From the IMG/VR virus record IMGVR_UViG_3300027791_000013, positions 1 to 64,000 of that record: DNA of 64,000 nucleotides; one strand, given 5' to 3'. This DNA comes from a virus. How positions within the stretch are numbered: position 1 is the stretch's first letter; every line of letters starts with the position of its first letter. Under the pieces are notes generated by a model that made no database searches, was not told the origin of the DNA, and was given only the letters and a program-made list of their open reading frames with translations. Of this stretch, positions 1 through 64,000 are shown one piece after another. The position numbers and the translations under genes were made by a program.

Positions 1-1302
1 CATGCTAATGGTCAGGTCTTTACTTTAACTCATGAAAAGTTTTTAAAGTTCTGTAAAAAGGAAGAGATAGCTATTAGTAAAGCTAACGTGCTATTTACTC
101 AAAAGTTTAAAGGGGTAATGCCTGAAATTTTAGATTACTATTATGATAAACGGGTTGTGGTGAAAACTAAATTAGGTAAACTTAAGAGAGAGTATTCAAA
201 GAGTAAGGTTAAAAATAAGGATCTTAAATTTGAAATTGATCAATTAGATGCAAAGCAGTTATGTATTAAAGTTTTAATTAATTCAATTTATGGTTACTTT
301 GGTAATAAGCATGCCCCTTTTGGTGATGATGATATTGCAGCTTCAATTACTTTAACTGGCCAGGCAGTTATTAAACAGTCTAACGAATTACTTAAAAGGT
401 ATATTAAAGAAAAAGCTAATGTTGAGGATGAAAAAACTCTTAATGATTGTATCATATATAACGATACGGATAGCAGTTATATTTCAGTTAAACCTTTAGT
501 TAAAGCAGGTTTAACTTTTACTGATGAAAATGGTAAGTTAACTCAAGCATTTCACGATGAGGTACAGAATATTGAAGACTTCTTAAATGATGAAATTAAA
601 GTATGGGGAATTAAAAACTTAAATTCTAAAGACTGTAGATTTATCTTTAAACGTGAGGTAATTGCTGATACTGGTATATTCTTACAGAAGAAACGGTATG
701 TTATGCATATTTTAGATGATGAGGGTATACCGATGGATAAGTATAAGTATACCGGGGTTGAAGTTGTAAGAAGTACAATGCCAGATGCTATTAAACCCCA
801 TGTTAAAGATATTATTGAAACGATGTTATCCACTCAAAGTCTTGCTGAAACGAATGCTGTACTAGATAAAGTTTATAAAATATTCATTGACTTACCAGTT
901 GAAGATATAACATTTGTATCTGGTTTAAAAGGTTATGAAAAGTATGCAGGACAATGTGATGATTGGAAGACTGCAAAAGGTATGCCTATACATGTTAAAG
1001 CTGCGTATTACCATAATATGTTGCTTAAAAAGTTTAATATTGAAAAGGAATATGAAACTATTAGTTCTGGTGATAAGGTTAGATATTTTTATTTGCAGCA
1101 ACCTAACCCTTACAATCTACCAAGTTTAGCATACAAGTATTATTATCCAGAAGAATTTAAAAAGATATTCCATGTTGATTATGATAAAATGTTTGAAAAA
1201 AATCTCTATGCAGTTATTGAAAGATTTTATGATAACGTTAAATGGGCTATTCAAAAGCCTGGTAATGCAGTCCAGACTAATTTATTCGATCTTTTAGGTT
1301 GA
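1..1302 (+). CDS. 43: DNA polymerase, family B (T4 gp43-like), 5'-truncated by window edge
   Basis: Replicative DNA polymerase. The frame is open from base 1, so only the C-terminal ~433 residues are present (T4 gp43 is ~900). The visible part holds palm motif B (KVLINSIYGYFGN) and the catalytic motif C YNDTDS, followed by the thumb. The extreme C-terminus, QTNLFDLLG, resembles the sliding-clamp-binding peptide at the end of T4/RB69 gp43, so it probably docks on the gp45 clamp encoded at 14569. The GTG at 88 is an internal codon, not the start. The N-terminal exonuclease domain lies outside the window. Identification is secure from motif order and the phage context. Confidence 0.95.
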   Translation, partial: HANGQVFTLTHEKFLKFCKKEEIAISKANVLFTQKFKGVMPEILDYYYDKRVVVKTKLGKLKREYSKSKVKNKDLKFEIDQLDAKQLCIKVLINSIYGYFGNKHAPFGDDDIAASITLTGQAVIKQSNELLKRYIKEKANVEDEKTLNDCIIYNDTDSSYISVKPLVKAGLTFTDENGKLTQAFHDEVQNIEDFLNDEIKVWGIKNLNSKDCRFIFKREVIADTGIFLQKKRYVMHILDDEGIPMDKYKYTGVEVVRSTMPDAIKPHVKDIIETMLSTQSLAETNAVLDKVYKIFIDLPVEDITFVSGLKGYEKYAGQCDDWKTAKGMPIHVKAAYYHNMLLKKFNIEKEYETISSGDKVRYFYLQQPNPYNLPSLAYKYYYPEEFKKIFHVDYDKMFEKNLYAVIERFYDNVKWAIQKPGNAVQTNLFDLLG

Positions 1303-1331
1303 TTTTTTAAAAAAATATATTAAAATATAGT

Positions 1332-1700
1332 ATGTCAGATAAGAAATATACTACATTTATTGATAACGCAGGCCGTGCAATTTTTGCTGAGCTTGAAAGT
1401 GAAACACCTGATAATTTGGTTGCTAAAAACCCGGTTATGATTACGGTTCAACAAGGAGAGAATGGTCAAATGGCCGTACAGTTGTTTCCACTATTCTTCC
1501 AAGAATTCGTTCAACCTTCAGAAGATGATTCTAGAGCAAATTACTTTACTTATTCAAAAAATAACATTGCTGTAGGTTCTAATTTCCAGATTGAAAGTCG
1601 TATTGCGGATCAATATGAAAAAATAGTTAACCCTGTTTTAGTACCAGCTGGTCAAACAGCAGGAGAAGAAGCTGAAGTTATTAAACTATTCGACGATTAG
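1332..1700 (+). CDS. hypothetical protein, 122 aa
   Basis: I do not recognise this protein. It is a soluble, acidic 122-residue product with no membrane segment. A central stretch is rich in hydrophobic and aromatic residues (VQLFPLFFQEFVQP), and the C-terminus is acidic. It begins 29 bp after the polymerase stop. No Shine-Dalgarno sequence is seen; the leader is AT-only (TATTAAAATATAGT before the ATG). A strong hairpin follows it. It probably belongs to the early/middle replication block. Confidence 0.75.
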   Translation: MSDKKYTTFIDNAGRAIFAELESETPDNLVAKNPVMITVQQGENGQMAVQLFPLFFQEFVQPSEDDSRANYFTYSKNNIAVGSNFQIESRIADQYEKIVNPVLVPAGQTAGEEAEVIKLFDD

Positions 1701-1727
1701 AAATAAAAAAAATATAAAATAAAAAAC

Positions 1728-1758
1728 AGCCTCTCATACCTAAAAAATATGAGAGGCT
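1728..1758 (-). terminator. hairpin, probable intrinsic terminator (better on the minus strand)
   Basis: A perfect 11-bp stem AGCCTCTCATA / TATGAGAGGCT with a 9-nt loop. On the plus strand only three T follow. On the minus strand the stem is followed by GTTTTTTATTTTA, a much better U-tract. It could therefore stop leftward transcripts, such as read-through from the antisense late gene at 6024-4744, and may be bidirectional. The 3' arm overlaps the first possible ATG (1749) of the next gene. Confidence 0.6.
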
Positions 1759-1766
1759 TTCCATGT

Positions 1767-1991
1767 ATGTCACCTCAAGAAATATTTGATTATAAATTAG
1801 GATGGAAATCTTATTCATTTTCTATACCGTTCCACTCGGACTGGGAAATGGAGTATAGGGATTACTGTAAAGATAATTTCAATAAATGGCAATGGGACAT
1901 TTTAAAATGGACGAACGTTTACGAGCATACTATGTTATTCGAAATGGTAAAAGATGCTGATAAATTTAAAGAATTTATTAGCAAACGATAA
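1767..1991 (+). CDS. small hypothetical protein (HSD-motif phage family), ~74 aa
   Basis: A short tryptophan- and tyrosine-rich protein with a core YKLGWKSY...FHSDWEMEYRDYC...WTNVYEHTMLFE. This resembles a small uncharacterised family I associate with T4-like cyanophages; function unknown. The ATG at 1749 lies inside the 3' arm of the terminator-like hairpin, so the in-frame ATG at 1767 is preferred; either is possible. Its 3' end (KFKEFISK) and downstream bases are echoed after the next gene at 2852-2896, suggesting that gene was inserted at or through this locus. Confidence 0.65.
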   Translation: MSPQEIFDYKLGWKSYSFSIPFHSDWEMEYRDYCKDNFNKWQWDILKWTNVYEHTMLFEMVKDADKFKEFISKR

Positions 1992-1997
1992 CATATA
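1954..1997 (+). repeat. imperfect direct repeat, left copy
   Basis: A 44-bp segment covering the last codons of the HSD-family gene plus its stop and leader. It matches 2852-2896 at about 36 of 44 positions with one indel; the shared core is TTTAAAGAATTTATT. The two copies bracket the UDP-glucose dehydrogenase gene. Confidence 0.7.
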
Positions 1998-2000
1998 TAA

Positions 2001-2858
2001 ATGAAAAGTAAAAAAATTAAAATAGGTGTGGTTGGGAATGGCTTCGTCGGTCACGCAATGACTTTACTTCGACCATCAATAGATGTATTAGTGTGGGATA
2101 TTATACCAGAAAAAAGAGACCCGCGTAACCTTAATATTGAAAAATTCGTAAAAGAATCTGAAATTATTTTTATTGCTGTACCAACTCCAATGAATAGTGA
2201 TGGTAGCGCAAATCTTGATATCGTTATCTCCGTTTGTAAAGAAATAAAATTAATAGATAAAGATAAACATATTGTATTACGATCAACAGTTCCACCTGGG
2301 ACTTCTGAAAAACTTAACGTCAACTTTATGCCAGAGTTTCTAACAGAAAAAAATTGGAAACAGGATTTTAAAAATTGTGATCAATGGATTCTTGGATCAT
2401 ACGATAATTTGCTTTTAAATAAAATAAAACTTATATTAGAAACTGCTTATAATTATGGGTCAATTATAAATTCTAACGTTATTAGTTGCGAACCTGGGGA
2501 AGCAGAAATGATAAAATACTTAAAGAATGTTTTTCTTAGTGTTAAAGTTGGTTTTTTTAACGAGCTTGAATCTATATGTTTAAGTGCTGGGCTTAACTAC
2601 GAAAATATTCGACAAATAGCAACGCAAGATAAACGTATTGGTGCTGGTCATACAATGGTACCAGGACCCGACGGTAAGCGAGGCTTTGGAGGGACGTGTT
2701 TTCCTAAAGATACTAATGCTTTGGCAAGCTTTGGAAAAAATAAAGGTATTGAGACTCCTATCTTAAACGCAGTCATAAAAAGAAATGAAAAAATTGATAG
2801 ACCTGAACAAGATTGGAAAGCAGATCAAGGCCGGGCAGTAATGAATAAAATATGCTAG
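2001..2858 (+). CDS. UDP-glucose/GDP-mannose 6-dehydrogenase-like protein, short form
   Basis: NAD-dependent nucleotide-sugar dehydrogenase, which in the family oxidises UDP-glucose C6 to UDP-glucuronate through a cysteine thiohemiacetal. Visible features are the N-terminal Rossmann motif GVVGNGFVGHA (residues 9-19), VPTP, STVPPGT, PEFLTE, and the catalytic-cysteine motif GFGGTCFPKD with Cys233. At 285 aa it lacks most of the C-terminal NDP-sugar-binding Rossmann domain of typical 390-450-aa enzymes. It begins 9 nt after the previous stop with an AT-only leader. Direct repeats flank it, a sign of insertion. It is the first of three dispersed sugar-gene blocks in this window. Confidence 0.88.
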   Translation: MKSKKIKIGVVGNGFVGHAMTLLRPSIDVLVWDIIPEKRDPRNLNIEKFVKESEIIFIAVPTPMNSDGSANLDIVISVCKEIKLIDKDKHIVLRSTVPPGTSEKLNVNFMPEFLTEKNWKQDFKNCDQWILGSYDNLLLNKIKLILETAYNYGSIINSNVISCEPGEAEMIKYLKNVFLSVKVGFFNELESICLSAGLNYENIRQIATQDKRIGAGHTMVPGPDGKRGFGGTCFPKDTNALASFGKNKGIETPILNAVIKRNEKIDRPEQDWKADQGRAVMNKIC

Positions 2859-2896
2859 TAAGTTTAAAGAATTTATTGATAAATGATAATCATATA
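2852..2896 (+). repeat. imperfect direct repeat, right copy (gene-end remnant)
   Basis: This 45-bp segment matches 1954-1997. Read in frame it still encodes a KFKEFIDK-stop remnant of the HSD-family gene end, but no intact gene precedes it. It overlaps the last bases of the dehydrogenase gene. Confidence 0.7.
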
Positions 2897-2897
2897 C

Positions 2898-2910
2898 TAT
2901 AATAGTATAT
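2898..2910 (+). promoter_or_regulatory. TATAAT box directly upstream of uvsX
   Basis: TATAAT at 2898-2903 followed by 7 nt and the ATG at 2911. The spacing would place the transcription start at or next to the start codon. No Shine-Dalgarno is present. Confidence 0.55.
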
Positions 2911-4014
2911 ATGAGTAAAGAAATTGATGATGTATTATCTATAATTGATAAATCTAACCCGTACGCCTCGTTTTTAAATGAGAGCGCTCTAAGTAATATA
3001 GATGGTTGGATAGATACTGGCTCTATGGTACTAAATGGTATTGTATCAGGTTCATTATTTGGTGGTATACCAAAAAATAGAATGACTCTATTAGCTGGTC
3101 CTAGTATGACCGGTAAGAGTTTTATATTGCAAAAGATTTTAGCCAATGCTCAGAAAGAAGGATTAACTCCAGTTATTTTTGATAGTGAAAATGCTATTGA
3201 TAAAGATGGAGCAGAAGCATTAGGTCTGGATGTTAGTAAGGTAAAATATGTACCCGTTTTTAGTATTGAAGAATGTCGTAATACTATTTTTGATTTCTTA
3301 ACTAAAGTAAAGGAAAAGGGTCAAGAAGGTAAGTTTATTATTGCTATTGATTCTTTAGGTAATATGGAAAGTCAATTGCAGATTAATCGTCAGATAAAAG
3401 GTAATGTAAGTGCTGATATGGGTAGTAGAGCTAAAGCTATGAAATCTTTATTACGGACCTTAACTCAGTTATCCGGATTAACTAAAACTACTATTCTAGC
3501 TACTAATCATATCTATGAAGACCCGTCAGCGATGTTTCCTTCGTTGGTAAAGGCAATGCCAGGTGGTACTGCTACTGTTTATCTTCCATCAGTTACTATT
3601 CAATTAGCTCGTAAGCCAGTTAAAGAAGATAAGAATACAGATGGTAAGTTAGCTGTAGGTCAGAAGAATTATTCAGGCGTTATACTTAGAGCTTTAACTG
3701 TTAAAAATAGATTTGTTAAGCAATACTTGCAAGGTGAAATGTATCTATCTTTTGATAAAGGTTTAAACAAGTATTATGGTTTATTAGATCTTGCAGTAGG
3801 TTTAGGAGCAGTAATACAAACTGGTTCAACTTATACTTTACCAGATGGTAAGAAACTTGGTTATTATAGTAAATGGAAAGATGATACAGAATTATGGGAC
3901 AATACTATTATACCTGTCGTGGAAGAAAAAATTAAACAAGAATGGAAATACAGTAATAAATCTGATGAAGATGAAATTATACCAGACGAAGTAAACGATG
4001 AAGAAGAAGAATAA
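2911..4014 (+). CDS. uvsX: UvsX, RecA-like recombinase
   Basis: Strand-exchange ATPase that forms filaments on ssDNA for recombination-dependent replication and repair. Walker A is GPSMTGKS (residues 63-70). Walker B follows as IIAIDSLGNM, and a DNA-binding/L2-like segment follows with GSRAKAMKSLLRTL. The C-terminus is acidic (ending DEVNDEEEE), as in T4 UvsX. The length of 367 aa is close to T4 UvsX (~391). The gene has its own TATAAT box and overlaps queC by 17 bp, so the two are probably co-expressed. Confidence 0.93.
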   Translation: MSKEIDDVLSIIDKSNPYASFLNESALSNIDGWIDTGSMVLNGIVSGSLFGGIPKNRMTLLAGPSMTGKSFILQKILANAQKEGLTPVIFDSENAIDKDGAEALGLDVSKVKYVPVFSIEECRNTIFDFLTKVKEKGQEGKFIIAIDSLGNMESQLQINRQIKGNVSADMGSRAKAMKSLLRTLTQLSGLTKTTILATNHIYEDPSAMFPSLVKAMPGGTATVYLPSVTIQLARKPVKEDKNTDGKLAVGQKNYSGVILRALTVKNRFVKQYLQGEMYLSFDKGLNKYYGLLDLAVGLGAVIQTGSTYTLPDGKKLGYYSKWKDDTELWDNTIIPVVEEKIKQEWKYSNKSDEDEIIPDEVNDEEEE

Positions 4015-4747
4015 AATAGTTATAACCTTATCTGGTGGAATGGATTCATCTGTTTTACTCTATAAGGCAGCCGAACAGTATAATGAAGTGCATACTGTAA
4101 CATTTAATTACGGTCAACGTCATAGTAAAGAGTTAGAAGCAGCTGAAAAGCAATTAGCTAACGCTAAATTTAATTATACAAATGTTAAGTTTACTAATAA
4201 ATTATTAGATGTTACTTATATTAAGGATATAGCTGATACATCTTCTCTTACTAATGATAATATAGATACACCTGACGTAAAAGATATAATGGGTGAGGCT
4301 CAACCTAAATCATATGTACCATTCCGTAATTTAATGTTTTTAAGCATATTGTTATCATATGCAGAAAAAATGGAAGCTGAGGAAGTATGGTATGGTGCAG
4401 CAGAAGCTGATAGTCTTGCTGGTTATTGGGATGGTTCAGTGCAATTTGTCGATAAAATGAATCAGATTTGTCTATTAAACCGTGAAGTAGATGTAAGGGT
4501 AAGAGCTCCTCTTCTTAAGATGAGTAAAAAAGAGATTATTTTAAATGGTGTTGAGCTTGGAGTCAATTTTACTGATACATATACATGTTATTCTGGTGAA
4601 TATCCATGTGATGCTAATAGTGCAAGTAGTGCTCTTAGGTTGAAAGGTTTTTTAGACGCAGGATTACAAGATCCGTTACGTTATAAACAGCAAGATAAGT
4701 TAGATTCGGTTTATAGAGATAATAATTGTAAATCTATAATATATTAA
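3998..4747 (+). CDS. queC: QueC-like 7-cyano-7-deazaguanine (preQ0) synthase
   Basis: ATP-dependent enzyme of the PP-loop family that makes preQ0 from carboxy-deazaguanine. In some phages it serves deazaguanine DNA hypermodification. The PP-loop SGGMDSS is at residues 12-18, with YGQRHSKEL, VPFRN, and the C-terminal region ending ALRLKGFLDAGLQDP as in QueC. The usual zinc motif C-x(n)-CGxCxxC is degenerate: Cys197 and Cys204 are kept, but the next two cysteines are Asn207 and Ser210. Length 249 aa is slightly longer than usual. A class II amidotransferase gene lies nearby at 6072, the partner domain of Gat-QueC fusions. The stop interlocks with the antisense gene at 4744. Confidence 0.88.
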   Translation: MKKKNKIVITLSGGMDSSVLLYKAAEQYNEVHTVTFNYGQRHSKELEAAEKQLANAKFNYTNVKFTNKLLDVTYIKDIADTSSLTNDNIDTPDVKDIMGEAQPKSYVPFRNLMFLSILLSYAEKMEAEEVWYGAAEADSLAGYWDGSVQFVDKMNQICLLNREVDVRVRAPLLKMSKKEIILNGVELGVNFTDTYTCYSGEYPCDANSASSALRLKGFLDAGLQDPLRYKQQDKLDSVYRDNNCKSIIY

Positions 4748-6024
4748 TAACCGTGTCTATTCATTCTTTCTTGAGAATGAGCATTTTGCATTTTTTGCCT
4801 GTGTTGATTGATCAAGTAGTTATTAATATCTTGTTGAGACATTGCAACTTGCTCTTCTTCTTCAGATTCTGACGGTTTCTTTTTTCTAAGCTTACCTGTT
4901 ATTGGGCATCTTTCTTCTCCTTCATCAGGTGCCTCATCAGGTTCCATTTCACCCATTTGATCATCATCAGGTGCCTCATCAGGTTCATATTGGTCATTAT
5001 CGTCTTGTTCGTCTTTAGGTAAAATCTTTTTCATTAAATGACTACCAACAGCACCAGCTGCCCCGACTGCAATCCCAGTTCCTAAGATAGGTAATATATT
5101 ATCTTCTGCAGGTTCGTCTTCATCTTCATAATGATCTGCAACTGCTCTTGCATGAGATTGACCAGCCCTTTCTTGCTCTTTCTTCATTGCTTTAGCAATA
5201 GCTACCCCTCTTGATCTTTCATATGAAGAAATCTCACCATCATCATTTAAATCTGATTTTTCTTTATCAATTTCTTCACCTTCTGGAACACCAACACCAT
5301 CTTGACGGCTCATATAACTAACAGCGTCGATTGCATTTGACATACCATCTTCTTCACCTTCTGGAAAATCAGCAACTAATTTTTCTCTATTACCCATTTC
5401 TATTTCTCCACCAAATTTATCAACTTTTTCTGTTTCACTTGGTTTAACAATAACAACTGAAACAATATCATCTTTAGATATATCATCTAAATTAAGTTTT
5501 TGACCTTTAAAAGAATTAAGAGTAACTCTATATTTTAAACCATCGCTTACTACTGTATATAAATCATTTTCACCAACACCACCTTCAGATTTTAAGGTGG
5601 TATCCCCTCCAAGATTTAATTGTAAAGTTTCAAAACCTGTATCACCTTTCTTAAGACCTTCTTTTGCTGCGCCTCTTGCTCTTGTTGTAATTTGAACATC
5701 TGGTCTTGTAGCTAATGGTTTAGAAACATTGGCCATAATATTAATAGCATTTTGAATATTATCATCAGTTAAATCTTCTAAATCTAATTCAGGATTTTCT
5801 TTTTGTAAGTATCTAATTACCTTGGTAGCAAAGTATCTAGGGGTCATTGTACCTTTAAGATCTCTAATATCTTCCATACCCATTAGTTTTGCTCTTAACG
5901 GATCAGCAATTTTCTTACCTCTTGCTTCTTGGACCAAATCATCGTCCCCTTCATGCATACCTTGCATATATTGAGAAGCACTTTCGTTAATAATTTTTTT
6001 GTTACCCCAGTTATGTAAATTCAT
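4744..6024 (-). CDS. acidic late protein with EF-hand loop, 426 aa
   Basis: Family not recognised. From the N-terminus: a short peptide with INE-S at residues 12-15, reminiscent of a T4 prohead protease site; a mixed domain (40-210); and a canonical EF-hand calcium loop DLNDDGEISSYE (258-269). A glycine/alanine-rich hydrophobic helix (about 309-334) could be a membrane segment. The tail is very acidic with two PDEAPD repeats and CPITGKLRKKK. A late box, AATAAATA, ends 5 nt before the ATG, so it is probably a virion or assembly protein expressed late. It is antisense between queC and the amidotransferase and overlaps queC by 4 nt. Confidence 0.8.
   Translation of the reverse strand: MNLHNWGNKKIINESASQYMQGMHEGDDDLVQEARGKKIADPLRAKLMGMEDIRDLKGTMTPRYFATKVIRYLQKENPELDLEDLTDDNIQNAINIMANVSKPLATRPDVQITTRARGAAKEGLKKGDTGFETLQLNLGGDTTLKSEGGVGENDLYTVVSDGLKYRVTLNSFKGQKLNLDDISKDDIVSVVIVKPSETEKVDKFGGEIEMGNREKLVADFPEGEEDGMSNAIDAVSYMSRQDGVGVPEGEEIDKEKSDLNDDGEISSYERSRGVAIAKAMKKEQERAGQSHARAVADHYEDEDEPAEDNILPILGTGIAVGAAGAVGSHLMKKILPKDEQDDNDQYEPDEAPDDDQMGEMEPDEAPDEGEERCPITGKLRKKKPSESEEEEQVAMSQQDINNYLINQHRQKMQNAHSQERMNRHGY
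4922..4986. repeat. two copies of a 23-bp direct repeat inside the EF-hand gene
   Basis: TCATCAGGTGCCTCATCAGG followed by TTC occurs at 4922-4944 and again at 4964-4986. It encodes the duplicated acidic PDEAPD tail segment of the antisense gene. Confidence 0.8.
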
Positions 6025-6071
6025 AATAATATTTATTGATTATTGTTAAGTTTTATACTATAATATATTAT
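6025..6071. promoter_or_regulatory. divergent promoter region: late box (-) and TATAAT box (+)
   Basis: The minus-strand late box AATAAATA (complement of 6030-6037) ends 5 nt before the ATG of the EF-hand gene. On plus, TATAAT at 6059-6064 stands 7 nt before the ATG at 6072. An early-type and a late-type promoter thus sit back to back in 47 bp. Confidence 0.55.
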
Positions 6072-6743
6072 ATGTGTGGTATATATTGTAGCAATGATTT
6101 AAGTACATTTGAAATATTAGAGGAAGCTAATAGAAAACGTGGTAATTTTTCTACTGGTATATTTTATTGTTATAATAAAGCTAATTATAATATAATCCAA
6201 GAAAAAGGTAATATAAACTGGAATAAGACAAAAATACCACATCAAAAAGGACATTTATATTTGGGTCATAATCAGGCTCCTACTGAAACCGGTAGAGGTT
6301 GGCAAGAGGAAACGTCTCATCCATTTTGGGTAGGTGATTGGATAGTAGCTCATAATGGAGTATTAACTAATTCTAATGAATTAATTGATGAGTTTATACC
6401 AATGCATGATAACCCTGTAGATAGTAGTATAATACCAGCATTATTAGATGAATTTGAGTATACTCACGGTCCTTGTGAAGATGCTGAAACAGAAGTACAA
6501 AATATATTGTATACTATTGAAAAACTTAAAGGTACATTTGCTTTATGGATAGTTAACATTAAAACAATGAATATATACATAGCAAGACAAGGTAGTACAT
6601 TGTTTTACAAAGATAGTAATATATCATCTATTAGAGGTTGTGATTATAAAGAGATAAGTCAAGGTATACTTTATAATTTTTCATATGAAGGTCTAACTGA
6701 AATAGATAGCTTTGTATATGATAGCCCATTTTTAACATTATGA
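6072..6743 (+). CDS. class II glutamine amidotransferase (Gat domain protein)
   Basis: An N-terminal-nucleophile amidotransferase that releases ammonia from glutamine. The ATG at 6072 is chosen because it gives Met-Cys-Gly-Ile, placing the catalytic Cys at position 2; the upstream TTG at 6036 would bury it. Further motifs are GHNQAPT and the oxyanion-hole HNG in AHNGVLTNSNEL. The Arg usual in GHxR is Gln here. At 224 aa it is a stand-alone Gat domain with no synthase partner fused. QueC lies 1.3 kb upstream, so it may act with QueC to amidate preQ0, as proposed for Gat-QueC fusions; a GlmS-like or other role is also possible. It overlaps the next gene by 4 nt (ATGA). Confidence 0.85.
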   Translation: MCGIYCSNDLSTFEILEEANRKRGNFSTGIFYCYNKANYNIIQEKGNINWNKTKIPHQKGHLYLGHNQAPTETGRGWQEETSHPFWVGDWIVAHNGVLTNSNELIDEFIPMHDNPVDSSIIPALLDEFEYTHGPCEDAETEVQNILYTIEKLKGTFALWIVNIKTMNIYIARQGSTLFYKDSNISSIRGCDYKEISQGILYNFSYEGLTEIDSFVYDSPFLTL

Positions 6744-7213
6744 ATATAAATTACGTTACGGTTAGTGAATTGGGTGAAGTAGATAAGTTAAGATTTATAA
6801 AATTTATCTACGATAACACCGATTCCTATATTTTAAACACATTTGGCCATACTTGGTCAAGTAGAAATTGGTGGGAGGAATACCCTATAGAGGTTTGTAC
6901 AGATGACAGTGGTAAAGTACTAGGTTTACATGCATATACAGTTAATACTAAAGCAGAAAATACATTAAAAACGTATTATATAGTTACATCAAAATATAAT
7001 AGAGGTAACGGACTCGCTAAATTATTAATTAAAAATGCGTTATATAAACATAAGGATAATATTAAATTTTATTATGTGAATTCAGATGTAAAAAGTGACG
7101 GGGCTATTTTTTATAAAAAATGGTTAGGTAATAACTATATCACCGAGGATAACGATTTCAATTCACAAGATGTAATTTTTAAGGAACCTATTTATAATAT
7201 TATTGATGAGTAA
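6740..7213 (+). CDS. GNAT-family N-acetyltransferase
   Basis: Acyl-CoA-dependent acetyltransferase of unknown substrate. Motif A, the pyrophosphate-binding loop YNRGNGLAKLL (pattern R/Q-x-x-G-x-G/A), is about residues 92-102, after a central beta strand TYYIVTSK. A C-terminal FYVNSD...AIFYKKWLG resembles motif B of GNATs. At 157 aa it has the normal length. The ATG lies in an ATGA overlap with the amidotransferase stop, so the two are translationally coupled. The target could be an amino sugar, a nucleotide or a protein; the sequence does not say. Confidence 0.8.
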   Translation: MNINYVTVSELGEVDKLRFIKFIYDNTDSYILNTFGHTWSSRNWWEEYPIEVCTDDSGKVLGLHAYTVNTKAENTLKTYYIVTSKYNRGNGLAKLLIKNALYKHKDNIKFYYVNSDVKSDGAIFYKKWLGNNYITEDNDFNSQDVIFKEPIYNIIDE

Positions 7214-7544
7214 ACTGAAGACAACTGGTAAACCTCGTCAGTTTGATACTGGCGCACAACGAGATAATGCTGATAATAAACTAAGAATGAGTTTAGTACC
7301 TCATGCAGCTTTAAACGGTGTAATGTTGAGGTATATTCAAGGAGCTGATACCTATGGTGAGAATAATTGGAAGAAAGGCATGAAGCATTCAGTTTTATAT
7401 GATAGTACTATGAGACATTTAATGCAAGACTTTACCGGAGATGATAGTGAAGATCATTTAAGTGCTGCTTTATGGAATATTATGGGTATGATCTGGAATA
7501 GAGACCATAAACCTGAAATGGATGATAGAAAAGAATATGAGTAA
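7206..7544 (+). CDS. DUF5664 / dATP-dGTP diphosphohydrolase (MazZ-like) family protein
   Basis: The pattern FDTGAQRD (residues 13-20), GADTYGENNW (46-55) and EDHLSAALWNIM matches the phage DUF5664 family, which includes dATP/dGTP diphosphohydrolases that trim purine dNTP pools. The ATG at 7206 is preferred over the TTG at 7203: it forms an ATGAGTAA overlap with the GNAT stop, the same junction type as with the following gene. No PurZ-type adenylosuccinate synthase is visible in the window, so a 2-aminoadenine pathway is not implied. Confidence 0.8.
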   Translation: MSKLKTTGKPRQFDTGAQRDNADNKLRMSLVPHAALNGVMLRYIQGADTYGENNWKKGMKHSVLYDSTMRHLMQDFTGDDSEDHLSAALWNIMGMIWNRDHKPEMDDRKEYE

Positions 7545-8625
7545 AGTATTTGTTTCCGGTTGTTATGATATTATTCATGCAGGTCATATAGAATTTTTTA
7601 AAGAAGCTCTAAAACAAGGAGATAAATTAGTAGTATGTATACCATCTGATGAAGTATTATATCAGTATAAAAAAAGACGACCAAGTATACCTATTGAGCA
7701 TAAGATAGAAATTTTAAATAATATATCTTTTATCGATGAGGTGGTTATTGGTCATAATTTAGATGAAAATGGTTTAAATTTTAAAGATATAATTATAAAA
7801 ATATCACCAGATGTTTTAGTAGTTACTTCCGACGATAAGTTTGAAAAAAATAAAAGAAAATTATGTACAAATCACAATATAGAATATGTTAAATTAGAAA
7901 AAACCCCTCCAAAGTTTGACCCGATAAGTACATCATCTATTCTCAATAATATAAAGACCCCTAATGAAGCTCCTCTACGTGTAGACTTAGCCGGTGGTTG
8001 GTTGGATGTACCAGAACTTGCAAGAAATGATGGTTTTATAGTAAATTGTGCAATATCACCAACGGTATCTTTACATAGTTGGCCATATGAAACACAATCT
8101 GGACTCGGTGGTAGCGGGGCATGGGCATTATTAAATGGTAGAGATGGGGTACAAAGTGAATTAGATTTAGGTGTTGGTTGGCAAGACCCTGCTGTAATAA
8201 AAGAAACAGGGTTATGTGTTTGGAAAAGTGGTAAAAAACCTTATCTTATTTTAAAACGAAATGGGGATATATTAAAAGGTAAAATGGCTTTACATTATAC
8301 TGGAATTACCCATGACACCCCCTCATACGTTAAAAATGATCGAGATTATAATTTATTAGCCCGGTCTAGTCGATTATCATATTTCGGGGTACAAAATAAT
8401 AATTTAGAACAATTATGTACCGGGATTAATATGAACTATGAGGTACAATTAAAAGAGGGTATGGATAAATTACCGGTAGTTAAAAATGCAATTGCGACCA
8501 AATACTGTGGAGGTGGTTTTGGTGGATACTCATTATCAGTGTTCTATAATAAAGTAGATCGGGATAAATTTGTAATGAATACACCTAATACAATTAAAAT
8601 AGAACCATACTTAAATGAAATATAA
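7537..8625 (+). CDS. bifunctional nucleotidyltransferase / GHMP sugar kinase (HldE/HddA-like)
   Basis: Two domains are fused. Residues 1-140 are a cytidylyltransferase-fold domain with HAGH (14-17) and the ISTSS motif (130-134). Residues 145-362 are a GHMP kinase with APLRVDLAGGWLDVP (motif 1), GLGGSGA P-loop (189-195), GWQDP (214-218) and GGGFGGY (325-331), closest in style to heptose-7-phosphate kinase HddA. The kinase is compact: motifs 1 and 2 are only ~40 residues apart and the half is ~218 aa, against ~340 in HddA. It would phosphorylate a sugar and couple it to a nucleotide. The start at 7537 forms an ATGAGTAA overlap with the upstream gene; the ATG at 7522 is less likely. Confidence 0.83.
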   Translation: MSKVFVSGCYDIIHAGHIEFFKEALKQGDKLVVCIPSDEVLYQYKKRRPSIPIEHKIEILNNISFIDEVVIGHNLDENGLNFKDIIIKISPDVLVVTSDDKFEKNKRKLCTNHNIEYVKLEKTPPKFDPISTSSILNNIKTPNEAPLRVDLAGGWLDVPELARNDGFIVNCAISPTVSLHSWPYETQSGLGGSGAWALLNGRDGVQSELDLGVGWQDPAVIKETGLCVWKSGKKPYLILKRNGDILKGKMALHYTGITHDTPSYVKNDRDYNLLARSSRLSYFGVQNNNLEQLCTGINMNYEVQLKEGMDKLPVVKNAIATKYCGGGFGGYSLSVFYNKVDRDKFVMNTPNTIKIEPYLNEI

Positions 8626-9271
8626 AATTTACACAGCTACAAAAGGTAAAAAAGAAGATACAGCCCTGTATAAATCTCTTAATAAAAAATATAACGATTT
8701 ACCGATACATTATGAAGAAAAAAATACTAAAAGTTTGCAAAGTTGCTATAACAACTTTTTGGAAGACGCTCGTACTAATAACATTGATATCTGTATGTTT
8801 ATCCATGATGATGTTTTTATCAATTGCAGGGATTTGTTGCATAGGTTGGACAATTATGGTAAAATGTATACAGTTTTTGGTCTCGCAGGGGCTAGTACGT
8901 GTAAGGTTAAAGAACCTGCTTTATGGCATCTTATGTCCGAGAGGAAAGACCAAAGAGGAAATGTTGCTCACGGACATTCTAACCAATATCAGTATACTTC
9001 GTTTGGTCCTATTCCAGGCCGTGTTTTGGTTATTGATGGTGTCTTTATCGGCATTAATATATCAAATTTACCTACTAATGTAAAATTTGACGAATCATAT
9101 CCATCTAAGTTTCATTACTATGATTTGGATTTTAGTTTAGAATGCAATAAAAATAACGTTAAAATAGGGGTAGTTGATATTCCAATAATCCATTCAAGTC
9201 CTGGGTTAACCAATCCCAATAAAGAATTTTATGAAGGTCAAAAATATTTTATAAACAAATGGAAAAAATAG
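8615..9271 (+). CDS. glycosyltransferase, StrF-like / GT2-type
   Basis: A GT-A-fold-type transferase. It has an acidic HDDV (DXD-like metal site) after MFI, then VIDGVFIGI and a C-terminal FHYYDLDFSLEC...IPIIHSSPG. This is the pattern of StrF/GT2-type sugar transferases, where the Asp pair and His lie in the acceptor/metal region. At 218 aa it is a single domain without membrane segments. It overlaps the sugar kinase fusion by 11 nt and the next nucleotidyltransferase by 13 nt, a tightly coupled glycan operon. The acceptor (host glycan, virion or DNA) cannot be told from the sequence. Confidence 0.8.
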   Translation: MKYKIYTATKGKKEDTALYKSLNKKYNDLPIHYEEKNTKSLQSCYNNFLEDARTNNIDICMFIHDDVFINCRDLLHRLDNYGKMYTVFGLAGASTCKVKEPALWHLMSERKDQRGNVAHGHSNQYQYTSFGPIPGRVLVIDGVFIGINISNLPTNVKFDESYPSKFHYYDLDFSLECNKNNVKIGVVDIPIIHSSPGLTNPNKEFYEGQKYFINKWKK

Positions 9272-9681
9272 TATTAATAACGGGTGGGTTCGATCCCCTA
9301 CATTCAGGTCACCTTGCTTATATTAAAGCAGCTCGTAAACTTGGAGATAAACTTATAGTAGGTTTAAATTCCGATGATTGGTTGGTTCGTAAAAAGGGTA
9401 AAAACTTTTTACCTGAAAAAGAACGTTACTCAATTATATCATCTATTAGATATGTTGATGGTTGTATTTTATTCAATGATACAGATGATACAGCTACTGA
9501 AGCTATAAAAAATGTTAAAATGTTATACCCATATTCACAAATAATTTTTGCTAATGGTGGTGATAGAACAAAAGAAAATATTCCAGAAATGATTTTTGAT
9601 GATGTTACTTTTATGTTCGGTGTTGGGGGAGAGGATAAAAAAAATAGCAGTAGTTGGATTTTACAAAAATGGGAAAAGTAA
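9259..9681 (+). CDS. cytidylyltransferase-family nucleotidyltransferase (HldE C-domain/TagD-like)
   Basis: A small single-domain enzyme that joins a sugar or alditol phosphate to a nucleotide. The signature GGFDPLHSGHLAYIK has HSGH at residues 15-18, followed by GLNSDDWL and the region GGDRTKENIPE. The usual C-terminal ISTT motif is replaced by NSSSWI. At 140 aa it is normal for the family. It lies between a glycosyltransferase and a cupin isomerase-like gene with overlaps on both sides, so it probably activates the sugar that is transferred. It is the second of three HxGH-type domains in the window. Confidence 0.83.
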   Translation: MEKIVLITGGFDPLHSGHLAYIKAARKLGDKLIVGLNSDDWLVRKKGKNFLPEKERYSIISSIRYVDGCILFNDTDDTATEAIKNVKMLYPYSQIIFANGGDRTKENIPEMIFDDVTFMFGVGGEDKKNSSSWILQKWEK

Positions 9682-9980
9682 TTAAACCATTATGGGGTTG
9701 GTACCATGTTTTATCTGAAGGTAAAGATTATAAAATTAAAACTTTACATATTGAACCGGGTAAATCGTTAAGTGATCAAAAACATTTTAAAAGAAATGAA
9801 CATTGGTTTATTTTAGAAGGAGAATTATCTCTTAACGGTGTGATATATCATAAAAATGATTTTATTAATATACCAGTTGAAAAGTGGCATAAACCAGCTA
9901 ATATTGGTAATAGTATGTGCGTTATTTGTGAAATACAATACGGTGAAAAATGCATTGAAGAGGATATTGAAAGAAGATAA
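9669..9980 (+). CDS. cupin protein, mannose-6-phosphate isomerase type II-like
   Basis: A single cupin domain with the metal-binding arrangement SDQKHFKRNEHWFILEGE (His-x-Arg-x-Glu-His region) and a second half DFINIPVEKWHKPAN. It resembles the C-terminal isomerase domain of ManC/AlgA. The start codon ATG at 9669 gives MGKVIKPLWGWYHVL, the expected family N-terminus; the TTG at 9654 is not needed. It would interconvert or epimerise a sugar phosphate for the adjacent nucleotidyltransferases. It joins gene 41 by a TAATG overlap. Confidence 0.82.
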   Translation: MGKVIKPLWGWYHVLSEGKDYKIKTLHIEPGKSLSDQKHFKRNEHWFILEGELSLNGVIYHKNDFINIPVEKWHKPANIGNSMCVICEIQYGEKCIEEDIERR

Positions 9981-11320
9981 TGGAAGATATAGGAAGATTA
10001 AATTTAGATTATTATGAGCAAGTTATAGTTTATAAGAGCTTAACTAACGAAAGTTATTTAACTCAAATTATAGACCATATAAAGCCGGATTACTTTAATG
10101 ATAAAAATATTAAGACTGTTTTTGGGTTAATAACTAATTTCTATATTAAGAGGCAGAGTATACCTACTATTACTGAATTAAAGTCATACTTAATTAATGA
10201 TGAACTAAAAGAAAGTTTTAGATCAGTTGTAAAGAATTTTCCTAATATTGATAAGAACTTTAATGATGAAGAGTTAACTTCTAATACTGAACGGTTCTTA
10301 AAAGAAAGAGCAATATACAATACAATGTTATCTGTTGCTGAGGATGTTAGTAAAGGTGAAGTTAATACTAGTTATATTTTAGATAGTTTTGAAAAAAGCT
10401 GTAACGTTAATTTAAAGGAAGAGATAGGTTTAGATTTATTTGAAAATATTGATAAGGTTGTAGATGATCTAAATGTAGATCAACCTACAATATCTTCTGG
10501 TTGGAAATGGTTGGATGATAAAATAGATGGAGGTTTCTTACAAAATGGTAGATCGTTGTACGTATTTGCTGGGGAAGCTAATGTTGGTAAATCTATATTT
10601 TTAGGTAATATAGCCTGTAATATAGCTTCTAAGGGTAAGACAGTTTTAGTTATAAGTCTTGAAATGTCAGAGATGATATATGCAAGAAGGTTATCATCTA
10701 ATATAACTAGAATACCGATGAGAGAATTGAAAGGAGCTGGTCAATCTTTATCAGCTCAAATAAAGAGTTATAATAATGGTAAACCTAATAGTAAGATTTT
10801 AATTAAAGAGTTTCCTCCTAGTACTGTTACGCCGCAGAATATACAAGGTTATATTACAGAATTAAAAAATAGAGGTATTAAAGTTGATGCGGTAGTACTT
10901 GATTATCTAAATTTGTTGAAGAGTCCTCTCGGTGATAATTCTTATGAAAGAGTTAAGCATGTTGCAGAAGGTATTCGTGCTTTAAGTTATGTTTTTGAAT
11001 GCCCGTTTATTTCTGCTACTCAGTTAAATAGATCTGGTTACGATGAAGCGAACCCTGGTTTAGATACAATATCAGAATCTATTGGAATGGCTGCTACTGC
11101 TGACTGTATTTTTAGTATATTCCAAGATGATGAAGATAAAGAATTAGGTATAGTTAAAATGGGTATGATGAAAAATAGATATGGTGCTAATTATGGGCAG
11201 ACAGCATTACGATTAAATTATGATACCTTAACTATTTCTGAAGATGAGACGTTAAACGTTGATGATGAAGGTAGTGATATGTCTGATTTAACTAATACTC
11301 TTAGCATGTTGAGTAATTAA
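9980..11320 (+). CDS. 41: replicative DNA helicase, gp41/DnaB-like
   Basis: Hexameric 5'-3' helicase of the replisome. A helical N-terminal domain is followed by a linker and a RecA-like motor: SGWKWLDDKIDGG, Walker A GEANVGKS at about residues 197-204, Walker B AVVLDYLNL, then SATQLNR and the arginine-finger region KNRYGAN. At 446 aa it is close to T4 gp41 (475). The ATG overlaps the cupin stop (TAATG), so the glycan block and helicase are transcribed together. Partner genes 59-like (12494) and primase 61 (19671) are on the same strand. Confidence 0.93.
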   Translation: MEDIGRLNLDYYEQVIVYKSLTNESYLTQIIDHIKPDYFNDKNIKTVFGLITNFYIKRQSIPTITELKSYLINDELKESFRSVVKNFPNIDKNFNDEELTSNTERFLKERAIYNTMLSVAEDVSKGEVNTSYILDSFEKSCNVNLKEEIGLDLFENIDKVVDDLNVDQPTISSGWKWLDDKIDGGFLQNGRSLYVFAGEANVGKSIFLGNIACNIASKGKTVLVISLEMSEMIYARRLSSNITRIPMRELKGAGQSLSAQIKSYNNGKPNSKILIKEFPPSTVTPQNIQGYITELKNRGIKVDAVVLDYLNLLKSPLGDNSYERVKHVAEGIRALSYVFECPFISATQLNRSGYDEANPGLDTISESIGMAATADCIFSIFQDDEDKELGIVKMGMMKNRYGANYGQTALRLNYDTLTISEDETLNVDDEGSDMSDLTNTLSMLSN

Positions 11321-11342
11321 AAAGAGGAACTAAATAAAATAA

Positions 11343-12227
11343 ATGCCTACAATTCATATAATTACTGATGCAGATCTTGACGGAGCTGGTTCATATTTCT
11401 GTTTAAAACAAGCATATAAAGACAATACCTTAACATATTCTGTTACTACTGAAAAAAAGTTTATTAAAGATGTTTCATATTTTAAATTTGAAGACTATGA
11501 TCTGGTAATTATATGTGATTTAAATTTAAAACCAGCTGAAATTAGATTATGCGATTTAAAGAATGTAGTAGTAATTGACCACCACGCTGAGCATATGGAA
11601 TTAATAGATTCATATAAAAATGCAAAGACTATAATAAAAGATTATCCATCATGTACAAAATTAATATATGATAACTTTAAGTTAGAAAATAAATTTAATA
11701 AAAATCAAAAACTTTTAGTTAAACTAATCAATGACTACGATAGTTATACTTTAAGTTTACCTTTTAGTAAGCCTTTAAATCAAGTATTTTGGACGTATAC
11801 TGGAGACCGAGTAAAGAAATTTGAAGAAGATTTCGGAAAAGGTTTCTTCGGCTTTAATTCTTTTCATAAGAATGCTTTAAAAATAGTTGAGACTAAAATT
11901 AATAATTTCTTTAAAGAAGAAACTATCCATGGTGGTAGTATTAAAATTGGAGGTAATATTTATAATGTTGCAGGTGTAGTTGTATCTTTTAGCCCGAATG
12001 AAATAGCTGAACGCATTATAAAAGATTATAAAGTAGATTTTGTTATAATGCTAAATTTAAAAGGTAAAAGTGTTTATATGAGACGAAGTTGTGATTGCCC
12101 GTTGAATATGGGTAAGTTAGCATTTAAACTTATGGATGGAGGAGGTCACCACGATTCTGCGGGTGGTACTTTAAATGATTCAATAATTAATATTACCAAA
12201 TTACTAAAACCATTAAATGAAAAATAA
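11343..12227 (+). CDS. DHH/DHHA1-family phosphoesterase
   Basis: A manganese-dependent phosphoesterase or nuclease of the DHH superfamily (RecJ/NrnA type). The N-terminal motif HIITDADLDG, the VICDLN segment and the DHH motif (VVIDHHAEH) form the catalytic domain. The C-terminal DHHA1 motif is GGGHHDSAGG, preceded by a Cys pair (SCDCP). At 294 aa it is NrnA-like in size and could degrade short oligonucleotides or act on ssDNA. A weak SD-like AAAGAGGAA lies ~15 nt upstream. Its end overlaps the next gene by 11 nt. Confidence 0.85.
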   Translation: MPTIHIITDADLDGAGSYFCLKQAYKDNTLTYSVTTEKKFIKDVSYFKFEDYDLVIICDLNLKPAEIRLCDLKNVVVIDHHAEHMELIDSYKNAKTIIKDYPSCTKLIYDNFKLENKFNKNQKLLVKLINDYDSYTLSLPFSKPLNQVFWTYTGDRVKKFEEDFGKGFFGFNSFHKNALKIVETKINNFFKEETIHGGSIKIGGNIYNVAGVVVSFSPNEIAERIIKDYKVDFVIMLNLKGKSVYMRRSCDCPLNMGKLAFKLMDGGGHHDSAGGTLNDSIINITKLLKPLNEK

Positions 12228-12501
12228 TAGCCCTTATCAAAATATTCAGATAGCTGAATTCGAAAAATCGTTTTATTCTTATTGTACTTTTATAGCATTA
12301 TTACATGATAAAAAAATGAATTTTGCAACCGTTTTTTTAAAAATATTAGAAGATAGAGCTTTACGTGATATATTTGTTAGTATTATAGAAGAAGAAAATG
12401 ACTTTACAGCGATTAGAAAATATATTCAAACTGAGCCCTCAGTAACAAAGAGCAAATACGTAACCAAATTTTTAAATAAGTTTGAAGGATTTAATGACTG
12501 A
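12217..12501 (+). CDS. hypothetical 94-aa protein, positional candidate for gp33
   Basis: The sequence is not recognised on its own. It is small and mostly helical in appearance, with an acidic patch (IIEEENDFTAI) and no membrane segment. In T4 the order 33-59-32 is conserved, and here this gene immediately precedes a 59-sized gene and gene 32. That makes it a positional candidate for the late-transcription coactivator gp33, which would fit the T4-late-type promoters seen throughout. I cannot see a clear clamp-binding C-terminus as in T4 gp33, so this remains weak. Confidence 0.6.
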   Translation: MKNNSPYQNIQIAEFEKSFYSYCTFIALLHDKKMNFATVFLKILEDRALRDIFVSIIEEENDFTAIRKYIQTEPSVTKSKYVTKFLNKFEGFND

Positions 12502-13126
12502 AGTAGAAAAAATAATTTATAATAATTTTTTAGAAGTTAGTAAAAAGGTAAATAACAAACCAGTAAAGTATAGAAAGAATTTTGATAATTTTCCGGATGA
12601 AAATTATATTATCGTTAGTAAATTAAGTAACTTTTTTTATAAATTTAAACATTTAAAAATAAAAGATTTTTTTGAAGCACCTTATTTTGTTTATGATGAA
12701 AACTATTTTGATTTAAAATTTTATCTAAGTCCTAAAGCTATTAAAGCTTATACTCTATACAATGATAAATTTCTTTTAAACAATCCAGATAATGTTAATA
12801 CGTTATCAAAAATGCAAGAATCTATAAAATTTATTTATAATTACTGCAAAGAAAATAACATCAACATTAAAGATTATCTAGCAGTAAAAGAAGGGGAGTA
12901 TAACGTTTTTATGAAACATATTAAAAATAGAGACGTTATTATCTTTATATTATTTGCTTTTAATAATTTTGAAAAAGTGGTAGGGTCTATTGATACCGAT
13001 ATAAAAACTATGTATAGTTCTAATTTTTCTCGACTAAATTACATTAGAACAAAATACTATTCTAGCTCTAAAGCAAAGAAAATAATTAATAAATTTAAGA
13101 TTTTCGTTGAAAATCAAAAAGTATAG
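12494..13126 (+). CDS. putative gp59-like helicase loader, 210 aa
   Basis: A basic, lysine- and aromatic-rich, all-helical-looking protein of 210 residues. T4 gp59, which loads gp41 helicase on gp32-coated DNA, is 217 aa, basic and lies just before gene 32 as here. The C-terminal SSSKAKKIINKFKIFVEN resembles the end of gp59 loosely. The ATG at 12494 is chosen over the TTG at 12482 because it gives an ATGACTGA overlap with the previous stop. Assignment rests mainly on synteny, size and charge. Confidence 0.6.
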   Translation: MTEVEKIIYNNFLEVSKKVNNKPVKYRKNFDNFPDENYIIVSKLSNFFYKFKHLKIKDFFEAPYFVYDENYFDLKFYLSPKAIKAYTLYNDKFLLNNPDNVNTLSKMQESIKFIYNYCKENNINIKDYLAVKEGEYNVFMKHIKNRDVIIFILFAFNNFEKVVGSIDTDIKTMYSSNFSRLNYIRTKYYSSSKAKKIINKFKIFVENQKV

Positions 13127-13128
13127 TC

Positions 13129-13140
13129 TATAATTAAAGT
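13129..13140 (+). promoter_or_regulatory. TATAAT box upstream of gene 32
   Basis: TATAAT at 13129-13134, 6 nt before the ATG at 13141, with no Shine-Dalgarno. It partly overlaps the end of the gp59-like gene region and matches the other TATAAT-n5-7-start arrangements. Confidence 0.55.
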
Positions 13141-13998
13141 ATGAGTAATATAACAAGTTCAATGTTTGATAGTATTAAGTCTGCTCTAGCAGCAGATAAT
13201 AATAATAATAAGAGTGCAATTGGTGATATCCTTAAGACTCCTCCTGGTAATACTTTTACAGTAAGATTGTTACCTTTTGCTAAAGACCCTTCTAAGACGT
13301 TCTTTCATTATTTTCAGCATGGTTGGAATAGTTTTGCAACCGGTCAATATACTAGTGCAATTTCTCTTCAAACCTTTGGTGAAAGAGATCCTATTGCTGA
13401 AGAGCGCTATAAGATTCTTCGTACTGGTAATGAAGAAGAAAAGGAAAAGGCTAAGGCAATTATGCGTTCTGAAAAGTGGTTAGTTAATGTATATGTTGTT
13501 AATGACCCTGTTAATCCTGAAAATAATGGTAAAGTGAAAATGCTTCGTTATGGTAAGCAAATTCATAATATTATTACTGATGCTATTGAAGGTGAAGATG
13601 CTAGTGAATTAGGTGCTCGTATTTTCGATCTAGGACCTAACGGTTGTAATTTTAGAGTTAAGGTTGAAAAGCAAGGTGACTTTCCGACTTATGTATCATC
13701 TAAGTTTGGTATGCCTGGTGCGATTGATAATCTAGATGAAGATAAACATAAAGAACTTTATGATAATGTATTTGAACTATCTAGTGTATTCAATGTAAAG
13801 AGTGCGGATGAGCTGAAGACTATGATGGATGAGCATTATTACGTAAGAGACTCATCTACTGATAATAATGTTGTTGAAAGAGTTGTAGTTGATACTCCTA
13901 TTGAAACTACTTCGGTTGTTACCCCTGTTACTGAAACTAAAAAAGACGATAATGAAGATGAAGTTCTTAAAGAACTGCTTGAAGGTTTAGACGTTTAA
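13141..13998 (+). CDS. 32: gp32-like single-stranded DNA-binding protein
   Basis: Coats ssDNA in replication and recombination. The N-terminal polar segment is rich in Asn (DNNNNKS). The core FTVRLLPFAKDP...FFHYFQHGW...TFGERDPIAEE matches gp32 OB-fold segments of T4-like phages. The C-terminal linker is followed by an acidic tail (DDNEDEVLKELLEGLDV), the protein-docking tail of gp32. At 285 aa it is close to T4 gp32 (301). The His/Cys zinc site of T4 gp32 is not present: the only cysteine is near residue 164. Confidence 0.9.
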   Translation: MSNITSSMFDSIKSALAADNNNNKSAIGDILKTPPGNTFTVRLLPFAKDPSKTFFHYFQHGWNSFATGQYTSAISLQTFGERDPIAEERYKILRTGNEEEKEKAKAIMRSEKWLVNVYVVNDPVNPENNGKVKMLRYGKQIHNIITDAIEGEDASELGARIFDLGPNGCNFRVKVEKQGDFPTYVSSKFGMPGAIDNLDEDKHKELYDNVFELSSVFNVKSADELKTMMDEHYYVRDSSTDNNVVERVVVDTPIETTSVVTPVTETKKDDNEDEVLKELLEGLDV

Positions 13999-14002
13999 TA
14001 TA

Positions 14003-14551
14003 ATGAGCGATCAATTACCAGAAATGATACCTATGCCAGGTAATCCATCTGATGGAGGTGGGGGACCGCCTCCTGAGTCATTTGAAAGGCAGCTTTCTCC
14101 TGAAGAGGAAAGAAATACGTTAATCAATTTTATGGGCAATATGTATGGTGAAGCGAAAAAGATGGATGGTCAGATTACTGGGCCGAGTTCCACCCTACAG
14201 AGAGGCAAAAGCGAAGAGATAAAAAAACAGATTGAACTAGCTTATACTCAACCTCAGCAGTCTGCACCACCAGTGCAGACTGCTCCTCTTCCTCAACCTG
14301 AAGTTCAAACCCAACCTCAACCGCAAGTCGAAGTTACTCAACCAGTAGATAATGATCAATTATCATTTAATTTTGATATTAGTGAAAAGGAAGAGTTATT
14401 TACTTTAGTTGAAAGGATATTAACTCGATTAGATCGATTACAACGGAAAGTAGATAGTCTAGTAGAATATAATGAAAATAGTAAAATTGTTTCTTTACCA
14501 GTAAAAAGACAATCAAAAAAAAAATCAGTGGATAAAAAAGAGGAAGTTTAA
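14003..14551 (+). CDS. hypothetical protein with Pro/Gln-rich linker and C-terminal coiled coil
   Basis: Not recognised. Residues 1-30 are Pro/Gly-rich (GGGGPPPES). A short helical segment is followed by a long Pro/Gln/Val linker (about 78-115, with repeated PQPQ units) and a predicted coiled coil (LFTLVERILTRLDRLQRKV). The C-terminus is very basic (KRQSKKKSVDKKEEV). It is packed between gene 32 and the sliding clamp gene, starting 5 nt after the gp32 stop (TAATATAATG). Its place suggests a replisome accessory or scaffold role, but that is inference. Confidence 0.75.
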   Translation: MSDQLPEMIPMPGNPSDGGGGPPPESFERQLSPEEERNTLINFMGNMYGEAKKMDGQITGPSSTLQRGKSEEIKKQIELAYTQPQQSAPPVQTAPLPQPEVQTQPQPQVEVTQPVDNDQLSFNFDISEKEELFTLVERILTRLDRLQRKVDSLVEYNENSKIVSLPVKRQSKKKSVDKKEEV

Positions 14552-14568
14552 TATAATAGATAAAGTAT

Positions 14569-15303
14569 ATGGGTTATTTAAAAATAAAAAATAAAAAAGA
14601 TTTCGTTTCTAACTTTCTTGTACCGGTATCAAATTTAAATGATGCCTGTATTCTATCGATAGAAGGTGATAATATTTGTTGTACGTTAGCATCAGCAGAT
14701 GCAACGATTGTATGTAAGACTATTATAGCAATAGATACAGATTTAAAAGATAGTACGACTTTAAACTTACCGGATATTAAAAAACTTATAAGAGTTTTAG
14801 ATATTATACCTACTACAGATATTGAACTAAAGATAAATGAAAATAATATATCTTATAATCAAAATGGTTATAAATTTAAATATCATTTATTAGATGATGG
14901 TATTATTAAACAACCTTCTTTAAATGTTGAAAAGGTAAAAAAACTTGAATTTAATACTAAGTTTAACGTGAAAGAGAGTGAGTTAAATACACTGTTTAAA
15001 GGTAGTTCATTTGCAACTGAGACGTCAAAGGTATACCTTTATGAAGAAGATAATAAAATCTATAGTGAGTTAGGTGATAGATCTAGACATAATTCAGATA
15101 ACTTTGTATGCCTACTAAGTGATAATTTCGAAGGTAATATTGATAAGCCTCTACCGGTTAATTTTGACTCATTCCGCTTGGTTAGTTTTGGTGGAAGTCG
15201 GGAAGTTAAATTTAGTGTAAATACAGATATGGGTGTTATAACTTGTAACTTTGAAAAAGGTAATACTCAATTGATTTATATTATTTCCGCATTAATTAAT
15301 TAA
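14569..15303 (+). CDS. 45: sliding clamp, gp45-like
   Basis: Ring-shaped processivity factor that tethers gp43 and, in T4, also activates late transcription. The length (244 aa; T4 gp45 is 228) fits a two-domain clamp subunit, as do the alternating beta-rich pattern and the segments CILSIEGDNICCTLASAD, LDIIPTTDIELKI and VNFDSFRLV...GVITCNFEKG. An AGGAAG element and TATAAT at 14552-14557 lie upstream. Clamp loader gp44 is encoded far away at 41409, unlike the contiguous 45-44-62 of T4. Confidence 0.85.
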   Translation: MGYLKIKNKKDFVSNFLVPVSNLNDACILSIEGDNICCTLASADATIVCKTIIAIDTDLKDSTTLNLPDIKKLIRVLDIIPTTDIELKINENNISYNQNGYKFKYHLLDDGIIKQPSLNVEKVKKLEFNTKFNVKESELNTLFKGSSFATETSKVYLYEEDNKIYSELGDRSRHNSDNFVCLLSDNFEGNIDKPLPVNFDSFRLVSFGGSREVKFSVNTDMGVITCNFEKGNTQLIYIISALIN

Positions 15304-15306
15304 CAT

Positions 15307-15660
15307 ATGAAAGATTGGTCAGAACATAAGGTAAAAAATAAGATTAAAACAGCAGGTTATTTTATCAAGAGATTGAAAGATAATGGTTTTGTAGTTTTAA
15401 AAATGTTTAACGCATATTCAGAAGCAGACCCAAGAAGATGGTCTATATTAGTAGATCCAGGTTATCATAGTGTATTTATTACTTGTTTTACCAATAAGGA
15501 TGAAAAGGGGGAGGTATTGTTTGAATTTGATGATGGTGGTAATAATTTTAAAAGAGGGTTTTATCTCAAGACCGATAGCATTGAATCTGTTGTTACTCAA
15601 TTATTAGAAAAAGGTATCAATAACGACCCATCTAAAAACCCATTTAGTAGAACTAAATAG
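15307..15660 (+). CDS. hypothetical protein, 117 aa
   Basis: Not recognised. An alpha/beta-looking soluble protein: a basic N-terminal helix (DWSEHKVKNKIKTAG), a strand-rich middle (RWSILVDPGYHSVFITCF) and an acidic turn FEFDDGGNN. It begins 4 nt after the clamp stop, so it is in the clamp operon. The domain looks like a small single-fold accessory protein without obvious catalytic motifs. Confidence 0.75.
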   Translation: MKDWSEHKVKNKIKTAGYFIKRLKDNGFVVLKMFNAYSEADPRRWSILVDPGYHSVFITCFTNKDEKGEVLFEFDDGGNNFKRGFYLKTDSIESVVTQLLEKGINNDPSKNPFSRTK

Positions 15661-15664
15661 TTAA

Positions 15665-15988
15665 ATGAGTGGTGACGAAGAAAACGACAAGAATGAAGAA
15701 GATCTAGTTGGTAAAAACGACGTCAATAGTAATCTTGATCCAGAGATTGAAGGTTTAATAAGAGATGCTTTAAAAACTTTAGTTCAAGAAAAGTTTGATA
15801 GTAGAAAAACTGATGATGATATTGAAGCAATGGTATCTACTTGTTCTGAATTTATGAAATGCTTTGTAATTATGGGTTATGATTTTAAAGGTAATTCAAT
15901 TAAACCTGTTTTTTATGCTAAAAACGATATAGACTCAGATGCCCTTACTCAGTATATTCAAAAATTTATAATGAATTCTATACATTGA
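15665..15988 (+). CDS. hypothetical acidic protein, 107 aa
   Basis: Not recognised. The N-terminus is strongly acidic and Asn-rich (SGDEENDKNEEDLVGKNDVNSN). It is followed by a helical region (EGLIRDALKTLVQEKFDS) and a C-terminal amphipathic segment. It starts 5 nt after the preceding stop and appears co-transcribed with the clamp. The product is soluble. Confidence 0.72.
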   Translation: MSGDEENDKNEEDLVGKNDVNSNLDPEIEGLIRDALKTLVQEKFDSRKTDDDIEAMVSTCSEFMKCFVIMGYDFKGNSIKPVFYAKNDIDSDALTQYIQKFIMNSIH

Positions 15989-16018
15989 TTTTCGGGGTTT
16001 ATAATCTAAAATATATAT

Positions 16019-16873
16019 ATGAATGTTTTAATACTCGGTAAGGGTTATGTGGGGTCTCATCTTGCAAAATATATGTCCAGTGATGGTCATGGCCATATAT
16101 ATTTTAAATCGAAAAAAGAATTAGATTATACAGATAGTGAAATATTGTATAGTTATTGTTTAGAAAATTTTATCGATACTGTAGTTAATGCATCTGGTTA
16201 TACAGGTTCACCTAATGTTGATGGTTGTGAAGATAATAAAGAAGATTGTTTTAACTACAATGTAAATGTACCTGTGACTATTGAGAGTATTTGTAAATCG
16301 TTAGGTATTAACTTTATTCATATTGGTTCTGGTTGTATATATGAAGGGTATGATAAGATATTTACTGAAGAATGTACACCTAATTTTGGAATATTTCAGC
16401 AGCATTCAAGCTTCTATAGTAAGACAAAGCATATATCAGAATTAATGCTTGATACGAACTTTACTAATATTGTTCGTATAAGAATGCCGATTGAGAGTTT
16501 TTTAACCCCTAAAAATCTTATTACAAAGCTTTATAATTACCCGCAGTTAATAGATTATACTAATAGTAAAACTGATATGCTTCATTTGTGTGAGTTTATT
16601 GAGGTTATTATGAATAACTTTAAAGCAGGCATATATAATGCAGTACATAGTAATGCTTTAACTACAATAGATGTTATTAATATCTTAAAAGAGTATGGTA
16701 TTGAAAATAAAAATTGGGAATTTATACCATATTCAGAATTAAAAATAAAATGTAATAGAAGTAATTGTGTTTTATCTAATCAAAAAGCTAAAGATGATTT
16801 TGACTTCGATTGGGGTAATGAAGAACGTTATATACGATTAAATGCATCTATAATTGGAAAGGACTTACAATGA
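16019..16873 (+). CDS. NAD(P)-dependent sugar epimerase/reductase (RmlD/extended-SDR-like)
   Basis: An extended short-chain dehydrogenase acting on a nucleotide sugar. The N-terminal Rossmann motif is ILGKGYVGSHLA, with NASGYTG, the serine region HIGSGCIYEG and the catalytic YSKTK (YxxxK). It is most like dTDP-4-dehydrorhamnose reductase-type enzymes. At 284 aa it has the RmlD length. It overlaps the following nucleotidyltransferase by 4 nt (ATGA), which in turn overlaps rmlB, forming a three-gene sugar block. TATAAT at 16000-16005 lies 13 nt upstream of the ATG. Confidence 0.85.
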   Translation: MNVLILGKGYVGSHLAKYMSSDGHGHIYFKSKKELDYTDSEILYSYCLENFIDTVVNASGYTGSPNVDGCEDNKEDCFNYNVNVPVTIESICKSLGINFIHIGSGCIYEGYDKIFTEECTPNFGIFQQHSSFYSKTKHISELMLDTNFTNIVRIRMPIESFLTPKNLITKLYNYPQLIDYTNSKTDMLHLCEFIEVIMNNFKAGIYNAVHSNALTTIDVINILKEYGIENKNWEFIPYSELKIKCNRSNCVLSNQKAKDDFDFDWGNEERYIRLNASIIGKDLQ

Positions 16874-17316
16874 AAAAAGAATTAGTAGGTTTTACAGCGG
16901 GTAATTTTGATTTATTACACCCTGGTTACATTTATACGTTTGAGGAAGCAAAAAGACATTGTGATAGATTTTTAGTATTTTTACAAAAGGACCCTTCAGC
17001 TACCAGATATACAAAATATAAACCCGTTATACCTTACTATGAAAGATATAAGACATTAATGGCTATTCAATATGTTGACGATGTTTATATGTACCAAACT
17101 GAAGAAGATTTAATTAACTTAATTGAGTTTTTTAAGCCTGATATTAGAATTTTAGGAGAAGATTATATTGGTAAATCATTTACCGGTGATGATCTACCTC
17201 CAAAAGTAATTTATACAACTAGATCACATGAATGGTCAACGACAAAAATAAAGGATCTAATAACTGCTCAGACGATAAAGCAAAATCCAGATATTATAAA
17301 AAATGCAAAAAAGTAA
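16870..17316 (+). CDS. cytidylyltransferase-family nucleotidyltransferase with HPGY in place of HxGH
   Basis: A TagD/CTP:phosphosugar nucleotidyltransferase-like protein of 148 aa. It keeps the GNFDLLHPGYIYTFEEAK signature and the C-terminal EWSTTKIKDL (the ISTTxI-type motif). In the signature the second His of HxGH is Tyr20 (HPGY). The first His (17) is retained, so activity is possible but altered. Overlaps on both sides place it in the epimerase-rmlB operon, where it would activate a sugar or polyol phosphate. Confidence 0.82.
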   Translation: MKKELVGFTAGNFDLLHPGYIYTFEEAKRHCDRFLVFLQKDPSATRYTKYKPVIPYYERYKTLMAIQYVDDVYMYQTEEDLINLIEFFKPDIRILGEDYIGKSFTGDDLPPKVIYTTRSHEWSTTKIKDLITAQTIKQNPDIIKNAKK

Positions 17317-18259
17317 AAATATATTAGTAACCGGGGGTTATGGGTTTATAGGTGGTAATTTTATACGATTCCTACGAGATAACTTTCCACAACATAAGAT
17401 AACGTGTGTAGATAAAGATGGTTACGCATCAAATAAAGATTATGTAAAAGGTTTATGTGATAAAGAGTATAAATTAGACATTGTTAATACATTAGAGTTA
17501 GAAAATGTTTTTTTAACTAATGATAAGTTTGATTATATTTTCCACTTTGCAGCAGAATCACATGTTGATAACAGTATTAGTGGTCCAAAGGTTTTTATTG
17601 AATCAAATGTGCTCGGTACACAAAATATGCTAGAATGTTTCCGTAAAATTAATAATAACCACGGAAGATTCATCCATATAAGTACTGATGAGGTTTATGG
17701 ACACTTAGGGTTCAATGATCCATCATTTACTGAGTTAACCCCGATTGCACCTCGTTCTCCCTATGCTGCAAGTAAGGCATCAAGCGATCTCTTGTGTATG
17801 TCATATATTGAAACGTTCAATTGTAACATAAGTATAACGAGATGTTGTAATAACTATGGTCCTAATCAGCATAACGAAAAATTTATACCAACAATCATAA
17901 AATCCTTGAGTAAAGGTAAGAAAGTACCAATATATGGTGAGGGTTTGAACGTTCGTGAGTGGGTGCATGTACATGATCACAATTTAGCAGTTTGGGCCGT
18001 TGGTACTCAAGGTAAAAATGAAGTCTACAACATCGGATCAGGGTTAGAACTAGCAAACATTGAATTAGTAGACAAAATATGCACAATTATGGGTAAGGAC
18101 TTAGATAAAAACGTTATTTTTGTTAAAGATAGGCTTGGTCATGACTTTAGATACAGTATTAATTGTAATAAAATCAAAAAAGACTTGTTATATGAACCAT
18201 TATACAATGATTTCGACGAGCAATTAAAAGAATTAGTTAAAATTTATGGGGAAAAATAA
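17303..18259 (+). CDS. rmlB: dTDP-glucose 4,6-dehydratase-like (RmlB)
   Basis: NAD-dependent SDR that converts dTDP-glucose to dTDP-4-keto-6-deoxyglucose. Motifs in order: TGGYGFIGGNFIR, HFAAESHVDNSI, STDEVYG (catalytic Asp-Glu), SPYAASKASSD (YxxxK), TRCCNNYGPNQHNEKFIP and YGEGLNVREWVHVHDH. All are diagnostic of RmlB rather than a generic epimerase. At 318 aa it is slightly shorter than cellular RmlB (~350). With the reductase at 16019 it supplies a 6-deoxysugar branch. It overlaps genes on both sides. Confidence 0.92.
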   Translation: MQKSKNILVTGGYGFIGGNFIRFLRDNFPQHKITCVDKDGYASNKDYVKGLCDKEYKLDIVNTLELENVFLTNDKFDYIFHFAAESHVDNSISGPKVFIESNVLGTQNMLECFRKINNNHGRFIHISTDEVYGHLGFNDPSFTELTPIAPRSPYAASKASSDLLCMSYIETFNCNISITRCCNNYGPNQHNEKFIPTIIKSLSKGKKVPIYGEGLNVREWVHVHDHNLAVWAVGTQGKNEVYNIGSGLELANIELVDKICTIMGKDLDKNVIFVKDRLGHDFRYSINCNKIKKDLLYEPLYNDFDEQLKELVKIYGEK

Positions 18260-18524
18260 AATAAACTCAGGAAATTTATATGCCTGTCATCATGGACCAT
18301 ATGCAGGTCAGTTATTTGCGTTTATTTGCCGAAATAAAACGGAACAGACGTATAATTTTATTAGAATGCCTGAAATGATAACGACAAAAATACCTCAAAA
18401 GGACTTTGAAGATGGTTTAGAAAAGGATATTATCAAATACGTTGAGAAAGTACCGGCATATGTTAATAAAGTTATAATGGCACAGTATAAAAAAAATGAA
18501 AATACTAACGATAGACGGAAATAA
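18246..18524 (+). CDS. hypothetical protein, 92 aa
   Basis: Not recognised. It has an N-terminal segment with CHHGPYAGQLFAFICRNK, possibly a small metal- or nucleic-acid-binding fold, and a lysine-rich C-terminus. It overlaps rmlB by 14 nt and the 5' nuclease gene by 29 nt, so it is translated within that operon. No membrane segment is present. Confidence 0.7.
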   Translation: MGKNKINSGNLYACHHGPYAGQLFAFICRNKTEQTYNFIRMPEMITTKIPQKDFEDGLEKDIIKYVEKVPAYVNKVIMAQYKKNENTNDRRK

Positions 18525-19380
18525 TTTAGTACACCGAGTGTATTGGGTAGCAAATAACATAAAAAACGTATCAGAAAACTATCACGTTTATATGTTCCTT
18601 AATAGCGTTAAGAGTTATGTGGAAATGTACCAACCAGATAAGGTTATATGTGTGTGGGATGAAAAACCTGACTATAGACCCAATAAACGTAAGGAACTCT
18701 TAGAAGATTATAAAGGAAACCGGGACCCGGAGTATGGTAAAGAGGTACATAATAAGAATGATATGATTAAAGAAATGCTTAATACATTAGGTATACCATC
18801 GATTTTTCCAAGATCATACGAAGCTGATGACGTTATTAAGATAATTAACGACGCATACGATAAATTAAGTCAGACTAAATTTTATTTAACTAAAAAATTA
18901 TTTAAACATATTATTATAACCGTAGATAAAGACCTATGCCAGTTAATATCACATAAAGTCTCTGTATATGATCCGATAAAAAAGGTTGAAATTAATAAAG
19001 AAAATTTTGAAGAGGTGTTAAACTATAGTATAAAGGATTTTATTAAAGTAAAGGCCTTAACCGGTGATAAAAGTGATAATATACCCGGTTTAAAAGGTTT
19101 TGGTAAAGTTAAAGTAAAAAAGTTTCTAGCTGGTGATGTAGTTTTAACTGAAAAGGAAAACGATATATATAAAAGAAATTTAGAATTAGTTACATTGACT
19201 GATGATAAAGATGAAAAAGAATATGTAGTTAATCAGTTATCTGAAATTAAAGATGAAACGGACTATGAACAGTTTAAAAAATTAAGTAAAGATTATAATT
19301 TAAGTCAAATTCTTAAAAATGATACAAAATGGTACACTACATTTTTCCAGAAAAATAGATTATTAGAGTTACTATCTTAA
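18496..19380 (+). CDS. rnh: 5'-3' exonuclease / RNase H (T4 Rnh, FEN-like)
   Basis: Structure-specific 5' nuclease that removes RNA primers from lagging-strand fragments. Acidic metal-binding motifs appear in order: LTIDGNNLV, VWDEKPDYRPNKR, SYEADDV, TVDKDLCQLI, and ALTGDKSDNIPGLKGFG (the helix-hairpin-helix that binds duplex DNA). At 294 aa it is close to T4 RNase H (305). Placement near primase gene 61 fits lagging-strand maturation. Confidence 0.92.
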   Translation: MKILTIDGNNLVHRVYWVANNIKNVSENYHVYMFLNSVKSYVEMYQPDKVICVWDEKPDYRPNKRKELLEDYKGNRDPEYGKEVHNKNDMIKEMLNTLGIPSIFPRSYEADDVIKIINDAYDKLSQTKFYLTKKLFKHIIITVDKDLCQLISHKVSVYDPIKKVEINKENFEEVLNYSIKDFIKVKALTGDKSDNIPGLKGFGKVKVKKFLAGDVVLTEKENDIYKRNLELVTLTDDKDEKEYVVNQLSEIKDETDYEQFKKLSKDYNLSQILKNDTKWYTTFFQKNRLLELLS

Positions 19381-19388
19381 ATATTAAT

Positions 19389-19634
19389 ATGCAAGATCAA
19401 TTTATTAATCCTCAGCAAATTCGTTCACCATATACAGGTGAGACAGTTAGACCTACTTATAATACATACAATGCCAATGGTAAAACATACGAACAAGCAG
19501 TTATGTCCGACCCGGTTACTGGTCATATTATTAAAAAAGGTTTAGTTTCTATTAAAGATGCTAAGACTGGTGAACTTATTCAAGATTATAAAGGTGCTTT
19601 AAGTCAAAGTATGACCACTCAAAGTAGAGGTTAG
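19389..19634 (+). CDS. hypothetical protein, 81 aa
   Basis: Not recognised. A small polar protein beginning MQDQFINPQQIRSPYTGE with repeated short beta-strand-like units (GKTYEQAVMSDPVTGHIIKKG, AKTGELIQDYKG). It begins 8 nt after the 5' nuclease stop with ATATTAAT directly upstream and no SD. Possibly a small DNA-binding or regulatory factor, but nothing in it proves this. Confidence 0.7.
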   Translation: MQDQFINPQQIRSPYTGETVRPTYNTYNANGKTYEQAVMSDPVTGHIIKKGLVSIKDAKTGELIQDYKGALSQSMTTQSRG

Positions 19635-19658
19635 GCTTGAAATATAATATATTGCATT

Positions 19659-19670
19659 TATAATAAGAAT
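19659..19670 (+). promoter_or_regulatory. TATAAT box upstream of primase gene 61
   Basis: TATAAT at 19659-19664 stands 6 nt before the GTG start at 19671. It matches the short box-to-start spacing seen before uvsX, the amidotransferase, 32, dut and the 35-codon gene. Confidence 0.55.
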
Positions 19671-20702
19671 GTGATAGCTATACCAGAGCAATACGTTATA
19701 AACGTTTTATATGAGAATATCTATAAGATATCATATAATAAATATAATAAATCATATAATGGTTGTTGCCCTATCTGTAAAGAAGGTAACTCGTGGGGTA
19801 AGAAAAAACGGTTCTATTATATACCTGATAAAGAGTTAGCATATTGCCATAACTGCGGGTATAGTAAAAAAGCTCTTACTTTTATTACTGAAGTAACGAA
19901 TAAATCTTTACATGAAATTATAAATGAAGTTAAAGAGTTTGATATAGAGATTTTACCTATAGAAGAACCTAAAGAAGTAAAAAAGGTAATAGATAAAAGT
20001 CTACCGGAAGATTGTATTAACTTATCTGATATAAGTCAAATTGAGTACTATAAAGATAATACAGTTGTAAAAACAGCTTTACAATTAATTAAAGATAGAA
20101 AACTCAACAAAGGTATTAATAAACCTAAAACGTTTTATATATCATTAAAAGATGTGGTACATAAAAATAGATTAATATTACCGTTTTATGATGAAAATGA
20201 TGATATAATATTTTATCAATCTAGAGGTTTAACTAAAAAAGATCTATTTGAAAGACCGAAATACCTTAGTAAGGTAGGAGCAGAAAGAAGCTTATACGGT
20301 ATGCAAAATATAAATTCTAATTTAGATAACGTGTTTATATTTGAAGGTCCGATTGATAGTTATTTTGTTGAAAACGGTTTAGCTACCTGCGGTATTACTG
20401 AGAGAAGCGATAAGATGTTTACTAGTTTACAGAAGGAGCAGATCAATAAACTAAACTTATATGAAAAAATTTATGTATTAGATAACCAGTACTGTGATAA
20501 AGCTGCTTTAAGTAAAAGTATCATATTAGCTGATAATAATGAAAAGGTTTTTATATGGCCTAAAGAGTTAAAGCGTTTTAAAGACTTTAATGATATATGT
20601 GTTGCTGGTAATAAAGACAAAATAAAACCTGAATTTATATTAAAAAATACTCATTCAGGTCTTAAAGCTAAATTATTATTAACCGAGATTAAAAATAGTT
20701 AG
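19671..20702 (+). CDS. 61: DNA primase, gp61-like
   Basis: Makes RNA primers for the gp41 helicase complex. The N-terminal zinc ribbon has Cys33-x2-Cys36 and Cys59-x2-Cys62 (CCPIC ... CHNC). The middle has YQSRG and YLSKVG. The TOPRIM core begins FIFEGPIDSYF with downstream YVLDNQ as its acidic motif. At 343 aa it matches T4 gp61 (342). The GTG start is set by the TATAAT box 6 nt upstream and by the zinc-ribbon position. Its stop interlocks by 4 nt with the antisense gene at 20699. Confidence 0.92.
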   Translation: MIAIPEQYVINVLYENIYKISYNKYNKSYNGCCPICKEGNSWGKKKRFYYIPDKELAYCHNCGYSKKALTFITEVTNKSLHEIINEVKEFDIEILPIEEPKEVKKVIDKSLPEDCINLSDISQIEYYKDNTVVKTALQLIKDRKLNKGINKPKTFYISLKDVVHKNRLILPFYDENDDIIFYQSRGLTKKDLFERPKYLSKVGAERSLYGMQNINSNLDNVFIFEGPIDSYFVENGLATCGITERSDKMFTSLQKEQINKLNLYEKIYVLDNQYCDKAALSKSIILADNNEKVFIWPKELKRFKDFNDICVAGNKDKIKPEFILKNTHSGLKAKLLLTEIKNS

Positions 20703-21214
20703 TTACGCATATATTGACCAACATCACGGTAACCCATTTGATCTTGTAAAAATCCTTTTAATATAACAAATTCTCCTCCACTTAGATTAACTAAGTATTC
20801 TAAATCAGCATCTCCAATAGAATTAGCGAACTTTTCAGCCTTATCTTCAAAATTAGAAGCTTCTCCTACTGATTCATCTTCTTCTGGGTATTCAAACCCG
20901 TAATGATCTTCAAATGCATCTGCACCGTGCTCTTTATAAAATACTTCTTGCTCAGCACTAGCAGCTTCTTTACCTCTCATTATATTCTTTTCTCTACTCT
21001 CGTTGTCTTCTCCGCCTTTTCTTTTTCTAAAGAAGAATCTTTGTAATGAATTATAAGCCCAATCATTACGATCAAAAGTTTCGAATGTTTGAGCAATCTC
21101 GTACTCAGCTGGTGTTAAGGTTGAAAGTTCCTCTAGAGGGGTATTCTCTAAAGTTTCATTAGGCATATCTTGATAAGCTTCGAAAATTAAATCTGTCTCA
21201 AATTTATTGTGCAT
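20699..21214 (-). CDS. small late protein with LIFEAY N-terminus, 171 aa
   Basis: Family not recognised. The first ~14 residues (FETDLIFEAY) resemble those of the next gene, and IFE-A fits the T4 prohead-protease pattern L/I-x-E with a small residue. The rest is acidic with a basic FFFRKRKGG patch and a C-terminal helical part. The late box ATTAAATA ends 5 nt before the ATG. Its tail interlocks with gene 61. It is likely a virion or head-interior protein; inference from the leader only. Confidence 0.75.
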   Translation of the reverse strand: MHNKFETDLIFEAYQDMPNETLENTPLEELSTLTPAEYEIAQTFETFDRNDWAYNSLQRFFFRKRKGGEDNESREKNIMRGKEAASAEQEVFYKEHGADAFEDHYGFEYPEEDESVGEASNFEDKAEKFANSIGDADLEYLVNLSGGEFVILKGFLQDQMGYRDVGQYMRN

Positions 21215-21232
21215 ATTATTATTTAATTAAAT
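21171..21232 (-). repeat. promoter-plus-leader module, copy 1
   Basis: The 5' region of the 21214 gene: late box, ATG and the codons for the LIFEAY leader. It closely matches 21568-21622 at DNA level (shared ATAAGCTTC-AAAATTAAATC and the ATATTATTATTTAATTAAAT leader), while the remainders of the two genes differ. Confidence 0.6.
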
Positions 21233-21242
21233 ACTGTTATTA

Positions 21243-21605
21243 TTATTTTTGCACATTACCAGTAAAACCTTTAATACGAGATCCAGTGGATATAAAATCA
21301 GCATACTGATTTAATGTTTTTAATTCCCCTACGATTGCTTGTAATGAGTTTGCAATGTCTTTCGTTGAATCTTCTTCATCTTCTTCTTCCATTTCACCGT
21401 GAGTCTTATTAGATTGCGCACTAGGTGGTCGAGTTTTTCTATATCTACCACCCGAACCATCGCTTGCAGCATCTACACCACTTGGCGCGCCACCACGCTT
21501 CATATCAAATGATTTACCTTTAGGAGCTTTGGAAGTACCAGCTTCCCAATTTTCAGTTAAAGTTTCGGTATAAGCTTCAAAAATTAAATCTTGATCATTA
21601 GTCAT
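21243..21605 (-). CDS. small late protein with LIFEAY N-terminus, 120 aa
   Basis: Shares the DLIFEAYTE leader and late-box region with the neighbouring 20699-21214 gene, but the body differs. It has a Gly/Lys/Arg-rich basic middle (SGGRYRKTRPPSAQSN) followed by an acidic run (MEEEDEEDSTKD) and a helical C-terminus. The late box ATTAAATA ends 5 nt before the ATG. A small basic/acidic protein with a cleavable-looking leader fits an internal head protein, but no family is recognised. Confidence 0.75.
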   Translation of the reverse strand: MTNDQDLIFEAYTETLTENWEAGTSKAPKGKSFDMKRGGAPSGVDAASDGSGGRYRKTRPPSAQSNKTHGEMEEEDEEDSTKDIANSLQAIVGELKTLNQYADFISTGSRIKGFTGNVQK

Positions 21606-21622
21606 ATTATTATTTAATTAAA
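21568..21622 (-). repeat. promoter-plus-leader module, copy 2
   Basis: Second copy of the late box, ATG and LIFEAY leader region, preceding the 120-aa gene. See copy 1 at 21171-21232. Confidence 0.6.
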
Positions 21623-22030
21623 TTTATATTTAGGATCATTAGCACCTGCTAAATAACCTTTTAGTATTTCACTTAAGGACGATACTTCCATCGCTACTCT
21701 AGCAATCTTTTTTGTTTCAGCATTTGAAATACTATCAAAAATTGTATCTCCTTCTGCTGAATTAAGAGAAGTTTGGATACTATCTGAAGTACCATTTAAG
21801 TAATTAGAAAATTCATCCATCTTTTGAATCCAACCATTTAATTCCTCAAACATCTGTCTAGACTGAGAGCTTATTGCTCCCTCATCATTTGCAGGAACGT
21901 CAACATCAAAATCTTCAGGAGAAGTCTCAGGTTCAAGGGTAGAAGCCATTGCTTCTTGATCTGTTAACTCGGTATTTTCATTATCTTGTTCAGATAAAAA
22001 CTTTTTAAATCGTTTTTGGTATAAGCTCAT
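21614..22030 (-). CDS. small acidic late protein, 138 aa
   Basis: Family not recognised. N-terminus MSLYQKRFKKFLSEQ carries a basic amphipathic stretch ending L-S-E, similar to the other late leaders. The rest is acidic and largely helical (MFEELNGWIQKMDEFSNYL, a long helix 80-120), with a C-terminal YLAGANDPKYK. The late box TATAAATA lies 5 nt before the ATG and overlaps the promoter of the divergent gene at 22053. Confidence 0.75.
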   Translation of the reverse strand: MSLYQKRFKKFLSEQDNENTELTDQEAMASTLEPETSPEDFDVDVPANDEGAISSQSRQMFEELNGWIQKMDEFSNYLNGTSDSIQTSLNSAEGDTIFDSISNAETKKIARVAMEVSSLSEILKGYLAGANDPKYKFN

Positions 22031-22052
22031 ACTATTATTTATAAATATTTAT
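22031..22052. promoter_or_regulatory. overlapping divergent late promoters
   Basis: TATTTATAAATA (22036-22047) contains TATAAATA on both strands: minus box 22036-22043 and plus box 22040-22047. Each box stands exactly 5 nt from the ATG of its gene (22030 minus, 22053 plus). Only 22 bp separate the two start codons. Confidence 0.7.
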
Positions 22053-22433
22053 ATGCAATCTACTATTAAATTCAAAGACTTCGTAAAATTACTTGGAGAA
22101 GACGCTGGTTCTGAAATGATGCCCAACGTTACAAGAGACCAACCAGGTCAAAAAACAGAGTATCCCTCCGAGCCATCTAGTGTTCGAGACATATTTGATA
22201 AACAAAATCGCACTGATGTAGCTCCTGAAAATATACCATATCCATTAAATGAATTCGATGACGTGGTGGCTAGTGCATTTGTATCTATACAGAACTTAGA
22301 AGAGTTGTTAAAGATAGCAAACACGAATTCAGTAATTAAAAATAAAAAGCCATTAGACAGTATTGGTAAAGAGATAGTTGAAATAAAAGGAAGATTAGTT
22401 GATATTAGCAAAAAGGTTAGTAAAATAAAATAA
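22053..22433 (+). CDS. small late protein, 126 aa
   Basis: Family not recognised. N-terminus IKFKDFVKLLGED resembles the leader pattern of other late genes here (hydrophobic-x-hydrophobic-x-x-E). The body has a Pro/Gly-rich middle and a C-terminal coiled-coil-like helix (DSIGKEIVEIKGRLVDISKKVSKI). The late box TATAAATA is 5 nt from the ATG. It leads a + strand run of five small genes joined by overlaps up to 23630. Confidence 0.75.
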   Translation: MQSTIKFKDFVKLLGEDAGSEMMPNVTRDQPGQKTEYPSEPSSVRDIFDKQNRTDVAPENIPYPLNEFDDVVASAFVSIQNLEELLKIANTNSVIKNKKPLDSIGKEIVEIKGRLVDISKKVSKIK

Positions 22434-22795
22434 TGATAAAAGTAATAACGTCGTTAGCGCTAACTTTGTTAGTTAGTGGTATATTTGGTATACTCTTTAG
22501 AGATTGGTTAGTGTTTGGATTGGTTACAATATTGCAAATTTTATTTTTTTATTTTTTCAATACTATATATGAAAATTTTTTAATAAAAAGAGCTATCGAA
22601 ATTGGTGCAGAAACAGAAAAAGTAATATATGATAATACTACTAAAGTAGATTGCCCATGTGGTTCTTCTCAAGAGATTACTTTATCTCTAACTGAAGATA
22701 CTATATACCGGTGTGATGCATGTAAAAATGAAATTAGAGCTACTACTAGTATAGGTACTGCATTAGTAACAACACCTTTAGTAACTAAGAGTTAA
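22433..22795 (+). CDS. membrane protein with C-terminal zinc ribbon, 120 aa
   Basis: Two adjacent membrane helices (about residues 4-22 and 26-46, ALTLLVSGIFGILF and LVTILQILFFYFF) are followed by a soluble domain. That domain has a zinc-ribbon-like CPCG (residues ~75-78) and CDAC (~95-98). It joins its neighbours through TAATG overlaps. A two-TM zinc-ribbon protein in a late operon could act at the host membrane or be a virion component. Function unknown. Confidence 0.75.
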   Translation: MIKVITSLALTLLVSGIFGILFRDWLVFGLVTILQILFFYFFNTIYENFLIKRAIEIGAETEKVIYDNTTKVDCPCGSSQEITLSLTEDTIYRCDACKNEIRATTSIGTALVTTPLVTKS

Positions 22796-23205
22796 TGGAT
22801 GATATAGACCAAATTGCTAATAGAGTGGCTGTAGACGTACCAAGTACCACTCTAAAATTAAATAATACAAAACAAGAACTAACTGTTGAACAAATTATAG
22901 AGTTTTTTACTGGTGAAGATAGTGAGAAAAAAACACAAATGATTACAGGTAGGGTCTACCAAAAAAATAAAAAACTTAAATTTTTTGAAACCTTTTTTAA
23001 ACTAGTTGAAGAAGAAATTGTTAAACTTGAAAGTAAAAACAATAAAGATTTAGATAATTCATTTTTTAATTTAAATAAAAAACTTCTATCAACTAATATC
23101 TATAATATAAAAGAAATTATTAATCTTTACGGTATTGATCAAGATAGATTAGTTACATTTTTAATCGGAACTGTGATACAATCTATGTATGATAAAAAAG
23201 ACTGA
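22795..23205 (+). CDS. hypothetical protein, 136 aa
   Basis: Not recognised. It is soluble and lysine/phenylalanine-rich in the middle (KKLKFFETFFKLVEEEIVKL), with a C-terminal helix (DRLVTFLIGTVIQSMY). It begins by a TAATG overlap with the zinc-ribbon membrane protein and overlaps the next gene by 17 nt. Possibly a helical assembly factor of the late cassette. Confidence 0.72.
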   Translation: MDDIDQIANRVAVDVPSTTLKLNNTKQELTVEQIIEFFTGEDSEKKTQMITGRVYQKNKKLKFFETFFKLVEEEIVKLESKNNKDLDNSFFNLNKKLLSTNIYNIKEIINLYGIDQDRLVTFLIGTVIQSMYDKKD

Positions 23206-23452
23206 TGATATAATTCAAGAATATGGTATAGATTTTGTTGCAAGATTTGCATGTTTATACGAAGGTGTTAATGTAGCTTGTAGCAGAGCTGAACGAATAG
23301 GGTATGATACGGAATTTAGTTCAGCTTGGATTAAACCTACTGCTTTTCAAAAATATGTCGATGAAAGATATTTAGATATGAAGTATGATATTCAACTATA
23401 TTTGAGAGGAATTGATACAGATGAAATTTATCCCTGGAAAGACGTTTATTAA
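23189..23452 (+). CDS. hypothetical protein, 87 aa
   Basis: Not recognised. A compact protein with ARFACLYEGVNVACSRAERIGYDTEFSSAW in its centre and an acidic C-terminus (DTDEIYPWKDVY). It overlaps the previous gene by 17 nt and the next by 32 nt. Late cassette membership is its only context clue. Confidence 0.7.
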   Translation: MIKKTDDIIQEYGIDFVARFACLYEGVNVACSRAERIGYDTEFSSAWIKPTAFQKYVDERYLDMKYDIQLYLRGIDTDEIYPWKDVY

Positions 23453-23630
23453 TAGAACTGAAAATAATACAAGATTATTTTCTAGAAATAAGTTATATAT
23501 TCTTCATGATATTAAAAAACTAGATAGTGGTCAATTTTCTTATACCTTTTTAGTCGATAATAAAAGTAAAGAAATTAAATTTGAATCACTTAAACAAGCT
23601 GAAGATTGGTTAGATACTATTTCAATTTAA
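23421..23630 (+). CDS. hypothetical protein, 69 aa
   Basis: Not recognised. The ATG at 23421 (MKFIPGKTFIN) is preferred to a TTG at 23412. The protein looks like a small beta-barrel: strands LYILHDIKKL, FSYTFLVDNK and IKFESLKQAEDWL, reminiscent of SH3-like mini-domains. Its stop interlocks by 4 nt with the antisense gp14-like gene. It is the last gene of the + strand late run 22053-23630. Confidence 0.7.
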   Translation: MKFIPGKTFINRTENNTRLFSRNKLYILHDIKKLDSGQFSYTFLVDNKSKEIKFESLKQAEDWLDTISI

Positions 23631-24577
23631 TAGTAATCACCGTACACATCAGTATCATTATTTGACATATCAAATACTTCATCTTTACTAGTTTTATCAG
23701 CGTTATATTCTCTGTAATCTTCTCGTTTCTTTAGTGTTTCAGGATTTGAACCTCCTGGTAATCTACCGGCAAAGGCATCTTCATAGACTTGATCATTGGT
23801 CAGTGTTTCACCACCTGCGCATAAACCAGCTTGTAAAGTAAATAAATCTTCTGCTGCTATGTCTGATAATCGACTTGTATCAGTAGATAAATCTGCAAAT
23901 CTAACTTCACTTGAAACATTATTGAAATTTATATTAGGTTCAAAGCTGTAATCTAAGCGTTTTGCTTTCAATAAAAAGACGTAATGACCTTGTAAATTAT
24001 TAATTTGTGATATGTCTTGGTCTAATTTTTCAGTAATTTCGAAAAATTTAGATTGCCTATTATTAGGTCTATCATTACCGTACTCAGTTAGTTCGAATAC
24101 ATCACCAGCTTTTGGTTCTACTATAGGACCAAATTCAAAATACCTATCATAAACACCTTCTGGTATTTTACCATTTACAATATTATCTGTACCGAATTGT
24201 TCGAATACTGAAGATAATGTATAAAATTCATCATAAAATGAAGATATATGAATATAAGCAGTTATATCATCATCACTTTCAAAACCAAATTTAGATAAAG
24301 TAATTGCATTTTCATTCAACGTAACTGCCAAAGTAATCCTTCTTGGGTCGGCAAATGTTTGCGTTGGTTGTTCACCGTAGAAGTTATCTGCACTTAATGT
24401 ATTGTATGTATTAACGTAGTAGTTTACTTTAACCCCGTATTGGTTAATTTGCTCTCTCCACCAATTAGAGAATAGTATACGTTCACTTGCTTGAATTGAT
24501 TTATCAGTAAATCTATAACAAGTTTCATCGGTCTGTACTAGACCAGGGTAATCACAATTATAATCTATTTTACTCAT
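23627..24577 (-). CDS. 14: gp14-like neck / head-completion protein
   Basis: The pattern matches T4 gp14 over most of its length: YGVKVNYYVNTYN...NFYGEQ corresponds to gp14 RGVECYYVPREY...IFGED; LSKFGFESDDDITAYIH to FFSNFGMQVQDEVTLSI; VEPKAGDVFELTEYGN to KEPKEGDLIYFPMDN. Gp14 forms the head-tail neck with gp13. At 316 aa it is longer than T4's 256, with an extra acidic C-terminal tail. It starts by an ATGA overlap with the upstream gene (24574) and ends antisense to the 69-aa gene. Confidence 0.72.
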   Translation of the reverse strand: MSKIDYNCDYPGLVQTDETCYRFTDKSIQASERILFSNWWREQINQYGVKVNYYVNTYNTLSADNFYGEQPTQTFADPRRITLAVTLNENAITLSKFGFESDDDITAYIHISSFYDEFYTLSSVFEQFGTDNIVNGKIPEGVYDRYFEFGPIVEPKAGDVFELTEYGNDRPNNRQSKFFEITEKLDQDISQINNLQGHYVFLLKAKRLDYSFEPNINFNNVSSEVRFADLSTDTSRLSDIAAEDLFTLQAGLCAGGETLTNDQVYEDAFAGRLPGGSNPETLKKREDYREYNADKTSKDEVFDMSNNDTDVYGDYY

Positions 24578-24918
24578 CGCTCTAAAACAAATTTCTTTAA
24601 TTTTTTATCGAAATATAACTGTATACCAGTACTACCTAATTTTTTAATTTGACCTTTCATTGGTATTACTTTATATTCTCTTCGTATATAATCTAAATCT
24701 GACGTACCACAAACCTTTTTACCTGTACTACCTCTTAATTGTTCGATAGTTTGGTTCTTAGATGGGTCAGTTTTTACATAACCAGGTACAATATTTTCAT
24801 GCTTTCTAATATAACGACCATCTGAACTACTACCTGGTATAGCTCTTCTATGTCTATGATTGATACCAGGTTTAGTCCCTTGGTATTTATTTTCAAAAAA
24901 CTTATGAAATTTTATCAT
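24574..24918 (-). CDS. basic late protein, 114 aa
   Basis: Family not recognised. N-terminus IKFHKFFEN resembles the leader pattern of the late cassette. The body is strongly basic (GINHRHRRAIPG, REYKVIPMKGQIKKLG) with Gly/Ser turns, suggesting nucleic-acid or structural contact. The late box CTTAAATA ends 5 nt before the ATG and follows directly on a terminator. It is coupled to the gp14-like gene by ATGA. Confidence 0.72.
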   Translation of the reverse strand: MIKFHKFFENKYQGTKPGINHRHRRAIPGSSSDGRYIRKHENIVPGYVKTDPSKNQTIEQLRGSTGKKVCGTSDLDYIRREYKVIPMKGQIKKLGSTGIQLYFDKKLKKFVLER

Positions 24919-24932
24919 AATTATATTTAAGC

Positions 24933-24965
24933 AAAAAAAAGCGCAACCATATTAATGATTGCGCT
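24933..24965 (-). terminator. intrinsic terminator after the acidic 284-aa gene
   Basis: On minus the stem AGCGCAATCAT / ATGGTTGCGCT (11 bp with one G-U wobble, 4-nt loop TAAT) is followed by eight T. It lies between the 24986-25840 gene and the late box of the 24918 gene, whose CTTAAATA box starts within the end of the T-run. Confidence 0.85.
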
Positions 24966-24985
24966 ATTTATTTTAAATCTACTTT

Positions 24986-25840
24986 TTATTGAATAAAGTC
25001 ACCTTGAGTAACTGTACTGTGAACTTTGTTTTGTTTACTTTGAAGTGCTGCTTTTCCATCAGCTAATGGTTTTGGTTCTGCATCTACATACTTTTTAGTT
25101 GAATCAGATGCTTTCTTTCCTTTTGCTTTAAGCTTACCAACCTTGTTATGACCAGGATGGGTTAAATTTGTACCAGCCGTGTCAGGTACTGCCTGCAACT
25201 CAACTGCTTCCTTATGAGTGTCTTCATCCTCATCTTCATCATCTTCTTCAGCTTCTTCATATGATTGGAAACCTTCTTCACTCTCATAATCTTCTTCTGC
25301 ATCATCATCATCATCATCTCCCATGGCTGCTTGCAATAAATCGCAAAGTGACTTAGCCATTTCACGGTCAACCGTGATTGTAACTTCGTCTGATTCTGTT
25401 TCAGCAACATCGGTATCAATACCAAGTGCGTCTAATTCCTGGGTTTCTTGATCAGAGTGCATTTCTTCACCCATCACATTTTCAAAAAGTTTATCAAAAG
25501 TAGATTTCATATAATTATTTATACTCTCTTTTACTTTTTTCTCTATTTTTTTGTTATATTTTTCAGAAGAATAGTCTGCGCTATTATATAATTCGTCTTC
25601 CACTCCATTATGTTTAGGGTCTATAACGTTGGAATATGGGTGTTGCGTTTCACCTACATCAGCATTTTCAGGTCCTGACGAATTATTATTCGCAAAACCT
25701 TTCTTTATATCGTTTGGCTTAACAGGGGGCTTACCTGGTTTAGTACCCATTTTAGCTGCTTTTACACCAGGTGCTTTTTCAGATAAAATATTATTATTAT
25801 ATGTATCCCATATTTCGGTTAGAGTATTTACTCGAGTCAT
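24986..25840 (-). CDS. highly acidic late protein, 284 aa, possible head-core protein
   Basis: Family not recognised. The start is set at 25840 (MTRVNTLTEIWDTY) because the late box TATAAATA lies 5 nt before it; the upstream TTG at 25876 is ignored. N-terminus has LSE at about residue 20. A Lys/Pro-rich segment follows, then a second leader-like FDKLFENVMGEE (~120-130), then extreme acid runs (DDDDDDAEEDYESEE, EEDDEDEDEDT) and a basic C-terminus. Acidic, low-complexity and cleavable-looking features fit a prohead core or scaffold-like protein; this is inference. It is divergent from gene 17. Confidence 0.72.
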   Translation of the reverse strand: MTRVNTLTEIWDTYNNNILSEKAPGVKAAKMGTKPGKPPVKPNDIKKGFANNNSSGPENADVGETQHPYSNVIDPKHNGVEDELYNSADYSSEKYNKKIEKKVKESINNYMKSTFDKLFENVMGEEMHSDQETQELDALGIDTDVAETESDEVTITVDREMAKSLCDLLQAAMGDDDDDDAEEDYESEEGFQSYEEAEEDDEDEDEDTHKEAVELQAVPDTAGTNLTHPGHNKVGKLKAKGKKASDSTKKYVDAEPKPLADGKAALQSKQNKVHSTVTQGDFIQ

Positions 25841-25853
25841 GTAAATATTTATA
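25841..25853 (-). promoter_or_regulatory. late box for the acidic 284-aa gene
   Basis: TATAAATA on minus (complement of 25846-25853) with a 5-nt spacer to the ATG at 25840. This box decides the start. It sits only a few bases upstream of the gene 17 ATG on the other strand. Confidence 0.7.
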
Positions 25854-25858
25854 GCGAG

Positions 25859-27544
25859 ATGATTAAAAATAAACAAAATTATATGAATAACCCGAATCTA
25901 CCTACAGTTGGTTCGGAATTTGAGTATACACCAAGCATGGTTCAAGACCTACAAAAGTGTAAGAAAAATATTTTACACTTTGCTGAAAAGTTTTTTTATA
26001 TTATATCTTTAGACGAAGGTAAGAAGACAATTGATTTACATTATTGTCAGAAAAGAGCTTTACGTAAGATGAGAGATAATCGCTTTTTTATATTACTAGC
26101 AAGTCGCCAGATAGGTAAAACTACTATGATGACAATTTATGCTTTATGGGTAGCATGCTTTAATGAAGATCAAAGAATATTAATTGTAGCTAATAAAGAA
26201 GGTACAGCATTAGAAATAATGAGTAGAATAAGATTAGCGTATGAAGAGTTACCTAACTGGTTGAAGCCTGGTGTTAAAGAGTATGGTAAAACTTCTGTTT
26301 TATTAGCTAACGGTACAAAAATTGGTATATCTACTACAACAGGTACTGCTGCTCGAGGGCAATCAGTTAACTGTTTAATTCTTGATGAGCTTGCTTTTAT
26401 TGAACCTCACTTGGTTGAAGATTTCTGGAAATCTGTATATCCGATTGTTTCGTCTTCGAAAAGGTCCAAGATTTTTATCGCTTCTACTGCTAACGGTACA
26501 GATAATCTTTTCTATAAACTATATACAGGTGCTGAAAATAACGAAAATGATTGGGCTTGTGATAAAATTTTATGGAATGAAGTACCGGGTAGGGATGAAA
26601 AATGGAAGAACCAAACTATAAATAGTATTGGTAGTAGAGATGCATTTGAGCAGGAGTTTAATTGTGAATTTATCTCATCTGGAGAAAGTTCAGTTAATGA
26701 TGAGTTATTTCAAAAACTTAAAAGTAAAACTTCTGAACCATTATTTGTATTTGATGATGGTAAGTATCTTCTTTGGGATGAGCCGACTGAAAACGGTATA
26801 TATATAGCAAGCGTTGATACTGCTGAAGGTCTAGGTAAAGATGCATCAGTGGTTCAAATATTAGATTATACTGATTTAACTAACATTAAACAAGTAGCAG
26901 TATACCATAACAATGAAATATCACCATACAACTTTACTGAAAAGGTTTACGAAATTTTACAACATTGGGGAAACCCATTGGTTTGTGTTGAAAGAAATAA
27001 TAGTGGTGGTCAAGTAGTTGATATACTAAAAAATACCCATGACTACGAAAATATTGTATCGTGGGGTGGTTCATTAGCCAATAGAAAGAAACAACAATTA
27101 GGTATAATTTCACATACTAATACGAAATATAAGGCAGTTACAAATATGCGATATTGGGTTAATGAATTAGAATCGGTTCAAATAAATGATAGTAGAACTG
27201 TTAAAGAATTAAAAAACTATGTGAAAGCAGCTAACGGTACATGGAACGCAAAGAAGGGGTATCACGATGATTTGGTCACCTCACTCATGTGGAACTTAAT
27301 TATACTTGATAATGAGATAGTTGAAACGTATTTTGATGTGGTTAAAAAAGATACAAATAATAGACCATTAGAACTACAACAAATGGATTTTGGTATTAAA
27401 TATTTTATAGATCCGACTTCTTTATATAGTAATGAAAAAAGCGGGTTAAATAATACACTACCAGTAATTATAGGTAACGCTTCTAATACTAATAGTGAAA
27501 TAGATCAATTAAATATGCAAGGTTATAAAGTATGGCAACCATAA
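25859..27544 (+). CDS. 17: terminase large subunit, gp17-like
   Basis: DNA-packaging ATPase and headful nuclease. Walker A is ASRQIGKTTM (residues 81-90). Walker B is CLILDELAF (about 171-179), followed by the coupling motif ASTANGT. The C-terminal RNase H-like nuclease has ASVDTAEGLGKDAS (about 317-330), ERNNSGG and a late HDDLVTSLMW. At 561 aa it is slightly shorter than T4 gp17 (610). The ATG at 25859 is used; 25883 (MNNPNLPTVG) is an alternative. It overlaps the tube-like gene by 13 nt. Confidence 0.95.
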   Translation: MIKNKQNYMNNPNLPTVGSEFEYTPSMVQDLQKCKKNILHFAEKFFYIISLDEGKKTIDLHYCQKRALRKMRDNRFFILLASRQIGKTTMMTIYALWVACFNEDQRILIVANKEGTALEIMSRIRLAYEELPNWLKPGVKEYGKTSVLLANGTKIGISTTTGTAARGQSVNCLILDELAFIEPHLVEDFWKSVYPIVSSSKRSKIFIASTANGTDNLFYKLYTGAENNENDWACDKILWNEVPGRDEKWKNQTINSIGSRDAFEQEFNCEFISSGESSVNDELFQKLKSKTSEPLFVFDDGKYLLWDEPTENGIYIASVDTAEGLGKDASVVQILDYTDLTNIKQVAVYHNNEISPYNFTEKVYEILQHWGNPLVCVERNNSGGQVVDILKNTHDYENIVSWGGSLANRKKQQLGIISHTNTKYKAVTNMRYWVNELESVQINDSRTVKELKNYVKAANGTWNAKKGYHDDLVTSLMWNLIILDNEIVETYFDVVKKDTNNRPLELQQMDFGIKYFIDPTSLYSNEKSGLNNTLPVIIGNASNTNSEIDQLNMQGYKVWQP

Positions 27545-28146
27545 ATCAATCACAGTTCAATAAAAGTAGATTAGATAAGTTTTTACTTGTTTTAAATCTT
27601 CCTCCTATTTTAAAAGAAATTAGTGAGCAATATTTGGGTAGTAGAAAAAATACTGGTATAATAGAAAATAGTTTACAGTTTTCTGTATACGGTACAGTTG
27701 TACCAGCTATACAAGTGCCGGAAGAAAGCTTATATTATGCAGGTCAATCAATGAAAGTATCGAAACATACAAGGCCAGTTTATGATAATGTAAGTGTTAA
27801 CTTTACTATTGATAATCAATTTAATAATTATTGGCTATTATATAAATGGCTTGATTTAATGAATGATGAAAAGATTTCTACGTTTAATGGTAAAGATATA
27901 TTCAAGAAACCTAATATATCTCCAAAAGAACGTAATAATTTCAAAACTCTTACACCTACTGATCTTTATCAAACAGATATTTCATTGTATGCTAAGGATG
28001 AATTCGATAAAAATAAAGTTAAATTTGTATTTACTAAAGCTTTCCCAGTCAATTTAGGTAGTATTAATTTTAACTATAGGACCCCTGGAGAGATAGAAAC
28101 TACTTTAGAGTTTGCATTCTCTCAGTTATTAGTTGAATTGGTATAA
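27532..28146 (+). CDS. tail-tube-fold protein (gp19/gp54-like), 204 aa
   Basis: Not a standard T4 gene at this position. The pattern LQFSVYGTVVPAIQVPEESLYYAGQ...FTIDNQFNNYWLLYKWLDLMND, followed by FVFTKAFPVNLGSINFNYRTPGEIETTLEFAFSQL, resembles the beta-barrel pattern of T4-type tail tube and baseplate tube proteins. A dedicated gp19 is also present at 31677 and gp54/gp48-like genes at 32285 and 36313. So this could be a tail terminator, tail-completion or secondary tube protein. Translation is coupled to gp17 by overlap. Confidence 0.7.
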   Translation: MATINQSQFNKSRLDKFLLVLNLPPILKEISEQYLGSRKNTGIIENSLQFSVYGTVVPAIQVPEESLYYAGQSMKVSKHTRPVYDNVSVNFTIDNQFNNYWLLYKWLDLMNDEKISTFNGKDIFKKPNISPKERNNFKTLTPTDLYQTDISLYAKDEFDKNKVKFVFTKAFPVNLGSINFNYRTPGEIETTLEFAFSQLLVELV

Positions 28147-28162
28147 TTTTTATTCGGGAAGC

Positions 28163-28170
28163 CATAAATA
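28163..28170 (+). promoter_or_regulatory. late box before tail sheath gene
   Basis: CATAAATA at 28163-28170, then 7 nt to the ATG at 28178. No Shine-Dalgarno. Confidence 0.6.
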
Positions 28171-28177
28171 ATAGTAT

Positions 28178-30556
28178 ATGGCACGTACAATACAATCTCC
28201 CGGTGTAGAAATTAGAGAAATCGATCAATCTATTAGACCTGTGGTACCAGCAGGCACAAACGTTTTAATAACAGGTTTTGCCGATAAAGGGCCGACAGAT
28301 GAAGTTATTCAAGTAACTTCACGCAGCGAATTTGCTGATATCTACGGCGAACCAACGGTACCAGCAGAATTATATCTATCGAGTACAGCTCGAGCTTTAT
28401 TTAACAGTCCAGCAAATGTATTTGTTTACAGAATGCCATACGGTAAAGATAGAGGTGTTGGTTTTGGAAATAATTATAGTGTTTTAGCATACCCTGCATC
28501 TGCAGTTTCGGTAGGTGGTTCAGCCGCTACTTCGTTATCATCTTTTACTAATACTGGAGCAGCTAATAGTACACGTACAGTATTAATAGGTGAACCTGAT
28601 CACTTTACAATTGATCAAGATACATATTTTAGAATTCAGCAAAAAAATGGTTTTGACTGGGTAGATGAAACATCATCAAACTTTAATACTTTAGCAAGTC
28701 TTGGTAAAGCAGCATTCCTCGTTATCAATAAAGCTCAAACAACGATTGACCAATCTTTTCAAGGTTATTACTTCGGTGCTATTGATAATACAAATTTAAA
28801 TCCTGCTACAAATTTTGACGGTATTACAAATATTAAGACACTTAATGCAGCAGTAAGCGGTAATATTGGAAATTTAATAACAGAACCATTTATTAGCCTA
28901 CCATCAACAAGACTCGACAATCTACTTTCAGCAAGATCTGATAATAATGTCGATACATTTGGTGCAAGTGATAATAGTATATCTGAGCAAATGGAAAATC
29001 TAACTGATTATGATATTTCAACGAATCAATTTGATGATACATTATCGATTGGTTTATTCAGATTAGGAGTGACACCAAATACTAATAATACAATTAGATT
29101 AGCTTTAAATCTTGAAGAAACCGTAGTTGGTTCAACAGATTACCATAGACGTATTAATGACCCACAAGGTGGTGAGCCATTACCATTCAGGGTTGAAACT
29201 GATAACCAGTTACCTACGATGGATATTTTGGTTAATGATTTCTTGAGTAACAGAAATAAATCAACATATTTAAATGCAGATGGTATACCTAAGACAAAAA
29301 TTAGATTTGTAACTACTAAAACGAAAGATTTAAATAATAATTGGGCTACTTTATCTGCAGCATATGGTGCGACGAATAACGCATCATCTCTTAGTCTATC
29401 AGGAGTTGTTAATTCAATTCAAACGCAAGCCTTACCAGGTAATACTAATAGCTTATTTGCTCTAGGTTCATATGCAGATACAGATCTTTCTACTAAAGTA
29501 ATTGGTAATGTACCACAAAAATTAGATCGACTATTAGATACTGTTGAAAATACTGAGAGATTTGATATCGACATTACAGTTGATGGTGGTCTTTCAACAA
29601 TATATTCAGTATCACAATCATTGAGTAGTGATTCATTCGACGACACAGCAAGACTTTCAGCTATTGATGGTTTTAGAACAACCAGAACTGATAATACAGG
29701 TTTGTCGGAGAGTAGTACGTCATTTAGAGGTTATTGGAATGATGTTATAAGTAGATTTTCAACATTTGCTGAATTTAGAAGAAAAGATCATATTTTTATT
29801 GCTGATTTACCTAGATCAATATTTGTATCTGGTGAAAGTTTCTTAACTTTACAAGATGGTAATAAGAACTTCTCTAGAGATATACTTAATCCGATAAAAG
29901 CATTCGGCTCACAGGTTAATTCAAGTTATGCAGCTACTTACGGTCAATGGATACAAAGTAATGATACATTATATGGTGGATTGGCTTACTGCCCATCATC
30001 CGGATATCTTGCTTCAATCATGGCAAATACAGATGCTAATTTCGATCCATGGTTTGCACCAGCAGGCTTTACTAGAGGTAGATTAACAGGAGCAGCAGGT
30101 TTAGCATTGTTTCCAACACAGAAACAAAGAGATCAACTATATAAGATATCAGTTAATCCAATTCCATCGTTCCCAGTTGAAGGACCTGTTGTATTTGGTC
30201 AAAAGACATTGCAAAAATTACCAAGTGCATTTGATAGAATTAATGTTAGACGTCTATTCTTATATCTTGAAAAAGCTACAAAGAATACAGTTAGAAACTT
30301 TATATTTGAACCAAATACATTGCTAACGAGAACCCGAGTAGTTAATACATTAACACCTATTTTTGAAAATGTTAAAAACTCTGAAGGGTTGTTTGATTAT
30401 TTGATTATTTGCGATGAAAGAAATAATACACCAGATATTATTGATGCAAATGAATTAAGGGTTGATATATACTTGAAGCCAACAAGAGCTGCAGAGTTTA
30501 TACTAGTTAATTTTTACGCAACAAAGACAGGTACAGATTTTAACGAATTAGTTTAA
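28178..30556 (+). CDS. 18: tail sheath protein, gp18-like
   Basis: Contractile sheath subunit. N-terminus ARTIQSPGVEIREIDQS and VPAGTNVLITGFADKGP is diagnostic of gp18 sheath proteins. The C-terminal conserved domain contains FDPWFAPAGFTRG, LFPTQKQRDQLY, NPIPSFP, GQKTLQ, FDRINVRRLFLYLEK and the final RVDIYLKPTRAAEFILVNF. At 792 aa it is longer than T4 gp18 (659), with an enlarged variable central region (roughly 100-500), probably surface-exposed on the sheath. Confidence 0.95.
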   Translation: MARTIQSPGVEIREIDQSIRPVVPAGTNVLITGFADKGPTDEVIQVTSRSEFADIYGEPTVPAELYLSSTARALFNSPANVFVYRMPYGKDRGVGFGNNYSVLAYPASAVSVGGSAATSLSSFTNTGAANSTRTVLIGEPDHFTIDQDTYFRIQQKNGFDWVDETSSNFNTLASLGKAAFLVINKAQTTIDQSFQGYYFGAIDNTNLNPATNFDGITNIKTLNAAVSGNIGNLITEPFISLPSTRLDNLLSARSDNNVDTFGASDNSISEQMENLTDYDISTNQFDDTLSIGLFRLGVTPNTNNTIRLALNLEETVVGSTDYHRRINDPQGGEPLPFRVETDNQLPTMDILVNDFLSNRNKSTYLNADGIPKTKIRFVTTKTKDLNNNWATLSAAYGATNNASSLSLSGVVNSIQTQALPGNTNSLFALGSYADTDLSTKVIGNVPQKLDRLLDTVENTERFDIDITVDGGLSTIYSVSQSLSSDSFDDTARLSAIDGFRTTRTDNTGLSESSTSFRGYWNDVISRFSTFAEFRRKDHIFIADLPRSIFVSGESFLTLQDGNKNFSRDILNPIKAFGSQVNSSYAATYGQWIQSNDTLYGGLAYCPSSGYLASIMANTDANFDPWFAPAGFTRGRLTGAAGLALFPTQKQRDQLYKISVNPIPSFPVEGPVVFGQKTLQKLPSAFDRINVRRLFLYLEKATKNTVRNFIFEPNTLLTRTRVVNTLTPIFENVKNSEGLFDYLIICDERNNTPDIIDANELRVDIYLKPTRAAEFILVNFYATKTGTDFNELV

Positions 30557-30584
30557 TAACAAAGTCATCTAATTAAATAATTAC

Positions 30585-30989
30585 ATGGCAGATACCAAAG
30601 TATCAGATTTAACACCAATTACTGTTGCTAATAACAGCGATGTATTATACATTGTTAGAGCATCTGCAGGAGGGACTTCTAATAAAATAACCTTTCAAGA
30701 TCTACTTAGTGGGGTTAATGATAATATTACTACGTTAACGACAACCGTTAATACAAATCAAAGTACAGTACTTGATCTTTCAGGTACCTTTGAATCTGCT
30801 AATATTAACATAGGACCTTTAACAACTACCACTCGAATATTATGTTCAATTCAACTTGGTTTATCAGCTGAATTAGATGAATTATCTGATGATGTTGAAG
30901 GTACAATAGGTACAGGTTTATCTCGAACAGTTGCAATTGGTGGTACAACATTAACATTTTTAAGCGGAGTATTAACACAAGTATCGTAA
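30585..30989 (+). CDS. paralogous small tail protein A (134 aa)
   Basis: N-terminus TKVSDLTPITVANNSDVLYIVR and TSNKITFQDLL follow the xVSDLPxxxxxxxDxLYIVDxxxxxSKKITxxDL pattern seen at the start of many phage tail/fibre proteins. It shares QLGLSAELDELSDD-x-EG with the next gene, so the two are paralogs. The late box ATTAAATA ends 5 nt before the ATG. It lies between sheath and tube genes, which are normally adjacent in T4. It may be a sheath-decorating or short tail-associated protein. Confidence 0.75.
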   Translation: MADTKVSDLTPITVANNSDVLYIVRASAGGTSNKITFQDLLSGVNDNITTLTTTVNTNQSTVLDLSGTFESANINIGPLTTTTRILCSIQLGLSAELDELSDDVEGTIGTGLSRTVAIGGTTLTFLSGVLTQVS

Positions 30990-30990
30990 A

Positions 30991-31641
30991 ATGGCAAATA
31001 GAAAATTAACAGAATTACCTACCTTATCACCAATTAATTTTGATAGTACTGATTTACTTTATATAGTAGATGTACAAACAGATGCTTCAAAAAAAATTAC
31101 CTACGCATCATTAGTTGGTAACTCTATAACCGGTTTAATATCATACAATGATAGTAATACGTTAAATATTAATTTTCTATCCGGTTCGATAGATCAAGAT
31201 AGAGCAAGGCTCAACGCGATTGAAGCCACAGCTGGTGCTGATGGTACTCGTATTGATAGTATTTCCGCTGCAGTTAGTAAGAATATAACTGATATACTTA
31301 CAGTTTCTGCCTTAGCCATAGCTGGTGATAATACATTAGCTTTAAATGCATTAAGAACAGATGTTAATGTAATTAGTTCTGTACAACTAGGGTTGTCTGC
31401 AGAATTGGATGAATTATCTGATGATACAGAAGGTTTGCAATCAGTACTTGCTACAGCGTCTGCTTTAGGTTTAACTAATGAAACAGGACTTGCCGCAGTC
31501 AGTTTGAGCGCTGACGCGCTTAGTCTGAGCGCTAGCTCCTTTAACATGGTAGCAGCTGCTAGTAGTGATTTATCTGCTAGTCATACTTTTAATGTAAACT
31601 TAGGCGGTACAACATATAAAATATTATTACGCCAAGCTTAA
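30991..31641 (+). CDS. paralogous small tail protein B (216 aa)
   Basis: Paralog of the upstream 134-aa protein. It shares KLTELPTLSPINFDSTDLLYIVD...KKITYASL at the N-terminus and the identical core LGLSAELDELSDD. The middle is a Ser/Ala-rich helical region (RLNAIEATAGADGTRIDSISAAV, coiled-coil-like) and the end is beta-rich. It follows the upstream stop by a single base, so it is co-translated. Probable virion protein. Confidence 0.75.
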   Translation: MANRKLTELPTLSPINFDSTDLLYIVDVQTDASKKITYASLVGNSITGLISYNDSNTLNINFLSGSIDQDRARLNAIEATAGADGTRIDSISAAVSKNITDILTVSALAIAGDNTLALNALRTDVNVISSVQLGLSAELDELSDDTEGLQSVLATASALGLTNETGLAAVSLSADALSLSASSFNMVAAASSDLSASHTFNVNLGGTTYKILLRQA

Positions 31642-31676
31642 TTAAAGTTGGTATAAATGAATAAATATTAATAACC

Positions 31677-32222
31677 ATGGCACAGACTAGACAAACAATA
31701 CAAAATTTTTATACGCAAGCACAAACAAAAGACTTCGCTAGAAATAATCTATTCAGAGTTTTAAATATAAACTTCGGCGGAGGTACAGATATTAGTTTTG
31801 ATGAAGATGATTTAATTTATGCTAAAACAGCTAACCTACCAGGTAAAGAAGTTACTTCTCAGACAGTACCATATATGGGGTTAGATTTTAATGTACCAGG
31901 TGTAACAAAATATACAGGTAGTGATGGTTATACTATTACTTTTAGATGTGATGAAAGCTACGAATTAAGAAATAGATTTTTACAAGTTTTAAATGATACT
32001 TTTGATGATGCTGATAGTACTGGTAATTACTTTATGCCTACTGCTGATAGTGTAATCGATTTAGCTTTATTAGATAAAGAATTGGACAGAGTATCTCAAT
32101 TTCAACTAGTTGGAGTTGCAATTAAAAGTGTTGGTGAGTTAACTTACGATGTGACTGCTGAAGGCACTGTTCAAGATTTCGACGTAACAATTACGTATCA
32201 CTACTTTAGACAAACAGCTTAA
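31677..32222 (+). CDS. 19: tail tube protein, gp19-like
   Basis: The subunit of the rigid inner tail tube. Conserved features are ARNNLFRVLNINFGGG, LIYAKTANLPGKEV, TVPYMGLDFNVPGVTKYTGSDGYTITFRCDESYELRNRFLQVL (the gp19 loop and strand pattern, quoted in parts), and a C-terminal GTVQDFDVTITYHYFR. At 181 aa it is near T4 gp19 (163). AATAAATA lies 9 nt upstream. An intrinsic terminator follows, ending the sheath-tube transcript. Confidence 0.88.
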   Translation: MAQTRQTIQNFYTQAQTKDFARNNLFRVLNINFGGGTDISFDEDDLIYAKTANLPGKEVTSQTVPYMGLDFNVPGVTKYTGSDGYTITFRCDESYELRNRFLQVLNDTFDDADSTGNYFMPTADSVIDLALLDKELDRVSQFQLVGVAIKSVGELTYDVTAEGTVQDFDVTITYHYFRQTA

Positions 32223-32240
32223 AACATAAGTTAGTTCTAA

Positions 32241-32268
32241 AAAGCTCTCCTCGTGAGAGCTTTTTTTT
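32241..32268 (+). terminator. intrinsic terminator after tail tube gene
   Basis: Stem AAAGCTCTC / GAGAGCTTT with a 5-nt CTCGT loop, followed by a run of T. It closes the 18-19 transcript. The late box of the next gene begins 2 nt after the T-run. Confidence 0.88.
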
Positions 32269-32269
32269 G

Positions 32270-32277
32270 TATAAATA
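32270..32277 (+). promoter_or_regulatory. late box before the gp54-like gene
   Basis: TATAAATA at 32270-32277, 7 nt before the ATG at 32285 and immediately after a terminator. This makes it a clean case of promoter-proximal placement without SD. Confidence 0.7.
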
Positions 32278-32284
32278 TATTTAA

Positions 32285-33130
32285 ATGCCTACTAAAATAT
32301 TAAATTCTGTTAATAATGCTATACGAGGGGTAACAAACCCGATTAATAGTATAGTGGGTGGTACTTTAGCGCAACCTGGTTTATCATTATTTGGTACAAA
32401 TTTACCCGGTACACCTTTAGTAAGTTTTAGAGATTCATTCTTACGTAGTTTAAGTCAATGGAATACATCTATACCTTTAAATACACAATTTATTGTTTTA
32501 ATAGACAATTTTCCTCTAGGTTTATCTACTCAAGTGTTAAGAGATCTAGAACCTGTGGTTAATTCAACCGGGTTTGATATTAATTTAGCCAAAGAAACTA
32601 CTTCTAATTTTAAAAATCAGGGTATGGTTGGTTGTATTTTTGCAAACCAATTTAATATTCCTGATGATCAAGTAGAGGCAGATAAAGCTACTATACTTAA
32701 TAATAGAGGATTTATACCAGGTTCAGTGATGAAAAATAGAAGTAATTTTGGTAATTTTAATTTAAGTTTAAGAGAGACTAATACTTCATTTGTTGATTTT
32801 GTAATTAGACCCTGGGTTATTATGGCATCTCATTACGGTCTAGTAGCTAGAAACCCTAATGATTTATCTGAAAGATTAAAAAATCCAAAGACTAATTTAA
32901 CAGTAGTCCAATATACGAGAAGTAAAGAAGGTTTATCTCAAATACCAAGAAAAACATGGAGATTTTATAATTGCGTACCTACATCTATCTCTACTAGAGA
33001 TTACGCTAATAATGAAGAAGAAGGAGTTAAAAACTTTAATACAACTTGGACATTTGATAATTACGAAATAAGTAGTAATTTATATCTTAGTGTTACTGAG
33101 ATGTTAAAAGCTATTAATCCTTTATTTTAA
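32285..33130 (+). CDS. 54: baseplate tail-tube protein, gp54-like
   Basis: Likely the tube initiator on the baseplate hub. Tube-fold features: FRDSFLRSLSQWNTSIPLNTQFIVLIDNFP, FANQFNIPDDQV, FNLSLRETNTSFVDFVIRPWVIMASHYGL and a C-terminal TWTFDNYEISS. T4 gp54 is 320 aa; this is 281. Order here (54, hub chaperone-like genes, 29, 48, 53, 27) keeps hub and tube genes together. A gp48 role for this protein is less likely because a better gp48 candidate lies at 36313. Confidence 0.7.
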   Translation: MPTKILNSVNNAIRGVTNPINSIVGGTLAQPGLSLFGTNLPGTPLVSFRDSFLRSLSQWNTSIPLNTQFIVLIDNFPLGLSTQVLRDLEPVVNSTGFDINLAKETTSNFKNQGMVGCIFANQFNIPDDQVEADKATILNNRGFIPGSVMKNRSNFGNFNLSLRETNTSFVDFVIRPWVIMASHYGLVARNPNDLSERLKNPKTNLTVVQYTRSKEGLSQIPRKTWRFYNCVPTSISTRDYANNEEEGVKNFNTTWTFDNYEISSNLYLSVTEMLKAINPLF

Positions 33131-33900
33131 TGAATTCATATTATTTCGACGACTACAAGATAACTGAACTTAGTTATTTTGAATACAAAAATCTAGTTAA
33201 AAATTTAATATCAGCTGAAGATCATAGAGTAGTAGATATATTTGAAGAAATAATAAATAATAAAGTCGAAAGCAAAACTGAATTAAATATAGGTAATAAA
33301 ATAAAAATATTATTACTATTAAGAAGTATTACTTTAGGAGAAGAAATAGAGTTAAATTTAAATAATAAACTATTTAAATATGATATTAATAAAATTGTCG
33401 ATAGTATTAAATTTAAAACTGAACAATTTAAATACAGATCTTTAATATTCAATGCACCAAAAAAGATTCATTATAAAAGTAAATTTGAATGTTTAATTGA
33501 CAATTTTTATAGCTTTGTAATTGATGGTAAAATAAAAATTATAGAAGAATATACATATAAACAGAAAGAGATATTACTGCAAAATTTAATAGGTTTTGAA
33601 ACCAAAGAATTAACTAATGAATTTAATGAGTATATATCAAATTTTTGTTTGAAATATATAGATGATGCTGAAATAAATTTATACGATATTAATTTATTAA
33701 AATTTATAAAAAGTTTATTTCAAATCGATCTTAATGAAATGTATGATATAGAATATAATATAATGAACCATTTAAAATTTGATCCAGCAGTTTTTAACAT
33801 GTATGGTTTACCAGAATTAAGAATTTTTCTTAACAAATTCATTAAAGAGCAGGAAGAAAGTAAAAAACAAACTAGTGGTAATAATGGGTTAACTTTATAA
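33130..33900 (+). CDS. hypothetical helical late protein, positional candidate for gp51-like hub factor
   Basis: Not recognised from sequence alone. It is a 256-aa, Lys/Ile/Asn-rich, largely helical protein without membrane segments. It lies in a TAATG overlap with the gp54-like gene and directly before the gp26-like gene. T4 gp51 (249 aa) is the hub-assembly factor next to gene 26, so a gp51 role is plausible by size and place only. Confidence 0.6.
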   Translation: MNSYYFDDYKITELSYFEYKNLVKNLISAEDHRVVDIFEEIINNKVESKTELNIGNKIKILLLLRSITLGEEIELNLNNKLFKYDINKIVDSIKFKTEQFKYRSLIFNAPKKIHYKSKFECLIDNFYSFVIDGKIKIIEEYTYKQKEILLQNLIGFETKELTNEFNEYISNFCLKYIDDAEINLYDINLLKFIKSLFQIDLNEMYDIEYNIMNHLKFDPAVFNMYGLPELRIFLNKFIKEQEESKKQTSGNNGLTL

Positions 33901-33908
33901 ATAACAGT

Positions 33909-34658
33909 ATGGATGATAATTTTAATTCACTTTTAAAACAGATAGAGTCAAATAAAAAGAACGTAGTAGCCTACTCACCGACTCTACAAGATGATATTGA
34001 ATTAAAATCGTTAACAGTTGACCAACAAAGTGTTATTTTGGATTCAATATCCGATATATCATTATTGCAGGTAAATCCTATATATCTAATTATTAAGTTT
34101 AATACTAATTTTAATAATATTATCAAACAAAATACTGATAATGAAGTTTTTGAAAAAATGACTTCAGTTGATAGAGCAAATATTATCATCTCATTTAGGA
34201 AAGAAATCTCAGATGAAATTGAGCAAGATGATGAAATTATAGATTTATCAAAGATTTTAGATCGTAATAAATCTATAGATATTATTGATTTTAACGAAGT
34301 TATTGAAAAAGATGGTTTTAAATTTAAAGTATCAGTACCATTGTTAAGTGAAGATACAATAGTAAATAAGATTTTATCTAAAAAATTAAAGGATAACCCA
34401 TCGTCAAGCAATTTAGTAAGTGATATTTATCTATATGAAATTTTAAAATTTGTAGATTCAATACAATTTGAAGATAATGAAGAGGTTCAAATTAAAAAAG
34501 ATTTTAAGAACTTACAGCTTTTAAAGAAAATTAATCTTTCTACACTTAGTCCAGTTATTAAGTTTATTGAAAAGGTTAGAAGCTATGAAGAAGAATTTAT
34601 AACGGTTCCTAGTAGCCAAGATAAATTATTACTTACACCAGATTTATTTGTAATATAG
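33909..34658 (+). CDS. 26: baseplate hub assembly protein, gp26-like
   Basis: The segment YSPTLQDDIELKSLTVDQQSVIL followed by helical repeats resembles the start of gp26-type hub assembly proteins in T4-like phages (a substrate beta strand, then 'LKSLTVDQ...' and a helical domain). At 249 aa it fits the size in marine T4-likes. The late box TATAAATA ends 5 nt before the ATG. It is followed by the tape measure gene, as expected for a hub/tape-measure block. Confidence 0.55.
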   Translation: MDDNFNSLLKQIESNKKNVVAYSPTLQDDIELKSLTVDQQSVILDSISDISLLQVNPIYLIIKFNTNFNNIIKQNTDNEVFEKMTSVDRANIIISFRKEISDEIEQDDEIIDLSKILDRNKSIDIIDFNEVIEKDGFKFKVSVPLLSEDTIVNKILSKKLKDNPSSSNLVSDIYLYEILKFVDSIQFEDNEEVQIKKDFKNLQLLKKINLSTLSPVIKFIEKVRSYEEEFITVPSSQDKLLLTPDLFVI

Positions 34659-34678
34659 TGGTGTAATTAAATATTTAT

Positions 34679-36274
34679 ATGGCCGATGTTACAATCTTAG
34701 AAGCTATATCTTTATTAACAAAAGTATCTGCAGATTCAAGCAGTATGATAAAGAAGCTATCTGATAGGATAGATAATGGTAGTACAGTTTCTAAAGGTAA
34801 AAAAGAAAAAAAAGAGCTAGTGCAAAAAGCTTCCCCGGTAATAGTAACTGATTTTGGTAAAGCAGCTGAAAAGGACCTAGCAAGATTAGGTGGTAATGCT
34901 GAAAAAGAAAGACAAAACACTGAAAAAGAAAAGAATAAAAATAGTAACCTTTTAAAATTATTAGGCTTAGCAGGAGCAGCTGCACTAGCAATGAAATTTC
35001 TTTTTGATGGTGAAGGTTTTACAGGCTTAGTTCAAGGCTTTCAAAATGCAGTAAAAACAGTGACTAAATTTGCTAGTAAAGTAAAGGGGCTTGTTGATGA
35101 TATTGGTAAAAGACTAGGTACATTTGCAGATGACGTTGGTAAAAGGGTAGGAACTTTAGTTGATAATATAATGGCTAAGACAGGTCAGTGGGCCGCTAAA
35201 GCTAAAACCGGTATTAAAAATGCTATGGATGATATCGGTAAAAAATTAGGTAGTTTTGGAGATGAAATAGTTAGAGGAGCGCAGAAAGCTATTAATAGTG
35301 TTAAAAATGTAGCTGGTAGAGTATCATCAGTGACTAAATCAGCTGTTACTGGCGTTGCCGGCGGGGCTACCGATGATGTTTTAAAAACTACTGCAAAAGT
35401 TGCTGCTAGAACAACTGGTAAAGGAGCAATAAACGCCATGACAAGTTCAATTTCACCGGGTATTCAAACACCGGGTAAACCAACAAGAACTGGAGGAGCT
35501 AGCCCAGTAAAGCCTGGTGGTCCAAGTAGACTTGATAATATAACGAAAAGATTAAAAGGTTTATTAGGTAAAATTAAACCTTTAAAACTTATGAAAGGTC
35601 TTTTAAAGAGTCCGTTTTTAGCTCCAATAGTTGAAACGTTTTTTACTATGGGCGACGTAAAAGGCTATGTTAAAGATTACGGAGCAGGTGAATTGTCATT
35701 AGATGAATTAAATAACAAGACTGGTACAAGATTAATACAGTCTATTACAGCATTATTAGGAGGGGCCGGTGGGGCTATGTTAGGTGGTATTTTAGGCTCA
35801 CCTATACCGCTTGCAGGAAATATCGCTGGGGCTATTATTGGTGGTATTCTAGGTGATGTTGGAGGTAGATTTGTAGGTAAATTATTAGCACCTGCTTTAG
35901 GTAAAAACGTATCAGGTTTAGGTGAATTTGCTTTATCATCACCACTATTTAAAATGCCAGAAATGGAAAATATTGAAGATGGTATTATTACTAGGAAGGG
36001 TAAAGTTATAAAACCATCTGCAGATGATACAATATACGCGATGAAAGATGGTGGACCTTTAGGAGAAGCGTTAAATAAAACCCCTAAAATGTTAGGTAGT
36101 TTAATAGATGTAGAAATAGATAGTCTTAAATTAATGCAGGAACAAAACTCATTACTTAAAGCAATTCTTGAAAAAACTGGTAGTATATCCCCTGCAGTTA
36201 ACATGCAAAACAATAAACAAACAAATTTTAACCAAAGTGGAGATACATTTAGATCTCTACAAATGGGATATTAA
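34679..36274 (+). CDS. 29: tape measure / tail-length determinator, gp29-like
   Basis: 531 aa, alanine-, glycine- and lysine-rich, as in phage tape measures. It has a charged N-terminal coiled part, a hydrophobic LLKLLGLAGAAALAMKFLF (about 93-111), repeated GKRLGTFADDVGKRVGTL units, and a second glycine-rich hydrophobic region LLGGAGGAMLGGILGS...GAIIGGILGDVGG (about 358-400) typical of tape measures that insert into membranes. The late box ATTAAATA is 5 nt from the ATG. It lies between hub genes and the gp48-like gene, as gene 29 in T4 precedes 48. Confidence 0.82.
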   Translation: MADVTILEAISLLTKVSADSSSMIKKLSDRIDNGSTVSKGKKEKKELVQKASPVIVTDFGKAAEKDLARLGGNAEKERQNTEKEKNKNSNLLKLLGLAGAAALAMKFLFDGEGFTGLVQGFQNAVKTVTKFASKVKGLVDDIGKRLGTFADDVGKRVGTLVDNIMAKTGQWAAKAKTGIKNAMDDIGKKLGSFGDEIVRGAQKAINSVKNVAGRVSSVTKSAVTGVAGGATDDVLKTTAKVAARTTGKGAINAMTSSISPGIQTPGKPTRTGGASPVKPGGPSRLDNITKRLKGLLGKIKPLKLMKGLLKSPFLAPIVETFFTMGDVKGYVKDYGAGELSLDELNNKTGTRLIQSITALLGGAGGAMLGGILGSPIPLAGNIAGAIIGGILGDVGGRFVGKLLAPALGKNVSGLGEFALSSPLFKMPEMENIEDGIITRKGKVIKPSADDTIYAMKDGGPLGEALNKTPKMLGSLIDVEIDSLKLMQEQNSLLKAILEKTGSISPAVNMQNNKQTNFNQSGDTFRSLQMGY

Positions 36275-36312
36275 ATTTGACTATAATTTTCCACCAGGAT
36301 TAAATATTTATA

Positions 36313-37488
36313 ATGCCTGACTTATACAGCTTTACGTTTGATGAAGATCAAATTTTACCAATACTAACAAGAGGTGGTGCAAATACAATAAACCCCTTTA
36401 GTTATACAGGTGATGGTAGAATATATGGTAAGATTAATAATAACTCTACAGACCCTATCGATGTAGTAACTGACTTTCCTTGGACTAAAAGCCCAGCAAC
36501 TTCAAGACAAGATGTACCGACTGTATATATAAAAGAAAAGCGATTATTAACTAACTCAACCTTGGCTAACTTCTTTTATAGTATATTAGCAGGAGCTGAA
36601 GTATTAGAAAGCGGTGCAGAGCGAATACAAAGCGGTACCATACAGGTAGGTGGCAATTCTCTTAACGTTTTCGATACATTAAGTGCTGCGGGTGTATCAT
36701 ACCCAGGGGTACAAGAAGCATTAGCTGATAAAGCTGCAAAATTTGGTACTGACGTTGAAAAGTATAAAGAGATGGCTACTGGGTTTCTTGATCAAGGTAA
36801 TCAAAAAGATAATATATTAAAACCCTATAACGGGTTATATTATACTGAAGATACAGGTTTTAAATATTTTTTACCTTACTTAAGTGACAATTACTTGGAT
36901 AATAATAATACATTTTCTGATGATTCACAAAAATTAGCAAGTTTAGAAAATATATCACAAACATTAGCAAAAGGTTTTGATGCAGTAAGAGGAGTTGCTT
37001 TTATGGATAAACCTGGTGTTTATGTTGAACAAAGTAAACAATTTCAGTTTGGCCAAGAAGGTAAAAGTTATGATATAACATTCCCGCTATTGAATACTGG
37101 TAATTATGAAGATATCAAAAGGAATTGGCAATTAATTTTCGGGTTAATATATCAAAATAAACCAGGTCGTATTAATAGAAACTTACTTGAATTACCAGTT
37201 ATATATGAATTTTTTATAGAAGGTATGGCTTATATGCCATATAGTTATATATCCCGGATTCAAGTAGATTTTATTGGTAATAGGAGAACGATGGGTATCG
37301 AAATACCTAGTTTTAACGATACCAGTGGTAATGAGTCATTAAATGACCGTACTACTATTAATACTATTATACCAGATGCGTATAACGTTAATATAACTTT
37401 TGAAGGTCTTAATAAAGAAACAAAAAATTTCTTAATACGCAGTTTAGGTAACCCAATAATTAAAGTTAGAGAAAGGGGAGTAGTATAA
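36313..37488 (+). CDS. 48: baseplate tube cap protein, gp48-like
   Basis: 391 aa (T4 gp48 is 364). The C-terminal half carries a tube fold: YDITFPLLNTGNYEDIKRNWQLIFGLIYQN and IQVDFIGNRRTMGIEIPSFN...IPDAYNVNITFEGLNKETKNF. The middle has a structural insertion. Gene order 29-48 matches T4. ATTAAATA at 36299-36306 lies 6 nt before the ATG. The 3' end holds an SD-like GGGGAG for the next gene, to which it is joined by TAATG. Confidence 0.7.
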   Translation: MPDLYSFTFDEDQILPILTRGGANTINPFSYTGDGRIYGKINNNSTDPIDVVTDFPWTKSPATSRQDVPTVYIKEKRLLTNSTLANFFYSILAGAEVLESGAERIQSGTIQVGGNSLNVFDTLSAAGVSYPGVQEALADKAAKFGTDVEKYKEMATGFLDQGNQKDNILKPYNGLYYTEDTGFKYFLPYLSDNYLDNNNTFSDDSQKLASLENISQTLAKGFDAVRGVAFMDKPGVYVEQSKQFQFGQEGKSYDITFPLLNTGNYEDIKRNWQLIFGLIYQNKPGRINRNLLELPVIYEFFIEGMAYMPYSYISRIQVDFIGNRRTMGIEIPSFNDTSGNESLNDRTTINTIIPDAYNVNITFEGLNKETKNFLIRSLGNPIIKVRERGVV

Positions 37489-37850
37489 TGGAAGGTAATT
37501 ATCAAAATAATATAATTGATCTAAAAAATTTAGATCTAACAAGATATGAAAATATATTTAAAGTTTACGGTACAGGAGATAAAAACTTTTATTTTTATAA
37601 TATAAATAAAAAAATATCTATACCAGATGATATGGATGAGAGATTATTCTATCACGTAGTTTTACCTAAAGGCATACCATTAACAACTTTATCTTATAAT
37701 GCATACGGTACTATCGATTTATGGTGGTTAATACTAATATTAAATAATATTACTAACCCAGTTAAAAAACTACCAGATGGTCAAAAAATAAGACTCTTAA
37801 AACCACAATATATTGAACAAATACTCGATTCAATCGAAAGTCAGTTATAA
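37488..37850 (+). CDS. 53: baseplate wedge protein, gp53-like
   Basis: 120 aa. The pattern YHVVLPKGIPLTTLSYNAYGTIDLWWLILILNNI (quoted in segments) and the LysM-like fold match gp53 family proteins, where a Trp-Trp and Asn are conserved. Gp53 is the wedge protein that links wedges around the hub. It is shorter than T4 gp53 (196 aa). It starts with a TAATG overlap and an SD-like GGGGAG, and joins gene 27 by another TAATG. Confidence 0.78.
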   Translation: MEGNYQNNIIDLKNLDLTRYENIFKVYGTGDKNFYFYNINKKISIPDDMDERLFYHVVLPKGIPLTTLSYNAYGTIDLWWLILILNNITNPVKKLPDGQKIRLLKPQYIEQILDSIESQL

Positions 37851-39424
37851 TGAGAAGTGATTATATTAGAAATAATTTAAACGGGGCAGAAGCTAAAGCT
37901 AATTCATATAAAATTGATAATCAATTTTACCATATAAGAGCTGTTTTAGTAAATCCGGATGGAGATAGAATAGATTTAACGAAAGGTGCCCTTTATAATA
38001 TTTCATTAACTGATGATTTATTTGATCCGTTTTTAAAAGCAGAAATAACGTTATATAATGATAACCATACGATTGAAAGGACGGTACCTACTTCTGTAAA
38101 TTATCAAAACGGTTATACGTTTAGAGGAGATGGTAGAGATGTTTTATTTTTAGAAATTATACCTTTAAAGAGTACAAAGAAAGATTATAAATTAGAAGAA
38201 TCAGCGGAATATAATACAGTTTTTTCATTAAGAAATCTATTTACAGTAATTGAAGATACCGATGTTAATATTGATGGTGTATTATATAAGAGATTAAAAT
38301 TATATGATTTAGATAAAAGGAAATTATTAGAAAAAAACGTTTATTTTAACTCAATTAATACAATAAATTTCAATGAAAGTAATACATTATCTGGTGTACC
38401 ACTCTTTAACTTAGATAATAATGAAAGAGCTAATAATACAGGTATAATGTTGAGAGAATTATTAAAATTTACATTAAAACAAGGAGATGATGATATTTTT
38501 TATATCGATAGGTCTTCTAGCGGGACAAGAAATATAAATTATATCGATTTTGAAAACGGTGCAACTTCTGTAAATTATAGTAGTAATACATATAAAAAAG
38601 CAATAGATGATTTTAACTATCTATATGATTTGCATGTTAGTAATTCAGACTCTAAAGATTTTAGTATACTAAAAAAGGATTATTTTACTGGTAAATATAC
38701 ATTAATAAATACAAAAAGTTTTTTCGATAGAGCTAATAATGGAAATGAAAACGGTCCATTTACAATTGAAAGGATTAATATTTCTGGTGCTGGTAATAAT
38801 AAAGTAAGTAATCAAGGAGGTAAAGCAGTTAAAAACACACCTCAATTTAATGAGAAAAGTCAAGCATTAAACGTTAAATTTTTTAATACTAGTTTCGATA
38901 TATTAAATGAAAAGGTTAATACTAAAATAGTACATGAATATAATTTTGAAGATAAAACGTTTAATATTCTACAAAAAGATAGTAATATAAATAACTCAAA
39001 AGAAAAATTTGATAGTTATTATGTACAAAATATGAGAGGTGAAAAACAACCTTACCCATCTCAAATTAACACCAATCTTAAAAAATTAAATTTTAACTAC
39101 GAAAATGTTTATAATTTATACGGTGACAACCAAGATATAAGGTTAAGTAAAGGTTTAAATAAACTTCTAAAAAATACTATAATGTCTAACTTAGGGGTTG
39201 AAGTTACAATAAAAGGCCAAATGCAAAGAAAAGCTGGTAAGTTTGTAACTATCGATCGATCTAGTTTAGACCCAAAAAATAAATTTGATGATAGATTTCT
39301 CGGTACATATTTTATAATTAATATTGAACATACCTTTATAAGAGATGATCTATATATTAATAAGTTGTTTGCAGTTAAAACTTATTATTTTGATGATTTA
39401 AAATTTAACGAAGATTTAGATTAA
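37850..39424 (+). CDS. 27: baseplate hub protein, gp27-like
   Basis: 524 aa. N-terminal beta-rich hub domain: ISLTDDLFDPFLKAEITLYND...IERTVP, then LFLEIIPLKSTK. The C-terminal part GVEVTIKGQMQRKAGKFVTIDR...FLGTYFIINIEHTF resembles the second tube-like domain of gp27/late-control-type proteins. At 524 aa it is longer than T4 gp27 (391), with an extra middle domain. TAATG overlaps on both sides place it in the 48-53-27 operon. It would sit on the gp5 spike trimer. Confidence 0.8.
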   Translation: MRSDYIRNNLNGAEAKANSYKIDNQFYHIRAVLVNPDGDRIDLTKGALYNISLTDDLFDPFLKAEITLYNDNHTIERTVPTSVNYQNGYTFRGDGRDVLFLEIIPLKSTKKDYKLEESAEYNTVFSLRNLFTVIEDTDVNIDGVLYKRLKLYDLDKRKLLEKNVYFNSINTINFNESNTLSGVPLFNLDNNERANNTGIMLRELLKFTLKQGDDDIFYIDRSSSGTRNINYIDFENGATSVNYSSNTYKKAIDDFNYLYDLHVSNSDSKDFSILKKDYFTGKYTLINTKSFFDRANNGNENGPFTIERINISGAGNNKVSNQGGKAVKNTPQFNEKSQALNVKFFNTSFDILNEKVNTKIVHEYNFEDKTFNILQKDSNINNSKEKFDSYYVQNMRGEKQPYPSQINTNLKKLNFNYENVYNLYGDNQDIRLSKGLNKLLKNTIMSNLGVEVTIKGQMQRKAGKFVTIDRSSLDPKNKFDDRFLGTYFIINIEHTFIRDDLYINKLFAVKTYYFDDLKFNEDLD

Positions 39425-40299
39425 TGGCTACTAATAAAAAAAATATTTTACCTGAACTATCTGATACCATCATAAATGGTAGTATCGATTTCTATGAAAG
39501 CAGTGAAGAATTGTTAAACATTTTTAAAGATACATCATTAGATGTTGTTAACTTTTTTATTAAATTAGATGAAACAAGAAGTTCAGATAATGCTCTCAAA
39601 GAATTAACTCAGAAATATATTGATTTAAATAATAAAAAATTATTAGTAAACAATGTCGAATTACCTAATAATTATAAGTTATATTTAAATGAAAAGTTTC
39701 AAAATTTATTATATATTTTTAAAGTATTTGTATTAAACAATGTAGATGACAAAGAAAAAAGTGTTTTTTCTAATTATTCTGATGATATAGGAATGACTTT
39801 AGAAATTAATCACAATTTAGGTTTATCGAATACCCCAATATTTGATATTTTTTATAATTTAGAATCCAATGGGTCTCCTATTACGATTCCACCTATAATG
39901 TACAATAAAGTAAGTAAGACAGTATTGAAAAACTTTAAAAAAATGTCTTTAAAAAATGATGCTTTATTAAAAAGAAATATGCGAAATATAGCAGGTTATG
40001 GTATTAAAAATATTTCTAAAACTGCTCATGGCTCTAATTTAGTTTATGATAATTTTATATCTGTAACTAAAAAAGAGATTACTAATGCAAAGACAAGTAA
40101 AATAATTCAAGTTTTTGGTGACAACCTAGGTGATCTGATTACGTTCTATAAAAATTTAAATATACGTCAGCAACCTGATAATAAAGCATATTTAGTTAGT
40201 TATGAAAATAATATTGAAGGTGTTCAAAACGTTTTAGATATCTTCAATAATAATATGTTCTCAACCACTACCATTAATAAGCCATTTTCAGGTTATTGA
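39424..40299 (+). CDS. hypothetical late protein after the hub gene, 291 aa
   Basis: Not recognised. A helical N-terminal half (LSDTIINGSIDFYESSEELLNIF, long helix) and a mixed C-terminal half. It is in a TAATG overlap with gp27, so likely a baseplate hub component or chaperone. It ends in a 7-nt overlap with the antisense gp16-like gene. No enzyme motifs or membrane segments are seen. Confidence 0.7.
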   Translation: MATNKKNILPELSDTIINGSIDFYESSEELLNIFKDTSLDVVNFFIKLDETRSSDNALKELTQKYIDLNNKKLLVNNVELPNNYKLYLNEKFQNLLYIFKVFVLNNVDDKEKSVFSNYSDDIGMTLEINHNLGLSNTPIFDIFYNLESNGSPITIPPIMYNKVSKTVLKNFKKMSLKNDALLKRNMRNIAGYGIKNISKTAHGSNLVYDNFISVTKKEITNAKTSKIIQVFGDNLGDLITFYKNLNIRQQPDNKAYLVSYENNIEGVQNVLDIFNNNMFSTTTINKPFSGY

Positions 40300-40754
40300 G
40301 TAGTTTCTACATCAGCATCTATTACCTTAGCATCATCTAATAATTGTTTTAACAATTCTTCTCTGTTTATAGTAAGCCCTACCCTCTCATTACTATGATC
40401 TTGTAATTCTTTCTTACTTTGTATATCCATTTCCTTTACTTGTATTTTAGCTTCATTTGCTTTATCTTGTAATAGAATTTTGTTTAAACTTTCAATAGCC
40501 GAAGCAGACGCTCCAATTAGTTTACTTAACGCATCGACATCTTTTGCATCCGGCGCTGAAGTAATAAATTGCTTTACATCCTCAACATAATCAACACTAC
40601 CTTTAATTAACTTTCCGGAATACTGCAATAGAAAATCTTCTAAATTTTCTTTATCTAAATTTAATTCTGGCTTGTCAAGTTCCTTTCTTGCGACATTAAC
40701 TCCTTTTAATTGCGAAAGTAAGTCATCTACTACAATATCTACATCATCATTCAT
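40293..40754 (-). CDS. putative terminase small subunit, gp16-like
   Basis: 153 aa. The central helical pair SGKLIKGSVDYVEDVKQFI...DALSKLIGASASAIESLNKIL resembles the gp16 coiled-coil core (helix, turn near a Ser-Pro/Asp, second helix), and the C-terminal part is charged and helical. T4 gp16 is 164 aa. Start set at 40754 (MNDDVDIVV), since the late box AATAAATA ends 7 nt before it; the TTG at 40760 is ignored. Gp16 being far from gene 17 and on the other strand is unusual, so the call is tentative. Confidence 0.6.
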   Translation of the reverse strand: MNDDVDIVVDDLLSQLKGVNVARKELDKPELNLDKENLEDFLLQYSGKLIKGSVDYVEDVKQFITSAPDAKDVDALSKLIGASASAIESLNKILLQDKANEAKIQVKEMDIQSKKELQDHSNERVGLTINREELLKQLLDDAKVIDADVETTQ

Positions 40755-40810
40755 TATCAAATATTTATTATAAAAGTTGAATAATTAAACTAATATAATA
40801 TAATAGAGAT
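40755..40810. promoter_or_regulatory. divergent promoters: late box (-) and TATAAT box (+)
   Basis: The minus late box AATAAATA (40762-40769) serves the gp16-like gene. On plus, TATAAT at 40799-40804 is 6 nt before the dUTPase ATG. It is an early/late divergent pair like that at 6025-6071. Confidence 0.6.
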
Positions 40811-41278
40811 ATGGAAGAAGAAGTTATAATTAAATTTGTTAAGACGCATCCTGATGCTAAACTACCTACCAAAGCCCATAACGATGATAATTGCTTTGAT
40901 TTATATTGTGTTGAGGATACTAATATAAAGCCGAGTAAGTGTAATCCAATTGGAAATGTAGAAATAGCCAGTGGTGTTGTACCGGTAGGTATTAAAGTAG
41001 CATATATTACACCAGGTTATGGGTTTGTTATTAAACCTAAATCGGGTCTTGGTTTTAAACATAACTTACAACCGCATTTAGGTGAAGTGGATAATGGTTA
41101 TAGAGGGGATTGTGCAGTAAAGATGTATAATTTTGGTGATAAAAGATATGTATTTGAAAAGGGTGATAAAGTAGCTCAGATTAAAATTGAAAAAGTTTAC
41201 GATACTACTATTAAGTGGGCTGATGAAGTAGAAGAAGCCAACCGTGGGGATGCTGGCTTTGGTTCATCTGGTAAATAA
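40811..41278 (+). CDS. dut: dUTP diphosphatase
   Basis: Hydrolyses dUTP to dUMP, keeping uracil out of DNA. Trimeric dUTPase motifs in order: 1, NCFDLYC (around residue 28); 2, PKSGLGFKHNL; 3, GEVDNGYRGD; 4, KGDKVAQIKIEKV; 5, RGDAGFGSSGK with the glycine-rich C-terminal P-loop-like tail. At 155 aa it is normal length. TATAAT is 6 nt upstream with no SD. The gene is an early-type island among late genes. Confidence 0.96.
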   Translation: MEEEVIIKFVKTHPDAKLPTKAHNDDNCFDLYCVEDTNIKPSKCNPIGNVEIASGVVPVGIKVAYITPGYGFVIKPKSGLGFKHNLQPHLGEVDNGYRGDCAVKMYNFGDKRYVFEKGDKVAQIKIEKVYDTTIKWADEVEEANRGDAGFGSSGK

Positions 41279-41290
41279 TAGGAACTATGA

Positions 41291-41301
41291 TATAATAAAT
41301 T
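41291..41301 (+). promoter_or_regulatory. TATAAT box upstream of the 35-aa gene and gene 44
   Basis: TATAAT at 41291-41296, 5 nt before the ATG at 41302. It would drive the 35-aa gene together with gene 44. Confidence 0.55.
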
Positions 41302-41409
41302 ATGGGAAAAGTAACAAGACAAAGAATAACTGAAAAAAAAGTCGGTAATACGAAGGTTAGGAAAACAGTAACTGTAACTATAACAAAGCCAACTAAAAGA
41401 AAAAAATAA
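41302..41409 (+). CDS. very small basic peptide, 35 aa
   Basis: A 36-codon frame (including stop) beginning MGKVTRQRITEKKVG and rich in Lys, Arg, Thr and Val, with an end PTKRKK and almost no acidic residues. Support for a real gene: TATAAT 5 nt upstream, an ATG start, and a TAATG overlap that joins it to gene 44. It is too short to recognise; possible roles are nucleic-acid binding or clamp-loader related. T4 gene 44 has its partner gene 62 next to it, but this is no gp62. Confidence 0.6.
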   Translation: MGKVTRQRITEKKVGNTKVRKTVTVTITKPTKRKK

Positions 41410-42323
41410 TGTTTAATAACTTATATGTAGAAAAGTATAGACCTAAGACGTTATCAGATTTAGTATTATCTAAAAGTAATAGAAAGTATTTTGAATCTAT
41501 TACTGAAGAGATACCAAACCTGCTTTTCGTTGGTACTCCTGGATTAGGTAAGACTACATTAGCTAGAATATTAGTAAATGATATATTAGAGTGTCAATAC
41601 CTTTATATTAATGCCTCAGATGAAAATGGTATAGATACTATACGCTCTAAGGTAGTTGGCTTTAGTCAGACTAAGTCTCTCGATGGGAAACATAAAGTAG
41701 TCATCTTAGATGAGGCTGATGGTATTACCCTAGACGGGCAACGCGCACTACGTAATACAATGGAAGAATATAGTGGTATGACTCGGTTTATACTAACAGC
41801 AAATTATAAGCATAAAATAATACCTGCTATTCAAAGTAGAACTCAATTCTTCGACCTAATGCCGCCGTTTGATGATGTCGTAAAACGTGTTATTAATATT
41901 GTCAAGCAGGAAGGTATCAAGATTGAAACTGATCAGAAACCTAATTTTGTCAATGTAATTAAGCAAAGTTACCCTGATATTCGTAAGGTATTGAATAGTA
42001 TTCAAAAAGCTACTATTGGTAATATCTTTACAATTGACCATAGCGTAGATAGTAAAGATATTGTTATTGTTATACATAAGCATGTTACATCTAACGATTC
42101 TTTAAAGCTTAGAAAGTATCTAATCGAGAATGAAAACGAATTTCAGGGTGATTATCATAACTTAATGAAGCAATACTTGAATTATGTTTATACTTCTAGT
42201 TTAGATGACAATAAAAAACGTCAATATATAGTGACTATTTCAGATCACATGTATAAAGACGTATTTGTATTAGATAAAGAGATTAATGCTTTTGCTTGCT
42301 GGGTTAATCTTGAAAAGATTTAA
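41409..42323 (+). CDS. 44: clamp loader large subunit, gp44-like AAA+ ATPase
   Basis: Loads the gp45 clamp on primed DNA. N-terminus LYVEKYRPKTLSDLVL, Walker A GTPGLGKTT (residues 42-50), Walker B VVILDEADG (about 97-105), sensor 1 FILTANYKHKI and the SRC-like SRTQFFDL (Arg finger region). The C-terminal helical part ends near residue 304. T4 gp44 is 319 aa. Gp62 is not seen nearby. Its stop interlocks by 4 nt with the antisense gene at 42320. Confidence 0.94.
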   Translation: MFNNLYVEKYRPKTLSDLVLSKSNRKYFESITEEIPNLLFVGTPGLGKTTLARILVNDILECQYLYINASDENGIDTIRSKVVGFSQTKSLDGKHKVVILDEADGITLDGQRALRNTMEEYSGMTRFILTANYKHKIIPAIQSRTQFFDLMPPFDDVVKRVINIVKQEGIKIETDQKPNFVNVIKQSYPDIRKVLNSIQKATIGNIFTIDHSVDSKDIVIVIHKHVTSNDSLKLRKYLIENENEFQGDYHNLMKQYLNYVYTSSLDDNKKRQYIVTISDHMYKDVFVLDKEINAFACWVNLEKI

Positions 42324-42907
42324 CCTTTAATTGGCATATACTGCGAAGTATAATTTTCATTAACTGCAGGAGATGGTGTAACTGGCTGAGAAGGAATCTT
42401 AGTATTTACTCTAGGATTGGAACGGGCTGACTTCTTAAGACTATCACCTTGTTGTGTCATAGTTTGTTGCTCGTTTTCATCTTCTTCATCAACTTCTTTA
42501 GGGTCAATTTGAACCTTATTATCATACGTATCTGAATCAGGTACTGGGTGTCTATTGATACCTGAATCAATTACTTCAAGCATATCACCAGGAACGGTTA
42601 TTTTACCTTGATTATCATATCTTCCATTTGTTAACTCTCTAGCAACTTCAACATTGAAAGATGTACCTCGATTATCACTGTTACCAGGTCCTGGTGTACC
42701 GGTGGTAGTCTTAATATTAACTGCATAGTAGTTTTTATCAGAATCGAAATAACTATCAATGTATTCCTTTACCTGGTCTCTAAGACCTTTATAACTATCT
42801 AAACTTTTATATCCATTAACTAGTTTAACTACATCTCCGGTTAGAATACCTCCATTAGAATACCTTTCAATAGTATTTTCGATTAACTTTAAGAATTTAC
42901 GTGCCAT
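42320..42907 (-). CDS. late protein with LIEN leader, 195 aa
   Basis: Family not recognised. N-terminus MARKFLKLIENTIERYSNGG resembles the leaders of the late cassette (K/F-rich then L-I-E-N). A GDVVKLVNGYKSL segment follows, then a beta-rich middle (TSFNVEVARELTNGRYDNQGKITVPGDMLEVIDSG, in parts) and a disordered Pro/Ser/Gln C-terminus. A CATAAATA box is on minus at 42918-42925, 10 nt before the ATG. Probable structural protein. Ends interlocked with gene 44. Confidence 0.72.
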   Translation of the reverse strand: MARKFLKLIENTIERYSNGGILTGDVVKLVNGYKSLDSYKGLRDQVKEYIDSYFDSDKNYYAVNIKTTTGTPGPGNSDNRGTSFNVEVARELTNGRYDNQGKITVPGDMLEVIDSGINRHPVPDSDTYDNKVQIDPKEVDEEDENEQQTMTQQGDSLKKSARSNPRVNTKIPSQPVTPSPAVNENYTSQYMPIKG

Positions 42908-42987
42908 AATATAATTATATTTATGTTAGCTGTAAGTTTTTTCTATCATTTTATAGCGAAACTATATTAGTTTAAAGAAGTATTATG

Positions 42988-42995
42988 TATAAATA
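42988..42995 (+). promoter_or_regulatory. late box before the tail fibre/protease operon
   Basis: TATAAATA at 42988-42995 with a 5-nt TTCAT spacer before ATG at 43001. It begins the long + strand tail region 43001-48606. Confidence 0.7.
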
Positions 42996-43000
42996 TTCAT

Positions 43001-43324
43001 ATGTCATGGTTGTTTACAGCAAGTAGTATTATTATTAATCTATCATCAGACGCAAGTTACGGTTCCCCAGATTTTTCTGGTAACAACCCTACTATTAATT
43101 TATCATTAAACGCGAATTACGATATAAATATACTACTTAATACGTTTAATACCGCTTTAAGAAACGGTATAACTGATCAAAGTGCAGTTATAGGGGTGTA
43201 TAACAACAACCCAGCATCTGGAGTTACTAGTAAAACATTAATGTGGACTCCAAAAATACCTGGTACATATTATTATGTAAATACTAATAACACATCAATT
43301 AATGGGCAAATTATAGTAAGCTAA
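43001..43324 (+). CDS. small tail protein with cupredoxin-like end, 107 aa
   Basis: A beta-rich protein with an N-terminal hydrophobic segment (WLFTASSIIINLS). Its C-terminal LMWTPKIPGTYYYVNTNNTSINGQIIVS follows the blue-copper pattern 'tPGtYxYxCxxHxxMxGxIxV' of cupredoxin-like domains in phage tail proteins. The Cys, His and Met copper ligands are replaced by Val, Asn and Ile, so it is probably a non-metal fold. It joins the protease gene by TAATG, suggesting that it binds or caps it. Confidence 0.65.
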   Translation: MSWLFTASSIIINLSSDASYGSPDFSGNNPTINLSLNANYDINILLNTFNTALRNGITDQSAVIGVYNNNPASGVTSKTLMWTPKIPGTYYYVNTNNTSINGQIIVS

Positions 43325-46224
43325 TGAATTATAAAGAATTAAAAGAAAAATTATCAAAGGTAGATCTACTATCAGCGTATCCGTTTATAAACAATTATGG
43401 TATATGTACTAAAACTAATAAAGAAACTGGTAAGGATGAGCTAGTAGTAGAATTTGGAGTAAGTGTAAAAATAAAATTTGATGAAATCAACGGTAAATAT
43501 ATGTTACCAAGGAGTTTATCTGCATACGGTATCGATATAAAAACCAAAATAAGTCAAGTAGAACAAGCTAGCATTAATTTTACTAGTGATAAGGATGAAG
43601 CTATAAAATATTATGAAAAGGTAGGTATAAATTTAGAACAAAGTTATGATTATATGCAATTGCAAACTGTTTATAATAATTATCAGGATGCTTTAGCTGA
43701 AAATAGCATGTTATCTGCAGAGATTAGCTATTCATTTAACCCATTAAGTCAACATGTTGACCCCATTAAAAGAAATAGGCAGAAAGCAAGACCTCTTTCA
43801 GGTGGCTGTTCATCAATATTTTACGGTAGTGGCAATTCATCCGACGCTACTTTTGGTTTATTTGTTAGAGATAAACAAGATAAAAGAATTGTAGCTTTAT
43901 CAAATAGCCACGTTTATTCAAGAAGTTTACTATTGGGTGAGGAAGCCCTCGCAAGTGGGCAAGCAAATAATATGCTAGTTTTATCAGCTCGACAACCAGG
44001 TAATGCTTCATATAACACTTATGGTAGTACTGACCCAGCAGTCGACCATATAGGTATTCCAAAAAGAACTAGCCGTCTTTCATTACAAGGTAGTAATAAA
44101 ATAGATGCATGTATACTTGAATTATCTAGTTATAATGATATAGATGCTACTTCTAATAATATTATATGGTTTAAACAACGTGGACCATATGAATTTGCTA
44201 CTACAGAAGAAATAGATTCATTAATAGATCCTGCTTCTATAAACTACCAATCTCCTGTTTTTAGAAGTGGTAGAACCCTTGGACCTTTAGGTTACCCGGG
44301 TAGTGATCATGAAAGCTTCAGTAGTACTAGACCATCGTCAAGTACTTCAATAATTTCTTTAAATGAAACATTAACGACAAATGAAGGGTTTAATACATTA
44401 ACTAACGGTGTAAGTTCTGTATATTTTAGTTCGTATGTGTCTATGTCAATACCTACTCAGGCTACTTTAATATATACAACAGCAGATGAAACAAGCGCAT
44501 TTATTGTTGGTTATAAAAATTATTATACTGGAAGTAATTCATTATTTTCTACTAGTTATAATGATTATTCGCCTGAATTAACTATAAATGACCCAGCTGG
44601 TATTAAAGACATATCTATTTACCATGCCTACTTTGGAAGTGCATACATTAATAAGTTAGGTAAAATTTATCATAATCGGCAGTTTTTATCCAACATCGTG
44701 AGGACCATGTTTAATTTGTACATTACACCTATTTCTGACAGGATACCATTTGCAAACCCCAATCCAACTATTTGGTCCCCTGTATCATCAAATAATGGTG
44801 ATATCTTTGCAAAACCCACTAAAAAATCTTGTTTTACTGGTCATGGTAGTTTTGCTTTAACTGAAGATAATGAACTATGGACACTAGGTGCGAATATTTG
44901 TGTAACAGCGAATGGGGATACTTATTATGGCGCACCAAGTGATACCCCATTTACCTCTAAGTCTAGTTTGAGATTTAGTGTTTGTGGCTTACCATATCAA
45001 GTAAATGATAGGGAAGAAATAAGACAATCGATACAAAAATTTACTAAAATTCCAGGGGAATGGATTGATTTTGGTTTTCATTTTTCCAGCTCTTCAGATA
45101 CGTTTCTTTACGCTATTTCAGCAAGCGGAGATTTATTTGCAGCGTATTTTAGCGTTGAGGCATCACAATATTATCATACGAATGACATGAGTCCGATGCT
45201 TTTTAATGGTTCTATACAAACCCCTCCACAATTAATTATATCGAGTGATAGTTGGTCACTTTCATGCTCACCGGACCTATCACACACTAAAATACCATTA
45301 ATAGTAGATGGTGAAAATATTAAAATTAAAAAAATATTTACCAATACTAGTAGTGATGGTGACTTAGGTTCTTCGGCGAAGGAACCATTACTCTTTCAAA
45401 CTGAAGACGATAAAATATTAGTTTTTTCAAAACCGACTACTAGCAGTTCTACTTATGCAACTGGGTATTTAAAATATGATGGTGATGATATTGTAGTAAC
45501 TGGAAAGACTGAAACTATTCATGGTCGTGGAACGTCGAACCAAACTATGACTATATTATCAGGTAATAACATATATAGTATTGGAGGGTCTAGTAGCACG
45601 CTGGCCGCGGCAGTGGACGAAGGGACTTGGATCAGTACACTGGGGGACGGTAAAGATTATGATATACAAACTTTATTACCATATACTAACTATTTTGATT
45701 TAAAAAAATGGGATAATATGCCACCTAATAACTGTAAAAATGCATGTGGTTCGATAGGGTACCTGGCATCGCTCCGAGGCAGCAATGCGAATAGTTCAAA
45801 TTTCGAAGGTGATTACGGTGCAACGATAATTTATACAGATGGTATTGGTCTATCTGGTATTGGTTATGGGCCAAGTGGTATTTTAGGTTTATATGATACC
45901 CCACAACGTGATGAGATTATTATGTCATCAGTTAATCGCTCTATTAACGTTAGCGGGTTTACAGCTAGCGGTGGGGCATTACTGGTTGCCGAATGTTTAG
46001 ATTTTAAAATGAAACATGAAAATGGAGCGGCCGCGGCTGGCGGTGATTCAGGTACAGCTGTATTTGCTTGTTTAAGTTCAACAATACCGACTCTAAGCAC
46101 ATTTAAACTTGTTGGTTTATTATTTGCAAGCCCGGCATCTACTTACCTATCACCTGGATATGGTGTAAGAATTGATAATATTCAAAATGAATTGGATATA
46201 GAACCGTGGGATGGAATTATTTAA
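43324..46224 (+). CDS. trypsin-like serine protease with RCC1-like insertion, 966 aa
   Basis: A PA-clan serine protease. Residues 20-85 resemble the N-terminal region of bacterial trypsin-like peptidases (VVEFGVSVKIKF...LPRSLSAYGIDIKTKI). Catalytic His196 lies in VALSNSHVY, Asp261 in KIDACILEL, and SGRTLGPLG at 315-323 matches a conserved protease segment. The nucleophile Ser909 is in GGDSGTAVF, followed by LVGLLFAS. Between Asp and Ser lie 648 residues, against ~80-100 usually. That stretch holds RCC1-like beta-propeller units (SFALTEDNELWTLGAN ~507-522, TFLYAISASGDLF ~593, LFQTEDDKILVF ~690, ILSGNNIYSIGG ~748). Probably a tail-borne protease acting on host surface or in fibre processing. 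It has TAATG coupling to the cupredoxin-like gene. Confidence 0.8.
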   Translation: MNYKELKEKLSKVDLLSAYPFINNYGICTKTNKETGKDELVVEFGVSVKIKFDEINGKYMLPRSLSAYGIDIKTKISQVEQASINFTSDKDEAIKYYEKVGINLEQSYDYMQLQTVYNNYQDALAENSMLSAEISYSFNPLSQHVDPIKRNRQKARPLSGGCSSIFYGSGNSSDATFGLFVRDKQDKRIVALSNSHVYSRSLLLGEEALASGQANNMLVLSARQPGNASYNTYGSTDPAVDHIGIPKRTSRLSLQGSNKIDACILELSSYNDIDATSNNIIWFKQRGPYEFATTEEIDSLIDPASINYQSPVFRSGRTLGPLGYPGSDHESFSSTRPSSSTSIISLNETLTTNEGFNTLTNGVSSVYFSSYVSMSIPTQATLIYTTADETSAFIVGYKNYYTGSNSLFSTSYNDYSPELTINDPAGIKDISIYHAYFGSAYINKLGKIYHNRQFLSNIVRTMFNLYITPISDRIPFANPNPTIWSPVSSNNGDIFAKPTKKSCFTGHGSFALTEDNELWTLGANICVTANGDTYYGAPSDTPFTSKSSLRFSVCGLPYQVNDREEIRQSIQKFTKIPGEWIDFGFHFSSSSDTFLYAISASGDLFAAYFSVEASQYYHTNDMSPMLFNGSIQTPPQLIISSDSWSLSCSPDLSHTKIPLIVDGENIKIKKIFTNTSSDGDLGSSAKEPLLFQTEDDKILVFSKPTTSSSTYATGYLKYDGDDIVVTGKTETIHGRGTSNQTMTILSGNNIYSIGGSSSTLAAAVDEGTWISTLGDGKDYDIQTLLPYTNYFDLKKWDNMPPNNCKNACGSIGYLASLRGSNANSSNFEGDYGATIIYTDGIGLSGIGYGPSGILGLYDTPQRDEIIMSSVNRSINVSGFTASGGALLVAECLDFKMKHENGAAAAGGDSGTAVFACLSSTIPTLSTFKLVGLLFASPASTYLSPGYGVRIDNIQNELDIEPWDGII

Positions 46225-46227
46225 AAA

Positions 46228-48606
46228 ATGAAAACAAAAACTAATATAATTAGTTTAGACAATCAAACGTCGAATGTATACAAAGTTACCCTTTCTGGTC
46301 GTGAATTTACTGCTGTAGGGGTTACAGATGACCATACTTATGCTAATGTACCATCTCCAGATGTCGGTGAACTAGTTGCTACCTATAATATATCTGTTGC
46401 ATCATCTGTAAATGAAGGTCAATCGTTACCGGTGACTGTGACGACGGCAAATGTTGCAGATTATACATTATTAAGTTGGGCAGTTACAAATACAGGAAAC
46501 GGTGATTTTGTAGCTGAATCAGGGGTTTTCTTTATTAACAGTGATACTGGTAGTTTTTCAATAACCCCAGTATTAGACTTTACTACAGAAGGACCGGAGA
46601 CTTTTATCATAACTATTAAAAGTTTTGAAGCCGGTTACCCGGTAGTTGCAACATCACCATCTATAACTATAAATGATACTAGTATCACACCTGAAACACC
46701 ATTACCTACTTATAGCATAGTTGCAGCTGCCAGTAATGTTGATGAAGGTAGCAATTTACCGATTAACGTTACTACGGCAAATGTTGCAAATGGTACAACT
46801 TTATATTGGTCATTCGGAGTGATTCAATCACCTATCAATGACCAAGATTTTGATGTTTCTGCCGGTTCAGTAACTATCAACAATAATTCAGCTAGTTTTA
46901 ATATAATTCCAAATTTTGATCAATTAACTGAGGGTGTTGAAACGTTATTCGTTTTACTAAGATTGGATAATTCAACTAATGGTTCGGTGGTTGCAAATAC
47001 GGGGTTAATTCTTGTTAATGACACTAGTCTTACTCCTGCTCCGGAGGATGGGACACCAGAACCAGAAGAACTTGATGTACCAGCTCCTACCCCTAGGGGC
47101 GCACTAAAACAAGTACCCGTTGATTCCTCATCAGACGATACAATTCAAACTAGTACTATAATTGATATATTTGCAAATTTTGATACTACTGCAGTGACTG
47201 ACCCTGAAAGAGAATATTATAACTTACCAAGAAATGAATTACCTGTGTTAAATCAGGTTACTGCTAGTACAAGAGTTATAATTACAGAAAATCCACCGGT
47301 AGATAAGTTAGTATTTTCTACCACTGGTATCGACGGTTATGGTTATAATGACCCTACTTTTAATTTCGATTCTAATTATTTTCAGAATCAAATTATATAT
47401 TTTACCGTTAGAGTTAAAACTTTAAACAATTACCCAGCAAAATATCTTAATAATTTAGTTCTTGGTAATGGTTCTCAAAATAATACAATATCTATAGATT
47501 TGCTCGATGAAAATAATAATTCTTTGAATGCTACTATATCTAGTGATTTTGGAATATTATCAGCTGATATAAATGGTGGTTTCTTTAAAGGAGCATTTCA
47601 ATATAATGGGCAAAGTAATAACATTAAATTAAGAGCAAAAGCGACTACAAACAATGTACCGTTAGTTGGTGATAGTAACACGTTTAATATTGTACCGGTA
47701 AGTGGTAGTAAAGAATTTCGTAAGGTAAATGAAGATAATAATCAAAAAGATAATTTTATAAGCTATTTATACCAACCTAATTTAAGGGATAATCCTAAAT
47801 TCTTTACTGATATAATAGGTCAAATCGTAGGAGATGATAAAGACCCAAATACATTAGGTGTAAAAGTTTATGAAAAAATATCTAACTTTTTATTAAATTC
47901 TAATGATATAGATTATGCTAATATTGATAATTTAATTAGTAGTATGAAATTAATTGATAGTAATGTTAATAAATTTTCTGAAAACTATCCAGCTAGTTTA
48001 AAACGTATTGTAGATTTTTTCAGCGTTAATAGATCCAAAATATTACCTATAAAAAATAAATTTAATCAAGATTTTGATAATAAAGGCCGGCCTAGCTCTG
48101 GTTTAGGTAAAAATTTAGGTAGCGAAATAAAAATTTCTGATACATTATCAGGTGGTGATAATTTTAAACCTATAGTAGCATATGAAAAATTCAGTCAAAG
48201 ATATTATATGTTAAATACTGATCCAACTAGTGGTTATGATTTTAGATATCTAGGTAGTAATCGTACTTTTGAAATATCTTCCTACAATATAGATTGGGGA
48301 TGGAGTTTAGTTCTACCAGATGGTGTAGGAGATTTTACATATATGCTAGATATTAGTGGTAATAATTTGGTTTTAGAAAATAATTTTAGAATTCTAAATG
48401 AAGATAGGGGTTTAGAAACGAGCCAAATATCGAAATATTATACTTTCTTTCAGTATATATCAACAGTTAATAATAGTAATATATTTGCATTTTATGACGA
48501 TGCAAACTTAAATTCAAATAGTGATATATCATCTTTAAGTGCTATAAACAATAGTATTGATGAAATTATATTAAAAGATATATATTCTGGTACAAATTTA
48601 ATTTAA
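46228..48606 (+). CDS. tail/adhesin protein with two Calx-beta domains, 792 aa
   Basis: Two tandem Calx-beta-type domains: YNISVASSVNEGQSLPVTV...GDFVAESGVF...DFTTEGPETFIITI (about 52-150), and YSIVAAASNVDEGSNLPINV...FDQLTEGVETLFVLL (about 163-260). Their DNA still shares ACGGCAAATGTTGCA, showing an internal duplication. A Pro/Glu-rich linker (~270-295) follows, then large beta and helical regions. Calx-beta domains bind Ca2+ and mediate adhesion. It begins 4 nt after the protease stop. Function: a likely tail fibre or host-binding protein; no catalytic motif is seen. Confidence 0.75.
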   Translation: MKTKTNIISLDNQTSNVYKVTLSGREFTAVGVTDDHTYANVPSPDVGELVATYNISVASSVNEGQSLPVTVTTANVADYTLLSWAVTNTGNGDFVAESGVFFINSDTGSFSITPVLDFTTEGPETFIITIKSFEAGYPVVATSPSITINDTSITPETPLPTYSIVAAASNVDEGSNLPINVTTANVANGTTLYWSFGVIQSPINDQDFDVSAGSVTINNNSASFNIIPNFDQLTEGVETLFVLLRLDNSTNGSVVANTGLILVNDTSLTPAPEDGTPEPEELDVPAPTPRGALKQVPVDSSSDDTIQTSTIIDIFANFDTTAVTDPEREYYNLPRNELPVLNQVTASTRVIITENPPVDKLVFSTTGIDGYGYNDPTFNFDSNYFQNQIIYFTVRVKTLNNYPAKYLNNLVLGNGSQNNTISIDLLDENNNSLNATISSDFGILSADINGGFFKGAFQYNGQSNNIKLRAKATTNNVPLVGDSNTFNIVPVSGSKEFRKVNEDNNQKDNFISYLYQPNLRDNPKFFTDIIGQIVGDDKDPNTLGVKVYEKISNFLLNSNDIDYANIDNLISSMKLIDSNVNKFSENYPASLKRIVDFFSVNRSKILPIKNKFNQDFDNKGRPSSGLGKNLGSEIKISDTLSGGDNFKPIVAYEKFSQRYYMLNTDPTSGYDFRYLGSNRTFEISSYNIDWGWSLVLPDGVGDFTYMLDISGNNLVLENNFRILNEDRGLETSQISKYYTFFQYISTVNNSNIFAFYDDANLNSNSDISSLSAINNSIDEIILKDIYSGTNLI

Positions 48607-48664
48607 TTGAATTTCAATACTTTAGTTTTAAATACATATATGGAAATTGATATATAATTTTCAT

Positions 48665-48672
48665 TATAAATA
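48665..48672 (+). promoter_or_regulatory. late box before the 1332-aa tail protein gene
   Basis: TATAAATA at 48665-48672, 7 nt before the ATG at 48680. Confidence 0.65.
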
Positions 48673-48679
48673 TTAATAG

Positions 48680-51600
48680 ATGTCTTTATCACCCACATAT
48701 CAAAATTTAAGTGCTTTATCACCTTTATACTTTAAAGATTCTGATAATAAACTAGAATTTATTAATCAAGATAAATTTACGTTACAAGGTCTAAATTTAG
48801 TAACGTATAATATTAATAAAAGTGCTAATGATAGTTTTATAAAAAATTATTCAGTTAATAATCTTATTAAAGATAAAACCTCTAATGATCTATTTAATTT
48901 AACTAAAAAAATATCTGTTCAAGATTTAAATACTAAATTAAATTTTAAATCTACACTAAGTGCTCTAAGTGCTGGTTTTTTTCTTCAAACTATCACTACT
49001 AATGATGATAAGATCTCACCAATTTCATTTAATATAGATATAGAAAATTTACCTGGTAGTAAATTTTTAGTAGATTTTATAAACAACGAGTTTTGTACTG
49101 TATCTCTTTTTGATGGTAGGGTTCCAAAATTCTTATTTGATGGTGATGGTACACCTAATCCTGGTGGAGGTAAGTCATTAGTTTTTAAATTTTTAAATAG
49201 TACATTTCTACCATTAACATCAAACTATTATTTTAATTATTTTTACGATAGTGTAAATCATAAATTAAGATTATATAAAAATGATGAGATTGTTACTACT
49301 ACAATAACAATGTTAACAACAAATGCTACATCAATATCTAGTGGTTCTGATGGTTATCAAATATTTGTTAATACAGTATTATCAGCATTTGTTAATTCAA
49401 TAGGACTTCTACCAGCAAATGAAGAAAGAATATTAAATGGTACAATAGAGGTTGGTAATGAAATAAAATTATTAAACAGTGATAATATTGATCAATTTAT
49501 ATATTATGATTTTCAAGACAATTATAAACTTTCAAATGATACAATTAGTGGCGTTAAATATGATTTTTTAACTTATTATACTTACTCAAATGTAATAACC
49601 GGTGATAAAAATTATGCAAATTTAAAGTTTTTTAATTTAAAGAATCATATATCTAACGATAACATTGCCTATGGAGGGCCGTTAGAAAATAGAGATGACA
49701 ATTTAGAATATAGAGGTAGAGAATATCAAAATTTTACTAATCAAAAGAGTAAAGAAAAAGATTTCGATAATATATCTTTAAATTATACATTTTTTGATAA
49801 AGAGTATAAAATTGGATCAAAGGATTATACAGCATTTACGCTACCAGATAATTTATTTCCTTTTAGAAAAATTAACATTAATGATACAGGGTTAGCTGTT
49901 AATGGTTCATTTGCAGCAACTAACCCATATTTTAGTGATAAAGTATTTAAACTTACCGATACAAATAAAAATAAATTACAAAATAGTTTTATAGAAGATC
50001 AAGAATTTTTAGTACTACAAAATGATGTAAGTTTAGTTGTATTACAAAGTGGGGATTTGTTAGGTTTTCAGAGTATAAATGATATACAGTCTAATGACAT
50101 TTTCGGTGATTACTTATGCACATGGTTAAAGGGAGATGGTATAACTAAAGGTATATGGTTTGATAGATATTATATACCTAAAGATAATTCATATACTTTA
50201 TCATTTTCTGGTGATTCAAATATTTTTGATAATACTACTCAAGCAGCTGAATATTTTAAAAATAATGAAAAAGATTTAGTTTATTATGACCTAAAGAGTA
50301 ATTTAACATTTGAACCGAGTGCATCTTATGGTTATCAGCGTATTAATAGTAAGCAAATAGATGTTTATATTGACGGTCAAAAGGATAAATTATTAAAAGA
50401 TTCATTTAATATTCAAACCTCAGCTGTTCAACTGCAAGATATTAGTGAAGTCGATTTAAATAAAACTAAAGGTTATGATAATTTAGATATACAATCAATA
50501 CCTAATAGGGATTTTAATGTCGGTTTTGAGTTAGAATTAGATTCTCTTTCATCTTTAGATTCATTCCAGTTGGCTGGTAATTTATATGAAGATGGATTTA
50601 CTATAAAAAATAATTTTTTCTTTACACCTTTTATCTTTATACCACAAGGCAATGTACTTCATATATACGATAATAATTTTAAGTTATTACGATCTAATAC
50701 ATATAGTGGTACAGAGAATATTTTAGATGTACTCTATATAGAACAGAATAATAATATAGTTTTAGTATGTGATAATAAATTAATTAAAACTAATTATTTC
50801 GGGGAAATCTTAAATGAAAGGTTTCCAGCAGATCAAGGTCCTCGTAGTGACTTACTGCTAGAAATTATTAAATCATATAAGAGTAGAACTTATCATGGTT
50901 ATAATAATGTATTTTTTGTTACAAACAGATATTTTAGTGATAGTATTGTTATTAATTTAGATTTAAATAACCTCATACCGGTAGAAGATACAATTCTTCA
51001 AAATCAGTATTTACTTGACCCGTTATCATCATCATATACCAGTATAGTACCAAAAATAAGCGGTGGTTATAGATTTCTAGTTGGTAATAAACCAACCAAA
51101 CTGGATGAAGAAGTTGCATGTTCATTAGACAATATTAACAGATTTATATCCAAGCAATTTATACCTGGAGAAGCATTTGTAAATTCTACTGTACTATCTT
51201 CTGAGTTAAGTAGTGGTATAATACAAGGTCAATCATATGATGAAAATTATTTTTCAATCATAAGAAGTATGTCGGCCGCGGCCCCGAGTAATTTTCAAGT
51301 TTTCTTTGATTTCATACAAGATGGTAAAGCTAGAATTGTTTTCGATCGCTTGAGCGTAAATCAAACAGAAGATCCAATTTTAGATAGTACAAACAGTGAG
51401 ATTTTCGATATTAATTCAGTTAATGGTAGGTTATTTGTACAATATATAAACATATCTGGTGGTACGGGGTTTATACAAGAATTTACACCTGAAAGATTTA
51501 AATTATCAGCATATGAACTCAGTGAAACAGTAAATAAAGGTTATAAGATAGATTTTATTGAAGAAAATAAAGAATTAAAGATAATGTCATTTGCAAGAGA

Positions 51601-52678
51601 CTTATCATCTAATATAGTTATAGATAAGATCAATGCAGGTACAGGTCAACTTGAAGAAACATATAATTTAATACTGACTGGGATGGATACTACGAAACGT
51701 ACAGTTTACGCAGCAACACAAAGTATATCAGGTTCTACGTTTAGTACTTCCACTACTTTAAGTTCGAAGTATATTAATGGTATATATAAATATAGAAGAT
51801 TTGAATTACTAGATTATAATAACATAGTAAGTTTTGATGGTAGTTTAGTTAATAAGTTCCAAGAATTACCATTTAATATAACGCATTTTACACCTATTAA
51901 TTATCATGCTATTGATCAAAAGTATAACTCATATCGAGATCAATTGGTATTTAAATTTAATCTTAATTCTTTAATCGACGTTGAATATCTAACTGAACAA
52001 TGGAATAATGCAGGTCCTCCTATATCTGCTACAGGTCATTCAGTATTTACATGGTCTAACCCAGTTTCATCATTAAGTGCTTGGGATGGAGAGATGTTAC
52101 TAATACAATCTGAAAGTGTAACAAATGTTGAGATATTATTTGTTGTACCGAACGTTTCTATTAAAAATTATTTAAATATTGATTTAGATTTAAACGCTGG
52201 TAAAATAAAATTATATAATAACGGGTTAACTTTCGGGGAAGTAACTTTTAATCCTAATTTAATACCAATTGAAAGAATTTTATACCCTGAATTATTTATT
52301 AATACACAAAATATACGAAATACACCTATTGATGAAATAGTAAAAGATATTTCTTATAATAGTTCAGGCGGTATATTAAAAAATTTAAAGATATACAACA
52401 CGTCATTGGATCAAAGTTTGATAAATTATTTAGAGTTACAGACAAAACAAATCGACCCTCTATATTTTAGAGTACCATGTGGTACAAGAAATAGTAATGA
52501 AGAAATTGATACATTATTTACTTATAATATACCAGGCAATATCAGCAATTATATTAATATTAACATTAAAGATATGGATATAAATAATGATATAAAGCAA
52601 CAATTAATAGATTACTTACAGAGCTCTGTAGAAGTAGTTACACCATCTCAACAAAAATTAATTTATAATATCGATTAA
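48680..52678 (+). CDS. large tail structural/fibre protein, 1332 aa
   Basis: Not recognised as a named family. It is a huge Asn/Asp/Ser-rich beta protein. The middle carries a propeller-like region with repeated strand-turn units (FIPQGNVLHIYDNNFKLL, NNIVLVCDNKLIKTNYFGEIL). Near the C-terminus a LamG/concanavalin-like segment (IDLDLNAGKIKLYNNGLTFG, then GGILKNLKIYNTSL) and a cysteine-containing end (FRVPCGTRNSNEEIDTLF) are seen. These suggest a distal fibre or adhesin recognising glycans. It is driven by its own late box. Confidence 0.7.
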   Translation: MSLSPTYQNLSALSPLYFKDSDNKLEFINQDKFTLQGLNLVTYNINKSANDSFIKNYSVNNLIKDKTSNDLFNLTKKISVQDLNTKLNFKSTLSALSAGFFLQTITTNDDKISPISFNIDIENLPGSKFLVDFINNEFCTVSLFDGRVPKFLFDGDGTPNPGGGKSLVFKFLNSTFLPLTSNYYFNYFYDSVNHKLRLYKNDEIVTTTITMLTTNATSISSGSDGYQIFVNTVLSAFVNSIGLLPANEERILNGTIEVGNEIKLLNSDNIDQFIYYDFQDNYKLSNDTISGVKYDFLTYYTYSNVITGDKNYANLKFFNLKNHISNDNIAYGGPLENRDDNLEYRGREYQNFTNQKSKEKDFDNISLNYTFFDKEYKIGSKDYTAFTLPDNLFPFRKININDTGLAVNGSFAATNPYFSDKVFKLTDTNKNKLQNSFIEDQEFLVLQNDVSLVVLQSGDLLGFQSINDIQSNDIFGDYLCTWLKGDGITKGIWFDRYYIPKDNSYTLSFSGDSNIFDNTTQAAEYFKNNEKDLVYYDLKSNLTFEPSASYGYQRINSKQIDVYIDGQKDKLLKDSFNIQTSAVQLQDISEVDLNKTKGYDNLDIQSIPNRDFNVGFELELDSLSSLDSFQLAGNLYEDGFTIKNNFFFTPFIFIPQGNVLHIYDNNFKLLRSNTYSGTENILDVLYIEQNNNIVLVCDNKLIKTNYFGEILNERFPADQGPRSDLLLEIIKSYKSRTYHGYNNVFFVTNRYFSDSIVINLDLNNLIPVEDTILQNQYLLDPLSSSYTSIVPKISGGYRFLVGNKPTKLDEEVACSLDNINRFISKQFIPGEAFVNSTVLSSELSSGIIQGQSYDENYFSIIRSMSAAAPSNFQVFFDFIQDGKARIVFDRLSVNQTEDPILDSTNSEIFDINSVNGRLFVQYINISGGTGFIQEFTPERFKLSAYELSETVNKGYKIDFIEENKELKIMSFARDLSSNIVIDKINAGTGQLEETYNLILTGMDTTKRTVYAATQSISGSTFSTSTTLSSKYINGIYKYRRFELLDYNNIVSFDGSLVNKFQELPFNITHFTPINYHAIDQKYNSYRDQLVFKFNLNSLIDVEYLTEQWNNAGPPISATGHSVFTWSNPVSSLSAWDGEMLLIQSESVTNVEILFVVPNVSIKNYLNIDLDLNAGKIKLYNNGLTFGEVTFNPNLIPIERILYPELFINTQNIRNTPIDEIVKDISYNSSGGILKNLKIYNTSLDQSLINYLELQTKQIDPLYFRVPCGTRNSNEEIDTLFTYNIPGNISNYININIKDMDINNDIKQQLIDYLQSSVEVVTPSQQKLIYNID

Positions 52679-52682
52679 AAAT

Positions 52683-54653
52683 ATGACCGTAAATAATATA
52701 ACAACCGACTTTTATATAGGTCAAGATTTAGAAAATAATTCTAGTGATGAATATAAGTCTTTAACTACATCAAAAAAAATAGCTTTTACAAATGGTAATG
52801 AATTTACTTTAAATGGTATAAATTATACTGGTTATTATAACTATGATGGTAATAATTCTTATAAAACTAAAACTTTACAAGTTGATAAACTAACAGTTGT
52901 AGAAAATATTAATACTGATATTATCAATTCAAACAAATTCTTTGATCGAACTATTTTTACTGAATTAAATCCTTCATATGTGTTAGATGATATTTTATTC
53001 AAACCTAATGAAATAATAAATAAAAATTCAATAAATTTTAAACTTAATTTATTGTATGATAATTTTATAGATTTATTTAGATTTGTAAATGTTAATAACC
53101 CTTTGATACCTACAGACTTTAATGCTTATGCAGTATTATCTACTACATCTACAGGTACTGAATGGCAATGGGTATCATCTGATGTTAGATTTATTTCTGG
53201 TGGTCTTGACCCAAGCTTAATTAGTTTCTCTGCTTATAATGAACAATTTTTTGAAGTAGATAAAATGAATACTGTATCTTTTAACAGTACAAAAGAACCT
53301 GAGGAGTATACATTATTTGTTACAACGAGTTCATACTTATTTGCATATCAATTAGATAGAAATGATACAATGTTTGATTTAGTATTGAGCGCAGATTCAA
53401 TTGGTATAGACGGTAGGATGAGATTTGAAAATATTACTAGTATAGCAGCTGATAAAGAAAATAATATTCTTTATTTAAATGATAGAGATAAACAACAAAT
53501 ATATAAAACTGACACTAAAACAATAATTAATAAAGATCGTACTGGTGTTCGGCAAATTAAACTCTTGGAAACTATCGGAGGTAAAGGTAATGATTTTACT
53601 AACTTTAATGACAACACATATATAGAATATGGTAATAAAAACGTGTTTGTATATGATTTTAGTGATAAGAGTATAAAGAAATTTAGTGATAAATTTGTTT
53701 TTAAATCTAGATATGCTAATGTAAAGTTGTTTACTGAAAACGAGTTCATTAGTATGACTTATAATAAAACATTTGACTTACTGTATATATTAACCAAAAC
53801 TTATAGAGTTTTAGTATTAAATGCAAATAATTTTAGTGAAGTCGATAGATATGTATTAACAAGTAATCCATTTGAATTTTCTATACCTTTAATCGGTTTA
53901 TTTGAGTTACCTAGAAAAATAGTCTTTTCAGGAAATAATAGCAATGTTTACTACTTACAAACTACAAAAAATGTATATAAATATTTTGTAAATACCCAAA
54001 CAAAAAATATTGAAAGATTTACTATTGATATCTCATTCGATTCAGTCTCAATGTGGAATACAATATTTGATAGATTTTCTGCTTTTGAAACGGAATGGGA
54101 TGACCTTCCTGATTTTGATAAATTCACAATAGCGGCTAATGGTTTGCAAATAATAGATAGCGATGTAAAAGATACAGATAAGTTATTGTTATGGTCAAAT
54201 AAAAGAATATTTAGTTTTAATGAAAATAATAACTACGTTTCTTTATTAAACACAAATAGACCAAACTTCTTTAAGAAAAGTGAAATATTCCTAAATGATG
54301 AATACTTTAATAATATTACGTTTAATTCAACCATATATAGACACCTATTTAATTTAAATTTATTAGGTTCAAATTTAAATAAACAATTACTTGCAGTTTT
54401 CGATACAGTTGAAACAAATGGTTATTTGAGATTTAAAGATTTCTTGGAAATATCTTATGAAGATAAAAAACAATTAGATTTAACTGATCAAAAACAATAT
54501 TTTGCAGGTATAAATGAAACGTTAAACGGTAATACATTAAACAGAATAATGACTAATTTATATGAATATCAAGATAAAATTATACAGACTATTGTAACAA
54601 AGAGAATTGGTGCAAGAATACCCATTTTAAAGACAGTACTATTAGATAAATAA
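52683..54653 (+). CDS. large tail structural protein, 656 aa, beta-propeller-like
   Basis: Not recognised by name. It shares the style of the previous protein: an N-terminal KIAFTNGNEFTLNGINYTG segment similar to KFTLQGLNLVTYN in that protein, and a central NHL/propeller-like repeat region (LFAYQLDRNDTMFDLVLSADSIG, ITSIAADKENNILYLNDRDKQQIYKTD). It begins 4 nt after the previous stop and is co-transcribed. Probable tail fibre or baseplate-fibre connector. Confidence 0.7.
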   Translation: MTVNNITTDFYIGQDLENNSSDEYKSLTTSKKIAFTNGNEFTLNGINYTGYYNYDGNNSYKTKTLQVDKLTVVENINTDIINSNKFFDRTIFTELNPSYVLDDILFKPNEIINKNSINFKLNLLYDNFIDLFRFVNVNNPLIPTDFNAYAVLSTTSTGTEWQWVSSDVRFISGGLDPSLISFSAYNEQFFEVDKMNTVSFNSTKEPEEYTLFVTTSSYLFAYQLDRNDTMFDLVLSADSIGIDGRMRFENITSIAADKENNILYLNDRDKQQIYKTDTKTIINKDRTGVRQIKLLETIGGKGNDFTNFNDNTYIEYGNKNVFVYDFSDKSIKKFSDKFVFKSRYANVKLFTENEFISMTYNKTFDLLYILTKTYRVLVLNANNFSEVDRYVLTSNPFEFSIPLIGLFELPRKIVFSGNNSNVYYLQTTKNVYKYFVNTQTKNIERFTIDISFDSVSMWNTIFDRFSAFETEWDDLPDFDKFTIAANGLQIIDSDVKDTDKLLLWSNKRIFSFNENNNYVSLLNTNRPNFFKKSEIFLNDEYFNNITFNSTIYRHLFNLNLLGSNLNKQLLAVFDTVETNGYLRFKDFLEISYEDKKQLDLTDQKQYFAGINETLNGNTLNRIMTNLYEYQDKIIQTIVTKRIGARIPILKTVLLDK

Positions 54654-54659
54654 TTATAG

Positions 54660-55502
54660 ATGAGTACCAATATAACAGGTTTAGCCGGTGAAATAATAGC
54701 TTTCACATACCCTTCAATTATAAAAATAGCTGATAATGGTAACATGCCAGCAGTCTGTGGTGGCAATAGAAATGCTGCTGCAGTTTTTCAGAACAGTAAT
54801 CGAAGCGGACAACCTAATGCATTATCAGTATTATCAGATGGTAGTGGTATTGTTGGTTCGTTAGCAATGGGGCAGCAAGGGTCTGGAGCCAAAGTGTTTG
54901 GACCTTTAATTGTAGATGGTGGTACGAATAGTGTAGTTGCAAAAGTAGTAGATATTAAAAATGGTGGTATAACAGTAGCAAACCAAATTACTGTAGCCGG
55001 TAGTGGTGCGAATAATATCAGCGGTACTACAAATTTAAATGTATTAAACGTTGCTACCACGTCGACCCTAATTGGAGCTGTTTGTGTTTGTAGTACTTTA
55101 GGGGTTACCGGTACAGCTACTGTAAATGGATGTACAACATTGAACGGCGGTTTAAATGTTACATCTGGTGGTTTATCAGTAACTGGAGCGATAAATGCTA
55201 CAAATGATATTACAGCTTTTTCTACTTCAGATAGTAGATTAAAAAATAACATTATTAAGATTAATGATTCAAATAAAATTATTAATAGCTTAAATGGTTA
55301 TAAGTATGAATGGAATGAAAAAGCTAACCAATCAGGAGAAGGCATTGGTGTTATAGCTCAAGAAGTTAAAGAACTTATACCTTCGGCTGTCAGAGAAAAT
55401 GATGAAGGTTATCTATCAGTAGATTATATAAAAATTATACCATACTTAATCGAAGAGGTAAAAAATTTAAACAATAGAATTAAAATATTAGAGGAGAAAT
55501 AA
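54660..55502 (+). CDS. tail fibre with S74 intramolecular chaperone domain, 280 aa
   Basis: A trimeric beta-helical shaft (Gly/Thr/Val/Asn-rich, with Cys such as GAVCVCSTL and NGCTTLNGG) ends in a Peptidase_S74 domain. STSDSRLKNNI contains the auto-cleavage Ser and RLK motif, GIGVIAQEVKELIPSAV is the conserved second block, and a C-terminal coil (LIEEVKNLNNRIKILEE) trimerises it. The chaperone cleaves itself off after folding. It joins the next gene, a paralog, by TAATG; both share a 63-bp identical segment. The shaft part likely determines receptor specificity. Confidence 0.85.
   Translation: MSTNITGLAGEIIAFTYPSIIKIADNGNMPAVCGGNRNAAAVFQNSNRSGQPNALSVLSDGSGIVGSLAMGQQGSGAKVFGPLIVDGGTNSVVAKVVDIKNGGITVANQITVAGSGANNISGTTNLNVLNVATTSTLIGAVCVCSTLGVTGTATVNGCTTLNGGLNVTSGGLSVTGAINATNDITAFSTSDSRLKNNIIKINDSNKIINSLNGYKYEWNEKANQSGEGIGVIAQEVKELIPSAVRENDEGYLSVDYIKIIPYLIEEVKNLNNRIKILEEK
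55182..55244 (+). repeat. 63-bp identical repeat at shaft/chaperone junction, copy 1
   Basis: Identical to 55922-55984. It encodes TGAINATNDITAFSTSDSRL at the start of the S74 chaperone domain. The flanks diverge on both sides. Confidence 0.9.
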
Positions 55503-56248
55503 TGGCAACTTTACAAGGAAGAAATATAAACGATACATATAAAGGTTTAATAAAAACCTTTTCTAACGGGCAACTAACATCATCTAATCTAATTACTGAT
55601 GGTTCAGGTAATTTTACAGCTTTAACCTTAGGTAGTGCAGGTAATAGTTCTTCTTTTGATAATTCATTAGTAGTTAATACTACTATACTTGCCTGTAATA
55701 ATCTCACTACTAATAGTAATCTTTGCGTTAAGGGTTCAGGTACATTTGATAATAATATTATTGTAACGGGTAATACACTAATAACCGGTAATTTAACTGC
55801 ATCAAGCTTTAATTTTAACGGTGCAGGTACATTTAACGGTGGAATAACGTTTAATAATACAATAGGAGTTTGCGGGGTAACAAACCTAAAAGCTACAAAT
55901 ATTGTTGGTGATTTAAATGTTACTGGAGCGATAAATGCTACAAATGATATTACAGCTTTTTCTACTTCAGATAGTAGATTAAAAGAAAATTTAATTCCTA
56001 TTGATTCAGAAAGTTTTGTAAGTAACTTAACTGGTTATGAATTTAATTGGAATAGTAAGTCTAAAAGAACTGGTAAAGGTAAAGGAATTATAGCTCAAGA
56101 CTTGTATAATATTGATACAAGTTTAGTTAAAGAAAATAGCGATGGATATCTTACAGTAGATTATACGAGTCTAATTCCAGTGCTAATTGAAGAAGTTAAA
56201 AGGTTAGGTAAAGAAATTGAAGCCTTAAAAAACTTACAGCATCATTGA
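55502..56248 (+). CDS. tail fibre with S74 intramolecular chaperone domain, 248 aa (paralog)
   Basis: Paralog of the previous gene. The shaft is a different Gly/Asn/Thr-rich beta repeat (TLITGNLTASSFNFNGAGTF); the end is a second S74 domain with STSDSRLKENL, GKGIIAQDLYNIDTSLV, DGYLTVDYTSLIPVLIEE and a C-terminal coil (VKRLGKEIEALKNL). The start has SD-like GAGGAG in the upstream coding end and TAATG coupling. Its stop overlaps the antisense PKD gene by 7 nt. Confidence 0.85.
   Translation: MATLQGRNINDTYKGLIKTFSNGQLTSSNLITDGSGNFTALTLGSAGNSSSFDNSLVVNTTILACNNLTTNSNLCVKGSGTFDNNIIVTGNTLITGNLTASSFNFNGAGTFNGGITFNNTIGVCGVTNLKATNIVGDLNVTGAINATNDITAFSTSDSRLKENLIPIDSESFVSNLTGYEFNWNSKSKRTGKGKGIIAQDLYNIDTSLVKENSDGYLTVDYTSLIPVLIEEVKRLGKEIEALKNLQHH
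55922..55984 (+). repeat. 63-bp identical repeat at shaft/chaperone junction, copy 2
   Basis: Identical to 55182-55244. The match starts just before the S74 domain, at the boundary of the shaft and chaperone. Confidence 0.9.
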
Positions 56249-57012
56249 TAAGTCGGCTCGTAATAACGAAAGCTACCAAAACCTGAAGTACCTACTAATG
56301 TAGTATCATCTGCGGATACCGTTGTTAGAATAAGCTCACCTGAAGATAATTTACCGTAAATAAAAGTACTGTTTGTTTTTAAACTATCAATAACTTCAAA
56401 ATTTTCATCTGGTGAAGTAAAGAAAAAACTTTTATTTTGATATTGGAAATTCATATTATCTAGATATTTACTTTCCAATTGCAACGGAGAGTTATTACCA
56501 TTAACACTTAAATTTATCTTATAATCATTAGCTGATAATTCTCGCGACGTAGCTATATTATTAAATCTAGTAATATAAAACCTAACAGTACTTTCACTTT
56601 CACTTTGGGTACCTGCATCTTGCGCTATAAAAATTAGATCTGGAACTGGATCTTTAACGTTAACGTTAAAACTATTGTTAGAACTAAATAACTCACCACT
56701 ACTAGTAGCTACTACTAAAGTAACTCGAAAATTACCAGACGTTTTATAGGTATGAAATGCAGAAAGATTATTTTCTACGACAGTACCATCACCAAAATCT
56801 ACAAAAAAATCAGTATCTGAGATTATTGGATTAGCAGATAGAAAATTAGGTACAGCATATATACCTCCTAAATCACCGGTGTATATATTACTACTAAGGT
56901 CAGCGCTATTTGTACCTAACCCTAATATCTTTTTAAAATTTTTATTATAAATATCCAGTGGTATAATTATACCTGATAATGAACTATAATCTTTATTAAA
57001 ACTGTAATTCAT
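56242..57012 (-). CDS. tail protein with PKD-like domain, 256 aa
   Basis: The central segment FFVDFGDGTVVENNLSAFHTYKTSGNFRVTLVV is a PKD (polycystic-kidney-disease type) Ig-like domain (DFGDG...HTY...G.F.VTLVV, in parts), often used for adhesion or as a spacer in virion proteins. The rest is beta-rich and Asn/Ser-rich. Its gene begins only 1 nt after the gp6 stop, so it is in the wedge operon. Probably a baseplate or fibre-attachment protein. Confidence 0.75.
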   Translation of the reverse strand: MNYSFNKDYSSLSGIIIPLDIYNKNFKKILGLGTNSADLSSNIYTGDLGGIYAVPNFLSANPIISDTDFFVDFGDGTVVENNLSAFHTYKTSGNFRVTLVVATSSGELFSSNNSFNVNVKDPVPDLIFIAQDAGTQSESESTVRFYITRFNNIATSRELSANDYKINLSVNGNNSPLQLESKYLDNMNFQYQNKSFFFTSPDENFEVIDSLKTNSTFIYGKLSSGELILTTVSADDTTLVGTSGFGSFRYYEPTYQ

Positions 57013-57013
57013 T

Positions 57014-58837
57014 CTATGTGTTCTCTACAATAATATTGGATAGTATCGATTTATTTGAAAGGTATGGGTATTTAAAAAATGGTAATTTTAAGTCACTACC
57101 AATTATTTTTATATCGTTATTAGGATATATAGGGTTATAAACAACAAGACTAATTCCTTCAACTTCATTATCATTAACATTATTAATAACACGCCTTGTA
57201 CGTATATCTTCAACCCCATCTATATTAAAAATTTGATTGCTTATATCTTTTAGACTTATTAAACTACCTAAATTTAAACTTTCAAAATAGTTTATAAATA
57301 TATTGTTTATTCTTTCTTTTATTGATTCAGTACTTGAATTACTTAACACATTTCTTTTTATAATTAAAAACGACTCACTAGATATATCTTTTGTTAGTGT
57401 TCTATCTGCATTACTTCTTACCCCTAAACCAAATGAAGTATATACTGGGTCAACAGGTACTATATTAATATTAGCTTGTTGTTGCTCTTTAAATGAATTT
57501 ATAATTGAAGACTTTTGTGAAGTTGAAACAAAATTAAGATTATCATTTTCATCTACATTATTAAATTTAGAGACTAAAAATAAGTAAATATTATTTATTT
57601 GATTAATTGAATTAAAATTAATCTGGTTAAATAAAACTCTACTATCATCATTAGGTTTATTTAACCCGATATTTAAAAAATAATTTAAATATTGATCAAC
57701 ATAGTCATCGTTATTAACAACGTTAAATGATTTTAAAACTTGTGAAAAATTAGTTAATAAAAAGTCATTATAATCTTTTATTGTCACGACTCTATTCTGT
57801 AATTGAAAGTTTTTAGCTGCATTATTTCTAATACTTTCAGTATCTTCCTTTTCTACTGGTGTAGTTGATTGAAGACTATTTGAAAAATTTAAATATTGTA
57901 GCTGCTGAGTAGTTATAAAATTAAATGTATTGTTGTAAATATCTTGACTAATTTGATTAAATCTAGGAGTTACAAACAAATTTAAGTTATTACCATCCAA
58001 TACTCCTGGTGATATTACACCTGCTTCCCCTGAACTTTGGATATAATATATAAGAACGTTATCCCCTACGTTAAGTTTTTTACCAAAAACCCCGTTACCA
58101 AATTTAAATTCATAAAGACCATTTTCATTTAATCTCTTTTCAAATACAGTTGAGTCAGAATTTTCTAAAAATAAACTAGTTGTTTCAGTAAATTCAATTA
58201 TTTTCTTAGTATCAGCATCTTGCACGTAAATACTAATCGAACTACTATCTACATTAATTTTTAAGTTATCATCTTTACTCTTAACAGCTAATATTACAGA
58301 TTCAAAATCTTCCCCTAACGCTGTTATCTGAGGGAATTCAAAATATTGTCCTTCTCTTAAAATATTTTCACTAGAAAAATTCTTTAAATTTTGATTACCT
58401 ATTACAGTTTTATTAAAAGTACTATCATTAATAAATGAATAATATACACCACCTACAACGAAATAACTATATCTTTTAATCGTATACGCATCCACCGGTA
58501 ACAAACTACTCGCTTCTAAATTAAATGAAAGTAACGAAGTCTGGTAACCTTTAGGTTTATAATCAATTAATTTAACGATTCTATTCATATTTTCATATAT
58601 GTTAGTATCGGTAAACATCGATTCAGCAGATGTTTGATTGAGATAAAATAAAAGTAAATGGTAACTGTATGCAATTACATCAATAATAGATGACATATTA
58701 CTACCTTCAAAAGACTGGTCAGTATATACATTACCTTCATTCAATCTTGTTTGAATAAGTTCTTTTAGTGATTTTGCATCAAAAGCAGTATAACTATTTC
58801 TTGATAAACTAAAATCAGTTAAATTTTCCTTCGCCAT
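57014..58837 (-). CDS. 6: baseplate wedge protein, gp6-like
   Basis: 607 aa (T4 gp6 is 660). N-terminus TDFSLSRNSYTAFDAKSLKELI...NVYTDQSFEGSNMSSIIDVIAYSYHLLLFYLNQT...FTDTNIYENM (in segments), characteristic of the gp6/baseplate J-type wedge. The middle has EKEDTESIRNNAAKNFQLQNR and IKDYNDFLLTNF, and the C-terminus is a helical/Ig part with SLGSLISLKDISNQIFNIDGVEDIRTRRV. The late box ATTAAATA lies 5 nt before the ATG. Gp6 forms the ring of wedge dimers around the hub. Confidence 0.9.
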   Translation of the reverse strand: MAKENLTDFSLSRNSYTAFDAKSLKELIQTRLNEGNVYTDQSFEGSNMSSIIDVIAYSYHLLLFYLNQTSAESMFTDTNIYENMNRIVKLIDYKPKGYQTSLLSFNLEASSLLPVDAYTIKRYSYFVVGGVYYSFINDSTFNKTVIGNQNLKNFSSENILREGQYFEFPQITALGEDFESVILAVKSKDDNLKINVDSSSISIYVQDADTKKIIEFTETTSLFLENSDSTVFEKRLNENGLYEFKFGNGVFGKKLNVGDNVLIYYIQSSGEAGVISPGVLDGNNLNLFVTPRFNQISQDIYNNTFNFITTQQLQYLNFSNSLQSTTPVEKEDTESIRNNAAKNFQLQNRVVTIKDYNDFLLTNFSQVLKSFNVVNNDDYVDQYLNYFLNIGLNKPNDDSRVLFNQINFNSINQINNIYLFLVSKFNNVDENDNLNFVSTSQKSSIINSFKEQQQANINIVPVDPVYTSFGLGVRSNADRTLTKDISSESFLIIKRNVLSNSSTESIKERINNIFINYFESLNLGSLISLKDISNQIFNIDGVEDIRTRRVINNVNDNEVEGISLVVYNPIYPNNDIKIIGSDLKLPFFKYPYLSNKSILSNIIVENT

Positions 58838-58849
58838 AAATATATTTAA

Positions 58850-59323
58850 TTAATAACTATAGAAACCAGATTTGTTTAATCTGCCTTTTATATTAAGTGG
58901 GTTATTGTTAAATTCGGGTATATTAATTGTTATGTTTAATTCATATTCCCCTGTTCCGATATCTGCTATAACTTCTATTTCAATTACTTGAATTCTAGGT
59001 TCAAAACCAACAAAAGTATTATTTATAGTTTCACCTATAACTGTAGCTCTAGCTTTCGACACCGGTAAGAATAAAAGATCACCAAAATTCATACCAAACT
59101 CAGGGTTTAATATTTTTTGACCTGGAAAGGTGGTTATTAAGTTAATTAATGAGTTTCTAATAGCTTCAAAATTAACTGAAGTATTTAAATCTTTTAAATT
59201 TTCAGGACTATGTAATTCATTTCCTTTAACTATACCTACGTTTACATTTAAATTAAGATCTCTATAGATAACATCATTAGTTTTTTCCCTTACAGGTTCT
59301 AAAATATTTAGTTTTATAGGCAT
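58850..59323 (-). CDS. 25: baseplate wedge protein, gp25-like
   Basis: 157 aa (T4 gp25 is 132). The GPW/gp25 family pattern is clear: VNFEAIRNSLINLITTFPGQKILNPEFGMNFGDLLFLP (in segments), then ARATVIGETINNTFVGFEPRIQVIEIEV, a lysozyme-like fold without catalytic residues. The late box ACTAAATA lies 5 nt before the ATG. It precedes gp6 by 12 nt, as in contractile baseplate gene blocks. Confidence 0.92.
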   Translation of the reverse strand: MPIKLNILEPVREKTNDVIYRDLNLNVNVGIVKGNELHSPENLKDLNTSVNFEAIRNSLINLITTFPGQKILNPEFGMNFGDLLFLPVSKARATVIGETINNTFVGFEPRIQVIEIEVIADIGTGEYELNITINIPEFNNNPLNIKGRLNKSGFYSY

Positions 59324-59344
59324 ATAAGTATTTAGTAGAAGTTA

Positions 59345-62104
59345 TTATGTACTGATAAAATTATATAAAGTATTATTTTTATCTATTAAATTAAATACAA
59401 ACTTACCATTGTTAGTTTTTTGTCCGTTTATAGCTTTTAACCCTAATGGTGTTAGGTCAGAAATTAATTTAATAGCTACTAAATTAATAGTAGTAATTCC
59501 TCCATGTTCATAATACAATTTTATAGAACCTGTCGATGATATAGTATCATTAAAAGATGTATAAGTATGTTTAAAATTATCTAACTTAAGTGTATTATCA
59601 GCTAATTGATATTTTGAATATAAAATATCGCTATTGTTATCACCGTAATCTATTTCCGCTTTATATAAACTAATACTACCCGATAATTGTGTTACGTTTT
59701 GTAAATCAAAATTTATATCAGTTGTACCTGAGTATGCAAAAGTAACTGTTCTTGAAAAATCATCCACCGGAAAGGATAAAGATGGTAAAGTTAGATTACC
59801 TGGACCCGGTAAAAAATTAAACGTACTTGATAATTGAGCTACCGCGGAGACTGCATTTCTTGTACTCGTGATAGCTGAGTTATTAAAATTAGTAAAAAGA
59901 TCGTTAGTAATAATAGAAATTTTATTATTAACGATTTTATAATTAAAATAATGTAATATTATTGACTCGTTTTGATTTAAGAAAGTTGACGTTAATATAT
60001 AAGAATTATCATAACTGTTATATTTTAAATCGCTGTTAACTAGTTTATCAATTGTTACACTACCATCAGGTGAATCAAAATTAAATGTATTCAAAAAGTA
60101 AGTAGATGTTTCTGTATTTCTAGTACTTATCTCATCTATAATTTTCTTTTGGGTATCAAACTTATACAATTCATAACGAAATGTATTTGAACCACCGGCA
60201 ACGGGGGCTTGAGCGGATAAACTTATATTAAATTTATATATAGAACCGTTATTATAACAATCTTTTGTAATAAATGCAAAACGACTTGCCCATGGTCGTG
60301 TTGAGTCTCTTTCAATTATTAAAGGAGAATTTACCTGTTCAATGTAATTGCCATCATATCTAAAAGCATCTATGATTGAAAAAGAACTTAAATCTAAACT
60401 AAAAGTATCTTCATATACGTTAATATCGTAAATATCAGAACTAGTAATTTGGTTATATAATGTACTATTAAAAATAAATTTATTATATATAGTATTAAAA
60501 TTAGAACTAGATAGTGGTTTTAACGTTTTTGTAATTACGTCTTTTATGTATACAGACTTAAAACTATTTATTTTATCGCTGAAACCAGATAGCTTTTCAA
60601 CTACACCATATCTATTTTCTGATACATCAATTGTATTACCAGATTCGAAAGTAGCATCTTGTATGATATCGATATCAGACGTATTTCTTATTACCCCTCT
60701 ATTAGGTATAATTTGAATATATTCATTACCATAAATATCAGTTTCAATTTTATCAACTGAACCGTAATTAACTAAATCAGTAATTGAATTAGAAAATTTA
60801 CCATCATTCGTAATATTTATTCTTTTATTTTCAAGAGATTGATATGAATGAAAATAATGATTTCTTTCATTAGCTTTAACTGTATTACGAGAAGATGATG
60901 ATGAAATATTTTTATAACTGCTTTGATCAAAATAAAAATTAAAAGGATTTTCTCTTTTAGTATTACTTAAGTTTATAATGTCACCGTATTGATCTGGATC
61001 TGGGAAAACATATACGTAATTATCAATTAATTTTGATTTTATTTTTCTTATAAACTCTCCATCTACTTTTAAAATAGAAAACTTAGTAGGGTTAAAAAAT
61101 AAACCAATATCTCTTTCAAACCCACCCGGTAGAGTTTCTTTGGCCATTACTGAAGGAAAGTTTATATTAAATAAATTTTTTGCTTTATTTTTTGCTTCAA
61201 ATAATTTACCAGATACATATTCAGTACCAGTATTACTCAAATAATAATAATCAGTTCCTACTAAGTGTTCGGATAATTCAGCTTCAAAAAGTACTCTATA
61301 AGTATCTGTATTATTGGTAATTTTATAATCAATAAAATCATCTCTACGCAATATACTTGTATTAACTTCATTAAACTCTATTAATAAGTTATAAGGATTT
61401 AATTCACTTAAAGTGATATTGTTACTATTTAAAACCTCTACCAATGCTTGATCAATATCTAAAAATGAATTTACATTAATATCATTGGTAATATACGTTT
61501 CATTTGCATCAATTGATAACGGGTTTACATCAAAATAATTATTAAATGTATCGTAACCTAATTCAACATCAATTCTTAAAGATGATAATGAAACAATATT
61601 ACCGGTGTAGTCTGGACTGGTAAAGAAATTAGCAATATTATTTCTAATTTGATCTTTAACACTTAAATTACTACCTTTGCCTTGTTTTTCTCTTAACTCT
61701 CTTTGAAATGTATTTCTCTTACCTCTGTAATAATTTAAAATTTCGACTATCTTTGATCTATAGAAAGGTATAATTTTAGTTAATGCATCTTGATCGTAAA
61801 AATCAATAGTATTAAAAAATCTTCTTTGTTCTTGTGTAGAATATTTTAAAGTTAAATCATTGAAAAAATTTAAATAAATTGATCTTATATTTATAGCATT
61901 ATCCTTATTGTTCGAAAAATCAGTCTCTTTCCACTTTTCTAAATATTTTTTATATTGATTAAAATTTTCTAAATCGTTAGTATCTATAATCTTAACATAA
62001 TTTAAATATTCAATAAAGTTGAATGGACTACCGACATCAAACTTATCGTCAGATAAAGTATTAGTTATACTATTATTAACAATATACTCTGTGAATTTTA
62101 TCAT
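59345..62104 (-). CDS. large baseplate/tail structural protein with PKD-like end, 919 aa
   Basis: Not recognised by name. N-terminus has a helical domain (LNYVKIIDTNDLENFNQYKKYLEKW, IPFYRSKIVEILNYYRGKRNTFQREL). The central part is beta-rich and Asn/Ser/Asp-rich. The C-terminal region has PKD-like IDYGDNNSDILY ... FKHTYTSFND. It sits in the wedge/spike gene block (gp5-like upstream, gp25 downstream), so it is likely a wedge peripheral or fibre-attachment protein, filling roles T4 gives to gp7/8/10. The late box ATTAAATA ends 7 nt before the ATG. Confidence 0.75.
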   Translation of the reverse strand: MIKFTEYIVNNSITNTLSDDKFDVGSPFNFIEYLNYVKIIDTNDLENFNQYKKYLEKWKETDFSNNKDNAINIRSIYLNFFNDLTLKYSTQEQRRFFNTIDFYDQDALTKIIPFYRSKIVEILNYYRGKRNTFQRELREKQGKGSNLSVKDQIRNNIANFFTSPDYTGNIVSLSSLRIDVELGYDTFNNYFDVNPLSIDANETYITNDINVNSFLDIDQALVEVLNSNNITLSELNPYNLLIEFNEVNTSILRRDDFIDYKITNNTDTYRVLFEAELSEHLVGTDYYYLSNTGTEYVSGKLFEAKNKAKNLFNINFPSVMAKETLPGGFERDIGLFFNPTKFSILKVDGEFIRKIKSKLIDNYVYVFPDPDQYGDIINLSNTKRENPFNFYFDQSSYKNISSSSSRNTVKANERNHYFHSYQSLENKRINITNDGKFSNSITDLVNYGSVDKIETDIYGNEYIQIIPNRGVIRNTSDIDIIQDATFESGNTIDVSENRYGVVEKLSGFSDKINSFKSVYIKDVITKTLKPLSSSNFNTIYNKFIFNSTLYNQITSSDIYDINVYEDTFSLDLSSFSIIDAFRYDGNYIEQVNSPLIIERDSTRPWASRFAFITKDCYNNGSIYKFNISLSAQAPVAGGSNTFRYELYKFDTQKKIIDEISTRNTETSTYFLNTFNFDSPDGSVTIDKLVNSDLKYNSYDNSYILTSTFLNQNESIILHYFNYKIVNNKISIITNDLFTNFNNSAITSTRNAVSAVAQLSSTFNFLPGPGNLTLPSLSFPVDDFSRTVTFAYSGTTDINFDLQNVTQLSGSISLYKAEIDYGDNNSDILYSKYQLADNTLKLDNFKHTYTSFNDTISSTGSIKLYYEHGGITTINLVAIKLISDLTPLGLKAINGQKTNNGKFVFNLIDKNNTLYNFIST

Positions 62105-62139
62105 ACTATAATATTTAATACAGGTTAATAACTATCAAA

Positions 62140-64000
62140 TTAACTAAACCCTCCATCATAATTAGCTGAAGTATTTCCTGTGTATGTTTCGTTACCACTA
62201 CCGGTACCAACTGCGGCACCACTTGACAATGTTTTAGCATATGTCTCGTTAATAGTTATACCACTTTTTTGAGTATTAAATTGCGGGGTAGCAGTAACTC
62301 TTTGCTCACTATTAATACCACTATTTTTAGCTGAATTACGTACACTTTCATTACCATCAGTTAAAGTTAAAGGTAGATTATTAAATGTATGGGTATGTGG
62401 GTAAGTTGCAATTGTATCAGCTATCGGTGTACCGGTTTGTGTACCACCGTACACTGGCACTGTAGCTGAACCAGGTCCATCTGTCCAAAAATAGTCTACA
62501 AAACCAATAACAGCTCCTTGCACGGTTTGACCTAATACTTGCGTAGTATTAGTTACCTGTGTTTCTGCTGGTGCAGTTACATGTTGTAGATAAGTTTCCC
62601 CTTCTACCGATAAACCACCGCCAATAACTACGTTTTTATTTACACCAAGACTACTATCTATTAAAACCTGCCTTTGTCTTTTATTACGTAATTTTAAAAT
62701 TTCTGCACTTATATTAATAACTTTAGCATCTAAATTAATTTCATTTTCAGAACCAATATTAACTTGTTGACCAGCTATATTAGTTATTGAGCCTGATATA
62801 TTTGTCGGTCCGTATGACTTTAAATTAATACCACCAGCTCCGACCATTACATTATATCTATTATTAACGTTTAAATTATATGTTCCTCCTGGTAAATCCT
62901 GAACATCAACGTATTCTAACAAAGGACCTGAATCACTATTTGTATATGTACTTTTACTACCGACTAATACTTCATTATTTACTAACTTACCAATAGGATC
63001 AAATCTAATACTACCGTAATCATTCATTACAGTACCAATATTTTCTAATTTATTTTTACTAATCTCAATAATTTCACTTCCGCCGAGACCGAAATCTCTT
63101 TCTTTAATCATTAGATCAGCTTGAATATTTAATATTTCTGTACTTAAATTTTTATCTTCGGGGTCCCAATCACCGTCTTGAGTAGATGGACTTTTACCAA
63201 TACCATTACTGAAAGTATTACCTGATTCACTAGGCCAATTTTCTTTTGTAGTACCTATATTTGAACTGGGTGATGGTTTAGGGTTGGTACCCGTTGCTAA
63301 TACTTTAAGGTTATTATCATAATAAGGAGCTTGACCACCGTTAAAAGTTCCTGATATATTTAATTCTGGAAAACCGGAACCAAGAAATGTATTTATATTG
63401 TTTAAAGCTAAATATTCTTTAGAAGCCGTTACTGGGAAACTAGCAAATGTACCAGCTCTTGTTTGTTCAATACTATTAAGTCTTAGTATAACATCACCAT
63501 TTGAAGTAATATTATTATTACCTGCTCTTTTTATATCAAACAATTGTTTTTTATCTTGAACTGTACCAAAAGCTAGCTTCCATTCATCAAAGAATGTATC
63601 GTTCAAATTGCCAATTTTTTTATACTTATCACGTAAAACTATCTCATCATAATTTTTACCGGTAAATTCATTTTTAAATCCCTTTACTGTATTAAATTCA
63701 TCATTAATTACCAATTTTTGATTATTTTTAGTTGCTAGTTCTGAATTCGTATTATTATTAAACTCTTTAAATGAACCTGAATAGTGGGTTAATTTAATTT
63801 TTTCATTATGATCGGTATTGTTTATTTCAAAAGTACCCCCTTTCTGATTTAAGACATACTTATTCCTATATGTTTTTACGTTATAATCCTCTTCAGTCGA
63901 ACTACTATCGTAATTTTCATATTTACCTGGGTAATCTACTTCATTATCATAAATACCTTGCCAGTCATCCTTACCGAAAGATGTACCTATAATAACAGGA
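62140..64000 (-). CDS. 5: central spike / hub protein, gp5-like, 5' truncated by window edge
   Basis: The frame is open to 64000 on the minus strand; the TTG at 63714 is internal, so ~620 codons of the C-terminal part are visible. The visible start has a VgrG/gp5-like segment (GGTFEINNTDHNEKIKLTHYSGSFKEF), then repeated beta-helix units (ISGSITNIAGQQVNIGSENE, INLDAKVINISAEIL). The C-terminus has YPHTHTF and Gly/Thr-rich shaft repeats. Gp5 trimers form the needle below gp27. The lysozyme domain, if any, would lie upstream and outside the window. Confidence 0.8.
   Translation of the reverse strand, partial: PVIIGTSFGKDDWQGIYDNEVDYPGKYENYDSSSTEEDYNVKTYRNKYVLNQKGGTFEINNTDHNEKIKLTHYSGSFKEFNNNTNSELATKNNQKLVINDEFNTVKGFKNEFTGKNYDEIVLRDKYKKIGNLNDTFFDEWKLAFGTVQDKKQLFDIKRAGNNNITSNGDVILRLNSIEQTRAGTFASFPVTASKEYLALNNINTFLGSGFPELNISGTFNGGQAPYYDNNLKVLATGTNPKPSPSSNIGTTKENWPSESGNTFSNGIGKSPSTQDGDWDPEDKNLSTEILNIQADLMIKERDFGLGGSEIIEISKNKLENIGTVMNDYGSIRFDPIGKLVNNEVLVGSKSTYTNSDSGPLLEYVDVQDLPGGTYNLNVNNRYNVMVGAGGINLKSYGPTNISGSITNIAGQQVNIGSENEINLDAKVINISAEILKLRNKRQRQVLIDSSLGVNKNVVIGGGLSVEGETYLQHVTAPAETQVTNTTQVLGQTVQGAVIGFVDYFWTDGPGSATVPVYGGTQTGTPIADTIATYPHTHTFNNLPLTLTDGNESVRNSAKNSGINSEQRVTATPQFNTQKSGITINETYAKTLSSGAAVGTGSGNETYTGNTSANYDGGFS

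Follow-up and report, generated by a model that had tools for sequence, protein, structure and literature searches.

In the prolyl oligopeptidase family (S9), a propeller interrupts the peptidase and gates entry to its active site, and trypsin-fold enzymes tolerate insertions in their loops. Trypsin-like domains and propellers also meet in UmbA of the Streptomyces umbrella toxins, where a trypsin-like domain is joined to variable propeller lectins (PMC11062931) and binds, in its cleft, the N-terminal strand of UmbB (PMC11062931, PMC13274773). Here we analyse a phage gene whose product appears to be a NAL1-like serine protease interrupted between its catalytic Asp and Ser by an RCC1-like insert. 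A propeller-sized domain nested between these two residues has no described case in the databases and literature that we searched. Open-licence papers on RCC1, propellers, trypsin-like proteins and phages held no description of the layout; this absence is weak evidence and agrees, as do the phage and IMG/VR searches, with an earlier sequence-only reading of the gene, which knew of no phage protein built this way.

The gene lies in a 64,000-nucleotide stretch of a 71,515-base IMG/VR virus record; we call this whole stretch the window. The C-terminal part of the 792-aa tail sheath encoded there is 37–41% identical to gp18 of Pelagibacter phage Mosig and of cyanophages. Only the last ~300 residues of this sheath (window 28178–30556) match other sheaths; the ~490 residues before them have no match. 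Downstream, two short proteins (280 and 248 aa; window 54660–56248) both have an S74 intramolecular chaperone domain close to their C-terminus. Together with clamp-loader-like and dUTPase-like genes in the tail region, the gp18-like sheath and the S74 proteins identify the phage as a T4-like myovirus, not close to any named phage and probably marine. The protease locus is flanked by baseplate-region genes on one side and by S74-chaperone fibre genes on the other (Table 1).

Table 1. Features of the protease locus, in window positions.
Feature	Position	Strand	Size or support
107-aa gene, inherited together with the protease	43001..43324	+	stop codon overlaps protease start
Protease open reading frame	43324-46224	+	966 aa
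NAL1-like N-terminal pre-domain, residues 1-150	43324..43773	+	hhalign against the bacterial family
Trypsin-fold first half, residues 151-334 (RPLSGG, His196, Asp261, SGRT 315-318)	43774..44325	+	64-67% identity to complete relatives
Putative catalytic His196 codon	43909..43911	+	
Putative catalytic Asp261 codon	44104..44106	+	
RCC1-like insert, residues 336-862, in the hairpin after SGRT	44329..45909	+	22-24% identity to L009
Only individually significant RCC1 unit, ALTEDNELWTLGAN, residues 511-524	44854..44895	+	
Trypsin-fold second half, residues 863-966 and stop: GGDSG (Ser909), VGLLFAS, C-terminal IDNIQNELDIEPWDGII	45910..46224	+	hhalign of this half alone
Putative nucleophile Ser909 codon	46048..46050	+	
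311-aa N-terminal extension of the next tail protein	46228..47160	+	found only where the protease is
Body of the next tail protein, residues 312-792, conserved	47161..48606	+	present with or without the module

The sequence-only reading had given the open reading frame, His196, Asp261 and the GDSG serine, Ser909, with correct coordinates, frame and residue numbers. His196 stands in the motif LSNSHV, Asp261 in KIDACIL and Ser909 in GGDSG, with SGRT at 315; the pre-domain motifs are YPFINxYGIxTKTNKET..ELVVEFxVSxKI..LPxSLSAxGIDIKT. Residue 903, six before Ser909, is Ala, and the S1 pocket would therefore be without the Asp of trypsin. The start codon overlaps the stop codon of the 107-aa gene just before it (TAATG at 43322–43326), which makes translational coupling of the two genes probable.

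Assigning the protein to a family required an indirect route. No part of it matched Pfam, NCBIfam or PHROGs (no Pfam model at threshold), and direct PDB sequence searches returned nothing significant. Because no Pfam or NCBIfam model matched, a reference family was gathered by tblastn, the query being a consensus-style sequence composed from general knowledge, and eight members were aligned; this eight-member profile was too diverse for the collection scan, for which a three-member profile was used. The resulting bacterial and phage family, a pre-domain followed by a trypsin domain, matches Pfam NAL1_N (PF25608), Nal1_C (PF25819) and Trypsin_2 (PF13365). Its PDB matches are NARROW LEAF 1 (2.3e-16, pre-domain included), streptogrisins and alpha-lytic protease, with support from single sequences as well.

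Both flanks of the insert align with this family in hhalign, whose E-values here are those of single comparisons and not of database searches. The full-length phage profile aligned over the pre-domain, His, Asp and SGRT (E 1.3e-11), bearing out the earlier match of the pre-domain and SGRT segment to bacterial trypsin-like peptidases. The C-terminal half alone aligned exactly at GDSG and VGLLFA (E 1.2e-5), the two flanks joined aligned throughout (E 6e-14), and the insert did not align (E 0.74). These comparisons support reading the flanks as a NAL1-like trypsin-fold (PA clan) serine protease of the bacterial pre-domain type, and they uphold the earlier suggestion that this protease is interrupted between Asp and Ser, by what would be an RCC1-like insert.

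The independent match of the C-terminal half also bears on whether the protein is one folded protease at all, or whether its GDSG belongs to an unrelated fold or to an accidental fusion of separate proteins. Such a reading could appeal to the missing Pfam, NCBIfam and PHROG matches and to the want of a confident structure: full-length AlphaFold on a 5-row alignment gave a pLDDT of 32, and the triad is not assembled in this low-confidence model. We nonetheless consider it very improbable, given the alignments of the C-terminal half and of the joined halves and a layout kept in three complete lineages; that conservation is why accidental fusion was dropped.

The point of interruption can be placed closely. 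GRT and GDSG are separated by 42–52 residues in 15 uninterrupted relatives and by 591 in the window protein, so ~540 extra residues would lie in the hairpin after SGRT. The large insertion proposed earlier is thus real, and its size comes down from ~600 residues to ~540. In the alignment of the joined flanks, the phage sequence departs from the family right after GRTLGP and rejoins it at the next strand (TDEIIMSSVNRSINV against TEGQIVQMDATIEV). We take this hairpin to correspond to the autolysis loop of chymotrypsin, on the rim of the active site.

What fills the hairpin resembles RCC1 proteins most clearly in a single unit. The sequence-only reading had described a series of RCC1-type units of the form ALxEDxxLWxLGxN. 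One of them, ALTEDNELWTLGAN, matched an RCC1 unit profile at E ~3e-5, against a best null of 0.033 from 65 slices of an unrelated tail protein, and its region aligned with phage RCC1 proteins at 1.8e-5 in hhalign. For the rest the description does not hold: the consensus is clear only once, at 511, and the other units are degenerate, with units 2 and 7 marginal (0.016 and 0.010) and the remainder not significant. AlphaFold of the insert alone (4 rows) reached a pLDDT of 36; with this model as query, the top-ranking Foldseek matches were RCC1 proteins, both in the PDB (1i2m, 7.8e-6) and among viral structures, at a TM of ~0.2–0.3. Seven hairpins can be read by eye, at 379, 436, 507, 593, 687, 741 and 830, and a seven-bladed propeller is a plausible model. 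When the seven candidate blades were compared with each other, a weak collective signal emerged (best 0.042), and slices of unrelated protein reached lower (0.0085); the null was partly contaminated by overlapping slices, and the comparison was not relied on. Set beside RCC1-like propellers, phage RCC1 proteins included, the insert thus offers one significantly aligning unit, together with a predicted strand pattern and Foldseek matches that fit RCC1-type blades. It differs from them in that its units are long and degenerate, give no match to the Pfam RCC1 models and are nested inside a protease.

Neither a set of 50,697 phage records nor two scans of GTDB genomes yielded a relative of the protease. 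IMG/VR yielded the partial homologues L001 and L002 and, reached through a neighbouring gene, the complete homologues L009 (1100 aa, 37% identical) and L007 (996 aa, 46%); the IMG/VR loci make up three lineages in addition to the window. All three complete proteins (window, L009 and L007) keep His, Asp, SGRTLGPLG and GDSG unchanged, down to 37% identity, and GDSG is also present in L001. An invariant triad argues for an active protease.

The insert follows a different course from the catalytic residues. Between the window and L009, identity is 44% in the pre-domain, 66% in the first protease half, 24% and 22% in the two halves of the insert and 46% in the second protease half; between the window and L007, the corresponding values are 55, 67, 36 and 35, and 55%. 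Since the other proteins shared by the window and L009 are 58–96% identical, most of them at least 70%, the insert, at 22–24%, diverges far more than any other part of the locus. A variable insert on the rim of an active site points to recognition of a ligand that changes, in the simplest case one on the host surface.

Three further viral proteins with NAL1-like or related protease domains showed other arrangements. A phage protein at least 1615 aa long (L054:3983-8827, IMG/VR 3300033144_006256) begins with an uninterrupted NAL1-like trypsin domain, followed by beta-rich repeats and, by eye, propeller-like repeats of the IYKHSGFS type, the parts being joined end to end. In an annotated serine protease of Aeropyrum coil-shaped virus (L032:1180-2157), the VGLLFAGS strand, which normally comes after GDSG, precedes GRT and GDSG, possibly reflecting a rearranged second barrel. 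A viral NAL1-like protease at L055:3935-4780 has the first half, then an unrelated hydrophobic C-terminus, and no GDSG.

The protease gene belongs to an all-or-none block. Four module-free loci (L014, L015, L016 and L018) lack both the 107-aa gene and the protease, and with them residues 1–311 of the next tail protein; homology to that tail protein restarts exactly at residue 312. L012 (module present) and L015 (module absent) are 98.5% identical over 7.6 kb upstream, up to the boundary, so gain or loss of the module appears recent. From 6797 on, L015 and L016 share 99.9% identity over 6.3 kb, against only ~81% upstream. As these two pairs are near-identical on opposite sides, recombination at the locus is, to judge from the sequences, frequent. 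Joint inheritance of adjacent genes can reflect a single indel and does not imply physical interaction. The block is best read as an exchangeable tail module of a T4-like phage.

Both partners of the protease in the block have conserved parts. The 107-aa protein is 73–83% conserved, more than the adjoining protease; its C-terminus (TLMWTPKxxGTYYYVNTxNTSxNGQIIVS) looks by eye like the cupredoxin-like domains of marine phage proteins, and it had no significant PDB sequence match. The extension of the next tail protein opens with a 45-aa head that is conserved (80, 73 and 58% identity), continues with two Calx-beta-like repeats recognised by eye and ends in a variable Pro-rich linker; the body that follows is 72–89% identical.

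Location in a tail cluster could be fortuitous. An intact triad and the lack of an obvious virion-targeting signal would suit an intracellular or assembly protease that processes tail or head proteins or cleaves host proteins, with a propeller that recognises an internal substrate. Clamp-loader-like and dUTPase-like genes, named from their own sequence, occur among the tail-region genes, and the cluster is to that extent not purely structural. We judge this explanation improbable, however: part of the block is an in-frame extension of a tail-cluster protein, close relatives do without the block, and the divergence of the insert is far above the usual need of an internal substrate.

We tentatively favour a tail-module NAL1-like protease with a propeller at the rim of its active site, where the propeller would bind a host-surface ligand and guide or gate cleavage. 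For this reading we infer a complete propeller, a location in the virion, a route of attachment, catalysis, ligand binding and gating. The His-Asp-Ser set would be intact in a trypsin-fold enzyme whose second barrel carries the RCC1-like propeller on the hairpin after the SGRT strand, at the autolysis-loop rim. The conserved protease and pre-domain would anchor the protein on the tail; its most likely mounts are the next tail protein, by way of the N-terminal head and Calx-beta-like stalk, the 107-aa protein, or both. The fast-evolving propeller would bind a ligand on the host surface and either position it for cleavage or gate the active site; this last step is proposed by analogy with propeller-interrupted peptidases of another fold.

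The same conserved head suits the main rival, in which the trypsin fold is an adaptor only: its cleft would grip a partner peptide, perhaps this head, and so mount a receptor-binding propeller, with catalysis not needed. UmbA is a precedent, since it pairs a trypsin-like domain with a variable propeller and binds a partner strand in the cleft (PMC11062931; PMC13274773), and at the phage locus a conserved head peptide is likewise inherited with a trypsin-like protein whose presumed propeller is the variable part. We hold a docking role of this kind to be unlikely, because the phage His, Asp and Ser are invariant, whereas the S. coelicolor UmbA proteins are without a complete triad, and because the UmbA lectin is appended, whereas the phage propeller would be inserted.

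On the favoured reading of a tail protease with a gating or guiding propeller, the phage tail may recognise and cut host-surface molecules by means of a split protease. The split itself appears well supported by sequence; its function, as proposed here, is a reasoned hypothesis. If the enzyme is active, it would be an example of a phage tail in which receptor recognition is tied to proteolysis at the surface, and also a second case, unrelated to the first, of a peptidase gated by a propeller. With its all-or-none block and hypervariable insert, the locus stands out as one that recombines and probably serves host interaction in an uncultured group of T4-like phages.

Measured against described systems, the architecture would be a propeller-interrupted form of the known NAL1-like protease family, a combination not described in the databases and papers searched. 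With the NAL1-like proteases of bacteria, archaea and phages it shares, in the same order, the pre-domain, the LSNxHV His, the NxxDaaI Asp, SGRT, GDSG and VGLLFAG, and it departs from them in its greatly lengthened GRT–GDSG spacing. UmbA resembles the phage protein in combining a trypsin-like domain with a variable beta-propeller and, as the phage protein would, rides on a large particle; it differs in its C-terminal lectin, where the phage insert falls between Asp and Ser, in its incomplete triad and in the particle itself (PMC11062931). Prolyl oligopeptidase has an alpha/beta-hydrolase catalytic fold, in contrast to the trypsin fold here, and we claim no homology between them. With more reserve than for the mechanism above, we suggest that a tail protease may have had a rim loop replaced by a whole receptor-binding propeller, mechanically coupling recognition to proteolysis, as a separately evolved counterpart of the prolyl oligopeptidases.
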